Positions 1 through 64,000 of a stretch of 64,000 bases of DNA are shown here, piece after piece. The position numbers were made by a program, and so were the translations under genes. Each line of letters starts with the position of its first letter. Within the stretch, counting starts at the first letter, position 1. The notes under the pieces were generated by a model, which worked only from the letters and a program-made list of their open reading frames with translations, did not search any database and had not been told where the DNA came from. Source of the stretch: Zygnema cylindricum (taxonomy: Eukaryota; Streptophyta; Zygnematophyceae; Zygnematales; Zygnemataceae); assembly GCA_037447655.1 (NCBI GenBank), contig JBBHKE010001656.1, positions 126,001-190,000 on the forward strand, given 5' to 3'.

Positions 1-387
1 GTTGTTTTTGTAGACCTCGCCAATTTTAGGAAATGTCGTAGCCATTTTTAATCTTCACAAGTTTTACCCACGTTCACAACCGCCACTTTTCATATATTGA
101 ATATGGGAATACTTAGAAAAGTACAATGGAGAATTTTCACTAAAATCCAAAGTTTCGGTTACAATGGCAAACAACTTTAGGGCATGTTCCCATGTAACCA
201 AAACTTAGGCTTGTTTATTTAAATTTTAGCAAAGAATTTACGCAGTACTTGTTGTTTTGAAAAGTTAGTTCCTTGCGTTCGCGACGTTTCGTGCGTACAG
301 ACGTGATTTTAATGCGTAAGTACTAATCGGATGTAATGTGGTGGTTCGAATGGACTTGCGGATTGGGGGAGTAAATGTACAAGAAAA
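1..387. other. Non-coding flank, nothing recognised
   Basis: AT-rich sequence without a convincing reading frame or repeat. It is the left flank of the first inverted-repeat transposon. Confidence 0.5.
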
Positions 388-390
388 TTA
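388..390. repeat. TTA target-site duplication (left; partner 1194-1196)
   Basis: TTA directly precedes the left inverted repeat and the same TTA directly follows the right one. Three bases alone could match by chance, but they sit exactly at the ends of 20-bp perfect inverted repeats. Confidence 0.65.
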
Positions 391-1193
391 GGGTAACCTT
401 CCATCAGGCGTTCCTAGTAATCGTACGAACACGTTTACTGGCAGTAATATTTGTAACACCCTTCCATCAAGTCGTGCCAGTGAATGAGGTGTTAGATTGC
501 GATTGGTACCACGTAGGACCTGTTGAGCGGCCCAGGAATAATCATCATTTCCAAAAGCACAAAATCGCAGCTGCGTATGTGTACGGGCAGACGCCGTTTA
601 AAATATCTAGTAGCGTCACGCTAATGTACAATCTGAACGTTCTTACGGTTGTTGTGGTATGAACGGCCACGAAAACCGTTGCAAAATTAAAGTTTGTACA
701 AATGTCCAAGAATGTACCATTTGAACGTGAATCGGTGTATCGCACATTTATGAAGGAGACGTCACAAGATGTCTCACAACAAAGTTTTTTTTGTCGTCGA
801 ACAGGTTGGCTATACAACCAAGATTTTTTTGTCATCGAACAGATTAGCTTTGATGTCATACAGTACACTCCATTTGCCACATGTAAGTTTATTGCTTCAC
901 GTCTGTTGTGGATTGACTCTGACTTTACAAGTGGACCAAAACACGCGTCCAGTAATCACAAACTCTCCTCCTGAGGACAGTCAGAGGAGACTAACTACGT
1001 ACTGGAAACAAGAAGCGTTTGCGTCGAATATTGAAAATCGGACGGTGGTTTTTTTCTCCAACAAGTTTGGAGAATCTCAACGAATTTTTAGTAAACATCT
1101 TTTGTAAAAAAAAAAAAAAAACAGTACGGCCTAGTACGGAAGGGTATTTTCACCAAAAAACAACCCCACTTTTCGCCTGATGGAAGGTTACCC
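391..1193. mobile_element. PIF/Harbinger-like non-autonomous DNA transposon I
   Basis: An 803-bp element bounded by perfect 20-bp terminal inverted repeats: GGGTAACCTTCCATCAGGCG at 391-410 and its reverse complement at 1174-1193. It is flanked on both sides by the trinucleotide TTA (388-390 and 1194-1196). A 3-bp TTA/TWA target duplication is the hallmark of PIF/Harbinger elements. The small reading frames inside (for example 375-662 and 769-1107) resemble no transposase, so the element is probably mobilised in trans. Its left end contains a second, imperfect copy of the terminal motif near 456-470. Confidence 0.75.
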
Positions 1194-1196
1194 TTA

Positions 1197-1580
1197 AAGG
1201 GACGTGAGGGATTAATTGAGTGGCGCGGATTGGGTTGAGAAATGGACAGCGGATCGCGAAGCGATATGATGTGAAATATTCGAAATGATTGAAATTGTAC
1301 ACTGGCCGTACAAAACATAATGTGACAGGCACATTAATGAAAAAAAAAGGCCGCCCGTACGGCGCATCTATTTTGGATAGGTGTACCTTATTTGTGACGA
1401 GCGGCAATTATGACAAAATGAAGTGTACTTTATATATGACAAGCCGCATTTATTGAAATGGACGCGGTTTCCGTACGGAAAGGAATTTGGATAGTACGGT
1501 TTCATCTCGGCAAGTGGATTGTGTTACATATGACGGCGGACGGCGTCCTATTCTACAAAGGTTTTTATTTTTGTGATGTA
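1197..1580. other. Non-coding spacer between two DNA transposons
   Basis: About 380 bp without a credible gene. Short shadow frames on the - strand (1088-1318, 1150-1407) have no recognisable composition or motif. Confidence 0.4.
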
Positions 1581-1583
1581 TTA

Positions 1584-2309
1584 GGGTATGGTTACATCAA
1601 GAGGTCTTTGTAATAGTACGGGCAGCAAAATTTATGTATTCAGGTATGGTTACATCAGGAGGTCTCGGTAATAGTACGGAGAGCAAAATTTCTGTATTAC
1701 AGAGGCCTCGGTTACATGGCGTATCGTCTGTAAATAAGTTTTAACTTACGTGTTTTGATTTGAGTGATTCCACGTAGGTCTAAAATCAAATCTCTAAAAT
1801 CGTCAAAGATTTGGAAACCGACCATTTTAGTATGGAAATCCGTACTTGCGTAATACGTACGTGTACTTCGCAAGTGTACCGCGCCAATGTACCTCAGATA
1901 TCTCCTTCACTCTGCTGACTTTCAGAAAAAAAACCGTATTTCTTTTCGTCAAAGATTTTACGGTTACCTTGTCCAAAGGCACGTGATTTTGAGGGCGTGT
2001 GAAAATTTTCATTTTTCATCGTCGCACATGTATATCGTCCTGGTGTAGCGAATTGATTGGTTCTGTATTGGTGATCCCACCTCCGCGAGGTGGGTTCACC
2101 AATACAGAGGCGTATGGAGCGATTGCTTCGCAGATGACGACCAAAATGTAAACGGACGGTCGACGTCTTCTCCCTAATACTTGGAGAATCATAATCTTAT
2201 TTTATGTAATGTTGTTTTCAAAAAACCTACAAAAATATAGTACGACATGGTACGGACAAGTACGAAATTCTGTATTAAGCCTCACTTTTTGTCTGATGTA
2301 ACCATACCC
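1584..2309. mobile_element. PIF/Harbinger-like non-autonomous DNA transposon II
   Basis: A 726-bp element with perfect 16-bp inverted termini: GGGTATGGTTACATCA at 1584-1599, reverse complement at 2294-2309. It is flanked by TTA at 1581-1583 and 2310-2312. The terminal sequence resembles that of element I (GGGTA...), suggesting related families. A subterminal direct copy of the terminus (GGTATGGTTACATCAGGAGG) begins near 1642. No transposase frame is visible. The interior is rich in GTAC tetranucleotides and contains a long hairpin (2062-2108). Confidence 0.75.
2062..2108. repeat. Long near-perfect hairpin inside transposon II
   Basis: Outer arms TCTGTATTGGTGA and TCACCAATACAGA pair perfectly over 13 bp. 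Inner arms CCCACCT and AGGTGGG pair over 7 bp around a CCGCG loop, with one unpaired T on each side. The structure can form in DNA or in a transcript. Confidence 0.8.
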
Positions 2310-2358
2310 TTATTAAGTGGTTTGGGGTTTCGACATTTTAATTAGTGTGTGTGTAGTG

Positions 2359-3417
2359 TGTAGAAATTAATGGTCTTTTTAAATTATTTTCTAGTTCTGA
2401 ATAGAAATAAGAAAGAAGCCGAGGCAGTCTATCTCTAACTTCTCTCTCCAACTTCTCAAACTTGTCGCAGTCACTAAGAAATTGGAGAAGGAGCTAGAGC
2501 CATGGCTACCTAGGCTATCCAGAGGTTTACGCGAAATATATATTATAGTTAGGGGTTTAATTTACTAAAAGATATGTGCCGGCGACAGGATTTGATCCTG
2601 GTACCTGCCGGCCAGCAAACAGCCAATAGCCGGTAGCCTTAGCCGTTAAGTCTAGGAGTAGTGTTATGTCCTATATGGTTTGATAATTACTTAAACATTT
2701 ATACGTAGGATAGTTCATTTAACTTTAACTGATTACGGGAGACATATATCCAGTAATTGTAAAAGTACGGATTTCGGTACGGATAAGAAACCAATACCGC
2801 GCATTTAATTCTTTAGTGAAACGAATACCACGCATGTATTTATTACGGCTACGATTAAATGTGAATTTAATCGGACGGCCGGAATTAACGTCGAGATCGC
2901 AAAAGAGGATTTCGGCGGTTTGTGGTCATCGCCACATCAGATGACACGTGGAGGAATGACATTGGATCGCGGCATCTCCGAGGATTAAGGGAGCGAATCT
3001 TGACATACCACGTGTCGACATTTAGGCCATGTCGTACAATGGCCGTACATAAAGTATACTGGCAGCTGTACTTTTGTGTACAAAACTGAAATCTGATTGG
3101 CTCCGTACATCAGTAGATAAAGTCTGTGAGAGAGATAGGACTTAGAAAAATTAGGAGATAGGACCCTCTCTCCTAGAGAGCTTTTGTACAAAAGGTCAAC
3201 TTTGACCCTCCATAACTTACTGCTCAGGGGAGAAAATTCAGAGATTCTTTTTGCTATCGACTCAGGGGAGTCTTGTCTTCACAAGAGTAAAGTTTGTCAG
3301 AGTTTTTGTCTGACAAGGTGGCAGTATTTTTTGCTGAAACACAAAGGGGTTAGGGTTATCTTAGAGGTTTCTTGGAAGCTGTCCACTCTGAGGACTTATG
3401 GAGGTCTCAGAGTTTCA
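2359..3417 (+). repeat. 5' LTR of family A copy 1
   Basis: A 1059-bp LTR running from TGTAGAAATTAATGG to GTCTCAGAGTTTCA. Its 3' partner is 7730-8787. It contains, in the antisense direction, a tRNA-like module (about 2578-2660), two CACGTG-core G-boxes (near 2945 and 3009), an inverted CCAAT box and a cluster of GTAC tetranucleotides around 3030-3110. Confidence 0.9.
2578..2660 (-). other. tRNA-like module in the LTR (antisense to the element)
   Basis: Read on the - strand it has an A-box-like stretch (GACTTAACGGCTAAGGC, compare TGGCCTAATGGATAAGGC of tRNA-Arg-type genes). A GCCGGC/GCCGGC stem then encloses a T-arm-like CAGGA-TCAAA-TCCTG hairpin. The GGATCAAATCC stretch matches the Pol III B-box GGTTCAAATCC at 10 of 11 bases. 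The D and anticodon arms do not fold as in a complete tRNA. The same module occurs in every family A LTR of this window. Confidence 0.55.
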
Positions 3418-3432
3418 GGTTATAGGCCCACC
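3418..3432 (+). promoter_or_regulatory. Half-tRNA(iMet) primer-binding site, mutated
   Basis: GGTTATAGGCCCACC follows the LTR terminal CA directly. The family consensus GGTTATGGGCCCACC is the exact complement of the anticodon-arm region of plant initiator tRNA-Met (GGUGGGCCCAUAACC). This copy has one mismatch, which also destroys the ATG normally used to start gag. Confidence 0.7.
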
Positions 3433-4500
3433 CTCTAGGGTACCAATCTTTAATGGAACACGCTTCATATACTGAGAAAGTATTATGATAGGAGCTCTAT
3501 GCGAAAAAAGGTTTTGGGGGATAGTGAGTGGACGGTTGGGGCGTCCATCAAGTCTTGGAATTCCTCCAGGATTTGGAGGAAGCAGATTCACCAGAAAAGA
3601 GGATCCACCTTCAACGGAGGAAAGAAAAGAAGGAGAGGTGGTGGACAAAGGAAAGGAGAAAGAAGCGGCCACACCAATAACAACTGGTTCGGCATTCATG
3701 TCACCTAGTCCGAGGAACGAGGAGAATGATACTGAAACCTAGGACTTCAACAATATGGCGGCAAAGCACTTCATCCTACGCCATCTCACTCAAGGACTTG
3801 CATGTCCTTATTTGCAGGTAGAAAGGGCATCCGATCTTTAGATGGCTCTCATAGAGATGTACCGAAGTGGTACGATTCAGCAACAACAGTTGGCTGATCA
3901 GAAAGTTAAGGAGTATGTATACAAAGGGGGGAAGATGTTGGATTTTTGCAATGAGCTTGCTACACTCTTCATGGAGCTAGAGAGTGCGGGAAAAGTTTTA
4001 GTTGAAACGAAAAGGTTAATTGTTTACTGATGAAGTTACCGGATGAGTTTGAGAACATAGTCAACCATGTGCACGACTTGCCGGACTCAAGGTGGATATA
4101 GAACTCAGTGGTAGGGATGATTCTCGTTCGCAAGAATACGACTGAGATCCGAATAGGAGAAAAGAGTGGCCAAGCCTTGGCTACTGCGACCGATTGGAGG
4201 AACAAGGATTCTTGGAAACCGGTCAAAAACTATGGGGGGAGGGAGCACAAAAATCAGACCGACGAGTTCGGACCAAGGGCTTCCAAAGGTTTATGTCATT
4301 TTTGTAAGAAACCTGGGCACTATATGGCAGAGTGCACTAAGCTAACCGAGCTTCCGTTAAAGGAGGGGCAGACCGATGGTACCCTGAGATGAAAGAAAAA
4401 GGCCCTTGTGACACAGGTACATGAGGCAGAATCCGAGGACGAGGACGATGAGCTCCTTTTGGATGAGGAGTTGGAGGCGAAAAACGAGGTCAAAATACCA
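3422..4500 (+). pseudogene. gag: gag region of family A copy 1
   Basis: The capsid-like polyprotein segment begins inside the primer-binding site, but its start codon is ATA here instead of ATG. In-frame stops replace conserved tryptophans near 3438 (FIYW), 3740 (TETW), 3839 (DLW) and 4098 (RWIW), and there is a frameshift near 4008. The N-terminal block matches the copia gag N-terminus (VPIFNGTRFIY), and a CCHC zinc knuckle (CHFCKKPGHYMAEC) lies near 4290-4335. The knuckle binds genomic RNA in functional Gag. The product cannot be made. Confidence 0.8.
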
Positions 4501-7500
4501 CGAAGGCAGAAATGTGCTTACGATGGATTGAAAGGTGAAGCAGGCTGGATTGTAGATTCAGGTGCCTCCATGCACATGTGTAAGGATAGGCACCTGTTCA
4601 CTAAGATAAGAAATATTCCCACCGTAGAGATAGAGTACGAGATGGAAGGATAGTCACCACTACTCTTGTAGGATCGATAGATTTGAAAGTGTTAGTAGAA
4701 GGAAGGACATCCATAGTAACATTCTCTGATGTATTGTTTATTCCGGAGCTGAACAAAAACCTCATCTCTACATCCGTATAAGATGATAAGGGTTTTTTTA
4801 CTAGCTTTAGGGCAGGAGTCTTTACTGTTAGTTTTGAGGAGGATGTCTATTTCATTGCAGAGAAAGGTAGCCATGGGATGTTAGGGCTGGTTTTAAGTAA
4901 TGAAAAGAAGAAACTTTATTATGCTGGTGTTCATGATATTATGATGTGGCATAAGAGGCTTGGGCATGTGAATCTAGACAAGTTAAAAGAGATGAAAAAG
5001 ATGGGAGTGGTGGAAGGGATAAAGTTTAGTGAGAATGATAATATAAGTGATTGTAGTGGATGTGCTCAAGGTAAAACACACAGATTACCCTTTCCTAAAA
5101 CAACCACCTATAAGGGAGAAAAAATTCTAGATCTAGTACACAAAGATATTTGGGGGCCAGCTAAAGTCCCCTCACTGGGGGGGAAGAGATTTATGATGAC
5201 TATCACTGATGATTGGTCTCCGTATTCCCGAGTGTATTTTTTGAAAAACAAGTTCGAAGCTCAGGATTGTTTTAGACAATATAAAGCATGGAGCGAAAAA
5301 CTTCATGAAACTCCAATCAAGAGAATAAGGAGTGACAATGGTGGAGAGTATACTTCTAACCAGTTTGAGGATTTTTTGAGGGAAGATGGGGTCCAACACC
5401 AAAAGACAGTTCCAGAAAATCCAGAACAGAATGGGGTAGCTAAAGTGAAATAGAACACTAAGTGATAATGCTAGAAGTATGTTGTCAGATAAGAAGATAG
5501 GAAAAAGGTTTTGGGTAGAAGCAATGAACTGTGCTAATTACCTCAAAAATAGAGTTCTTACTTCAGCTATAAAAGATCAAACACCTTATGAGAGATGGAC
5601 AGGCCGGAAACCAGACTTATCTCACTTAAAGGTTTTCGGCAGTCAAGTATTCAGTCTAGATACAGATCGGTCTAATTGGAAGTTATATCCTAAAGGAAAA
5701 CCGGGATACTTAGTAGGATATGATGAGGATGTTAAAGGATATAGAGTTTATGATCTAAAAAAAGAAGATATAATCTTAGTAAAACATCTAGTAGTTATGG
5801 ATGAAGGAAAGTCTGTGGATCCCTTCAAATATACAAAGTCAGTAAAAATCAGATTTGAGTCAGAAAATTCCGATGACTTTGAGCTTCCTAACTATCCGAG
5901 TTTTAGAGAAGATGACACTCTTGCAGGAACAAATCAGACCGAAAAGGACTCGGCTGTGGAAACTCCAGTGACAACTCTACGTGAAGCGGAAGACGTGGTG
6001 GAAATTGATTCGGAATCAAGGGATAGGGGAGAAGCTGAGTTTGTTCGAAAGAATCCACGAGAACCATCTATTCTGGCCTCATATTTTGAGGGGGGAAGGA
6101 GAAGTAGCAAAAGACTTCAAGAAAAACAGGTTAATAACAAGGTAACTAAACTATCTCATCAAGATGAACCTCAAACTTATGGAGAGGCCATCAATGAGGA
6201 GATGGCCTCAATTATGGCAGCCGATACTTGGGAGCTGGTGGACTGTCCACCTAACCAAAAACCAATCGGTTGTAAGTGGGTTTTCAAATTAAAACTAAAC
6301 CCAGATAACACAATCGAGCGCTACAAGGCCCGATTAGTGGCAAAGGGATTTACACAAAAAGAGGGAATTGACTACAAAGAAACCTTTGCCTCGGTGGTCA
6401 GATTTCCCTCCGTCCGCATACTTTTCAGCTTGGCAGCAGCGGAAGACATGGAAGTGCACCAAATGGACATCAAGACAACCATTTTGAATGGAGAATTGGA
6501 AGAGGAGATCTTCATGCGACAACACGAAGGGTTTGTGGAGGAAGGAGAGGAGAGTAAGGTATGCGAGGTGATTAAATCTCTTTATGGTTTGAAACAGGCG
6601 GCTCGACAATGGAATAAGAAGCTTAATGAGTTTCTTACCGGTCTGGGATATATCCGGATCAGCTCAGATCACTCAATCTATGTTTTCGAAGATGAGGAAG
6701 GTTTTATATTTATTGCAATTTATGTTGATGATTTGCTAGTCTTAAGTAAATCAATGGAAAATATTAATAAAGTGAAAACCTATCTTAACGGGAGATATGA
6801 AATGAAGGATATAGGGGAAGCAAAATATATTTTGGAAATTCAAGTAGAGAGAGACCGAAAAAGAAAAATTATAAGATTGACTCAAAAGGAAGCAATAGGG
6901 AACATGCTTGAAAAATTTCAAATGGATAAAGCTAATACTTGTACAACTCTAATGGAGTTGAAGAAGGGAAGTGAGGGGAGTGAGGAAGAAGGAGTCATAG
7001 TCTTAGACGAGGAATTATCTCCTGAAGAACAAAAGTTCATGTAGACTATTCATTACAGGCAAGTAGTGGGAAGTCTAATCTATTTTATGAATTGTACCCG
7101 GCCGGATTTAGCAGTAGCTGTAGGAGTGCTGAGTAGAAGTCTAAATGCTCCCACTAAGAGGGATTGGGAGGCAGCTAAGAGAGTCCTTAGATATTTGATA
7201 GGAAATAGGGATCTATGGTTGCATTTGGGTGGGGAGAATACTGACATCACTACTTGGAGTGATACCAGTTATGGTGATGCTCCGATGAGGAGATGCACTT
7301 CAGGATATGTATTATATGTGGGTGATGGGGCTTGCCGTTGGAGTAGCAAACAGCAAAAAGTTATTGCTCAGTCCACCATGGAGGCAGAGTATATGGCCTC
7401 TTGCTCTGCTGTAAAAGAATTGATGTGGGTCAAGTCTTTGCTTGGTGAGCTTGGTCACCTTAAGAGTGGTGTGCAGAAAATTTTTTGTGATAATCAGGCA

Positions 7501-7716
7501 GCAATCGCTATTTCTGACAATCCTAAACATCATTTTAAAGCTAAACACATGGACATAAGACTCAGCTTTGTTAGAGAGAAAGTAGAAAACAAAATAATCA
7601 GCTTAGAGTACCGACCAGATAGTGAGATGGTAGCATATATGATGACTAAACTTGTGCCTTCCCTTAAGCTAATTTTCTGCAGGGAAAAGTGTGTTCTGAA
7701 ATTAAAGATTGACTAG
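4501..7716 (+). pseudogene. pol: pol region of family A copy 1 (PR-IN-RT-RH)
   Basis: The protease motif WIVDSGAS lies near 4545-4570. Integrase follows: an HHCC zinc domain (WHKRLGH ... CSGCAQGK, 4944-5075), then the catalytic segments DIWGP, RSDNGGEYTS and the NPEQNG block carrying the catalytic acidic residues. Reverse transcriptase has QMDIKTTILNGELEE and the active-site YVDDLLVL (about 6720-6745). RNase H has WSDTSYGDAP, STMEAEYMA and KHMDIRLSFVREK, ending in KLKID and a TAG stop at 7714-7716. Breaks include a deletion near 4645, a deletion/stop at about 5445-5453 and TAG at 7042-7044 (Glu codon mutated). The long frame 5479-7044 is the best-preserved part. Confidence 0.9.
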
Positions 7717-7729
7717 AAAATAAGAGGAG

Positions 7730-8787
7730 TGAAAAAATTAATGGTCTTTTTAAAGTATTTTCTTGGTCTGAATAGAAATAAGAAAGAAGCCAATGCAGTC
7801 TATCTCTAACTTCTCTCTCCAACTTCTCAAACTTGTCGCAGTCACTGAGAAATTGTAGAAGGAGCTAGAACCATGGCTACCTAGGCTATCCAGAGGTTTA
7901 CGGGAAAATACATTTTAATTAGGGGTTTAATTTACTAAAAGATATGTGCCGGCGACAGGATTTTTTCCTGGTACCTGCCGGCCGGCAGACAGGCAATAGC
8001 CAGTAGCCTTAGCCGTTAAGTCTAGGAGTAGTGTTATGTATTATATCGTTTGATAATTACTTAAACATTTATACATACGATAGTTCATTTAACTATAATT
8101 GATTACGGGAGACATATATCCAGTAAATGTAAAAGTACGGATTGCGATACGGATAAGAAACCAATACCGCGCATTTAATTCTTTAGTGAAACGAATACCG
8201 CGCATGTATTTATTACAGCTACGATTAAATGTGAATTTAATCGGACGGCCGGAATTAACGCCGAGATCGCGGAAGAGGATTTTGGTGGTTTTTGGTCATC
8301 ACCACATTCGATGACACGTGGCGGAATGACATTGGATCACGGCATCTCCGAGGATTAAGGGAGCGAATCCTGACATACCACGTGTCGACATTTAGGCCAT
8401 GTCGTACAATGGCCGTACATAAAGTACACCGGCAGCTGTACTTTTGTGTACGAAACTGAAATCTGATTGGCTCCGTACATCAGTAGATAGAGTCTGTGAG
8501 AGAGATAGGACTTAGAAAAATTAGAAGATAGGACCCTCTCACCCAAAGAGCTTATGTACAAAAGGTCAACTTTGACCCTCCATAACTTACTGCTCAGGGG
8601 AGCAAATTCAGAGATTCTTTTTGCTATCAGCTCACGCAAGTCTTGTCTTCACAGGGGTGAAGTTGGTCAGAGTTTTTGTCTGCCAGGGTGGCAGTTATTT
8701 TTGCTGAAACACAAAGGGGTCAAGGATATCCTAGAGGCTTCTTGGAAGCTGTCCACTCTGAGGACTTATGGAGGTCTCAGAGTTTCA
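7730..8787 (+). repeat. 3' LTR of family A copy 1
   Basis: A 1058-bp partner of 2359-3417. Its first bases are mutated (TGAAAAAATTAATGG instead of TGTAGAAATTAATGG) and it ends in GAGTTTCA. The tRNA-like module lies at about 7946-8030, antisense. Confidence 0.9.
8404..8478 (+). promoter_or_regulatory. GTAC-tetranucleotide cluster in the LTR
   Basis: Six GTAC palindromes occur within 75 bp (8404, 8415, 8424, 8438, 8448, 8475), with an inverted CCAAT box (GATTGG) between the last two. GTAC is the core bound by plant SBP/SPL factors and by copper-response regulators. The cluster is conserved in most family A LTRs here, so a promoter role is plausible but inferred. Confidence 0.35.
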
Positions 8788-9967
8788 TCGTACTTGTAGA
8801 CAAGTGAACGCTTATGATTGTTTAACTCTCACGTGTACGTTTACGATTAAATTACTCTTAGTACTAGTTTATTACGCTTAAATAGGACTTAGTTATAGTT
8901 ACGTGATTGACTGATAACTTAGAAGTGTATATATAGCTATGAGCTTTATTAACGACATATCAATGCTTAGCGTGAAAAGTAGGGAAGAAGATGTAGTCAT
9001 TTAGGGTTGCCGATTGAGTCATGCACTTAAGTGATACATTTAATTATGTGATTATATGTTTGGTTGTGTGGAATGGCATTCATTTATTATTATTTAAATA
9101 TGTTAATTTTATGTTTGTTGGTCATGTATTGTGCATGTATTTGTTTTGTTGTTTAATGCATCTGTGTATGCATTTGTTCTAGGGTTGTTCTAGGTTTTCC
9201 GCAGATTTGCAAACCTATTGTGTATTTGGTCTGTGTGAAATGGTCGCAGATTTGCAGACATATGGTGATCTGATCTTTGTTTTAGGGATACCTATGATGT
9301 GTCTAATGGGGATTTTTTGGTAATGCATCTGGGAATGCATTCATTTATTTGGAGGGCATTCATTTCAAAGGATTGTTCATTGGACTAGATTTTCTTAGCT
9401 TTACGGTTGATAGTTTAGGTCGCTTCTGCGGTCTCTTATAGACCAAAAAATCACAATACTTCTCTGACTGATCCGATGTAAGGCATTGAAATCCTTAATT
9501 TAAATTGTGACAAATATCATTGTGGGTGTGAGTTGTGGCGGGTGTAGACGTTTTTTTTCTTGTGACATTGTACATGTTTTGGATATTTGACACGTTCACA
9601 TCATTCTCACTTGTGTTAGCATCGACCTCATTAATTCCAAAACTTTTCGCCATGGTTTCCCAATTTTTTTTGTTCGTCTTTTCTCACTCTACTTGTCATC
9701 AAACTACGCGCGACGATATACAAAAATAATCTTCTTTAGAGATATTTCATTTGATACCTTTATTGTCCTGTTTTATTCCAAGAATTGTGAGATACACGCG
9801 GTCGTGGGAGAGGGAGAGAGCGCCTTCACAAACTTTTTTTTGAGAAATGGCTTCAGTTGCTTAAGACCCCTCTCAACCCTTACACATTGAAAGTACGTAG
9901 AGATTGGAAATAAACAGTGGTTTTTTTTTTATACTCGGCGTACAGCAAAAAAAGTTTTCAACAAGTG
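8788..9967. other. Non-coding AT-rich spacer
   Basis: About 1.2 kb between two copia elements with no credible gene. Two partial direct repeats containing GCAGATTTGCAGAC-like text (near 9197 and 9246) resemble text in the family C LTR (near 54800), so this may hold an old LTR remnant. Confidence 0.35.
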
Positions 9968-9972
9968 TGTGA

Positions 9973-11032
9973 TGCAACTTTGAGACCTCCATAGGTCCTC
10001 AAAAAAGGCAGCTTCCTAGAAGTCTCTAGGATAATCCTGACCCCTTTGTGTTTCACCAATAATAACAGCCATCGTGGCAAACAAAAACCTTGACCACCTT
10101 CACTCCTGTGAAGGAAAAACTCTCTTAAGTGGATAGCAAAAAGAATCTCTGAATTTGCTCCCCTGAGCACTACATTATGGAGGGTCAAATTTGACTTTTT
10201 GTATAGAAGCTCTTTAGGAGAGAGGGTCCTATCTACCAAATTTTTCAAAGTCTTATCTCTCTCTAAAACTTTATATACTGACGTACTGCACAAATCATAT
10301 TAGTGTGCCGTATAGTAAGGTACACCTGCCGATGTACATTCTATACAAATAATGTACGACATGGCCAAAAAATCGACACATGTCATATCCGGATTTGTTT
10401 TCGTAATCCTTGGAGATGCCAAAATCCAATGTCATGGTGCCACGTGTCATCCCATGTGGCGATGACCACAAACCAACGAAATCCTCTTCTGCGATCTCGG
10501 CATTCATTCCATCCGTCCGATTAAATGCAGATTTCAATCTTAGCCGTCATAAATACCTACGCGGTATTCGTTTCGATATCGAAACAAATGGGCGGTACTT
10601 GTTCTTCTCCGTACTTTAATCCCTACTTTACATCACCGAATCTATGTATCATGTAAATAGTTACCGTTAAATGAATTAGTCGACGTGGAAACATTCATAT
10701 AATGATCAAACCCAACATGACCTAACACTAGTCTTAGACTAAATGGATAAAGGCTGGCAGCTTTGACAGACGGTAGGTACTAGGATCAAACCCTTGGTGC
10801 GACAGCTCTTCTTTTAATAAATCAACTAATTTACTACCCGTAGATCAACTAATCTACTACCCATAAATCTCTGGATAGCATAGGCACCCATAACTCTAGC
10901 TTCCTCTCAAACTTTCAGTGACTGCAAAAAGTGTGGGAGTTGAAGAGAGGAGTTAGTGGTTGATTGCCACAAATTCTTTTCTCCATTTCGTTTTAGACCT
11001 AGAAAATACTAAACGAACCATCAATTTCTACA
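9973..11032 (-). repeat. 3' LTR of family A copy 4
   Basis: A 1060-bp LTR. On the + strand it reads from TGCAACTTTGAGACC to TCAATTTCTACA. The tRNA-like module is at about 10728-10800 on the + strand (antisense to the element) with the B-box-like AGGATCAAACCC. Confidence 0.85.
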
Positions 11033-11080
11033 CTCCCCTTATTTTCTAGTCCATCAATTTTTACACTCCCCTTATTTTCT
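11033..11080 (-). repeat. Duplicated polypurine tract and LTR start
   Basis: The segment CTCCCCTTATTTTCTAGT occurs twice in direct tandem, separated by a second copy of the LTR-terminal ATCAATTTTTACA. On the element strand this is polypurine tract plus LTR start repeated, about 34 bp per unit. Confidence 0.75.
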
Positions 11081-14000
11081 AGTCACTCTTTAATTTCAGA
11101 CCACACTTCTCTCTGCAGAAAATTAGCTTAGGGGAAGGCACAGGTTCGGTCATCATATTTGCTACCATCTCGCTATCTGGTCAGTACTCTGAAACTGATT
11201 ATTTTTTTTTTCTACTTTCTCTCTAACAAAGTTGAGTTCAATGTCTATGTGTTTGGCTTTAAAACGATGTTTAGGATTGGCAGAAATAGCGATTCCTGCC
11301 TGATTATCACAACAAAAAATTTGCACATCACTCTTAAGGTAACCAAGCTCACCAATCAAAGACTTGACCCACATCTATTCTTTTACACCAGAGCAAGAGG
11401 TCATATACTCAGCCTCCATAGTAAACTGAGCAATAACCTTTTGATGTTTGCTACTCGAACAACAAGCCCCATCACCCACATATATTACATATCTAGAAGT
11501 ACATCTCCTCATCGAAGCAACACCTTAACTAGCATCACTCCAAGTAGTGATGTCATTATTCTCCCCACCCAAATGCAACCATAGATCCCTATTTCCTATC
11601 AACTATCTAAGGACTATCTTAGCTGCCTCCCAATCCTTCTTAGTGGGAGCATTTAGACTTCTACTCAGCACTCCTACAGCTGCAACTAAATCCGGTCAGG
11701 TACAATTCATAAAATATATTAGGCTTCCCACTACTTGCTTGTAAGGAATAATCTGCATGAATTTTTGTTCTTCAGGACTTCATTCCTCATCTAAGACTAT
11801 GACTCCTTCCTCACTTCCCTTCTTTAACTCCATAGGAGTTGTAGAACTATTAGCCTTATCCATCTGAAATTTTTCAAACATGTTCCCTATTGCTTCCTTT
11901 TAAGTCAATCTTACAATCTTTTTTTCAATGTCTCTTCCTACTTGAATTCCCAAAATATATCTTGCCTCCCCCATATCCTTCATCTCAAATCTCCCCTTAA
12001 GATCGGTTTTCAGTTTATTAATTTTTTCCATTGATTCACTTAAAACAAGCAAATCATCAACATAAATTGCAATAAAAATAACACCTTCCTTATCTTTTAA
12101 AACATAGATTGAGTGATTTGAGCTGATCCGGATATATCCCAGACCGGTAAGAATCTCATCAAGCTTCTAATTCCACTGTCGAGGCGCGTGTTTCAAACCA
12201 TAAAGAGATTTAATTAGCTGGCATACCTTACTCTCCTCTCCTTCCTCCAAAATTCCTTCGGGTTGTCGCATGAATATCTCCTCTTCTAATTCTCCATGCA
12301 AAAAGGTTGCCTTGATGTCCATCTCGTGCACCTCCATGTCTTTCGCTGGTGCCAGACTCTGAAGTATGGGGATGGAGGGAAATCAAACGACCAGGGCAAA
12401 GGTTTCCACGTAGTCGATTCCTTCTTTCTTTGTAAATCCTTTTGCCACTAACTAGGCTTTGTACTGCTCAATGGTGTTATCTGAGTTCAGTTCTAATTTG
12501 AACACCCACTTACAACCGATTCGTTTTCAATTAGGTGGACAATTCACCAGCTCCATTATCGGCTGCCATAATTGAGGCCATCTCCTCATTGATGGCTGTC
12601 TTCCACCGGTTCCTTTTTGGAAAAGTCATCGCCTCTCTATAAGTCAGAGGTTCATCTTGATGAGATAGTTTTGTTACCTTGTTATTCACATGTTTTTCTT
12701 ACAACCTTTGCCTACTTCTCCTTCCTCCCTCAAAATCTTTGGCCGGAAAAGATGGATCTCGTGGGTTATTTCGAACAATCTCGGCTTCTCCCCTGTCATT
12801 TAATTGCGAGTCAATTTCCACCACATTTTCCGTTTCGGGTAGAGTTGTCACTGGAGTTTCTACAGCCGAGTCTTTTTTGGTCTGATTTGTACCTACAAGA
12901 ATGTCATCTTCTCCAAAACTTAGATAGTTAGGAAGGTCAAAGTCATCTGAATTTTTTGACTCAAATCTGATTTTTACTGACTTTGTATACATGAAAGGAT
13001 CCATAGACTTTCCTTCATCCATAACTACCAGATGCTTTACTAAGATTATATCTTCCCTTTTTACATCATAAACTTTATATCTTTTAACATCCTCATCATA
13101 TCCTAATAACTACCCCGGTTTTCCTTTAGGATATACCTTCCAATTAGACCGAACTCTATCTAGATTGAACACTTAACTGGCGAAAACCTATAAGTAAGAT
13201 ATGTGTGGTTTCCGGCCGGTCCATCTCTCATAAGGTGTTTGACCTTTTATAGCTGAAGTAAGATCTCTATTTTTGAGGTAATTAGCACTGTTCGTTGCTT
13301 CTGCCCAAAACCTTTTACCTATCTTCTTATCCGACAACATACTTTTAGCACTATCACTTAATGTCCAGTTTAATCTTTCAGCTACCCTATTTTGTTCCGG
13401 GTTTTCTGGAACTGTCTTTTGGTGTTAGACTCTATCTTCCCTCAAAAAATCCTCAAACTGGTTAAAAGTATACTCTCCACCATTGTCACTCCTTACTCTC
13501 TTGATTGGAGTTTCATGGAGTTTTTCGCTCCATGCTTTATATTTCCTAAAACATTCTTGAGCTTCTGACTTGTTTTTCAAAAAATACACCGTGGAATACC
13601 GAGACCAATCATCAGTGATAGTCATCATAAATCTCTTCCCCCACGGTGAGGGCACTTTGGCCGGTCCTTAAATATCTGTGTGTACTAAATCTAGAATTTT
13701 TCTCCCTTATACATGGTTGTTTTGGGAAAGGATAATTTGTGTGCTTTACCTTGAGCACATCCATTACAATCACTTAGATTCTCACTCTCACCGAACTGAA
13801 TCCATTCCACCACTCCCATCTTTTTCATCTCTCTTAACTTATCTAGCTTCACATGCCCAAGCCTCTTATGCCACAACATTATATCATGAACACCAGCATA
13901 TTAAAGTTTCTTCTTTACTTGCTTAAAATCAGCCTAAACATCCCCTGGCTACCTTTTTCAGTAGTGAAATAAACTTCCTCCTCAAACCTAGCAGTAAAGA

Positions 14001-14330
14001 CTATTTTCCTTGTGCTAGTATCAAAACCCTTATCATCTAAGACAGACATAGAGATGAGGTTTTTGTTCAACTCCGGAAAAACTAATACATCAGAGAATGT
14101 AACTATGGGTGTCTTTCCTTCTACTAACACTTTCAGATCTACTGATCCTACAAGAGTAGTTTTGACTATCCTCCCATCCCCGTACTCTATCTTTACGGTG
14201 GGAATCTTTCTTATCTTAGTGAACACGTGTTTATCCTTACACATGTGCATTGAGGCACTAGAATCTACAATCCAGCGTGCTTCACCTTTCAATCCACCAA
14301 AAGCACATTTCAGCTTTCGTGGAATTTCGA
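11080..14330 (-). pseudogene. pol: pol region of family A copy 4
   Basis: Remnants appear in copia order when read from high to low coordinates. The protease near 14280 has DSSAS in place of DSGAS, a change at the active-site motif. Next come the integrase zinc domain (WHKRLGH ... CNGCAQGK, 13740-13879), the integrase core (RSDNGGEY, near 13490), the reverse transcriptase region (about 12000-12600, fragmented) and RNase H (11162-11500, with KAKHIDIELNFVREK). There are many frameshifts and stops, and the reverse transcriptase has no long open frame. The most decayed of the family A copies; no product is expected. Confidence 0.85.
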
Positions 14331-15398
14331 CCTCGTTTGTCACCTCGAACTCCTTATCCGATAAGAGCTCATTATCCTCGTCTTTGGATTCCACCTCATG
14401 TACCTGTGTCACAAGGGCCTTTTTCTTTCCTCTCGGGGTTCTACCGGTCTGCCCCTCCTTTAATCGAAGCTCGGTTAGCTTTGTGACCTCCGCCATATAG
14501 TGCTCTGGTTTCTTACAAAAATGACATAAACCTTTGGGAGCCCTTGGTCCAAACTCATCGGTCTGATTTTTTTGCTCTCCCCCTCCCTAATTTTCAACCG
14601 GTTTCCGTAAATTCTTGTTCCACCAATCGGTCCCAGTTGCAAAGGCTTGCCCACTCTTTCTTCCCCTTCGAATCTCAATCGTATTCTCCCGAACGAGAAT
14701 CATTACTACCACTGAGTTCCATATCCACCTTAGTCCGCCAAGTCTTGCACACGGTTGACTATGTTCTCGAACTCATCGGGTAACTTCATCAGTAAACAGT
14801 TAACCTTTTCCTTTTCACTAAATACTTTTCCAACACTCTCTAGTTCCATGAAAAGTGTAGCAAGCTCATTGCAAAAATCCAACATCTTCCCCCCTTTGTA
14901 TACATACTCCTTAATTTTCTGATCAACCAACTGTTGTTGCTGAATCGTACCACTTCGGTACATCTCTATGAGAGCCACCCAAAGATCGGATGCCCTCTCC
15001 ACCTGCAAATGAGGAGATGCAAGCCCTTGAGTAAGATGGGGGAGGATGAAATGCTTTGTCGCCATATTGTTGAGGTCCTACGTATCAGTATCATTCTCAT
15101 CGTTCTTTAGAATAGGTGACATGAATGCCGAAACCAGTTGCTATTGATGTGGTCGTCTCCTTCTCCTTTCCTTTGTCCACCACCTCCCCTTGCTTTGTCT
15201 CCTTCGTTGGAGATGGATATGCTTTCTTGGTGAATCTGCTCCATCCAAACCCTGGAGGGATGCCAAGACTTGATGGACGCCCTACTTGCCACTCACTATC
15301 CCCCAAAACCTTTTCTCGCATACAACTCCTGTCATCATATTTTCCCATCATATGAAGCGTGTTCCATAAAAGATGGGTACCCTAGATGGTGGGCCCAT
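14331..15398 (-). pseudogene. gag: gag region of family A copy 4
   Basis: The ATG at 15398-15396 lies inside the primer-binding site, as in the family consensus. The frame is broken early by stops and a shift near 15290. Longer remnants at 15065-14730 match the capsid-like segment (ALIEMYRSGTIQQQQ). The zinc knuckle near 14500 has lost its last cysteine (EHYMAEV instead of GHYMAEC). Confidence 0.8.
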
Positions 15399-15402
15399 CA
15401 CC
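15388..15402 (-). promoter_or_regulatory. Half-tRNA(iMet) primer-binding site with gag ATG
   Basis: On the - strand it reads GGTGATGGGCCCACC, 14 of 15 bases complementary to the anticodon arm of plant initiator tRNA-Met, starting right after the LTR CA. The gag ATG is within it. Confidence 0.7.
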
Positions 15403-16471
15403 TGCAACTGTGTGACCTCCATAAGTCCTCATAAAGGGCAGCTAACAAGAAGCTTCTAAGATAATCTTGACCCCTTTGTGTTTCAGCAAGAATAAATGCC
15501 ACCCTAGCACACAAAAAATCTAACCACCTTCACCCCTATGAATGAAAGACTCTCGTGAGTCGATAACAAAAAGAATATATGAATTTGCTCCCTTGAGCAG
15601 TAAATTATGGAGGGTCAAAAATGACATTTTGTACATAACCTCTGTGGGAGAGAGGGACCTATCTACCAAAATTTTATATGTCTTATCTCTCTCTAAAACT
15701 CTATCTACTGACCTACGGCACCAATCGTATTACTCTGCCGTACATAAAGGTACAGCTGCTGATGTACTTTCTGTACGAATAATGTACGACATGGCCAAAA
15801 AGTCGACACATGTCATATCCGGATTTGTTTCTGTAATCCTTAGAGGTGCCAAAATCCAATTTCATGGTGCCACGTGTCATCGGATGTGGCAATGACCAAA
15901 ATCCACCGAAATCCTCTTGGGCGATCTCGGCATTCATTCCAATTGTCCGATTAAATGCAGATTTAAATCCAAGCCGCATAAATATCTGCGCGGTATTCGT
16001 TTGGCTATCAAAACAAATGGGCAGTACTTGTTTCTTTTCTTTACCTTAATCCGTACTTTACATAAACGAATCTATGTATCGCGTAAATAGTTACCGTTAA
16101 ATGAATTAGTCGACGTGGAAACATTCATATAATTATCAAACCCTACATGACCTTACACTAGTCGTAGACTAAATGGATAAAGGTACTGGCTTCTGGCAGC
16201 TTAGACGGGTTATAGGTACCAAGATCAAATCCTAGGTCCGACAGCTCTTCTTTTAGTAAATCAACTAATATACTACCCATAAATCAACTAATCTACTACC
16301 CGTAAATCTTTGGATAGCATAGGCACCCATGGCTCTAGCTTTCTCTCCAACATTTAGTGACTGCAAGAAGTGTGGGAGTTGAAGAGAGGAGTTAGAGGCA
16401 TATTTCCTCGGCTTTTTTTCTGCATTCCATTTTAGACCTAGAAAATACTGAAAGAACCATCAATTTCTACA
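15403..16471 (-). repeat. 5' LTR of family A copy 4
   Basis: A 1069-bp partner of 9973-11032, running on the + strand from TGCAACTGTGTGACC to TCAATTTCTACA. The tRNA-like module is at about 16160-16250 on the + strand. Confidence 0.85.
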
Positions 16472-16735
16472 TGTGAGGTGTGCCACAACATCTTCCAATT
16501 CGCGCATGACTTGTTACTTTAACTAAAACCACCTACCGAGGTGATTTTAGTAGATTTTTGAAGGTGAGCTGGAGTGACGCAAAAGTGGGTCAAAACGCGC
16601 AAGATGACAAACTCTAATACATTTAAAGTTGAAAGATGACACAAATTGTACTATGCATTTAAAGCTGGAAGATGACGTAAATTGTATTGTGGTATTGTCA
16701 TTTATTTTTTAAAAGGGCTGAAATTTTCTAGTTGC

Positions 16736-17925
16736 TGAAACTCTGAGACCTCTATTGGTCCTCAAAGTAGGCAGCTCACAGCAAGCTTATCTAGATAGTG
16801 CAGCTCTGAGACCTCTATTGGTCCTCATAGTAGGCATCTCACAGCAAGCTTATCTAGATAGTGTAGACTCCAAATTGATACAAACACGAATGACTGACAC
16901 CTTGACAGTCAGATTCCCAATAAAACTTCACCCCTGTGAAAGAAGACTTTCTGTGTGCTCAGTCCCTCACAGAATGCAAAGTTAGAATGTGAGTATTTGG
17001 ACACATTCCCCCACTTTGAATTTCCCCTAAAAATGTCGTCACCCTAGCAAGCAAAAACTTTGACTGACTACACCCTTGTGTTGCTTGGACTCTCCTGAGT
17101 CCGCAAGAAAAAGAATCATTGAAAATGGTCAATCGAGTGAGTTGATATTAAATGGCAAAGTTTGCCGATTTATATAGATGCTCTTTGGGAGAGAGGCGTA
17201 CCTACCAAAATATTCTAATTCCTAAAACCCCTCTCTAAGTCCTTTAGTACTAGGGTACACACCAATCATAATACTGTACCGTACAAGAATGTACAGGTCT
17301 CGGAGTACTTTTTGCGGTCAGTGTACGGCAATGTCATAATGTGACATTTGTCACATTTGGACTTGATATCGTGCTCTCCGAAAATTCGTAAACTGGCCAA
17401 ATGTTGCCACGTGTCTTCCGAAATGGCGGCGTCCGAAAACCGCCAAAACGTCATTCCCGCGAGACCTGCGATTACCTCGACCGTCCGATTAGGTCACATT
17501 TTAAAATAGGTCGTTGAAATAAATGTTGGCAACATTTATTTTGTGCGGTACCATAATACATTACAAGTTCTATGTTCAATTGTACATTTCATTATTTAAA
17601 TGAAATGTCTTACGTGTACACGTTTAAATATCTATGACACCCTATATTCTCTAGCACTGGTCATAGACTAAACGGACAAAGCTTACGGCTACTTTGACGG
17701 GCAGTAGGTACCAGGATCAAATCCTGGGTCGGTGAATCTTTTGGTAAATCTACTTAAATTATACTACATGTCTCTTTAGAAAACTTAGGCAGCCATGGCT
17801 CTATCCCCCTATCCTGCCTTCAGTGAATACAACAAGTGTGGGGGCTTGGAGAAGGTTGTTAATGGCAGGCTACCTCTGCCTATTTCTATCCTAATAGAGA
17901 CCAAGAAAATACACAAATATCAAAA
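16736..17925 (-). repeat. Diverged solo LTR of the family A lineage
   Basis: Begins on the + strand with TGAAACTCTGAGACC like family A LTR ends and keeps the same internal order: GTAC cluster, CCACGTGTC G-box near 17408, tRNA-like module 17660-17740, then GCCATGGCTCTATC. There are no internal coding regions on either side. A segment of about 62 bp at the start (16741-16864) is tandemly duplicated. The right end is approximate. The T-arm-like stem is perfect here (CCAGG-ATCAAAT-CCTGG). Confidence 0.7.
17517..17541. repeat. Perfect 12-bp palindrome in the solo LTR
   Basis: Arms AAATAAATGTTG and CAACATTTATTT flank a single G, forming a 25-nt interrupted palindrome. Confidence 0.7.
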
Positions 17926-18465
17926 GTTGCGGGTTACGTTTTTGAGGAAAACGACAAAAAAAACCGTACTTTATCACATAGGAACTTGCCCTTAATGAAT
18001 TAATTCTTGGCGTACGAGGGAGGGGAGGGGAGAGATAACCTTTTTGATAAACCTTCGGTTGAATATCTTGATGTGTTGCCGATACCCATTTTTATGATGA
18101 CGATATGAGTGTGTCCAAGCTTCCGCGTGCGTTATTTATGTGTGTCTTCTACTGTATTGTTGTGGTCTACCATCCTTTTACACGATTTTCAAAAAGCACA
18201 TTTGAGTGGCCGTTATTGAACCGTAGATTAAAGTGATCGACGACACAATTTGTAAGTACGGTAATTTAACCTCGTGAAATTTTTTCGGAAATAGCTTAGT
18301 GTACGTCATAACCCTCTTGAGTTGTTTTAATTAATATCACATCCGATGTTTTTTATTAAGCCTAAACTCGCACGGAATTGTCTCTCACGTATTGTATTTG
18401 CCAATCAAACATCTATTTGAACGGAAAATATTTTGGTTAAAGTTATATTGGAAATAGGTTTTTCC
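17926..18465. other. Non-coding spacer
   Basis: About 540 bp with no recognisable gene or repeat. AT-rich, with a short GA run near 18020-18035. Confidence 0.4.
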
Positions 18466-18942
18466 TAGTGTTGTGTATCGGCAAGAAATTCATCGCGATA
18501 CCACTGATATCGATAGCTATCGGTTATCGAACGGTCAGTGGTCCCGATATATTGCTCCGAGACCAACAAATTCTTTATGGACGATAAGTGGAAAAGTTAT
18601 AGTACGCTATATAATAGTACTATATAATATACTGTATTATATTGTTCATTGTATATAGCGTGGTATGCCACGTGTAACAGCCTATTCCGTACTATGTGTA
18701 ACGAGAAAATGGTTGTTCAGTGCGACGGAATTAAACCATACAACTGTACTGTACGAACCGTACAATTATCGCCAATAATTATCGACAACGGTGTTACAGC
18801 GATCAAAAACCGATATTATTGGTTTTTTATAGGCGATAACACCAATTTGTATATATCGTGCCAATATATCGATTGTGGGCAAGCCAAAAAAAGGTACATA
18901 TCGATAATCGGCGAAACCCTGCCGATAAACAACTCTACACTG
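18466..18942. mobile_element. TATCGG-type inverted-repeat element, copy 1
   Basis: Left end TAGTGTTGTGTATCGG; the right end reads inward as CAGTGTAGAGTTGTTTATCGG. The interior has many TATCGG, CGATAT and GCCGATA motifs forming short palindromes. The first 130 bp are closely similar to the second copy at 19142. The superfamily is uncertain; ends of the TAGTG/CAGTG type are compatible with a hAT-like MITE. No transposase is present. Confidence 0.55.
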
Positions 18943-19141
18943 TGAATCGCTATTAGTGTTAATATTTTTTCGGCTCTTAAAACATTTTTCTCCGTACACA
19001 AATGTTGGATTGTAGATCTAACGGTTGCGATTGAAAGGTAAGATTCTTAGCTTCCGATTGGCGGTCTCAAATTGAAAATCGGACTAGTGTGTACGGAGAA
19101 AAGATGTTTTAAGTGGCAAAAAAATTGTTAACCCTAATAGC

Positions 19142-20151
19142 TAGTGTTGTGTATCGGTAAAAAAAAATTCTCGATAACACCGATACCGATTATCGGTTAT
19201 CGAACGGTCAAAGGTTCCGATATATCTGTCCGAGACCAACAAATTCTTTATCGCCGATAACTTTTAAAAAAATATAGCATGCATACAATAGTACTTTATA
19301 ACGTACTGTATTATATTAATGACTTTATATAGCGTGGCATGCCACGTATAAGAATCTGTCACGTATCTGTTTAACTGGAATTTATTACGGACAGCGCAGC
19401 ACATAAACGTTGACAAATTTAAAACAATACTGTGTAGTTCTAAAACTATAGCACCGAAACGAAAAAAATAAATTACATTGTAAATTTGTAAATCCGACTT
19501 TTTCGAAAAAAGGGTCTGAAAAAAACGGTCTGAAAAATAATCTATAAAAACAGTACTAAAAACGGTCGGAAAAAACGTTGTTAAAAAACGGTCTGAAAAA
19601 AACAGTGAGAAGAGCGGTCTAAAAAAACTGTAAAAAGAACAAACCGAAAAACCGGTCGAGAAAGAACGATCTTAAAAATTGGTCCAATAAAAAAACAGTA
19701 TTAAAAAGGCCAGAAAAAAAAATGATATAAAAAACGGTCTAAAAATGGTCAAAAACGGCCTAAAAAATGGACCAAATATGCCCTATTGAAAACGGTCTGA
19801 AAAACGGACCAATAAAAGGAAAAAACGGTCTAAAAAAGGAGAAGAAAACGGTATAAAAAACCGTGTGAAAAAGGTCTAAAAATGATCTAAAAATGGTGTA
19901 AAAAAGGCCAGGAATTTTCAGACCGTCCGGGGAATAACACGTACAGTTGAGTGTACTAACCGTACATTTATCTGTACGGTCCATACTGCTATTGCCGATA
20001 TTTATCAATATCGGTGTTATCGCCGATAAAGTACCGATATTATCGGCTAGTTATTGGCGATAACACCGATGGCGGTATATCGATTATCGGCTACCCGAAA
20101 AAAGGCCCATATCGATTATCGGCAAATCCTAACCGATACACAACACCAGTA
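19142..20151. mobile_element. TATCGG-type inverted-repeat element, copy 2
   Basis: Inverted termini GTGTTGTGTATCGGT at 19144-19158 and ACCGATACACAACAC at 20132-20146 pair perfectly over 15 bp. The subterminal sequence matches copy 1 (ATCGAACGGTCA... GAGACCAACAAATTC). This copy is about 530 bp longer because it contains an A-rich minisatellite in the middle. Confidence 0.6.
19490..19915. repeat. Degenerate A-rich minisatellite (AAAACGGTCTGA-like)
   Basis: About 425 bp of loosely repeated units such as AAAACGGTCTGAAAAA and GGTCTAAAAAACG with a period of roughly 13-18 bp, interrupted by variants. It lies wholly inside the second inverted-repeat element. Confidence 0.7.
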
Positions 20152-20239
20152 AATTCAATATTCGATATATTGAACATCGAATGGCTGGAACGCACGATAT
20201 ATCGGCGGTCTCAAAATCCGGTTAGGAGCTTCGCTTGAA

Positions 20240-20302
20240 ACCCTAATCCTCTTTTTCTCCTCCCTCTTCTCCTCCCTCTTCTCCTCCCTCCTCTACGGAG
20301 CC
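20240..20302 (+). promoter_or_regulatory. Pyrimidine-rich leader before a candidate host gene
   Basis: GAAACCCTAATCC is followed by tandem TTCTCCTCCCTC units, directly upstream of the ATG at 20303. Such CT-rich 5' leaders are common in plant genes. This is compositional evidence only. Confidence 0.35.
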
Positions 20303-20711
20303 ATGTTGGAGCCTCTCCCAGAGGTCATTCTCTGCCACGTGGAAGCGGTAGACGGATGGAATCCATATCTCATAGCATCCATGGCCAGCATGTCACATCA
20401 CAAAGCAGCCATGGCTTGCTGCCACGTGTGGCGCACTTATTGCTATTGGCGGTCAGCAGATGTCACACGGGAATTGATGGAGGAGGGAGAGAGGTCGGGA
20501 GGGGAGGGGGGGGAAGAGGGGAAGGAGGAGGGAGAGAGCTCTGGAGGAGAGGGAGGGAAAGAGGGGGAGGAGGGAGAGAGCTCTGGAGGAGAGGGAGGGG
20601 AAGAGGGGGAGGAGGAGGGAGAGAGCTCTGGAGGAGAGGGAGGGAAAGAGGGGGAGGAGGGAGAGATTTTTGAAAGTGACATTGTGAAGGAGACTCATAT
20701 GGAAAGACAGA

Positions 20712-20734
<23 letters not shown>
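20303..20734 (+). CDS. Candidate host gene, first exon: F-box-like start with Glu/Gly repeats
   Basis: A 143-residue frame. Its first 60 residues (LEPLPEVIL ... CCHVWRTYC) have the spacing of an F-box: a leading L-P-x-V-I-L and a later C-x-V-W-R like the usual VCKxWR. F-box proteins recruit substrates to SCF ubiquitin ligases. Residues 60-120 are an in-frame tandem repeat of about 15 residues ([14 protein letters not shown]), encoded by a purine-rich minisatellite. A CT-rich leader precedes the ATG. The frame then stops at TAA, but another frame continues through the GA microsatellite and appears to splice onward (see 20712-21247). The low-complexity part could inflate the frame by chance, so only the first 60 residues carry evidence. 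No homologue is recognised with certainty. Confidence 0.35.
20490..20670 (+). repeat. GGGAGGAGGGAGAGAGCTCTGGAGGAGA minisatellite
   Basis: About four tandem purine-rich units of 45-48 bp, each containing GAGAGAGCTCTGGAGGAGAG, located inside the candidate F-box-like frame. Confidence 0.8.
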
Positions 20735-21247
<513 letters not shown>

Positions 21248-21941
21248 GTACGTTTTTTAGGGTTAAGGTCTAAAAAACAAGCAAAAAAAAGCAAAAAAAA
21301 GCAAAAAAAGGTCGTGTTTTTTTTTATTCCACTGATTATTTTCCCCTCGCTCTTAAAAGATTCTTGGTGAAATTGGTGTATGTTTTTTAGGGTTGTTGTT
21401 GTCGGAATGGAGGGAGAGGGAGAGGGAGAGGGAGAGTTTGTCAGATTATGTTCATGTGTTCTTATTGCCCTCATTTTTTTCTACAGCGAACCCTCCCCCC
21501 CTTTCCCCTTCCCTCGAAACAGCGAGCGAACCTTTTCGAGATGATAGGAGACTACACTGATAAGGGTGCCCTTTTTGTATTTGAATTATTTTGTAAGATT
21601 CACTAATAGTGTGAATTTACTGATTTGAGCGTCTATTTACCCCTTTTTTTTTGCGCCTAAAACCGTCTGTTATTTGATGTGTTAAATCACCAAAAGGAAA
21701 AGAAAAATTGGCTATTATAGTCGTCCAGTGGTCTAGTTGCTCTCGTATTTTATATTTTACGAAGATGTTTAAACTTAAATTAGTGTTGTCATTATATCAA
21801 CAGTGGTGTGTTTCCCATTTCTTTTAAAAGTAGATTAAAAGTAACAAAAGAATTAGATACACGGTAGTAAGGTTACAAACAATCAAATGAAATAATTTTT
21901 TTTATTTTTTTTTCGTGTCATTTTTTTTGTTTTTGTTTCAG

Positions 21942-22050
21942 CATTCGGGAAATGTTATTTGAACCGAGAAGGGACGAGGGCAATTTGAAGGAGATAAACC
22001 GTCAGCTCGGTCTTTTGGAACTCCTCAAATGCCCTTTTTATTTTTCAAGG
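21942..22050 (+). CDS. Candidate host exon after the GA-containing exon
   Basis: Bounded by acceptor TTTTTGTTTCAG (ending 21941) and donor AAGG|GTATTT (22051). Joining phase 2 of the upstream exon to the first base here keeps the frame open: IREMLFEPRRDEGN ... LKEINRQLGLLELLKC. The residue mix is coding-like, rich in charged and Leu residues, in contrast to the T-rich sequence around it. T-rich flanks are typical of plant introns. Function unknown. Confidence 0.35.
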
Positions 22051-23556
22051 GTATTTTGTTTTTCAATCAATTCTTCTATATTTTCTTTTCTTTCGTTCTT
22101 TTTTTGTCGTTGTTTTTTTTTTTTATATGATTTCATGTCCACATTCTTGCGTTTTTTGTTTTTAATGTATCTTCATTTCTTTGGCAAATTTTTTGCGGGC
22201 ATGTGTAAACATCTTGTTTTAAATTGTGTTTATTTGAAGTTTTTGATCTTGTTTGAACCTCACAATTATTCTTGTCTCTTTTCTATTTGTCCTCTCCCTC
22301 CACCCTTCCCTCTCTTTTGTCAATGAGTCCCGTTTGTTTTTCAACTTATTTCGCTTCTTTTGTTTCTTCGGTTCTTTTACAGTCTGTTGTCACCCATACC
22401 TTCTTGTGCAAGAAAACCCAAGAAATAGTTTTGCAACAAATAGATCTACTTTAATTTCAGTAAAATGCCACTTGGATCCGATTATTTCCACACCATTTTA
22501 GGCGTGTACTCTTTGTACCTGATATTCTCCACACTATTTTAAGTGTGTGCCGTTTCAACCAGATGATGTTCACTTTTTCTACACTATTTATGGTGTGGGC
22601 AGGTTTGGATCGTTTGCACACATAGAGAATTCACCCTTCTCTGCTTCAAAGTAAGGATTTTGAAGCATTTTACTTTCTTGTTCTTTTTTGTTTTGCGTTT
22701 TCATTTATTTTTGGGGGGAGTGGTGGCCTTGGAGTAGGAGATGTTCGTAGGAACTTTTGTTCAGGATGTTAAGATGTTGCTTTCATGTATTCCTTCATGT
22801 TTTCTACCCAAGGGTTTTTTTCTATTTTACTTTATTCTATTCAGAGTAATGTAGTGTAAAGAAATATTTTCAACATCTTATTCCTTCCTATGAAGCAAAT
22901 CCAAAATTAGTTAAACTATAGCACAATTCTTTGTTTTTAACCAAATGTTACCGTTTCATTTATAAAATTATAAATACATGAACATGACGTATTGTTTAAA
23001 CTAACCTATTTACGAAATTTTTGTGCACTGCGTTAAAACTTCTTTAGAAACTGCTAGTTTTATAAACCTTCTATGTCTCATTACAACCATCAAGTTATAC
23101 TACTGCAATGAGTATGAGCATGGATTTTGCAGGTCAAGGGAAACGAGTTATCTTCCTCTCCCTCTCCCTCTACCTCTCTATTTTTGTCCCTCTCTTTGTC
23201 TCTCTCTCTCTCTCTTTCCTTCTCTCACTTTTTCCTCTCCCATTTCATCCCTTTCACTTCCTTCCTAATAGATTGTTGATGAAACTTGAATATGGCCCAT
23301 AGTGTTAATAGATATTGTCGGGTTACACTTTTCATATCTTCGAAGGGAGTATAATATAAAACCATACGATAGGGACTTTGTCTATCTTTTCATTCCCAAT
23401 AACATTTTCATTTTAACATTCTCCAAGTATTTTCTGATACCAGTCTTTGTTTCCTATTTTTCGTTTGAGATCCGCCATTCCTCTATAAAGAGTTATCTCT
23501 TCGTTTAACATTCACCGGTGAGAGTTTTTATGTCATTGGTTTTGTTAGTTTGGGAA
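22051..23556. other. T-rich non-coding region
   Basis: About 1.5 kb, strongly T-rich on the + strand, compatible with intron or 3' flank of the candidate gene. It contains three loosely repeated CACAC(C/T)ATTTTA...GTGTG motifs (22488-22605) and a CT-rich tract (23152-23245). Frames here (for example beyond 22050 on +) are poly-Phe artefacts. Confidence 0.4.
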
Positions 23557-23777
23557 TGTTAAGATTCCTAGAATCGGGGGATAGAATGGACGATCCCAAT
23601 AAAGGGATTGATGAGCCGGCCAAGATTTGAACCTGGGCCCTTTCACTTAAGCTGCGAACACACTACCACTGTGCCACCAACTCGGATGTGATACTAGTGG
23701 GTCCATTTTTATATAGGTTTTAATGTGGATTTTACCACAATTCCGGATATCGAGCGCACGTTTCACGTATGTCAACA
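23557..23777 (-). repeat. 3' LTR of the TRIM-like element
   Basis: A 221-bp LTR starting TGTTGACATACG and ending TTAACA on the - strand. The matching part of the other LTR is 23844-24031. Confidence 0.8.
23613..23683 (-). other. Complete tRNA-like cloverleaf in the TRIM LTR
   Basis: 71 nt fold by hand as a class I tRNA. Acceptor stem GAGTTGG/CCGGCTC pairs over 7 bp (two G-U). D-arm GCAC/GTGT with loop AGTGGTA; anticodon arm TTCGC/GTGAA with loop AGCTTAA; a 5-nt variable loop; T-arm CCAGG/CTTGG with loop TTCAAAT. A-box and B-box are therefore present. The loop centre is CTT (Lys-type), but position 33 is G instead of the nearly invariant U, so it is unlikely to be a working tRNA. It has the same orientation as the LTR. 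Confidence 0.75.
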
Positions 23778-23843
23778 CCCCCCCTCGAGAGGTAGTCGGT
23801 CATAATTATCCATGTAAACCTAGTCCCCCTGGCTTTAATACCA

Positions 23844-24031
23844 TGTTAAGATTCCTAGAATCGGGGGATAGAATGGACGATCCCAATAAAGGGATTGATG
23901 AGCCGGCCAGGATTTGAACCAGGGACCTTTCACTTAAGCTGCAGACGCACTACCATTTCACTCAAGCTGCGAACGCACTACCACTATGCCACCAGCTCAG
24001 ATGTGATGCTGGTGGGTCCATTTTTATATAG
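23844..24031 (-). repeat. 5' LTR of the TRIM-like element, truncated
   Basis: Matches 23557-23737 over its inner part, then stops where the gypsy LTR begins. Confidence 0.8.
23900..23998 (-). other. tRNA-like sequence with a 28-nt internal duplication
   Basis: The second copy of the LTR cloverleaf. Acceptor GAGCTGG/CCGGCTC is kept, but a 28-nt segment covering D-loop to anticodon arm (TGGTAGTGCGT...GTGAAA) is present twice in tandem. This gives exactly 71 + 28 = 99 nt. Confidence 0.75.
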
Positions 24032-24532
24032 TGTAAAAGGGACAATAGCGCACCACAGCACGCCACAATGCACAACGGAAAACATCAAGGATCTTCCCGT
24101 AGCAACAGTAGGAGTACACAACACTGATAGACAAAGTTGCGCTTTATTACTTGGAAGAGAGTTCAAGGTTGCGCTCGCCGCGTAGGTCTACTCGAAGAGT
24201 GTCCTATCCACTAAGCCTACCTGACTATTTAAACTAGCTAGCTGCTAGTCACCTAGTACTGTACACGTGGACCTTCACGGTCAACCAAGAGAAATCCCCA
24301 AAATATCTTCTAGAACAATACCGTTCTATCTACATTCCGCGGCGTTGCTATACTGCTAAACTACGTTGCTCTGCTGCGCTGCTATGCTGCTAGGCCACTA
24401 AGTAACTATGCTGCTAAGTTGCTATACTGCTATGTTGCGCTGGTGTGGAATCGCAGTTGCGCTGCTCTAACATCGCAACCATAGCAGCCTAGTTGCTAAC
24501 TACTAAGTACCCAACTCTGTAACCCTGTTACA
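24032..24532 (-). repeat. 3' LTR of the gypsy element
   Basis: 501 bp; on the - strand from TGTAACAGGGTTACAG to CTTTTACA. The outer half contains tandem GCTGC-rich units (24350-24480). A 21-base stretch beginning ATCGCAGTTGCG at 24450 recurs in the family C copia LTR at 54087. Confidence 0.85.
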
Positions 24533-24575
24533 GTGCCTCCCACTAGGGCTTCAACGTCCCGCTGAACCTTTTGTC

Positions 24576-25854
24576 TCAGGAAAACTGCAACTGCCGGAAT
24601 ATACCGTACGTCTCTTCGCGGTACTCCTCAAATTTCTATCGCAGGGTGTCGAGTTGGTTTTGGAGCTGCTCACATCGCGTCTCCAGCAGCGCAATATGAT
24701 GGTCTGCCGCTGCCAAACGTCTCCGAATGATTCGCTCCCGCACTTGGTCCTCCCCCTCTTCCGGTACAGCCTCGGGACCCTCGGTTGCGGCGAAATGGCC
24801 GCCGGTGCAAGCTTCTCACATGCCGAAATTCGGGGCGATTCAGGTTCTGCAAGTTGTTGTGCCTCTTCCGCCTCCTCTTCAGCTGGTTCTCACCTAGGTA
24901 CCTTCCTTAGCTTGAAGGACGCATGTTTCCTGGCAGCTCGGGCCCGCTGCAGAGCGTTCTTTCTGGCCAGCTTGAGTGCCCGTACTTCGGGGGTGACCTC
25001 TGCCCGAGCAATTATGTTATGGAGGCTAACATCCCACGGGTGATATCGGCGAAGTAACCCAGAAACATCCACCCTGTACCGGTAGTTATCCTCAACTACT
25101 TCCACAAACAGTAGGACATGGGGGTTTAGCTGCACATAACCCTTGTGGTTGTTCCCGAGGTCCTTTGTTCTCATAAAATTCCAGGTCGGGTGTGACGGTA
25201 CGCTGGCGGGGATAAAGATAGGGTCCCTGGTTTTCCCGTACGCCACTCCTCGGGCCACTCCTTGGGATCCCAATACAAGCACTTCGCGAAGGTGAAGGCG
25301 AGATCCGGATGCTGTGTGTCGGCAGGAAGTGGGAAGAGGTAATCGGGAATTTCCTCTCCCTGTTCACTCTCCTCAGCCGTCTCCCTTTTGTTTTCTCGAA
25401 GGAGAAACACCTCGTCTCCACTAGGGTATTGTGCTTCCGCTTTCTTTTCCGCGCTTTCGGAGGACTGTTCGTCTGCGGTACTCTCCTTGTTGGGGTCTCT
25501 CGTCACCTCTAGATCCAAGGCGCGCTCCTCAATTGGCGGAGGCGTTGGTTCTCGTTCTGGTTCCTCCGCCTCCAAGAGCTCATGATCCTCCTTATAATCC
25601 TGGTCCCTTTCTCGGGTTGGGGTGTATTCGGGGTCTTGTGAGTTTTCCGACCCCTCCCCTCCACTGGTTTCTGCCGGCACTGCCTCGCTTTTGGCGGTTT
25701 CTTCTGGTTCCGGCTCCGCTTCTACCTCTCTTCTCCGGTCTGCCTCTACCATGGCCTCCGCCGCCATTAATAATCTCTGGGGACGGTTCACATCTCCTTG
25801 CCCCACTCGCACAAGCCTCCTCCTTTTCGGTGGTGGAGAGGACGACGACGCCAT
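24576..25854 (-). pseudogene. Accessory ORF after pol in the chromovirus
   Basis: Starts at ATG 25854-25852, on the element strand, after the chromodomain. Its N-terminus has a basic PPPKRRR nuclear-localisation-like motif. An acidic, Pro/Glu-rich segment of about 170 residues follows, then a compact block (FAKCLYWDPKEWPEEW, then after a frameshift near 25250 NNHKGYVQLNPHVLLFVEVV and GLLRRYHPWD), a basic helix (KLARKNALQRARAARK) and, after a TGA near 24889 and a second shift, a coiled-coil end (RERIIRRRLAAADHH ... LETRCEQLQNQLDTL). Total about 420 residues before decay. I recognise no family. It is open and in frame with pol upstream, so it may once have been expressed as a pol C-terminal extension or separately. 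Confidence 0.55.
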
Positions 25855-26349
25855 AGACACTGTTGTACAAGACAATTCCGGTAGTTCCAGAAGTGAAGGG
25901 AAAATTACCGCGCGGAGAGAAGCAATCTCTAAGCTGTCGGGACTCGGTTGGTCGCGAGGGCGGATGGCGACTTTATCAACAAGGGTTGAGGGTTTCACTT
26001 TTGGATTCTGCGAAGCGTCGCAACATGCAAGGGTATCGCAGCGTCCAACATTTAGGAGACTGCGCTCCTGCAGCGAAACCAAGGGTTCGTTGTTACCAAC
26101 GTGATGAAACACAATTGCGCTGTTGCGTTTTCCTGTCAGCGAAGCGGTGGTGCTGCGTTCATCTGACGGCACCATAACCAAGTTGCGTTGCGGTGGCTGC
26201 GCTGCTATAGCGCTGCGGTGCAGTAACATTGCCGTTGCTTTTCTTTGTCGCGTCCCCAATATAATTGCGATGGTTGCGACAATGCGATTCGTTCCTTTAT
26301 TGCGGCCGCTGCGATTGCCCCTCCGGCGAAGCTGAGTGTCTGCACTCTG
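25855..26349 (-). other. Open linker between chromodomain and accessory ORF
   Basis: About 165 codons without a stop in the pol frame, joining the chromodomain to the accessory ORF. It has low-complexity Ala/Arg-rich stretches encoded by GCTGC/GCAGC-type repeats (26180-26230), similar to the repeats in this element's LTRs. It could be expanded 3' untranslated sequence that happens to be open, or a real linker. Confidence 0.4.
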
Positions 26350-26505
26350 CTGAAACCGGCGCAACAACTCTGGGGAATGCAGATCCTCCTCGTCCACCCA
26401 AGAGTCATCCTCAGCACTGTAGCCCTTCCAACGCACCAAATATTGGCTGGAGTTGGAATTCTGAGAGCGGCGCGACTGAAGGATCTCCTCCACCTCATAC
26501 TCGTC
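26350..26505 (-). CDS. Chromodomain of the gypsy integrase
   Basis: Residues LDEYEVEEILQSRR ... YLVRWKGYSAEDDSW show the chromodomain pattern: YEVEEIL strand, an aromatic cage with YLVRWKGY, and the closing DDSW. Chromodomains on chromovirus integrases bind modified histone H3 and steer integration into heterochromatin. The segment is uninterrupted within the frame that runs from 27048 to 25171. Confidence 0.85.
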
Positions 26506-27700
26506 CAAGGTACTTCGAACGGGTGGTAAAAGAGTATTCTGTCGTCGATTAGGAAACATCGAATCAGGGTCGCAGAATAGTTTAAGGAGTGAAACATGGA
26601 AGACATGATGAATATGCCAGTCTTTCGGAATATCCAACTTATAAGCCACTTCGCCCACATGGGAGAGAATTGTGAATGGGCGCGTGAATTTCGGTGCCAA
26701 CTTCTTAGAGAGGGCACCCGGCAAGGAGAGGTTTGCCATATAAAGGCGAACCTTTTCCCCCACGCTAAAGACGACGTGCCTCCGGTAAGCGTCGCCCTGC
26801 GACTTTTGGCGATCCTTTGCTAACTGTAGCGCCATGGCCGCCTTTTCTAGGTTTTCTTTTAGCGTTTTGACAAAATCTTGAGATGTTGGCATATGGCAGT
26901 CCGCTACCAATAAGTTTTGGGGAAGAGTGAGCTGTCGTCCATTAAGGGAGAATGGCGTAGCATTTGTAGACGAGTGCACCGCATTGTTGTACGCCACCTC
27001 AATTGCTGTTAAATGGCCCACCCAATCCGTTTTGGTGTACCGAGACATAAGTTCGCAACGTCAATCGCTGTTAAATGGCCCACCCAAACCGTTTGGTGCA
27101 TCGAGATATAAGCTCGCAACACTTCCTCAGAGTTGGATTCACCCTTTTAGTTTGACCATTATTTTGAGGGTGGTAAGCTGTGGACATGGCCAACTGCGTG
27201 CCACATAGCGCAAATAGATTTCGCCAAAAGTGGCTTACGAATTTGCGATCGCGGTCGCTGACGATCCTCTTCGGAAGTCCTTGATGGCGGAATATCTCCC
27301 GAAAGAATAATTCCGCGATATCTCGCGCTATGCCTGTGGTGGACGTAGGTAGGAAATGGGCCATTTTCGTCAAATAATCCACGACAACGAAGATTGAGTC
27401 CTAGCTCTCCTTAGTCAGCGGAAGGGCTTTAATGAAATCCATCAAAATCGCCTCCCAAAGAACAGATGGTGTGGGAAGGGGTTGTAACAGGCCTTGTTGT
27501 TGTGAATCCGATTTGTTCTTATTACAGGAGTCACACGTCTGGACATATTCCGCAATGTCGCGAGTCATGTTCAGCCCAAAGTGTTTTATCCCGCCCAAAG
27601 TGTCCGCTGAGCGGCTAGTCGTGGCTCAGTTTAAGAATCGCGTGACGTAACTCCGTATTTGTCGGAACATAAAGTCGTGTTGTTTTACTCGGTCTATACC
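26506..27700 (-). pseudogene. Integrase of the gypsy element
   Basis: The zinc-binding region keeps only the CxxC part (CDSCNKNK, about 27530). The core has MDFI, VSDRDRKFVSHFW and HPQNNGQTKRVN. The usual catalytic Glu in the DGQTERVN motif is Lys here, so the active site is lost. A stop lies near 27403, and a 62-bp tandem duplication (26999-27060 and 27061-27121) shifts the frame. The C-terminal part (IEVAYNNAVHSSTNATPF ... HHVFHVSLLK) is well preserved and leads into the chromodomain. Confidence 0.85.
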
Positions 27701-28064
27701 GCCACATACCATTGACGGTTCGGATTAGTACCTTCCATTTACTGAGTTCATTCTGTAGGTCATCGGCGTCATAGGCGGCCGTTATCCTACTTAATCACTG
27801 TTCGTCCACTTGCATCGTACTAATGACTGCGTTGAGTTTCGGGTCTTGCGCTGCGATCACCGCTACAGTGTTCTCTTTCACCGAGCTTACGTTTACATGT
27901 TGCGATGCTTGCGGTCGTTACTTCGCTACGGGCGCAGCGACCCCGGGTTTTCTTGACAGCGCATCCGCCGGGTTCGTCTTGGCCGGTTTATACTCGATGA
28001 TCAGTTCCGGTCCGAAGGTATGAAGAAACGTCATCCATCGCACTTGTTTCTTGGACAACTTCGG

Positions 28065-29590
28065 CTATGTTTGTAGGTACTGTAGGGCGTGGTGATCGGT
28101 GATAACCGTGATCCGCTTCCCCTGAACGTAACACTTCCAAACCTCCAGCGCATTGATGATAGTGATTGTCTCCTTCTCATGGGTGGCCCAGTTAAGCTCC
28201 GCTGCCTTTAGTTTTCGACTGTCGTAGGCAATGGGTTGAAGGCCTTTTCGTTGATCTTGCATAAGGATAGCTCCAATAGCCGTATCGCTCACGTTGGTGA
28301 TTACGTCCAAGGTAAGTCCGGGTTGGGAACAGCTAACACAGGGGCGGTAACCAACCGCTCCTTTAGCGTGTTAAAGGCTGCCCTTTGCGCCGATTTCCAA
28401 TTATAGGGCACGTCATTCTTGAGTACCTCCGTGAGTGGTGCAGCGATTTTTGCAAACCCTTAACAAAACGTCGATAGTAGGAGCATAATCCTAGAAAGCT
28501 CCGTAATTCCGTAATATTCGCCGGCTGTGGCCACTCCTTTACTGCCCTTTTTTTGTTCGGATCAACTGGGATTCCGTCCCGACTCACCACATGGCCCAGA
28601 AAATCAATTTTCTCCTTGAAGAAGTCACATTTGCTTCTCTTTGCGTACAACTTATTTTCCCGAAGGACTTGTAGGACCGTCCGTAGATGCTTTACATAAT
28701 CATCCAGCGTTCGACTATACACCAAGATGTCGTCTAGAAAGACGATTACAAACGCGTCCAGATATTGCTGAAAGATGGAATTCATTAAATGCATAAAAGT
28801 TGCCGGTGCGTTAGTCAACCCGAACGGCATTACCCGAAACTGGAAATGACCATACCGAGTTCTAAACGCCGTCTTTTCCACATCTTCCTCGGCAATTCTA
28901 ATCTAGTGGTAGCCGCTCCGTAAGTCTATCTTCGAAAAATAATTAGCACCTCGAAGTCGATCCAATAATTCGTCTATCCTCGGTAAAGGGTATGCATTCT
29001 TCACTGTTAGTTTTTTTAGCGCTCGGTAGTCTATACACATACGGAAACCTCCATCTTTCTTGTATACGAAGAGGATGGTGGCTCCATATGGTGACTTACT
29101 TAATTTCGATTGCTCCAGCTTCGACCAACTCTGCGAGTTACTTTTTGAGTTCGTCCAACTCAATGTAACTCATCTTGTACATCCGATTAGCCGGGGGTAC
29201 CGCTCCGGGAACAAGCTCTATCTTATGGTCTACTTCGCGCTTCGGAGGTAGTCCTTCGGGTAGCTTCGGGGGAAATACATCTGCGTACTACTCGAGAAGT
29301 TTTGTCACGACTTCCGGGGCCTTTTCCGAAGTCTTTCTAGTGTCGTCACTTTCTTTGGAGTTGAAGTCGGGGTCCTTTTTCTTCCATTCTCCTGGGATCT
29401 CCTCCTTCCCCTCCTCCATTGGTTGGACGACCGCCATACCAATAGTTTCCCCTTTCTTGAGTGCCCTCTTAAGCTGTAAGGCCGAAAGTAGGCTTCCCTC
29501 TTTAGCTCCCTTACCAGCCGCTCGCGCTTTTACCTCAAACTCTTCTTCACCTTTCTTCACTCTCATATCACCACTTCGCCAATCGATCAT
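28065..29590 (-). pseudogene. Reverse transcriptase and RNase H of the gypsy element
   Basis: RT motifs in order: [51 protein letters not shown], then a TAG at the conserved Gln codon of GYHQIRI (28905-28903), then [17 protein letters not shown] and the active site FLDDILVYS. The connection domain and RNase H follow (TDTAIGAIL-type strand read here as SDTAIGAILMQ; YDSRKLKAAELNW; ITDHHALQYL). It synthesises DNA from the element RNA and removes the RNA strand. Frameshifts near 28380-28310 and 29170 and stops make it non-functional. Confidence 0.88.
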
Positions 29591-29671
29591 CCGATTCCAT
29601 TTTTAAAGCCACGGTTTTCCCAGGATTACTTCATGGTCCCCAAGAGGTATTACATGAATCGTTTCATACAA

Positions 29672-30860
29672 TCAGAATTTCCCAATTCCGACGCATAACC
29701 TCGGAGTACAATGGGTAATCGATAAGGAACTTCCGTCGGCCAATTGTACCGAATGATGATCCTTTAGTACTACGAGAGGAAGTTTCAACCTTTTCACCGT
29801 CCCCTCGTTGATGAAGTTCCCCGATGCTCCGGAGTCCACCATGAAGTTAGTTGCGTTCAATCTGATTTGACCCCGAAATATCAAAGGGTCTCCTCCTTCT
29901 GCGGCTAACCTCATAACATTAAGTTTTCCCTTTTTGGGACCTTTCCGTTTTGGACATTCTCGAGCCATATGATCTTGGGAACCACATTGGAAGCATAGGC
30001 CATTTTGCCTCCTCGGTTGAAGCTCCTCGGGGGATAAGTCATTGGTCTTGGTCTTGGTAGATTTCTTCTTTCTCCGCAAGACGTTGACCACTTTCTTATC
30101 CTCGTCAAGTGCTCCGAGATCCATGGGGGTTGGACCATCGTCTCGTCGGCTTCCTCCACCGCTGCTTGACCCATAATGATAAGGTCTCCGGAGGTTGAAG
30201 TCGAACGAATCGGTCCGCTCTGCAAATTGGATGATTGCCGAGAGGCAAGGAGTCGTGCTTTCCCGAGGAAGCCATTGTTCCACATCCCTACGAATAGAGG
30301 ATTCAAGCCCCTTCACGTAGCGATCCACGGCTTCATCCTCCGTCATCATGGGTATTTGAACTTTGCACTCCAAGAACCGCTGCGTAAACTCCAACACTGA
30401 GGTTCGTTGCTTCAGCACTGCGATCTTATCTCTTGCCGCCTTCACCGTATTGACGGGCTGCCAAGCGTCATGGAGGAATTGAATGAAGAGAGCCCAAATG
30501 GTCGGTACCTCATCATTCTCCACCATTTTCCTCCACCATGCTCCCGCTGCCCCTTTAAGAAAACCACGCGCATAGTGAATATTCTCATGATCCGATAGTC
30601 TAGGAAAAATCTCGAGATAGTTCGCAATGGAGAATAGCCATGTGTCAAGGTTCTTGTGTCTTGCAGGGTCAAACTCGTCAGGAAGTCTCAATTTCGGTCT
30701 TCGAAGTCTCTCTCTATGCCTCCATGAGAACGCTCCCTAAGACGAGAATCCAAGGCCGCGAGGGTGTTACTCAACTTTGCGTTCTGTAATGTAACGCTTT
30801 CTAACTCCCTGAGAACTTGCGCTAACATTTCTGTAGTAGATACGCCGTGTTTGTCCATGC
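29672..30860 (-). pseudogene. gag: gag and protease of the gypsy element
   Basis: The probable start ATG at 30860 (MDKHGVSTTEML...) opens a coiled-coil-like N-terminus. A one-base shift near 30700 moves into the long 339-residue frame from 30691: RLPDEFDPARH ... AAGAWWRKM (capsid), CFQCGSQDHMARECP (CCHC zinc knuckle, near 30000) and MVDSGASGNFI (aspartic protease, near 29840). Capsid and nucleocapsid package the RNA; the protease cleaves the polyprotein. The frame is otherwise uninterrupted, the best preserved part of this element. Confidence 0.85.
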
Positions 30861-30879
30861 TGTCGAGTCACGAGAAATA

Positions 30880-30891
30880 GCTCCGATACCA
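30880..30891 (-). promoter_or_regulatory. Primer-binding site of the gypsy element
   Basis: TGGTATCGGAGC, one base after the LTR, complementary to the CCA end of plant initiator tRNA-Met with one mismatch. Confidence 0.8.
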
Positions 30892-30892
30892 G

Positions 30893-31435
30893 TGTAAAAG
30901 CTACCGCTAGATGAAACGGCTAAGGCTACCGGCTACATTGTGTCTGCCGGCCGGCAGGTACAAGGATCAAATCCTGCCGCCGGCACATACATTTTAATTA
31001 AATATATAAACCCTAATATAAAATTCCTGTAAACCTCAGGATAGCCAAGGTAGCCATGGCTCTAGCTTCCTCTCAAATTTCTCAGTGACTGCGACAAGTT
31101 TGAGAGTTGGAGAGAGAAGTTAGAGATAGACTGCCTCGACTTCTATATTTCTTTTCAGACCTAGAAAATACTAATAAAACCATTAGTTTCTACAAAACCC
31201 CCAAAATATCTTCTAAAACAATACCATTCTATCTACATTTCGCACGGTTTCTATACTGCTTAGCTGCGTTGCTATGTTGCTTGCTATGCTGCTACGCCAC
31301 TAAGTAGCTATGTTGCTAAGCTGCTATACTACTATGTTGCGCTGGTCTCGAATCGCGGCTGCGCTGCTCTCACATCGCAACCATAGCAGCCTAGTTGCTA
31401 ACTACTAAGTACCCACACTCTGTAATCCTGTTACA
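30893..31435 (-). repeat. Chimeric 5' LTR of the gypsy element
   Basis: The outer part (about 31195-31435) aligns with the 3' LTR, including the GCTGC repeats and GATATTTTGGGG. The inner part (about 30901-31192) is instead the first ~290 bp of a family A copia LTR (TGTAGAAACTAATGG ... tRNA-like module 30910-30990), in the same orientation. The last bases (CTTTTACA, 30900-30893) are gypsy again, directly next to the gypsy PBS. Confidence 0.75.
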
Positions 31436-31468
31436 CAAGGTTTCCTCAACATTTAGGGTTAACAATGG

Positions 31469-32524
31469 TGAAACTCTGAGACCTCCATAAGTCCTCAGAG
31501 TGGACAGCTTCCAAGAAGCCTCTAGGATAACCCTGACCCCTTTGTGTTTCAGCAAAAACAACTGCCACCCTGGCACATAAAAACTCTGACCAACTTCACC
31601 CCTGTGAAGGGAAGACTCCCCTGAGTCGATAGCAAAAAGTATCTCTGAATTTGCTCCCCTGAGCAGTAAGTTATGGAGGGTCAAAGTTGACCTTTTTGTA
31701 AAGAAGCTCTCTGGGAGAGAGGGTCTTATCTCCTAATTTTTCTAAGTCCTATCTCTCTCACTAACTCTATCTAGTGATGTACGGAGCCAATCAGAATGCA
31801 GTTCCGTACACAAAAGTACAGCTACCGGTGTACTTTTTGTATGAACACTGTACGACATGGCCTAAATGTCGACACGTGGTATGTCTGGATTCGCTCCCGT
31901 AATCTTTGGAGATGCTGCGATCCAATGTAATTCTGCCACGTGGCATCCGATGTGGCGATGACCACAAACTGCCGAAATCCTCTTCCGCGATCCCGAGGTT
32001 TATTCCGGCCGACCCATTAAATTCATATTTAATCATAGCCGTAAAAAATACATGTGCGGTATTCTTTTCATTAAAGAAATAAATGCGCGGTATGGGTTTC
32101 TTATCCGTACCGCAATCTGTACTTTTATATTAATGGATCTATGTCTCTCGTAAATAGTTATAGTGAAATGAATTATCCTACATATTAATCTTTAATTAAC
32201 TATCAAACCCTATAGTTCGTAACACTAAATAAAGACTTAACGGCTAAGGCTACCGGCTACCGGCTGTTTGCCGTCCGGTAGGTACCAGGATCAAATCCTG
32301 TGGACGGCACATACTTTTTAGTAAATAAATCCCTAACTAATATATAATACACGTAAACTTATGGATAGCCTAGGTAGCCATGGCTCTAGCTCCCTCTCCA
32401 ATTTCTCAGTGACTGCGACAAGTTTGAGAATTGGAGAGAGAAGTTAGAGGTAGAGTGCCTCGGCTTCTTTCTATATTTCTATTTAGACCTATAAAATACT
32501 TTAAATGGACCATTAATTTCTGCA
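31469..32524 (-). repeat. 3' LTR of family A copy 2
   Basis: 1056 bp; on the + strand TGAAACTCTGAGACC to ATTAATTTCTGCA. In the tRNA-like module the stem TGCCGTCC (32269-32276) pairs perfectly over 8 bp with GGACGGCA (32302-32309), enclosing CAGGA-TCAAA-TCCTG. Confidence 0.88.
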
Positions 32525-32537
32525 CTCCCTTTATTTT

Positions 32538-35500
32538 CTAGTCAATCTTTAATTTCAGACCACACTTCTCCCTGTAGAAAATTAGCTTAGGGGAAGGCAC
32601 AGGTTTGGTCATCATATCTGCTACCATCTCACTATCTGGTCGGTACTGTGAACTGATTATTTTGTTTTCTACTTTCTCTCTATCAAAGCTGAGTCTGATG
32701 TCCATGTGTTTGGCTTTAAAATGATGTTTAGGATTGGCAGAAATAGCGATTGCTGCCTGGTTATCACAATAACTTTTATACACACCACTCTTAAGGTGAC
32801 CAAGCTCACCAAGCAAAGACTTGATCCACATCAATTCTTTTACAGCAAAGCAAGAGGCCATATACTCAGCCTCCATGGTGGACTGAGCAATAACTTTTTG
32901 CTGTTTGCTACTCGAATAGCAAGCCCCATCACCCACATATAATACATATCCAGAAGTGCATCTCCTCATCGGAGCATCACCATAACTGGCATCACTCCAA
33001 GTAGTGATGTCAGTATTCTCCCCACCCAAATGCAACCATAGATCCCTAGTTCCAATGAAACATCTAAGGACACTCTTAGGTGCCTCCCAATCCCTCTTAG
33101 TGGGAGCATTTAGACTTCTACTCAGCACTCCTACAGCTGCAGCTAAATCCGGTCGGGTACAATTCATAAAATAGATTAGACTTCCCACTACTTGCCTGTA
33201 AGGAATAGTCTCCATGAACTTCTGTTCTTCAGGAGATAATTCCTCGTCTAAGACTATGACTCCTTCTTCCTCACTCCCCTCACTTCTCTTGTTCAACTCC
33301 ATTTGAGTTGTACAACTATTACCTTTATCCATTTGAAATTTTTCAAGCATGTTCCCTATTGCTTCATTTTGAGTCAATCTTATAATTTTTCTTTTTAGGT
33401 CTCTCTCTACTTGAATTCCCAAAATATATTTTGCTTCCCCCATATCCTTCATTTCAAATCTCCCCTTAAGATCGGTTTTCAGTTTATTAATTTTTTCCAT
33501 TGATTTACCTAAAACAAGCAAATCATCAACATAAATTGCAATAAATATAAAACCTTCCTCATCTTCGAAAACATAGATTGAGTGATCTAAGCTGATCCAG
33601 ATATATCCTAGACCGGTAAGAAACTCATCAAGCTTCTTATTCCACTGTCGAGGTGCCTGTTTCAAACCATAAAGAGATTTAATCAGGCGGCATACCTTAC
33701 TCTCCTCTCCTTCCTCCACAAACCCTTCGAGTTGTCGCATGAAGATCTCCTCTTCCAATTCTCCATGCAAAAAGGCTGTTTTGATGTCCATCTGGTGCAC
33801 TTCCATGTCTTCCGCTGGTGCCAGGCTGAGAAGTATGCGGACGGAGGGAAATCTGACCACTGGGGCAAAGGTTTCCTCGTAGTCAATTCCCTCCTTTTGT
33901 GTAAATCCCTTTGCCACTAATCGGGCCTTGTAGCGCTCAATTGTGTTATCTGGGTTCAATTTTAATTTGAAAACCCACTTACAACCGATTGGTTTTCGGT
34001 TTGGTGGACAATCCACCAGCTCCCAAGTATCGGCTGCCATAATTGAGGCCATCTCCTCATTGATGGCTGTCTTCCACCGATTTATTTCTAGACAAGTCAT
34101 CGCCTCTCCATAAGTTTGAGATTCATCTTGATGAGATAATTTAGTTACCTTGTTATTAACCTATTTTTCTTGCAGTCTTTTGCTACTTCTCCTTCCCCCC
34201 TCAAAAATTGAGGCCGGAATAGATGGTTCTTGTGAATTCTTTCGAACAAACTCGGCTTCTCCCCTATCCCTTGTTTCTGAATCAATTTCCACCACGTCTT
34301 CCGCTTCGGGTATAGTTGTCACTGGAGTTTCCACAGTCGAGTCCTTTTCGGTCTGATTTGTACCTGCAAGAATGTCATCTTCTCTAAAACCTGGATAGTT
34401 AGGAAGCTCAAAGTCATCGGAATTTTCTGACTCAAATCTGATTTTTACTGACTTTGTATATTTGAAGGGGTCCACAGACTTTCCTTCATCCATAACTACT
34501 AGATGCTTTACTAAGATTATATCTTCCTTATTTAGATCATAAACTCTATATCCTTTAACATCCTCATCATATCCTAATAAGTATCCCGGTTTTCCTTTAA
34601 GATCTAGCTTCCAAATAGACTGATCTGTATCTAGACTGAATACTTGACTGCCGAAAACCTTTAAGTGAGATATGTCTGGTTTCCGGCCTGTCAATCTCTC
34701 ATAAGGTGTTTGATCTTTTATAGCTGAAGTAAGAACTCTATTTTTTAGGTAATTAGCACAGTTCATTGCTTCTGCCCAAAACCTTTTTCCTATCTTCTTA
34801 TCTGACAACATTCTTCTAGCACTATCACTTAGTGTTCTATTTAACATTTCAGCTACCCCATTCTGTTCGGTGGTTTTTGGAACTGTCTTTTGGTGTTGAA
34901 CCCCATCTTCCCTTAGAAAATCCTCAAACTGGTTAGAAGTATACTCTCCACCATTGTCACTCCTTATTCTCTTGGTTGGAGTTTCATGGAGTTTTTTGCT
35001 CCATGCTTTATATTGTCTAAAACAATCCTGAGCTTCGGACATCTTTTTCAAAAAATACACTCGGGAATACCGAGACGAATCATCAGTGATAGTCATCATA
35101 AATCTCTTCCCCACCGGTGAGGGCACTTTAGCCGGTCCCCAAATATCTGTGTGTACTAGATCTAGAATTTTTTCTCCCTTATAGGTGGCTGTTTTAGGAA
35201 AGGGTAATCTCTGTGTTTTACCTTGTGCACATCCACTACAATCACTTATATTATCACTCTCACTGAACTTAATCCCTTCCACCACTCCCATCTTTTTCAT
35301 CTCTCTTAACTTGTCTAGATTCACATGCCCAAGCCTCTTATGCCACATCATAATATCATGAACACCAGCATAATAAAGTTTCTTCGTTTCATTACTTAAA
35401 ACCATTCTAAACATCCCATGGGTACCTTTCTCAGCAATGAAATAGACATCCTCCTCAAAACTAGCACTAAAGACTCCTTCCCTAGTGCTAGTAAAAAAAC

Positions 35501-36040
35501 TCTTATCATCTAATACGGATGTAAAGATAAGGTTTTTGTTCAGCTCCGGAATAAACAATACATCAGAGAATGTTACTATGGATGTCTTTCCTTCTACTAA
35601 CACTTTCAAATCTATCGATCCTTCAAGAGTAGTGGTGACTATCCTTCCATCCCCGTACTCTATCATTACGGTGGGAAACTTTCTTATCTTAGTGAACAGG
35701 TGCCTATCCTTACACATGTGCATGGAGGCACCTGAATCTACAATCCAACCAGCTTCACCTTTCAATCCACCGTAAGCACATTTATGCCTTCGTGGAATTT
35801 CGACCTCGTTTTTCGCCTCCAACTCCTCATCTAAAAGGAGCTCATTGTCCTCGTCCTCGGATTCTGCCTCATGTACGTGTGTCACAAGGGCCTTTTTCTT
35901 TCCTCTCAGGGTACCACCGGTTTGCCCCTCCTTTAACTGAAGCTCGGTTAGCTTAGGGCACTTTGCCATATAGTGCCGAGGTTTCTTACAAAATTGACAT
36001 AAAACTTTGGGAGCCCTTGGTCTGAACTCGTCAGTCTGAT
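32538..36040 (-). pseudogene. pol: gag C-terminus and complete pol of family A copy 2, one amber codon
   Basis: One reading frame of about 1167 codons, broken by a single TAG at 34163-34161 (a Gln codon in sister copies). Order: CCHC knuckle (CQFCKKPRHYMAKC, near 35985), protease WIVDSGAS (near 35745), integrase HHCC (WHKRLGH ... CSGCAQGK) with DIWGP, RSDNGGEYTS and EQNGVAE, then reverse transcriptase (QMDIKTAFLHGELEE, YVDDLLVL near 33530) and RNase H (WSDASYGDAP, STMEAEYMA, KHMDIRLSF), ending KLKID plus TAG. All catalytic motifs are recognisable. The best-preserved family A pol in the window. Upstream gag is cut by the nested element. Confidence 0.9.
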
Positions 36041-36044
36041 TTTT
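36040..36044. repeat. TTTTT target duplication of nested copy 3 (partner 42489-42493)
   Basis: Five T residues precede the 5' LTR and five follow the 3' LTR. Removing the insert rejoins copy 2 gag as in copy 4 (GTCTGATTTTTTTGCTC at about 14560). Confidence 0.85.
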
Positions 36045-37091
36045 TGTAGAAATTAATGGTTTTTAGTATTTTCTAGGTCTGAATAGAAATAAAGAAACCG
36101 AGGCAGTCTACCTCTATCTTCTCTCTCTCACTCTCAAACTTGTCGCAATCACTGAGAAATTCGAGAGGAAGCTAGAGCCATGGCTACCTAGGCTATCCTC
36201 AGGTTTACGGGAAATTTATATTAGTATAGGGATTAATTACTAAAAGGTATGTGCCGGCGACAGGATTTGATCCTGGTACCTGCCGGCCGTCAGATAGTAG
36301 ATAGCCGGTAGCCTTAGCCGCTAAGTCTAGAAGTAGTGTTACGTAGTATATTGTACGATAATTATTTAAACATGTACACGTAGGATAAGTCATTTAACTA
36401 TAACTGTTAACGGGATTAATAGATATGGTAGTTTAAAAGTACGAATTACGGTACGGATAAAAAATCAATACCGCGCATTGATTTCGTAAGCGAAACAAAT
36501 ACCGCGCATGTATTTATTACGGCTACGATCAAATCTGAGTTTAATCGGACGGCCGGAATTAGCGCCGAGATCGTGGAAGGAGAATTCGGCGGTTTGTGGG
36601 CATCGCCAGATCGGATGACACGTGGCGAAGTTACATTGGAGCGCGGCATCTCCGAGGATTAAAGGAGCGAATCCGGACATACCACGTGTCGACATTTAAG
36701 GCATGTCGTACAGTGTCCGTAAATAAAGTACACCGGCAGCTGTACTTTTGCGTACGGAAGTGTAATCTGATTGGTTCCGTTCATCAGTAGATAGAGTCTG
36801 TGAGAGAGATAGGACTTAGAAAAATTAGAAGATACGACCCTCTCTCCCAAAGAGCTTCTGTACAAAAGGTCAACTTTGACCCTCCATAACTTACTGCTCA
36901 GGGGAGCAAATTCAGAGATTCTTTTTGCTATCGACTTAGGGGAGTCTTATCTTCACAGGGGTGAAGGTGGTCAGAGTTTTTGTCTGCCAGGGTGGCAGTT
37001 ATTTTTGCTTAAACACAAAGGGGTCAGGATTATCCTAGAGGCTTCTTGGAAGCTGTCCACTTTGAGGACTTATGGAGGTCTCAGAGTTTCA
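36045..37091 (+). repeat. 5' LTR of family A copy 3
   Basis: 1047 bp, TGTAGAAATTAATGG to GTCTCAGAGTTTCA. The tRNA-like module is at about 36250-36335 (antisense). G-box pairs lie at 36616 (ACACGTGG) and 36681 (CCACGTGTC). Confidence 0.92.
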
Positions 37092-37106
37092 GATTATGGG
37101 CCCACC
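37092..37106 (+). promoter_or_regulatory. Half-tRNA(iMet) primer-binding site containing the gag ATG
   Basis: GATTATGGGCCCACC directly after the LTR, 14 of 15 bases complementary to the anticodon arm of plant initiator tRNA-Met. The gag ATG (37096-37098) lies inside and would pair with the CAU anticodon. Confidence 0.75.
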
Positions 37107-38196
37107 CTCTAGGGTACCAATCTTTAATTGAATTGGCTTCATATACTGGGAAAGTATGATGATAGGAGCTCTATGGGAAAAAAGGTTTTGGGGGATAGTG
37201 AGTGGACGATTGGGGCGTCCATCAAGTCTTGGAATTCCTCCAAGGTTTAAAGGAAGCAGATTCACCTGGAAAGAGGATTCACCTTTAACGGAGGAAACAA
37301 AGGAAGGAGAGGTGGTGGACAAAGGAAAGGAGAAGGAGGCGACCACACCAATAGCAACTAGTTTAGCATTCATGTCACCTATTCCGAGGAACGAGGAGAA
37401 TGATACTGAAACCTGGGACTTCAACAATATGGCGGCAAAGCACTTTATCCTATGCCATCTCACTCAAGGACTTGCATGTCCTCATTTGCAGGTAGCGAGG
37501 GCATCCGATCTTTGGATGGCTCTCATAGAGATGTACCGAAGTGGTACGATTCAGCAACAACAGTTGGCTGATCAGAAAGTTAAGGAGTATGTATACAAAG
37601 GGGGAAATATGTTGGATTTTTGCAATGAGCTTGCTACACTCTTCATGGAGCTAGAGAGTGCGGGAAAAGTTTTTAGTGAAAAAGAAAAGGTTAACTGTTT
37701 ACTAATAAAGTTACCTGATGAGTTCGAGAACATAGTCAACTGTGTGCAGGACTTGCCGAACTCAAGGTGGATATGAAACTCAGTGGTAGGGATGATTCTC
37801 GTTCGAGAGAATACGATTGAGATTCGAAGGGGAGGAAAGAGTAGCCAAGCCTTGGCAACAGCGACCGATTGGAGGAACAAGGATTCCCGGAAACCAGTCA
37901 GAAACTATGGGGGTAGGGAGCAGAAAAAACAGGTTGACGAGTTCGAACCAAGGGCTCCCAAAGGTTTATGTCATTTTTGTAAGAAACTGGGGCACTATAT
38001 GGCAGAGTGCACTAAGCTAACCGAGCTTCGGTTAAAGGAGGGGCAGACTGGTGGTAACCCGAGAGGAAAGAAAAAGGCCGTTGTCACACAGGTACTTGAG
38101 GCGGAATCCGAGGACGAGGACGATGAGCTCCTTTTGGATGAGGAGTTGGAGGCGAAAACTGAGGTTGAAATTCCACGAAGGCAAAAATGTGCTTAA
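37096..38196 (+). pseudogene. gag: gag region of family A copy 3
   Basis: Starts at the ATG in the primer-binding site (MGPPSRVPIFN...). The frame from 37156 to 37776 covers the capsid-like segment (EKRFWGIVSGRLGRPS ... ALIEMYRSGTIQQQQ ... LPDEFENIVN). It ends at TGA 37774-37776, where copy 5 has Trp. After that stop, the CCHC knuckle CHFCKKLGHYMAEC (near 37970-38010) and an acidic linker (ESEDEDDELLLDEE) follow, ending in TAA 38194-38196 at a Tyr codon. Confidence 0.85.
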
Positions 38197-41100
38197 GGTG
38201 GATTGAAAGGTGAAGCAGGCTGGATTATAGATTCTGGTGCCTCAATGCACATGTGTAAGGATAGGCACTTGTTCACTAAGATAAGAAAGATTCCCACCGT
38301 AGAGATAGAGTACGGGGATGGGAGGATAGTCACCACTACTCTTGTAGGATCGGTAGATCTGAAAGTGTTAGTAGAAGGAAATACATCCATATTAACATTC
38401 TCTGATGTATTGTTTATTCCGAAGCTAAACAAAAACCTTATCTCTACATCTGTATTAGATGATAAGGGTTTTTTTACTAGCACTAGGGAAGGAGTCTTTA
38501 CTGTTAGTTTTGAGGAGGATGTCTATTTCATTGCTGAGAAAGGTAGCCATGGGATGTTTAGGCTGATCTTAAGTAATGAAACGAAGAAACTTTATTATGC
38601 TGGTGTTCATGATATTATGATGTGGCATAAGAGGCTTGGGCATGTGAATCTAGATAAGTTAAGAGAGATGAAAAAGATGGGAGTGGTGGAAGGGATTTAG
38701 TTCAGTGAGAGTGATGATATAAGTGATTGTAGTGGGTGTGCTCAAGGTAAAGCACACAGATTACCCTTTCCTAAAACAACCACCTACAAGGGAGAAAAAT
38801 TTCTAGATCTAGTACACACAGATATTTGTGGACCGTCTAGAGTGCCCTCACCGAGGGGGAAAGAGATTTATGATGACTATAACTGATGATTGGGGTCGGT
38901 ATTCCTGGGTGTATTTTTTGAAAAACAAGTCAAAGCTGAGGATTGTTTTAGACAATATAAAGCATGGAGCGAAAAACTCCATGAAACTCTAATCAAGAGA
39001 GTAAGGAGTGACAATAGTGGAGAGTATACTTCTAACCAGTTTGAGGATTTTTTGAGGGAAGATGGGGTTCAACACCAAAAGACAGTTGCAGAAAATCCGG
39101 AACAGAATGGGGTAGCTGAAAGGTTAAATAGAACACTAAGTGATAGTGCTAGAAGTATGTTGTCGGATAAGAAGATAGGAAAAAGGTTTTGTGCAGAAGC
39201 AATGAACTGTGCTAATTACCTCAAAAATAGAGTTCTTACTTCAGCTATAAAAGATCAAACACCTTATGAGAGATGGACAGGCCGGAAACCAGACTTATCT
39301 CATTTAAAGGTTTCGGCAGTCAAGTATTCAGTCTAGATACAGATCGGTCTAATTGGAAGCTAGATCCTAAAGGAAAACCGGGATACTTATTAGGATATGA
39401 TGAGGATGTTAAAGGATATAGAGTTTATGATCTAGAAAGAGAAGATATAATCTTAGTAAAGCATCTAGTAGTTATGGATGAAGGAAAGTCTGTGGATCCC
39501 TTCAAATATACAAAGTCAGTAAAAATCAGATTTGAGTCAGAAAATTTTGATGACTTTGAGCTTCCTAACTATCCAGGTTTTAGAGACAATGACATTCTTG
39601 CAGGTACAAATCAGACTGAAAAAGACTCGGCTGTGGAAACTCCGGTGACAACTCTACCCGAAGCGGAAGACGTGGTGGAAATTGATTCGGAATCAAGGGA
39701 TAGGGGAGAAACCAAGTTTGTTCAAAAGTATCCACGAGAACCATCTATTCCGGCTTCACATTTTGAAGGGGGAAGGAGAAGTAGTAAAAGACTGTAAGAA
39801 AAACAGGTTAATAACAAGGTAACAAAACTATCTCATCAAGATGAACCTCAAACTTATGGAGAGGCGATGACTTGTCCAGAAAGAAATCGGTGGAAGACAG
39901 CCATCAATGAAGAGATGGCCTCAATTATGGCAGCCGATACTTGGGAGCTGGTGGATTGTCCACCTAACCGAAAACCAATCGGTTGTAAGTGGGTTTTCAA
40001 ATTAAAACTAAAACCCAGATAACAGAATTGAGCGCTACAAGGCCCGACTAGTGGCAAAGGGATTTACACAAAAGGAGGGAATTGACTACGAGGAAACCTT
40101 TGCCCCGGTGGTCAGATTTCCCTCTGTCCGCATACTTCTCAGCCTGGCAGCAGCGGAAGACATGGAAGTGCACCAGATGGACATCAAAACAACCTTTTTG
40201 CATGGAGAATTGGAAGAGGAGATCTTCATGCGACAACCCGAAGGGTTTGTGGAAGAAGGAGAGGAGAGTAAGGTATGCCGGCTGATTAAATCTCTTTATG
40301 GTTTGAAACAGGCGCCTTGACTGTGGAATAAGAAGCTTAATGGGTTTCTTACCAGTTTGGGATATATCCGGATCAGCTCAGATCACTCAACCTATGTTTT
40401 CGAAGATGAGGAAGGTTTTATATTTATTGCAATTTATGTTGATGATTTGCTTGTTTTAAGTAAATCAATGGAAAATTAATAAACCGAAAACCGATATTAA
40501 GGGGAGATTTGAAATGAAGGATATGGGGGAAGCAAAATATATTTTAGGAATTCAAGTAGGGAGAGACCGAAAAAGAAAAATTATAAAATTGACTCAAAAG
40601 GAAGCAATAGCGAACATGATTGAAAAATTTCAAATGGATAAAGCTAATAGTTGTACAACTCCAATGGAATTGAAGAAGGGAAGTGAGGGGAGTGAGGAAG
40701 AAGGAGTCATAATCTTAGACGAGGAATTATCTCCTGAAGAACAGAAGTTCATGGAGACTATTCGTTACAGGCAAGTAGTGGGAAGTCTAATCTATTTTAT
40801 GAATTGTACTCGGCCGGATTTAGCTGCAGCTGTAGGAGTGCTGAGTAGAAGTCTAAATGCTCCCACTAAGAAGGATTGGGAGGCAGCTAAGAGAGTTCTT
40901 AGATACTTGATAGGATCTAGGGATCTATGGTTGCATTTGGGTGGGGAGAATACTGACATCACTACTTGGAGTGATGCTAGTTATGGTGATGCTCCGATGA
41001 GGAGATGCACTTCTGGATATGTATTATATGTGGGTGATGGGGCTTGCTGTTGCACTAGCAAACAGCAAAAGGTTATTGCTCAGTCCACCATCGAGGCTGA

Positions 41101-41428
41101 GTATATGGCCTCTTGCTCTGCTGTAAAAGAATTGATGTTGGTCAAGTCTTTACTTGGTGAACTTGGTCATCTTAAGAGTGGTGTGCAGAAAATATTTTGT
41201 GATAATCAAGCAGCAATCGCTATTTCTGCCAATCCTAAACATCATTTTAAAGCTAAACACATGGACATTAGACTCTGCTTTGTTAGAGAGAAAGTAGAAA
41301 ATAAAATAATCAGTTTAGAGTACCGACCAGATAGTGAGATGGTAGCATATATGATGACCAAACCTGTGCCTTCCCCTAAGCTAATTTTCTGCAGGGAGAA
41401 GTGTGGTCTGAAATTAAAGATTGACTAG
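38197..41428 (+). pseudogene. pol: pol region of family A copy 3
   Basis: Protease IIDSGAS (near 38225), integrase HHCC and core (RSDNSGEYTS, where a conserved Gly is Ser; EQNGVAERLN), reverse transcriptase (QMDIKTTFLHGELEE; IYVDDLLVL near 40435) and RNase H (WSDASYGDAP, EAEYMA, KHMDIRLCFVREK) to KLKID plus TAG. Breaks: TAG 38698, shifts near 38860-38940 and 39312, TAA 39795 (Gln), a shift near 40012, TGA 40318 (Arg) and a shift near 40475. Confidence 0.9.
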
Positions 41429-41441
41429 AAAATAAGGGGAG

Positions 41442-42488
41442 TGTAGAAATTAATGGTTTTTAGTATTTTCTAGGTCTGAATAGAAATAAAGAAACCGAGG
41501 CAGTCTACCTCTATCTTCTCTCTCTCACTCTCAAACTTGTCGCAGTCACTGAGAAATTCGAGAGGAAGCTAGAGCCATGGCTACCTAGGCTATCCTCAGG
41601 TTTACGGGAAATTTATATTAGTATAGGGATTAATTACTAAAAGGTATGTGCCGGCGACAGGATTTGATCCTGGTACCTGCCGGCCGTCAGATAGTAGATA
41701 GCCGGTAGCCTTAGCCGCTAAGTCTAGAAGTAGTGTTACGTAGTATGTAGTACGATAATTATTTAAACATGTACACGTAGGATAAGTCATTTAACTATAA
41801 CGGTTAACGGGATACATAGATATGGTAGTGTAAAAGTATGAATTACGGTACGGATAAGAAATCAATACCGCGCATTGATTTCGTAAGCGAAACAAATACC
41901 GCGAATGTATTTATTACGGCTACGATCAAATGCGAGTTTAATCGGACGGTCGGAATTAGCGCCGAGATCGTGAAAGGAGAATTCGGCGGTTTGTGGGCAT
42001 CGCCAGATCGGATGACACGTGGCGAAGTTACATTGGAGCGCGGCATCTCTGAGGATTAAAGGAGCGAATCCGGACATACCACGTGTCGACATTTAAGGCA
42101 TGTCGTACAGTGTCCGTACATAAAGTACACCGGCAGCTGTACTTTTGCGTACAGAATTGTAATCTGATTCGTTCCGTACATCAGTAGATAGAGTCTGTGA
42201 GAGAGATAGGACTTAGAAAAATTAGAAGATAGGACCCTCTCTCCCAGAGAGCTTTTGTACAAAAGGTCAACTTTGACCCTCCATAACTTACTACTCAGGG
42301 GAGCAAATTCAGAGATTCTTTTTGCTATCGACTCAGGGGAGTCTTATCTTCACAAGGGTGAAAGTGGTCAGTGTTTTTGTCTGCCACGGTGGCAGTTATT
42401 TTTGCTTAAACACAAAGGGGTCAGGATTATCCTAGAGGCTTCTTGGAAGCTTTCCACTCTGAGGACTTTTGGAGGTCTCAGAGTTTCA
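41442..42488 (+). repeat. 3' LTR of family A copy 3
   Basis: 1047 bp, preceded by the polypurine tract AAAATAAGGGGAG. The tRNA-like module is at about 41648-41732 (antisense). Confidence 0.92.
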
Positions 42489-42775
42489 TTTTTCTGCTCC
42501 CTCCCCCCATAGTTTCCTACCGTTTTCCGAAAATCCTTGTTCCTCCAATCGGTCGCAGTTACTTAGGCTTGGCCACTCTTTCCTTCCCTTCGAATCTCAA
42601 TCCTATTCTCCCAAACGAGAATCATCCCTACCACTGAGTTACATATCCACCTTGAGTTTGGCAAGTCCTCCACACAGTTGACTATGTTCTCGAACTCATC
42701 GGGTAACTTCATCAGTAAACAGTTAACCTTTTCTTTTTCACTAAAATCTTTTTCCGCACTCTCTAGCTCCATGAA
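42489..42775 (-). pseudogene. gag: gag remnant of family A copy 2
   Basis: Part of the capsid-like segment (ELESAEKDFSEKEKVNC, LPDEFENIVN) and the region before the zinc knuckle, with a TAA near 42562. It was continuous with 36039 before copy 3 inserted. It is truncated at 42775, where a deletion joins it to the LTR. Confidence 0.8.
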
Positions 42776-43152
42776 CGTAAACAGTTATAGTTAAATGAAT
42801 TATCCTACATATTAATGTTTAATTAACTATCAAACCCTATAGTACGTAACACTAGATAAAGACTTAACGGCTAAGGCTACTGGCTACCGGCTGTCTGCTG
42901 TCCGGTAGGTACGAGGATCGAATCCTGTAGCCGGCACATACCTTTTAGTAAATAAACCCGTAACTAATATATAATCCCTGTAAACTTATGGATAGCCTAG
43001 GTAGCCATGGCTCTAGCTCCCTCTCCAATTTCACATTGACTACAACAAGTTTGAGAGTTGGAGAGAGAAGTTAGAGGTAGACTGCCTCGGCTTCTTTCTA
43101 TATTTCTATTTAGACCTAGAAAATACTTTAAATGAACCATTAATTTCTACAC
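42776..43152 (-). repeat. 5' LTR remnant of family A copy 2
   Basis: Only the first ~377 bp of the LTR remain, with the tRNA-like module at 42866-42940 (its outer stem is broken here). It matches 32150-32524. Confidence 0.8.
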
Positions 43153-43308
43153 GATCTGCATCTCCAGTGAATCTACCTCCAGTAAACCTTGGAGGTATCC
43201 CAAGACTGGATGGACGCCTCACCCGTCCACTCACTATTCCCCATACTTTCCCAGTATATAAAGCCAACTCCATTGAATATGGGCACCCTAGATGGTGAGC
43301 CCATAACC
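43153..43308 (-). pseudogene. gag: gag start of another family A element (stub)
   Basis: Contains the PBS GGTTATGGGCTCACC (43308-43294), the ATG inside it, and about 50 codons of degraded gag (PSRVPIFNG-like). It is cut where copy 2 begins. It belongs with the LTR 43309-44621. Confidence 0.7.
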
Positions 43309-44621
43309 TGCAACTTTGAGACCTCTATAGGACCTCAGAGTAGGCAGCTCACACGAAGCCTCTAAGATAACCTTGACCCTTTTCTGTTTCACCCCGAATT
43401 ACTGCCACCCTGGGAAACAAAAACTCTGACCACCTTAACCCTGAAACTCTATGTGCTCCATTGCCCACAGAAATCGCAGATCGAAAAGAAGCTAATCTAG
43501 ATACTACCGACTCTTAGTTGATATAAGCCCAAATCACTGACCCCTTGACAATCAAAAATCCATAATAACTTCATCCCCGTGAAATAAGACTTTATTTGTG
43601 CTCAGTTCCACCATAGAATGCAAAGTTAGAATATGAGTTTTGGACACATTCACCCACTTTGACTTTCCCTTAGTAATGCAGCCACCCTAGCATGCAAAAA
43701 ATCTGACCGACTACACCCCTATGTAACCTGGACTCCCCTAAGTCCGCAGAAAAAAGAATCACTAATAATGGTCTAGTAAATTGATAGTTATGAATGGTCA
43801 AAGATGACATTTTGTACAAGAGCTCTCTCCGAGAGAGGCTGCTACCTACTAAATTTTCTAAGTCCTATCTCTCTCTAAAACTCTATCTACTGAGGTATGG
43901 CACCAATCAAATTATTGTGTCGTTTAGAAAAGTACATGTGCCGGTGTATTTTCTGTACGACCATCGTACGACATGGCCAAAATGTCGACACATGTTATAT
44001 TCGGATTTGTTCTCGTAATCTTTGGAGTTGCCGCAATCCACAGTTGTTGCGCCACGTGTCACATGACGTGGCGATGATAGTAAAACGCCAAAAGTACATA
44101 TTCCGTGATCGCAGGGCCTATCTTGGCCGTCCGATCAAAACCGGATACAACTATAGTTGTTGAAAATATACGCGTGGTATTTGTTTCGTGTTCAAAACAA
44201 ATGCGAGGTATTTGTTTCATATAATACATTAAAAACGTACTAAAATTGTATCTTTGCATTACGTATCTATATCACGTTAAATGAACTAGTCTAGGTGTTA
44301 CAAAAAAAATATTTATCAAACCTACTATATCCTACCACTAATCCTAGACTTATAGGTTAAGGCTACCGGCTAATATGACGGACAACAGGTACCCGCATCA
44401 AATCTCGAGTCAAACAAACATTTTAGGTAAATCTATCAAGATTTGCCTTCCTGTCCTCTTTGGACAGCCTAGGCAGCCATGGATCTAACTCCTACTCAAG
44501 TCTTTAGTGACTACGACAAGTGTGGGGACTTGAGTGATGAGTTAGAGGCAAGTTGTCAGTGTCTCCTCTTTTGGATTTTATTTTATAATCTTTACACCAA
44601 GAAAATACTTAAATTTCAACA
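43309..44621 (-). repeat. Long-form LTR of the family A lineage
   Basis: 1313 bp, TGCAACTTTGAGACC to AAATTTCAACA on the + strand. It carries about 250 bp of extra sequence (43440-43740) shared with the solo LTR at 16736 and the copy 5 LTR, so it is a distinct LTR subtype. The tRNA-like module at 44345-44410 is degraded. Confidence 0.75.
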
Positions 44622-45527
44622 CACCCCTCTGAAGGCAAGACTCCCTTGAGTTGATAGCAAAAAGAATCTATGAATTTGCTCCCGTGAGCAGTTAGTTATA
44701 AAGGGTCAAAGTAGACCATTTGTACTAAAGCTCTCTGGGAGAGAGGATCCAATCTATCAATTTTTTCTAAGTCCTATCTCTCTCTAAAACTCTATCTACT
44801 AAAATACGGCACCTATCATAATAGTGTATCGTACATAAAGGTACAGGTGCCGGTGTACTTTCTGTACGGCCATTGTACAACATGGCCAACAAGTCGACAC
44901 ATGTCATTTTTGGATTCGTTCCTGGAATCCCCGTAGATGCCGTAATCCAATGTGATTTTGCCACGTGGCGATTGATGTGACGTCGACCGCAAACGGCCGA
45001 AAACCGATTCCGCGATCTCGGCATGCTCCGTGGTCGTCCGATTAAGGTGGATTACAATAGTGGCCGTCATAAATACTTGCGCACTATTTGTTTCGCCTTC
45101 AAAATACAATACATGGTATTTGTTTCGTATGTTCCGTCGCCGTACATTACAAACTGTATCTATGTCTAAATATCCTGTTGAATGAAAATAGCTTACGTGT
45201 TAACATTTAAATAACTTTCAATCCCTATATCATATATCTGTGGTTTAGACTAGTTGGCTAAGATTACCGGCTACCGGCTACCTTGGCGGACGGCAGGTAC
45301 CAAGTTCAAACCTTCGGTCCGCCAAGTTTATTTAGGTAAAATCTCCCACCCTAATATCTGTCCCCGTTGGGATAGCATAGGCGGCCATGGCTCTATCTTC
45401 CTCTCTAACTTTCAGTGACTGCAACAAGTGTGGGAGCTGGAGAGGGGAGTTAGAGGCAGACTGCCTCTGCTTATTTTTTGCATTTTACAAAACCTAGAAA
45501 ATACTAAAATAGCCTTTAATTTCTACA
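44622..45527 (-). repeat. 3' LTR of family A copy 5, truncated
   Basis: Ends at TTAATTTCTACA next to the polypurine tract. In the tRNA-like module CTTGGCGGAC (45282-45291) pairs perfectly over 10 bp with GTCCGCCAAG (45317-45326). Confidence 0.85.
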
Positions 45528-45540
45528 TTCCCTTTATTTT

Positions 45541-48500
45541 CTAGTCACTCTTTATTTTAAGACCACACTTCTCCGGGCAGAAAATTAGTTTAGGGGAAGG
45601 AACAGGTTTGGTCATCATATCTGCTACCATTTCACTATCTGGTTTATACTCCCAACTGATTATCTTGTTTTCTACTTTCTCCCTAACAAAGCTAAGTCTA
45701 ATGTCCATGTGTTTGGCTTTAAAGTGATGTTTAGGATTGGTAAAAATGGCAATGGCAGCCTGATTATCACAAAACACTTTTTGGACACCACTCTTAAGAT
45801 GACTAAGCTCACCAAGCAAAGACTTAACCCACATTAAATCTTTTACAGCAGAGAAAGAAGCCATGTACTCAGCCTCCATGGTGGACTGAGCAATGACCTT
45901 TTGCTGCTTGCTGCTCCAGCAGCAAGCCCCATCACCCACATACAATACATATCTAGATGTGCATCTTTTCATACGAGCATCCCCATAGCTGGCATCACTC
46001 CAAGTGGTGATGTCAGTATTGTTCCCACCCATATGCAACGATAAATCCCTAGTCCCTATGAGATAGGGGACTCTCTTAGCTGCCTCCCAATCTTTATTAG
46101 TGGGAGCATTCAGACTCCTACTTAGTACTCCTACAACTGCGACTATGTCCGGACGGGTACAATTCATGAAATATATTAGGCTGCCCACTACTTGTCTATA
46201 AGCGATGGTTTGCATAAATATTTTCTCTTTCGGGCCTACCTCATCATCTAAGATTATAATTCCCTCTTCCTCACTCCCCTCATTTCCTTTCTTTAAATGG
46301 AGTGGTACAACTATTAGCCTTGTCCATTTGGAAATTTTCTAACATGTTTCCAATGGCCTCTTTTTGAGTTAATCTTATTATCTTTCTATCTCTGTCTCTT
46401 TCTACCTGAATTCCCAAAATACACCTTGCTTCTCCCATATCCTTCATCTCAAATCTTCATTTTAAATCATTTTTTAACTTATTTATTTTATCCATAGATT
46501 TACTTAAAACAAGTAAATCATCGACATAAATTACAATAAAAATAATTCCTTCCTCATCTTCAAACAAATAAATTGAGAGATTTGATGTGATCCCAATATA
46601 TATCCCAAACTTGTAAGAAACTCATCAAGTTTGTTTTTCCATTGTCGGGGCGTCTGTTGCAGCCTATACAAAGATTTGATTAATCGGCATACCTTGCTTT
46701 CCTCCCCTTGCTCCACAAATCCTTCGGCTTTTGCATAAAAATTTCCTCTTCCAACTCTCCATGTAGGAAGGCCGTCTTGATGTCCATCTGATGCACTTCC
46801 ATGTCTTCTGCTGCCGCCATACTGAGAAGTATCCGAACCGAAGGAAACTTGACAACCGGAGCAAAATTCTCCTCAAAGTCAATTCCCTCTTTCTCAGTAA
46901 ATCCATTCGCCACTAACCGAGCCTTTTAGGGCTCAATGGTGTTATCCGGGTTGAGTTTCAGCTTAAATACCCACTTACACCCAATTGGCTTCTTGTCAAG
47001 AGGACAATCCACCAATTCCTATGTATCGGCCGCCATAATTGAGGCCATCTCCTCATTAATGGCTATCTTCCACCGGTTTCTTTCATGAGAAGTCATTGCC
47101 TCATTATAAGTTTCAGGTTCATCGAGGTGAGACAATTTGGTTACCTTATTGGTAACTTGTCTCTCTTGCCGTCTTTTGCTGCTTCTTTTTCCTCCCTCAA
47201 ACTCGGTTGTCGGAATAGATGGCTCTCTTGGATTCTTCCGAACAGTTTCTACTTCTCCTCTATCCATTGATTACGGGTCGATTTCCACCACGTCTTCCGC
47301 TTCGGTTGGAGTTAATACTATGGATTCCACATTTGGGTCCTTCTCGATCTGACCCGTACCTCCAAGATCATCATCTTTTTGAAATCTTGGATAGTTAGGA
47401 AGCTCAAAATTAATCAAAATTTTGTGAATCAAATCTGATTTTGACTGTCTTTGTATGCTTTAAGGGATCTATAGATTTTCTTTCATCCATAACCACTAGA
47501 TGCTTCACTAAGATAATATCCTCTTTTTTGAGATCGTAGACTCAATATCCTTTTACATCTTTATCATATCCTAGAAGATATCTTGGTTTTCCTTTTCGGT
47601 CTAACTTCCATTTTGACCGATCTGTGTCTAAACTGAACACTTGACTACCGAAAATCTTTAAGTGTGAAACATCTGGTTTTCGGCTTGTCCATCTTTCATA
47701 GGGTGTTTGGCCTTTTACTGCTGAAGTAAGAACTCTATTCTTGAGATAATTTACAGAGTTCGTTGCTTCGGCCCAAAACTTCTTTCCTATCTTTTTATCT
47801 GACATCATACTCCTAGTACTATCCCTCAGTGTTCTATTTAATCTTTCAGCTACACCATTCTGCTAAGGATTTTAAGGAACTGTCTTTTGGTGTTGCACTC
47901 CATCTTCTCTCACAAAATCGTCAAACTGATTAGTGGTATACTCTCCACCATTGTCACTCTTTATTCTCTTGATTGAGGTTTCATGGAGTTTTTCACTCCA
48001 TGCTTTATATTGTTTAAAACATTCATGAGCCTCTGACTTATTTTTCAAAAAATACACACTGGAACACCAAGACCAATCGTCAGTGATAGTCATCATAAAT
48101 CTCTTCCCCCCGGGTGATGGAACTCTAGCCGGCCCCCAAATATCTGTGTGTACTAAGTCTAGAATCTTTTCTCCCTTATAGGTGGCAGTTTTTGGGAAGG
48201 GTAACCTGTGTGCTTTACCTTGAGCACATCCACTACAATCACTTAGATTCGCACTTTCACCGAACTCAATCCCTTCCACTACTCCCATCTTTTTCATCTC
48301 TCTTAAACTATCTAGATTCACATGCCCAAGCCTCTTATGCCACAACATTATATTATGAACACCAGCATAACAAAGTTTTTTCTTTTCATTGCTTAAAATC
48401 AGCCTAAACATCCCTTGGCTACCTTTTTCATCATTGAAATAAACTTCCTCCTCAAAACTAGCAGTAAAGACTCCTTTCCTAGTGTTAGTATCAAAACCCT

Positions 48501-48830
48501 TATCATCTAAAATAGAGGTAGAGAGGAGGTTTTTGTTCAGCTCCGAAATAAACAATACATCAGAGAATGTAACTCTAGATGTCTTTCCTTCTACTAACAC
48601 TTTTAGATCTACCGATCCTACAAGAGTAGTAGTGAATATCCTCCCATCCCCGTACTCTATCTCTACGGTGAGAATCTTTCTCATCTTAGTGAACAGGTGT
48701 TTATCTTTACACATGTGCATGGATGCTCCTGAATCTACAATCCAGTGGGCTTCACCTTTGAATCCACCGAAAGCACATTTATGCTTTCGTTGAATTTCGA
48801 CCTCGTTTTCGCTTCCAACTCCTCATCCAA
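45541..48830 (-). pseudogene. pol: pol region of family A copy 5
   Basis: Protease-to-integrase is the longest open part (48720-47872: YGDGRI ... WHKRLGH ... CSGCAQGK ... DIWGP ... SDNGGEYTTNQF). The rest of integrase is in pieces (47808-47542). RT motifs (MDIKTAFLHGELEEE, 46850-46740) and RNase H (46215-45541, WSDASYGDARM, STMEAEYMA, KHMDIRLSFVREK) are in separate frames. More diverged from copies 1-3 than they are from each other. Confidence 0.85.
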
Positions 48831-49853
48831 TAGGAGTTCATCGTCCTCGTCCTCGGATTGCGCCTCATGTACCTGTGTCACAAGGGCCTTTTTCTTTCCT
48901 CTCGGGGGTCCACCAGTCTACCCCTCATTTAACCGCACCTTGGTTAAGTGAGTGCATTCAGCCATGTGGTGCCCGGGTTTCATACAAAAATGGCACAAAC
49001 CCTTGGGAGTCCTTGGTATGATTTTTTTGCCCCTCCCCTCGATAATTTCCAACCTGTTTTTTGGAATCATTGTTTCTCTAATCATTCCCACTTCCCAAAC
49101 CTTGCCCACACTTTCCTCCCCTTCGCATCTCAATTGTATTCTCACGAACGAGAATCATCCCTATCACTGAATTCCAAATCCACCTGGAGTCCGCCAAGTC
49201 CTGTACACGATTGACTATGTTGTCGAACTCATCCGGTAACTTCATCAGTAAACAGTTAACCTTTTCCTTTTCGCTAAATACTTTTCCAGCAATCTCTAGT
49301 TTCATGAAAAGTGTAGCAAGCTCATTGTAAAAATCCAACATCTTCCCCCCTTTGTATACATACTCCTTAATTTTTTGATCAGCCATTTGTTGTTGCTGAA
49401 TCGTACCACTTCGGTACATCTCTATGAGAGCCACCCAAAGATCGGATGCCCTCAATACCTGCAATTGGGGGGATGCAAGCCCTTGAGTATGATGGCGGAG
49501 GATAAAATGCTTAGCCATCATATTGTTGTAGTCTTAGGTATCTATATCATTCTCCCCGTTCCTCGGAATAGGTGACATGAATGCCGAACCGGTTGCTATT
49601 GGTGTGACTGTCTCCTTCTCCTTTCCTTTGTCCACCACCTCTCTTTCTTTTGTCTCCTCTGTTGAACATGGATCTGCATCTCCAGTGAATCTACCTCTAG
49701 TAAACCTGGAGGTATCCCAAGACTAGATGGACGCCTCACCCGTCCACTCACTATTCCCCAAAACCGTTTCTCACATAGAGCTCGTGTCATCATACTTTCC
49801 CAGTATATGAAGCTAACTCCATTGAATATGGGCACCCTAGATGGTTAGCCCAT
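48831..49853 (-). pseudogene. gag: gag region of family A copy 5
   Basis: The ATG 49853-49851 lies in the PBS, but the next codon but one is TAA because the PBS itself is mutated. The capsid-like part is open from 49521 to 49078 (LIEMYRSGTIQQQQM ... LPDEFDNIVN), and the zinc knuckle is CHFCMKPGHHMAEC (near 48985). Confidence 0.8.
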
Positions 49854-49857
49854 AACC
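49843..49857 (-). promoter_or_regulatory. Half-tRNA(iMet) primer-binding site of copy 5
   Basis: GGTTATGGGCTAACC on the - strand, 13 of 15 bases complementary to plant initiator tRNA-Met anticodon arm, directly after the LTR CA, with the gag ATG inside. Confidence 0.7.
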
Positions 49858-50829
49858 TGCAACTTTGAGACCTCTATAGGACCTCAGAGTAGGCAACTCA
49901 CACGAAGCCTCTAAGATAACCCTGACCCCTTTCTGTTTCACCACGAATTAGTGCCACCCTGGGAAAAAAAAACTCTGACCACCTTAACCCTGAAACTCTG
50001 TGTGCTCCATTGCCCACAAAAATTGCAGATCCAAAAGAAGCTAATCTAGATACTACCGACTCTAAGTTGATATAAGCCCAAATGACTGACCCCTTGACAA
50101 TCAAAAATCCATAATAACTTCATCCCCGTGAAATAAGACTTTATGTGTGCTCAGTTCCACCATAGAATGCAAAGTTAGAATATGAGTTTTGGACACATTC
50201 ACCCACTTTGACTTTCCCTTAGTAATGCAGCCACCCTAGCATGCAAAAAATCTGACCGACTACACCCCTATGAAAGTACAAGAAGGTACAATGGGCGATG
50301 TACTTATTGTACAACTATTGTACGACAAGGTTTACAAGGTGACACTTGTCATATCGGAAGCCATGGTTCCTCCTCCCATCTTCTCCGGTATCAAATAATG
50401 TGGCGCCACGTGGCACCGCGTGACGCTATATCCGTATGCCGCCGAAAAGCTCACTTCGCGTGGCGGCTTTAATGCCGGCCGTCCGATCAAAACATATTTT
50501 ACACGGTTCAGATTCGCGTACATGCAGAAATTGCTCATTTTGGTTAGTCTGTTGTTAATTAGCTGTTTCGTTAATGTTTATATATTTATGAAACCCGTCA
50601 CGTGTATCGTTTCGTAACCCCTTAATGCTTAAGGCGTCAGTCTATAAAGAACCTAGAGGTCACATGTTCAAATCAGACCTATGCATCATTTTAGCCAAAA
50701 TACCCTTAACTGCAAAAACTGCCACTTTCTAAATATGGCGGCAGCCATGGCGCGCCTTTGATCCTTACTCTCTTTCTTTAAAACAAAACTAAAATAGGGA
50801 AGTGAACTATTAATTACCTCTTTTCAACA
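49858..50829 (-). repeat. 5' LTR of family A copy 5
   Basis: 972 bp with an internal deletion relative to 43309-44621. The tRNA-like module (50625-50690) is strongly diverged but keeps a B-box-like TGTTCAAATCAG. Confidence 0.75.
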
Positions 50830-53800
50830 CCTTGCATGATGTTCTCTATATCCCAAAGTTTACAAAAAATTTGTTTTCCACTTCGGTAGCAAAAATGAAA
50901 GGTTTTGAAATTTTACAAAAGAATGGGAAAAAGGTAGTAAGCAAAGATGGGAAGGTAGCTTTGGTAGGAACAAGAGGCCCAAACTTGTTGTACCGGATGG
51001 ACTTGGCTAATGAAATTGACTTTGCATACTCTAGTGTCCTTCCGGAAAATGTTTTGTGGCATAAGAGGCTCGGTCATGTTCATCATGAAAGGCTTGAAAA
51101 AATGGTAAAGCAAAATATGATAGATGGTGTTAAATAAGGAGAAACAGATTCCCATATATGTGATGGATGTGCTTTGGGAAAACTTCATAAGCTGCCACTA
51201 CCTCAGACAGCGGATAACCAAGCAGCGGATTTGCTGCAAATTATTCATTCGGATGTGTGGGGGCCATTAACAGTTCCTTCACTCAGTGGCAACCGGTTTT
51301 TGGTCACTTTTACGGATGACTTCTCAAGATATAGCAAAGTTTACTTTATGAAAGAAAAGAGTAAAGTGCTCACTCACTTCAAGCATTTTCGGGTATAGGC
51401 CGAAAAACTTCATGGGAATCCGATCCTTTCCCTTCGGTCCGACAACGGAGGGGAATATATTTCTCATACATTCTCTGAATATTTCAAAGACAATGGCATT
51501 TCTCGGCAATTTACAGTTCCTTATACTCTGGAACAGAATGGAGTATCCGAAAGACTCAACCGAACTCTAACAGAAAGTGCAAAATCTATGTTACTAGATA
51601 AGGGAAAAGATTTCAAATTTTGTGGTGAAGCTTTTTCGTGTGCGTCGTATATCAGAAATATAATAGAGACTAGAGCAGTAAAAGGGAAAACACCATATGA
51701 AGTGTGGACCGGAAGAAAACCGAATGTTAGTCACTTCAGGGTTTTGGGAGTAAATGTTTTATTTTGGATAATCTCCCTATTTCTAAGCTTAGTCCGAAAT
51801 CGATTCCAGAAATTTTTATGGGTTATGATGATGAATCCGTGGGCTATAGAGTATTTGATAAGGATATGAATACTCTTTAGACTGCTAGAAATATTCAGGT
51901 TAAGGAAGATAGCAGATCAGTAGATGTTTTTGGTATGACAGATTTTGAAAAAGATTCCAAAATGAAAGAATATGTTATTTTTGAAAGTGTTCCTCTCGCT
52001 TCTTCTAGTCCCACTTTGGACCCTCCGGCTGGTCCCCTTGTGGAGAATCCTCCTCCTCCTCCACCACCTCCTCCTCGGGGGCAACCTACGGATCCAACAA
52101 TTCCAGCCTCAGATTTTCCAGGGGGAAAAAGGCAAAGCACCAGGCTGCGAAACTGCGAAGCTGCGCTATTTTCTGTCGGTTCAGTGGATCTAACTGAAAA
52201 ATGCGAAGCTGCAAAACTGCCAAGCTACGACGCTGCGAAGCTGCAAAGCTGCGACGATGCGAAATTGGGAAGCTGCGATGCTGCGAAGCTGCAAAGCTGC
52301 GACGCTGCGAAATTGCGAAGTTGCGAAACTGCTCTATTATCTGCCAGCATGATGGAACCGGTCACAATATAGGAAGCTTTTTCAACTCCGGAAAAAGATC
52401 AATGGATCGCTGCAGCTAACGATGAAATGCGATCCATAATGGAGGCTCAAACTTGGGAGCTTGTGGAGCTTCCACCAGACCGAAAAGCCATCGGCTGTAA
52501 GTGGGTCTTTAAAGTAAAGTTGAATCCAGATAACTCTATTGAAAGATATAAGGCTAGGCTTGTTGCTAAAGGCTATAGTCAAAAGGAGGGAATTGACTAT
52601 AAAGAGACTTTCTCTCCGGTTGTCCGGTTTCCAACTGTTAGAATTTTGTTATCCTTAGCGGCCATTGAGAATATGGAACTACATCAAATGGATGTTAAGG
52701 CAGCTTTCTTGCATGGAGATTTAGAGGAAGTAATTTATATGAAGCAGCCTGAAAGGTATGAAGAAACTGGAAAAGAAAATCTGGTCTGTAAACTGTTTAA
52801 ATCCTTGTATGGTTTGTAGCAGGCTCCACGTCACTAGAACCTAAAACTAGATGAGTTTCTAACCAGTCTAGGATTCGTTAGGATTTGCTTAGATCACTCA
52901 GTCTATGTTATGGAAGGGAAAGATGGGATTATATTCATTGCGATATATGTAGATGATTTGTTGCTGTTAAGCAAGTCATTAAATGAAATTAACAAAATAA
53001 AGGCAGCCTTCAATTCAAGATTTGAGATGAAGGAATTAGGTGAGGCAAAGTATATTCTTGGAATTCAAGTAGAAAGGGATAGAGATAGGAAAACAATCCA
53101 TCTAACGCAGCGTGAAGCAATAGGAAATGTGCTTGAAAAGTTTGGCATGGCTGAGGCAAACGCAAGTGCCACTCCCATGGAATTTAAGCATAAAGTGGAG
53201 GCATGGAGATCGATGGAAGAATCATTTTTGACGATACCTTGGAGTCAGGGGAGGCAGATTTTATGGCCACCATTCCATACCGACAGATTGTTGGTAGCCT
53301 AATTTACTTCATGAACTACACAAGGCCGGATATTGCGGCAGCAGTTGGCGCTTTGAGTCAAAGTTTGCAGAATCCAAGAAAAACAAATTGGGAGGCCACG
53401 AAGAGGGTTCTTCGGTACCTTGCAGGAACACGAAATCTTAGACTTGCTCTCGGTGGAGATGAAGTCAAAATTCAGACATGGAGCGATGCTAGCTATGGAG
53501 ACATGCCAAGCCGCCGTTCCACCACTGGATTCATTTTGAAGATTAGAACTGGAACATGCTGCTGGAGCAGCAAGCTTCAAAAGGTAACAGCTCAGTCTAC
53601 AACGGAGGCTGAATATATGGCAGCAAGCTCAACTGTCAAGGAGTTACTATGGGTGAAGTCGCTCCTCCAAGAACTTCATTTTATGCAATGCGGACCTCAA
53701 ATAGTGTGGTGTGACAACCAAGCAGCTATTGAGATTCCATCCAACCCGAGTCATCACTTCAAAAGCTAGCACATTGACATCAAGTTGCATTTTGTAAGAT

Positions 53801-53952
53801 AAGGTGATGAACATAATTTTAAAGCTAGGTAATCTTACGGATGAGAAGATAGTAGCAGATATGATGACTAAGTCTTTACCTGCACCTAAGTTGAAGTTGT
53901 GTAGAGAGGAATGTGGACTCAGTGGCTTAGAGAGTCTAAAGGTTTAGGGGAG
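50830..53952 (+). pseudogene. pol: pol region of a family C copia element, 5'-truncated
   Basis: Begins after the protease (DVLYIPKFTKNLFSTS). Integrase HHCC (WHKRLGHVHHERLEK ... CDGCALGK), core (HSDVWGP, RSDNGGEYIS-like, EQNGVSERLN), a linker with nine consecutive prolines and an 8-residue tandem repeat (52200-52340), reverse transcriptase ([24 protein letters not shown] near 52945) and RNase H (WSDASYGDMPSR, AEYMAASS). It ends before the polypurine tract TTTAGGGGAG. Stops at 51135, 51396 and 52818 and several frameshifts break it. It is a separate lineage from family A, closer to family B. Confidence 0.88.
52200..52345 (+). repeat. 24-bp in-frame tandem repeat in the integrase-RT linker
   Basis: About five units encoding C(D/E)AAKL(R/Q)S, period 8 residues, built from GCGAAGCTGC. 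It lies in the variable linker between integrase and reverse transcriptase. Confidence 0.85.
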
Positions 53953-54904
53953 TGTTGTTTTGGAAACCTTCAGTTCTCTCTATATCTTGCTGCTATGTTG
54001 TCATGCAGCGATAAGTCTGACATCGCAGCTAGAAACCTTGAGCACTCTACACTTGTTGTTGTGCTGCTATGCTGCTCTGATCTGACATCGCAGTTGCGCT
54101 GCTCTAATATGACAAATGCGCTGACAGATCATCGCAGTCATAGCAGTCATAGCAGTCGTAGCATAGTCATAGCAGCTATAGCAGTCTGCGCAAGAAAGGT
54201 GTTCTGAATATGAGTCAGTTTGTGTGAAGATAAATTGACGGGGACATGATTTAGTGAGTATGTAACTCGAAAGGGAGTACACAGATTCGGTGCACTTCAG
54301 GCACACGTGTCGGTCCGTGAGAAAGTCAAGTTTGGTTGTTCTAGAAGAAAAGGTACAGTTACATTTGAGGACCAAAGTTACACGTGGAGGTTCATCTTCG
54401 GTGATGAAAGAATATGTGGAAAGCGGACGAAGTCCGCCGTCATTTTTGAAGAGAAGTATTGACTGTAGCGTCATTTCAGCGGACGAACTTTAACCGCGTA
54501 CTATTTGATTTCTAGCGGCTGTCTGATTGGTGTAAATAATTATGTGCATTCGACGGTGGGATTTCGTTAATAAAGAAGTATTGTACCAACTGACCACGCT
54601 AGTTGTAGTACGGTGTGATCAACTGTAGGCTCACTTGTATATATAGGACTTAGATTACTTTAGGAAAAGTAGGATTGTTGTTTAGGAAAAACTGCAAAGC
54701 AGTTTTCGGGTGTGTTTGAATTATAAGATCATTGTGATATTTTGGCAGATCTTTGTGAAATTCTGCATGTGGTTTCTTTGGTGTACATTTTATATTGTGG
54801 CAAATTTGCAGACCTAGGGTGGGTCTGGTTTGCTTGGGGCTTCATTGTGAAGTTGGTTGTTTGTGGGATTTCGTGAGAGTTTCCTCTTTGCACAATTGAT
54901 TATC
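53953..54904 (+). repeat. LTR of the family C copia element
   Basis: Starts TGTTGTTTTGGAAACC right after the polypurine tract; the right end is approximate, just before the gag ATG at 54905. It contains GCTGC-rich repeats (53985-54190), including the 21-base stretch shared with the gypsy LTR (54087-54107). Confidence 0.7.
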
Positions 54905-54968
54905 ATGGCAACTGCCGGTGCTTCTTCATCTTCTTCAGTGGCACCAGCTGCCTCAAATCAACAAAATC
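54905..54968 (+). pseudogene. gag: gag start after the family C LTR (fragment)
   Basis: ATG followed by about 20 codons rich in Ala and Ser (MATAGASSSSSVAPAAS), like the N-terminus of the family B gag. A gag start after the LTR means this LTR is also the 5' LTR of a second element, or is part of a tandem LTR-internal-LTR arrangement. Cut at 54968 by a family A LTR piece. Confidence 0.6.
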
Positions 54969-55152
54969 TACCATCCTAATATCTGTCCCTGTTGGGATAG
55001 CATATGCGGCCATGGCTCTATCTCCCTCTCCAACTTTTAGTGACTGCGACAAGTGTGGGAGCTTGAGAGAGGAGTTAGAGGCAGACTGCCTCTGCTTTAT
55101 TTTTGCATTCTACAAAACCTAGAAAATACTAAAATAGCCTTTAATTTCTATA
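54969..55152 (-). repeat. Fragment of a family A LTR
   Basis: Matches the first ~180 bp of the copy 5 LTR (compare 45348-45523), - orientation; ends near TTAATTTCTATA. Confidence 0.75.
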
Positions 55153-55820
55153 GGAGGAAATGGGAGAGAGGGCGGGAGAGTGTACAAGAGGGGAAAATGG
55201 GGAAAAGGGAAAAGGGTGAAGGGGAGGGAGAAAGAGGCTGAAGAAAGGAAGGGAGAAGAGTGGGAGGAAAATGGTGAAAGGGGTAGAGTTGAAGAGATAG
55301 AGATGGAGAAAGGGGGAGAGGGGGAGAGGGAGGGAGGGAGAGAGGGAGAGAGAAACGGAGAAAGGTGGAGGGTTTGAGGGAGAATGGGGGGAGGGAAGAT
55401 GAAGAGAAGGGGGTAGGGGAAGGGATGGAAGGGAAAGAGGAGGGAAGAAGATGGGGGAAGGGAGAGGAAGAAAGAGTTAGCGGGTGGGAGAGAGGGAGGT
55501 GGAGAAAGAGGAATAGAGGGAGGAAGGAGAGAAAAAAATTGGAGAGAGAGGGGGACAGCTGGGTGGAAGTGAGGGGGGAATTGGTGGGACATAGGGTCAG
55601 ATTGGTGGAAGGAGGGAGGGAGGGAGGGGGAAAAAATTAGAGGAAGGGGGGGGGGGAATTAGGAGAGAGATGGGGACAGCCGGGTGGAAGGGAGGGGGGA
55701 ATTGGTGGGATATAGGGTCAGATTGGGGGGAAAGAGGGACGGAAGGAGGGGGAAATAATTGGAGGGAGGGGGGAAAAATTTAGGAGAGAGAGGGGGACAG
55801 CCTGGGACGGGGGTGCCACG
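55153..55820. repeat. Purine-rich low-complexity region with ~115-bp tandem units
   Basis: About 650 bp of G/A on the + strand. From 55539 a unit containing GGGGACAGC, GGAATTGGTGGGA and TAGGGTCAGATTGG recurs about three times with a period of 115-120 bp. Frames on either strand are compositional artefacts. Confidence 0.8.
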
Positions 55821-55960
55821 TTGCCACTTCGCTGGCGGTTCGTCGCCGTCGCCATATCACTGCCGATTTATCACCGTTGCCACTTCGCTGGCGGTTCGTC
55901 ACCGTCGCCACTTCACTGCCTATTTGTCGTCGTCGCCACATCCCTGCCGGCTCGTCGCCA
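55821..55960. repeat. 28-bp tandem repeat, five units
   Basis: Exactly five 28-bp units such as TTGCCACTTCGCTGGCGGTT..., with moderate divergence and a two-unit higher-order pattern (units 1 and 3 nearly identical). Confidence 0.85.
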
Positions 55961-56523
55961 CATGGACATTGAGGTGTAGTGAAAGGGATGAAAGGAGTAA
56001 ATGAAAAAAAAGGGTGTAGAGAGAGAGCGCGCCAATAAGGAAAAAAAAAGGATAAAATGAATTTAGTATCCACATTCTTAGAATTCATATAACTTGATGA
56101 TTTTAGTAAACTTTATACCATATATTATAATCTAGTTAATATGGAGAAAGAGAGTAATTTTTTGTAGATCCCGTAGGTAGTTTGTAGAGGATATAGAATT
56201 ATAGATATGGTAAACTGTTCCCACGAACTTTACTGTGACTACCACCTTTGTACCACATTTGTGGTCGTGATATAATAAAAACACCTTTTTGTTGCATTCC
56301 ATTCGATACTTTGAAGATTGATTTGCTTTGTGAATGGCTTTCAAAATAGAGGGAGAGAGAGGTTTATTGATATGTAATTACACTCTATTTTCAATGAAAT
56401 TGTTTTGTTTTATGGGTTTTCAATTTTTTTGCAAATATTTAATCTCTCAAATATTTAAAACATTATGTTGACCCATCATGCGGTATTTTTGTAATATTCT
56501 TAATTTATGTTATCATGTTTTGA
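55961..56523. other. AT-rich non-coding region
   Basis: About 560 bp without a credible gene; upstream flank of the frame at 56524. Confidence 0.4.
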
Positions 56524-57063
56524 ATGAAGCGGAATTTACGTGGAAGTGACAAAACTCGAGAAATTTCGGCGCAAAAATTTCTCGAGTTACTAATCGGCAC
56601 TGTTCGACGAACCATATGGCAAGATCTTGCACTTATGCAAAGGAATTTTTCGGACCATGCATACTTTACCACTTCATTCTTTTTGACAATATTAGAAGAA
56701 TGCTGTCTGGAGTGGCAAACTTTCGCAAAAGCGGTGCATCGAATGGATGAGAAGAAGGACGAAAGGTCCCCTATTGCCGACATTCCAATTCCAACGGAGG
56801 TCAAAGATGAACACCGCGCGTTGAGAGTCGGAGTTGACTCTATTCCACCCCTCATAGGAAGAATATGCGAACTCGAAAATATTGTGGAAAATTTGGGCAC
56901 AAAATTAGAAACGTGTATCGCGAAGCTTGACACAAGGCTCACGACAACACAACGCCAACTTGACGGAGGATTATCGAGGATTGAGTCAATGATTTTAGGC
57001 TTGACACAACGTTTTATGCAACCATTTTCCTTTTCTTCACAACCATTTTTTTTCCCTCCCCCT
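56524..57063 (+). pseudogene. Unrecognised coiled-coil protein gene, 5' part, cut by copia B
   Basis: A 180-codon open frame. Residues 1-75 are helical and mixed (MKRNLRGSDKTREIS ... CCLEWQTFAKAV). Residues 110-155 have the spacing of a coiled coil (IGRICELENIVENLGTKLE ... LTTTQRQLDGGLSRIESM). It ends in a Phe/Ser/Pro-rich stretch that runs into the copia LTR at 57064. The same coding text from ENLGTKLE to SSQP recurs after the insertion (62802-62982). I recognise no family; it may be a host gene or a transposon-borne gene. Confidence 0.5.
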
Positions 57064-57772
57064 TGTTGTCTTTTGGAAAGCTCTCAATCTCAGAGCAGCG
57101 CAGCAGCGCAGCAACTATACAGACAGCAGCGCAGCTGCTATACGGAAGAGCAGCGCAGCTGCTATACAGCAGAGCTGCGCAGCAGCAGAGCAGCGCAGCA
57201 GCGAAGCTGCGATACTGACAGGACAAACGCATTTGCGGTCACTTTGGATAAGATCCGTACAGACAACGCAGCTGCTACTATCTTGGATATGATTTGGTGC
57301 AGGACACCGCAGCCGCGGGTGATATAAATGTGATCCGGTACGGGACAACGCAGCTGCGATTAATATGAATCTGGTCAATGGACGAGATTCATAAGAGTAT
57401 CACAAGTGACTTAGCCGACAAGTATTTGTACAGTAACATAATATAGATTCTGAGTAATATTGACTGTACAATGATAGATTAGGTTGGCACGATCAAGAAC
57501 ACGTAGATCTCAGTAGGTGGGTTGATTCTAGACGTACCTCTCAGGTACACTGTTATCGGCGGTAGAACACCGAAAGTATAAGACTTAGGACTTAGAGCAT
57601 TTTTATGCATCCAGACTTCCAAGTAGTAAAACTGCAGACAGTTTTTGGGAAACTTCTGAGTATTATATCTTGAGTGTTGTTGGGTCAATTGTGCTGAAAC
57701 TTTGGGAGTTGTCATTGTTTATGTTACTCTATATTCTGATAGAGTTTTGTGAGATTTGGATGCTTGTATAAG
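57064..57772 (+). repeat. 5' LTR of the family B element
   Basis: Starts TGTTGTCTTTTGGAAAGC. The first 150 bp are GCAGC/GCTGC-rich tandem units (57090-57210). The right end is estimated. Confidence 0.75.
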
Positions 57773-57834
57773 AATTGGTGATCACTTAAGAACAGCTGTT
57801 TGGTAGGATTGTTGATAGCTTCTGAGAGTGTATC

Positions 57835-58860
57835 ATGTCTACTTCTACTACTACTGCTGCTCCTCCACCTGCACCGGTGGTTGTAGAACAACAGGTTATG
57901 GGCCTGTCATCAAGAATTCCTATCTTTTCCGGGGATAAGTATGTTTACTGGGCGGATATGGTGGAGACACATTTTGAAAGTGTCAATCTTTTGGATATAT
58001 TGGATGGTTCTTTGGATGAATCTGATCCGTCATGGTCTAAGAAAAATACGCAGGCTCGTTCTATTTTGAAATTTTGTATATCTGAGGACTTAGCTATGTC
58101 TCGGATAAAAATGAAAAAAGCAATTGATATCTGGAAATCCATTAAAAGTGATTATGAAAAGGCTAATGTTCAGGAAGAACTTCTATTGGCTGGAAAAATT
58201 TGGGACTATAAGTACACTGGCGGTACAATGGCTGAATATTCTAACAAATTTCGTATTCTTGTAGATGCACATGCTTGTGCCGGTGGGGTGTTTCTTCAGT
58301 TTCAACAGGCAGCATTGCTCATGCGGGGTCTCCCTCGTAGTATGAAAGGAGCATCTGACATGCTCAAACAGAAAGATAAAGCTAGCTGGACCTTACAGTT
58401 AGCAATCAATATTTTATTAGAGGAGGAAGCTACATCTAATATTCTCAATGTTGAGCAAGTATAGGCTTTTAATTCAGAATTTGGAAAGAACGGTCAATTT
58501 AATCAGCAAAGAAATCAGTTTACCCAATTGAGACAGTTTAATCTGGGGGGAAATAGAAAATCCAACAATGCATGTTTTTATTGTAGTGAGAGAGGTCATG
58601 GATACAAATTCTGTCCTAAACTTAAACAAGCTAACGATACAGGTTTATACAGGCCAGGATGGCAACAAAGTCAATTTTACAAAAACTTCACGAGGCATAC
58701 ACCTCGTGGAAATGCACTGTTTTCAGCTTCTTCATCACTCCAAGACGAAACTCTGACATTTTCTGAGGAGGACGACACGGATCTATTCGCTATGGCGGCA
58801 GCAATGGAAGGCGCAAAGGACCCTGGATGGATTATGGATACAGGAGCGTCAGCGCATATG
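57835..58860 (+). pseudogene. gag: gag of the family B element
   Basis: ATG at 57835; 209 codons to a TAG at 58462-58464, after which the same frame stays open. Capsid-like segment: RIPIFSGDKYVYWADMVE ... LKFCISEDL ... WDYKYTGGTMAEYSNKF. A CCHC knuckle CFYCSERGHGYKFC (near 58570-58615) and the protease start WIMDTGASAHMC (58825-58860) follow in frame. A frameshift near 58860 separates it from pol. Confidence 0.88.
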
Positions 58861-61800
58861 TGTTGGAACAAGCCATCTTCAAAAATCTGAAAGCAACGCC
58901 GGAGAAAAATATTTATTATGCTTGTGGAATGAGTGTCCAAACTCGTGCAATGGGTGATGTGTCTTTGCTAGTTGATGTGGATAGAAAACCAATTGAAAGG
59001 ACTCTTCACAATGTCTTATTTGTGCCTGACTTTAAGAAAAATCTGTTTTCTACGTCGTTGGTTGAGAGTAAAGGCTTTGAGGTCAGTTTGAAAAATGGTC
59101 GGCAGGTTGTTAGCAAAAACGGCAAGGTTGCGGTTACAGGTACTAGAGATAGTAGCAAGATGTATCGCATGGATATGGCTAATACAAAAGAAAATGATGT
59201 TCTGTACTCCGGTGTTTTGCACTCAGATGAGATGTGGCATAAAAGATTAGGCCATGTCAACTATGATAGTTTGAAAAAAATGGTTGTTGCTGGAAAGATA
59301 GAGGGTGTATCAATCACAGATGGGCCGGTCAAAACTTGCGATGGTTGCGCTTTAGGCAAAATCCACAGATTGCCATTTCCTAACGAGTCTGAGCATCGGT
59401 CGACCAAACTTTTACAACAAATTCATTCGGATGTCTTTGGTCCGGCAAAGGTTCCTTCTGCTGCAGGAATGAAATATATGGTCACCTTCACAGATGATTT
59501 CTCACGGTTTACAAAAGTTTACTTCATGAAGGAGAAGAGTGAAGTGTTTGGTCACTTCAAACACTATAAAGCATGGGCTGAAAAACTTCATAATTCATCT
59601 ATTTTGCAGCTCAGATCGGACAATGGTGGTGAATATACATCAAAAGAGTTTGAAACCTTTTTACTCGAAGAAGGCATTAGTCATCTACTGACTGTTCCAT
59701 ATTCACCGGAACAAAATGGGGTGTCGGAACAGCTGAATAGAACTCTCACGGAAAGCTCTAGATCTATGCTCGCCGATAAAGGTGTGGATCCGAAATTCTG
59801 GGCTGAGGCTCTAAATTGTGCAGTTTATATTAAAAATAGGATAGGATCAAGATCGGTAGAAACAACTCCTTACGAAATCTGGACGGGTAGCAAACCAGAT
59901 GTTAGCCATTTCAAGGTCTTTGGTAGTCAATGCTTTATATTGGATACGTCTACAAATAGATAGAAAATGGAACCGAAGGGATTACCGGGTATTCTTTTAG
60001 GATATGATGATCACTCGAAAGGTTATAGAGTCTTTGTGTTTGAAAGGCAGAAAATAGTTGTAGCTAGAAACATCATTGTTAAGGATGAACTAGACTCCCT
60101 AGATTTATTTCAAATGACAGAGCAGCAAAGGCAACAGAAAGTACAGGAGTATGTCATCTTAGATTGCATGCAGGAACTTGTCCCGAAGATTCCACAAACT
60201 CCGGTAATGACTCAGGAATCAGGCTCCCTCGAACTTCCTCACCAACTTGGGGTCCAGACGGACCAAAAGCAGTCAATACAGACGGAACGCAACCAGCGCA
60301 ATCACGAACACACGGATCGCAACCAGCGCAATAAGCAAGACACGGATCGCAACCAGCGCAACCAGCGCAATCAGCGCAATGCGCGGCATCCGACGATCTC
60401 AGCCTCAGAATTTCCGGAGGTAAGAAGATCAAGCAGCCGCCTGCAAGCAAGCTCTCACTTTGCCTACTCGGCAGTCTCAGGGGAGCCCTTGACCATCCAA
60501 GAAGCTTTCTCATCACCAGAGCGGAATCACTGGATTGAGGCGGCAAACGACGAAATGAAGGCGATCATGGAGGCTCAAACATGGGAGCTCGTGGACCTTC
60601 CTCCAGACCGAAAAGCGATCGGCAGCAAATGGGTATTCAAGGTGAAGTTTAATCCCGATAACACCATTGAACGCTATAAGGCTAGACTTGTGGCGAAGGG
60701 GTATAATCAAAAGGAAGGAATCGATATTGAAGAAACATTTTCTCTGGTTGTAAGATTTCCATCAGTTAGGATTTTGCTGTCCCTAGCTGCTATAGAAGAT
60801 ATGGAAATTCATCAGATGGATGTAAAAACGGCCTTTTTGCATGGAGAACTAGAAGAGACCATTTACATGCAGCAACCTGAAAAGTATGTAGAACCAGGAA
60901 AAGAGCACTTAGTATGCAAGTTGCTAAAATCTTTGTACGGCCTGAAACAGGCCCCGAGACACTGGAATATAAAGCTTGATGAATTCTTGACTAGTCTAGG
61001 ATTTCAAAGGATAAGTTCTGATCACTCTGTCTACGTTCTAAAGGGTGAAAATGGGATAGTGTATATAGTGGTATATGTAGATGATTTGCTATTAATTAGC
61101 AAATCAATGGCTGAAATTAACAAAATCAAAACTGCTCTATACTCACGGTTCGAGATGAAAGACCTCGGTGAGGCAAAATATATTTTGGGTATCTAGGTAG
61201 AGAGGGACAAAAATAAGAAAATAATAAAATTGACTCAAAAAGAGGTTATTGGGAACATTTTAGATGAGTACGGAATGCGGGGGGCAAAAGGGTGTTTAAC
61301 TCCAATGGAGTTTCGGCAGAAGTTAGAGGGAGAAGAGACAGAACCAGGTGTTATTGTTTGCGAGTATTTAAAATCAGGGGAGAATGATCATATGGCAATA
61401 ATACCTTATAGACAGATAGTGGGAAGCTTAATATACTTCATGAACTCTACCCGTCCTGACATTGCTGCAGCAGTTGGGGTACTGAGTAGGAGTCTAGAAA
61501 ATCCGAGAAAATCTGATCTGGACGCAGCAAAGAGAGTCTTAAGATATTTGGCAAGAACTAAAGATCTCAAACTCACTCTAGGCAGAGGAGAAGTCAAGGT
61601 GCAAACATGGAGTGATGCAAGCTATGGCGACATGCCAAGCCGGAAATCTACCACGGGATTCGTTCTACAAATTGGGAACGGTACTTGCTGCTAGAGCAGC
61701 AAACTTCAAAAAGTGACGGCACAATCGACGATGGAATTAGAATATATGGCAGCAAGCTCGGCCCTCAAAGAACTCCTATGGGTAGAATCCATGTTACAAG

Positions 61801-62059
61801 AACTAGGATACATGCAAGTTGGTCCGCAGGTGATCTGGTGTGATAACCAGGCTGCCATTACCATTGCTTCTAACCCGATTCATCACTTCAAAAGCAAGCA
61901 CATGGATGTACGATTACACTTTGTAAGAGAAAAAGTGTTTCTAGAGTGATTAAATTATGTTACTTACCAGATGCAAAAATGATTGCTGATATGCTCACTA
62001 AAGCTCTTTCTGCTCCTAAGCTGAAGTATTGTAGGGAAGCAGTGGGATTAAGTGAATAG
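58861..62059 (+). pseudogene. pol: pol of the family B element
   Basis: One frame (59967, 61230 and 61713 are in phase with 58827), broken only by TAG at 59961, 61194 and 61692 and a late shift near 61945. Integrase HHCC (MWHKRLGHVNYD ... CDGCALGK), core (HSDVFGP, RSDNGGEYTS, PEQNGVSEQLN), an NQRN-rich repeat linker (60285-60385), reverse transcriptase (QMDVKTAFLHGELEE; VYVDDLLLI near 61075) and RNase H (WSDASYGDMPSR, ELEYMAAS, KHMDVRLHFVREK). Ends GLSE plus TAG. Well preserved; all four ambers, including the one in gag, are at Gln or Trp-type positions where checkable. Confidence 0.9.
60285..60385 (+). repeat. In-frame CGCAACCAG repeat in the integrase-RT linker
   Basis: Repeated CGCAACCAGCGCAAT units encode NQRN-type motifs with HTDRNQRN variants. 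It is located exactly in the linker where family C has its own 8-residue repeat. Confidence 0.8.
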
Positions 62060-62154
62060 TTGAATTGCTGCACTGCTATATTGCTATGCTGCGATACTGC
62101 GCTAGTTTATCACCGCAGCTGCGCTGGCATACTGAGTCTAAAGCTTTAGGGGAG

Positions 62155-62801
62155 TGTTGTCTTTTGGAAAGCTCTCAGTCTCAGAGCAGCGCAGCAGCGC
62201 AGCAACTATACAGACAGCAGCGCAGCTGCTATACAGCAGAGCTGCGCAGCAGCGCAGCAGCAGAGCAGCGCAGCAGCGAAGCTGCGATACTGACAGGACA
62301 AACGCATTTGCGGTCACTTTGGATAAGATCCGTACAGACTACGCAGCTGCTACTATCTTGGATATGATTTGGTGCAGGACACAGCAGCCGCGGGTGATAT
62401 AAATGTGATCCGGTACGGGACAACGCAGCTGCGATTAATATGAATCTGGTCAACGGACGAGATTCATAAGAGTATCACAAGTGACTTAGCCGACAAGTAT
62501 TTGTACAGTAACATAATATAGATTCTGAGTAATATTGACTGTACAATGATAGATTGGGTTGGCACGATCAAGAACACGTAGATCTCAGTAGGTGGGTTGA
62601 TTCTGGACGTACCTCTCAGGTACACTGTTATCAGCGGTAGAACACCGAAAGTATAAGACTTAGGACTTAGAGCATTTTTATGCATCCAGACTTCCAAGTA
62701 GTAAAACTGCAGACAGTTTTTGGGAAACTTCTGAGTATTATATCATGAGTGTTGTTGGGTCAATTGTGCTGAAACTTTGGGAGTTGTCAGTGTTTATGTT
62801 A
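62155..62801 (+). repeat. 3' LTR of the family B element, truncated
   Basis: Matches 57064-57726, then jumps into GTGGAAAATTTTGGC, the coiled-coil gene. A GCTGC-rich tract also lies just before it (62065-62130). Confidence 0.85.
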
Positions 62802-63734
62802 GTGGAAAATTTTGGCACAAAATTAGAAACGTGTATTGCGAAGCATGACAAAAGGCTCACGACAACACAACGCCAACTTGAAAAAGGATTATCAAGGATT
62901 GAGACAATGTTTTTAGGCTTGACACAACGTTCTATGCAACCATTTTCCTTTTCTTCACAACCATCTTTTTCCCCTCCCCCTTGTCCTACTCCTCACCCTC
63001 CTCCTCCCTCTTCATCTACAAATCCACCACCTTTTTCATTTCCCCCTTTTGCACCCATGTCTTCTTCCCAACCAACACCTTCTTTTTCTCAACATCATAC
63101 ATTTACTAGTGTCCCTTTCCACCCTATTCATTCCACAACATCTCCTTCCCACCTCTCTACATCTACCGATGCCTCTCTCCCCCCTATTTATTCCACAACC
63201 TCTCCTTCCCACCATTCTACATCTACCGATGCCTATTTTCCCCTTATCCATTCCACAACATCTCCTTCTCAAACTTTTAATTCTACCGATGCCTCTCTCC
63301 CCCCTATTCATTCCACGACCTCTCTTTCCCACCATTCTACATCTACCCATGCCTCTATCCCCCCTATCCATTCCACAACATCTCCTTCTCAAACTTTTAC
63401 TTCTACCAATGCCTCTCTTCCCCCTATTCATTCCACGACCTCTCCTTCCCACCATTCTACATCTACCCATGCCTCTATCCCCCCCATCTATTCCACAACA
63501 TCTCCTTCTCAAACTTTTACTTATACCAATGCCTCTCTTCCCCCTATTCATTCCACATTAATTCTTACCCCAACTTATGTCAAACTTGATACATTTCCTA
63601 TAGATTGGGCGAATTGGCAAGGATACACCCTACAGAGCCACGAGTGTGATGTCAAGGTGGAATCTATATTCAACGAGTACCATTATGGGTTGAATGGCCA
63701 CCCTCCTATAAAGTTGTTATACTCACAAACATGA
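62745..63734 (+). CDS. Chimeric LTR / coiled-coil / 20-residue-repeat ORF
   Basis: A 329-residue frame. The first ~19 residues (MSVVGSIVLKLWELSVFML) come from the family B LTR. Then VENFGTKLETC begins the same coiled-coil segment seen at 56884. A Pro/Ser-rich part (PCPTPHPPPPSSS) leads into seven tandem 20-residue units (PIHSTTSPSHHSTSTDASLP-like), encoded by 60-bp repeats (63121-63560). A unique C-terminus (YVKLDTFPIDWANWQGY ... IKLLYSQT) follows. The original gene start is probably not the LTR ATG. The frame is open throughout despite the repeats, which argues for past selection. No family recognised. Confidence 0.45.
   Translation: MSVVGSIVLKLWELSVFMLVENFGTKLETCIAKHDKRLTTTQRQLEKGLSRIETMFLGLTQRSMQPFSFSSQPSFSPPPCPTPHPPPPSSSTNPPPFSFPPFAPMSSSQPTPSFSQHHTFTSVPFHPIHSTTSPSHLSTSTDASLPPIYSTTSPSHHSTSTDAYFPLIHSTTSPSQTFNSTDASLPPIHSTTSLSHHSTSTHASIPPIHSTTSPSQTFTSTNASLPPIHSTTSPSHHSTSTHASIPPIYSTTSPSQTFTYTNASLPPIHSTLILTPTYVKLDTFPIDWANWQGYTLQSHECDVKVESIFNEYHYGLNGHPPIKLLYSQT
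63121..63560 (+). repeat. 60-bp coding tandem repeat, about seven units
   Basis: Units of exactly 60 bp (ATTCATTCCACAACATCTCC...) with an alternating two-unit pattern (SHHSTST / SQTFTST), giving a 120-bp higher-order period. Confidence 0.9.
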
Positions 63735-63831
63735 ATGTTATGTTTGTAATACATTGTTATTTTTTTGTTACAGTCACTTACGTCATTTTGTCAAAAAATG
63801 TACGTTTGAAGTACACATTGGTACAAGGAAA

Positions 63832-63971
63832 GTACCGTTGAGTCTAAATTTGCTAATTTTATTATGGCGGTCGACGTTGGCAAGCGCGGCAAAAGTTTAA
63901 GCGGCTGAAACAATATTTTGAAAGTCAAAGCTGTCCAATCGATTGACCGTCAAATTTAGACTCAACGGTAC
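63832..63971. mobile_element. Small inverted-repeat element (MITE candidate)
   Basis: Perfect 21-bp inverted repeat: 63832-63852 and 63951-63971, starting GTACCGTTGAGTCTAAATTT. If the TA dinucleotides at 63833-63834 and 63969-63970 are target duplications, it is a ~134-bp Tc1/mariner-type MITE. The superfamily is uncertain. Confidence 0.5.
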
Positions 63972-64000
63972 ACCGCGAATCGTTGATAGTGTCAAATTTT

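Follow-up and report, generated by a model that had tools for sequence, protein, structure and literature searches.

A short non-coding LTR element in the window (the whole stretch of Zygnema cylindricum DNA analysed here, 64 kb in length) carries a tRNA-like sequence in both of its LTRs. Judged by the anatomy of this one 5′-truncated copy, whose box A departs from the usual form by one letter, the element is probably a new member of Helenus, the tRNA-bearing TRIMs named by Kojima (2024, PMC10886601). The reading favored here, with a probability of roughly 0.6, is that of a Helenus-type TRIM that would be mobilized in trans and whose tRNA-like module would serve as an internal promoter and set the start of the RNA at the tRNA-like +1. 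The role of the module is likely that of a Pol III-type promoter, with Pol III presumably beginning transcription at that base.

The sense strand of the element is the − strand, on which all of its parts are read, and the LTR pair is defined by mutual alignment. The 3′ LTR (23557–23777, −) is 221 nt long and runs from TGTTGACA to TCTTAACA. Directly before it, a polypurine tract (PPT), GAGGGGGGG, can be read from the sequence at 23778–23786 (−); a comparable PPT, GAGGGGGAG, is described for two Jatropha Copia families (PMC3852365). The internal region (23778–23843, −) comprises 66 nt and is non-coding by size. It includes a tRNA-Met-type primer-binding site (PBS), TGGTATTAAAGCCAGG (23828–23843, −), which touches the 5′ LTR. 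This PBS is two letters off the plant tRNA-Met PBS, TGGTATCAGAGCC (PMC3852365, PMC7215508), with both differences within the first 13 letters, and nine Jatropha Copia families are reported to use the PBS TGGTATCAGAGC, complementary to tRNA-Met (PMC3852365). The 5′ LTR is represented by its 3′ part only (23844–24031, −; 188 nt by alignment, counting a duplication of 28 nt). A Gypsy LTR that starts at 24032 truncates it at 24031, and the 61 nt that it lacks at its start were not found elsewhere in the 64-kb window. The visible element therefore amounts to 475 nt with two LTRs, a PBS and a PPT, which is the layout of a TRIM. There is no second such element in the window, where the best other match spans 33 nt at 82% (E 0.031). 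Exact-pattern scans of the viral_contigs and genome_contigs collections gave 0 matches, a result of little weight because these collections are viral and prokaryotic.

The Gypsy LTR that cuts the element belongs to a Gypsy-like element (24032–31435, −) with an ORF at 25171–27048, whose relatives have a chromodomain (PF00385); identity in the Gypsy part is at most 43% among 27 protein matches. Its left LTR (24032–24532) has the ends TG...CA, and its right LTR is a mosaic, in which 31195–31435 matches the left LTR at 89% and 30901–31194 matches sequence that adjoins Copia copies at other places in the window. The flanks of this Gypsy-like element, TATAG and CAAGG, do not match. Between 2359 and 50000 lie several nested, partly inverted Copia copies, with most long repeat pairs 80–95% alike. 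The Copia integrase part shows 31–40% identity among the best 120 of 1053 protein matches, and the named relatives among the matches listed include Phytophthora (the top match), three moth or mosquito names, Prunus and Trifolium. For the Copia RT part, identity is at most 47% among the best 120 of 5619 protein matches, and the named relatives among those listed are mostly seed plants, together with one oomycete and one gammaproteobacterial MAG label. The window also contains a long GA-rich low-complexity tract (20692–20989) and, inside an ORF at 62745–63734, a repeat of 60 nt (63021–63616), read in seven registers that overlap, that codes for a Ser/Thr/Pro-rich stretch.

The presence of a tRNA-shaped sequence in sense orientation within the LTR had been proposed in the initial annotation, and it is confirmed by ARAGORN, by Rfam and by base pairing. 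In the 3′ LTR the tRNA-like sequence occupies 23612–23683 (−) and forms a complete cloverleaf with CTT at the anticodon position; the locus first given, 23613–23683 (−), stands, but the tRNA-like sequence is one base longer. This is the sole ARAGORN tRNA in the 64-kb window, called as tRNA-Lys(CTT). It is also the sole Rfam match at gathering score when the whole window is compared with 4227 families (RF00005, 46.9 bits against a gathering cut-off of 29 bits, E 7.2e-7). When the Rfam structure is imposed on this copy, 21 of 21 cloverleaf pairs are standard, five of them G-U, and all four stems proposed earlier are present.

The copy in the 5′ LTR (23899–23998, −) is recognized by its alignment to the first; it receives no tRNA call from ARAGORN, nor from Rfam at E up to 10. 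The earlier description, in which both LTRs of a TRIM-like element contain a tRNA-shaped module, holds, as does the 28-nt tandem duplication reported in the second copy, which is real because the repeat offset between the LTRs is 287 on one side of it and 315 on the other. The duplicated segment runs from the D arm to the anticodon. Over 28 positions, its two halves show 4 differences from each other and 3 each from the first copy, and its exact break is uncertain because MAFFT placed the gap differently in two alignments. Since the duplication is found in one LTR only, it would have arisen after the last replication cycle or through template switching during that cycle.

At the best breakpoint, the two LTRs differ at 9 of 160 columns (10–12 with several other breakpoints). 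These differences are distributed as 6/72 in the tRNA-like part, 0/55 in the downstream flank and 3/33 upstream, so that between these LTRs the module does not decay more slowly than its flanks, an outcome that the initial annotation had named as one that would refute its reading. Five differences fall in stems; four of these are T/C changes opposite G, where pairing is kept automatically, and the remaining one, an A/T change at position 50, disrupts a pair of the second copy. A comparison of the two LTRs within a single insertion has little to say on selection at the level of the family.

Sequence patterns of an internal promoter are found in the module. The general box-A pattern is TRGYNNANNNG, which the box A of the module fits. 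Each LTR matches the patterns for box A (TGGCACAGTGG / TGGCATAGTGG) and for box B (GGTTCAAATC), as had been claimed for the first copy. The box-B pattern occurs at these two places only on both strands of the 64-kb window. The box-A pattern is loose: it has 129 matches over the two strands of the window and is thus no evidence on its own.

Upstream of the module, each LTR contains the motif TATATAAA, at 23708–23715 (−) in the 3′ LTR and at 24023–24030 (−) in the 5′ LTR, 32 nt before the tRNA-like +1 as counted from the first T. Over both strands of the window the motif has nine occurrences, including these two. The chance that it starts in a given 7-nt slot is 0.0005, or 0.0035 for the looser TATAWAW, figures that refer to a motif noticed before the test and to two LTRs copied from one template. 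About 22–32% of tRNA genes in angiosperms are reported to have an upstream TATA motif, a feature linked to the efficiency of Pol III, while the removal of such motifs from plant tRNA-Leu genes is described as having little effect; a CAA motif within the upstream 50 nt is reported at 78–82% of angiosperm tRNA genes (PMC11700998). The CAA motif is absent from the 50 nt upstream of both tRNA-like copies.

On the sense strand there is no TTTT in the 475 nt of the element, and the first is reached after 195 nt of downstream flank, at 23361; the antisense strand of the element has four T-runs. Depletion of TTTT was considered as proof of Pol III use and rejected as weak, because 33% of 2000 dinucleotide shuffles of the element also lack TTTT. 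Across 2541 windows of 475 nt on the + strand, 106 are without TTTT and 160 without AAAA.

In the favored reading, the module would most likely go back to a tRNA gene or a tRNA-derived SINE that entered an ancestral LTR. Through boxes A and B it would provide an internal promoter, either still in this copy or formerly in its parent copy. The genomic RNA would start at the tRNA-like +1, in which case R would begin with the tRNA-like sequence. The ordinary LTR route would come next, in which a tRNA-Met-type primer is used at the PBS, strands are transferred through R and the second strand is primed at the PPT, and the protein-less element would be moved by the enzymes of an autonomous helper element. 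Counted for the promoter reading are the tRNA calls, the module and its boxes in both LTRs, the TATA motif at −32, the lack of TTTT on the sense strand, the placement of PBS and PPT together with the plant precedent for the PBS, and the Helenus-like anatomy. Counted against it are the single 5′-truncated element, the missing CAA motif, the weak TTTT signal, the looseness of box A and its form TGGCA, a cloverleaf not favored by energy, a module no better kept than its flanks, and a TATA motif that fits Pol II equally well.

Transcription by Pol II starts about 30 nt from a TATA box, and with TATATAAA at −32 in each LTR the element could also be transcribed by Pol II, or by both polymerases. The less probable but best-surviving alternative is that the element is an ordinary Pol II TRIM, in which an inserted tRNA gene or SINE is a passenger forming the 5′ part of R and TATATAAA drives Pol II. 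The Pol II-like distance of this motif from the +1, the lack of a CAA motif and of a close poly-T terminator, and a module no better kept between the LTRs than its flanks are all consistent with a passenger. Against this, box B is found in both copies, all stems of the first copy are intact, the distance from the TATA motif singles out precisely the tRNA-like +1, and Helenus families elsewhere are described as keeping boxes A and B (PMC10886601). The two polymerases are not mutually exclusive, since both starts would fall at about the same base. It is conceivable, if somewhat more doubtful than a passenger, that the LTR is a dual promoter combining a TATA box, usable by TBP for Pol II, with a tRNA-type Pol III promoter at a common start base; the element would then link “TRIMp2” with “TRIMp3” and represent a new Helenus lineage in plants. 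With its arrangement of TATA plus tRNA, the element could serve to test which of the two polymerases is used.

It is unlikely that the tRNA-like fold itself is what matters, whether for packaging, RNA stability or the start of reverse transcription (5′-end tRNA mimicry). Were the RNA to start at +1, the module would lie at its very 5′ end, as such a role would have it. However, energy folding of the first copy prefers another structure (minimum −23.7 kcal/mol, cloverleaf −19.3), and the second copy is broken by the duplication; its cloverleaf is not the minimum either, and 174 of 200 shuffles are at least as stable (z +1.04). Nor is there complementarity to the PBS beyond TGGT, and Helenus is likewise described as having no complementarity between module and PBS (PMC10886601). 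Priming by the module, which the initial annotation had entertained, is not supported. Self-priming was rejected because the reverse complement of the module's 3′ end plus CCA (TGGTGAGCC...) shares with the PBS (TGGTATTAAAGCC...) only the TGGT.

The ARAGORN call of tRNA-Lys(CTT) might suggest a genuine cellular tRNA gene that was duplicated by chance together with its flanks, but this is very improbable. To our knowledge, U33 is near-universal in functional tRNAs. The anticodon loop of the first copy is AGCUUAA, which places G at position 33, as noted earlier with the same conclusion against decoding, and neither the element nor the first 195 nt after it contains TTTT as a terminator. The module, moreover, sits between LTR ends with a PBS and a PPT. 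Together, G33, the lack of a nearby T-run and the lack of a PBS match argue against a decoding tRNA or a self-primer, and the conclusion that the module is not a decoding tRNA is supported. Copies of tRNA-Lys in transposons have reportedly been seen in surveys of wheat chromosomes, and the Helenus-type reading explains the spurious tRNA-Lys call. Finally, chance resemblance to a tRNA could appeal to the weak folding z-score of the first copy (−1.22, with 24 of 200 shuffles at least as stable), but the tRNA claim is based on the covariance-model score and not on folding energy, and a comparison of the whole window with 4227 families that gave an E of 7e-7, together with an ARAGORN call at the same place, makes chance the least credible explanation of all.

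Several known systems share parts of this organization. A tRNA-derived SINE similarly has a tRNA-derived Pol III promoter head (PMC10886601), but the Zygnema element has LTRs, a PBS and a PPT, and would move by integrase and not by target-primed reverse transcription. Canonical TRIM/SMART elements (“TRIMp2”) resemble it in size and in the LTR-PBS-PPT-LTR layout, but no small-RNA gene is described in their LTRs in the account of PMC10886601. Cassandra, to which the initial annotation had drawn an analogy, does have a small-RNA-gene module in its LTR, and that comparison is supported; its PBS is given as TGGTATCAGAGC, two letters from that of the Zygnema element (PMC7215508). The module of Cassandra, however, is 5S rRNA, for which the Zygnema element gives no Rfam match at E up to 10, its own module being tRNA-like and without a poly-T run on the sense strand.

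The closest system is Helenus, and the earlier statement that no described family is like this element was mistaken. Kojima grouped Helenus with Cassandra as “TRIMp3”, and proposed that the module came from a SINE inserted into the LTR and serves as a Pol III promoter, a role stated there to lack experimental validation (PMC10886601). The hosts described there are fungi, animals and one plant, Selaginella moellendorffii, and fungal and plant Helenus are reported to have a 5-bp target-site duplication. In Helenus-1_SMo the LTR is 120 nt and the internal region 85 nt, compared to 221 and 66 in the Zygnema element. Box A of Helenus is TRGCY and YGG in most families, from which the TGGCA...TGG of the Zygnema element is one letter off, whereas box B, GGTTC, matches. 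The Zygnema element has TATATAAA at −32, and a TATA box is not mentioned in the main text of PMC10886601. The general idea of tRNA-bearing TRIMs is thus already in print, and, if the host is a plant, as mainly the PBS suggests, the Zygnema element would add a Helenus-type element where PMC10886601 describes one plant family. In both, each LTR of a short non-coding element with a PBS and a PPT carries a tRNA-like sequence that includes a box A and a box B, and that sequence is (in Helenus mostly, according to the same source) neither a decoding tRNA nor a primer.
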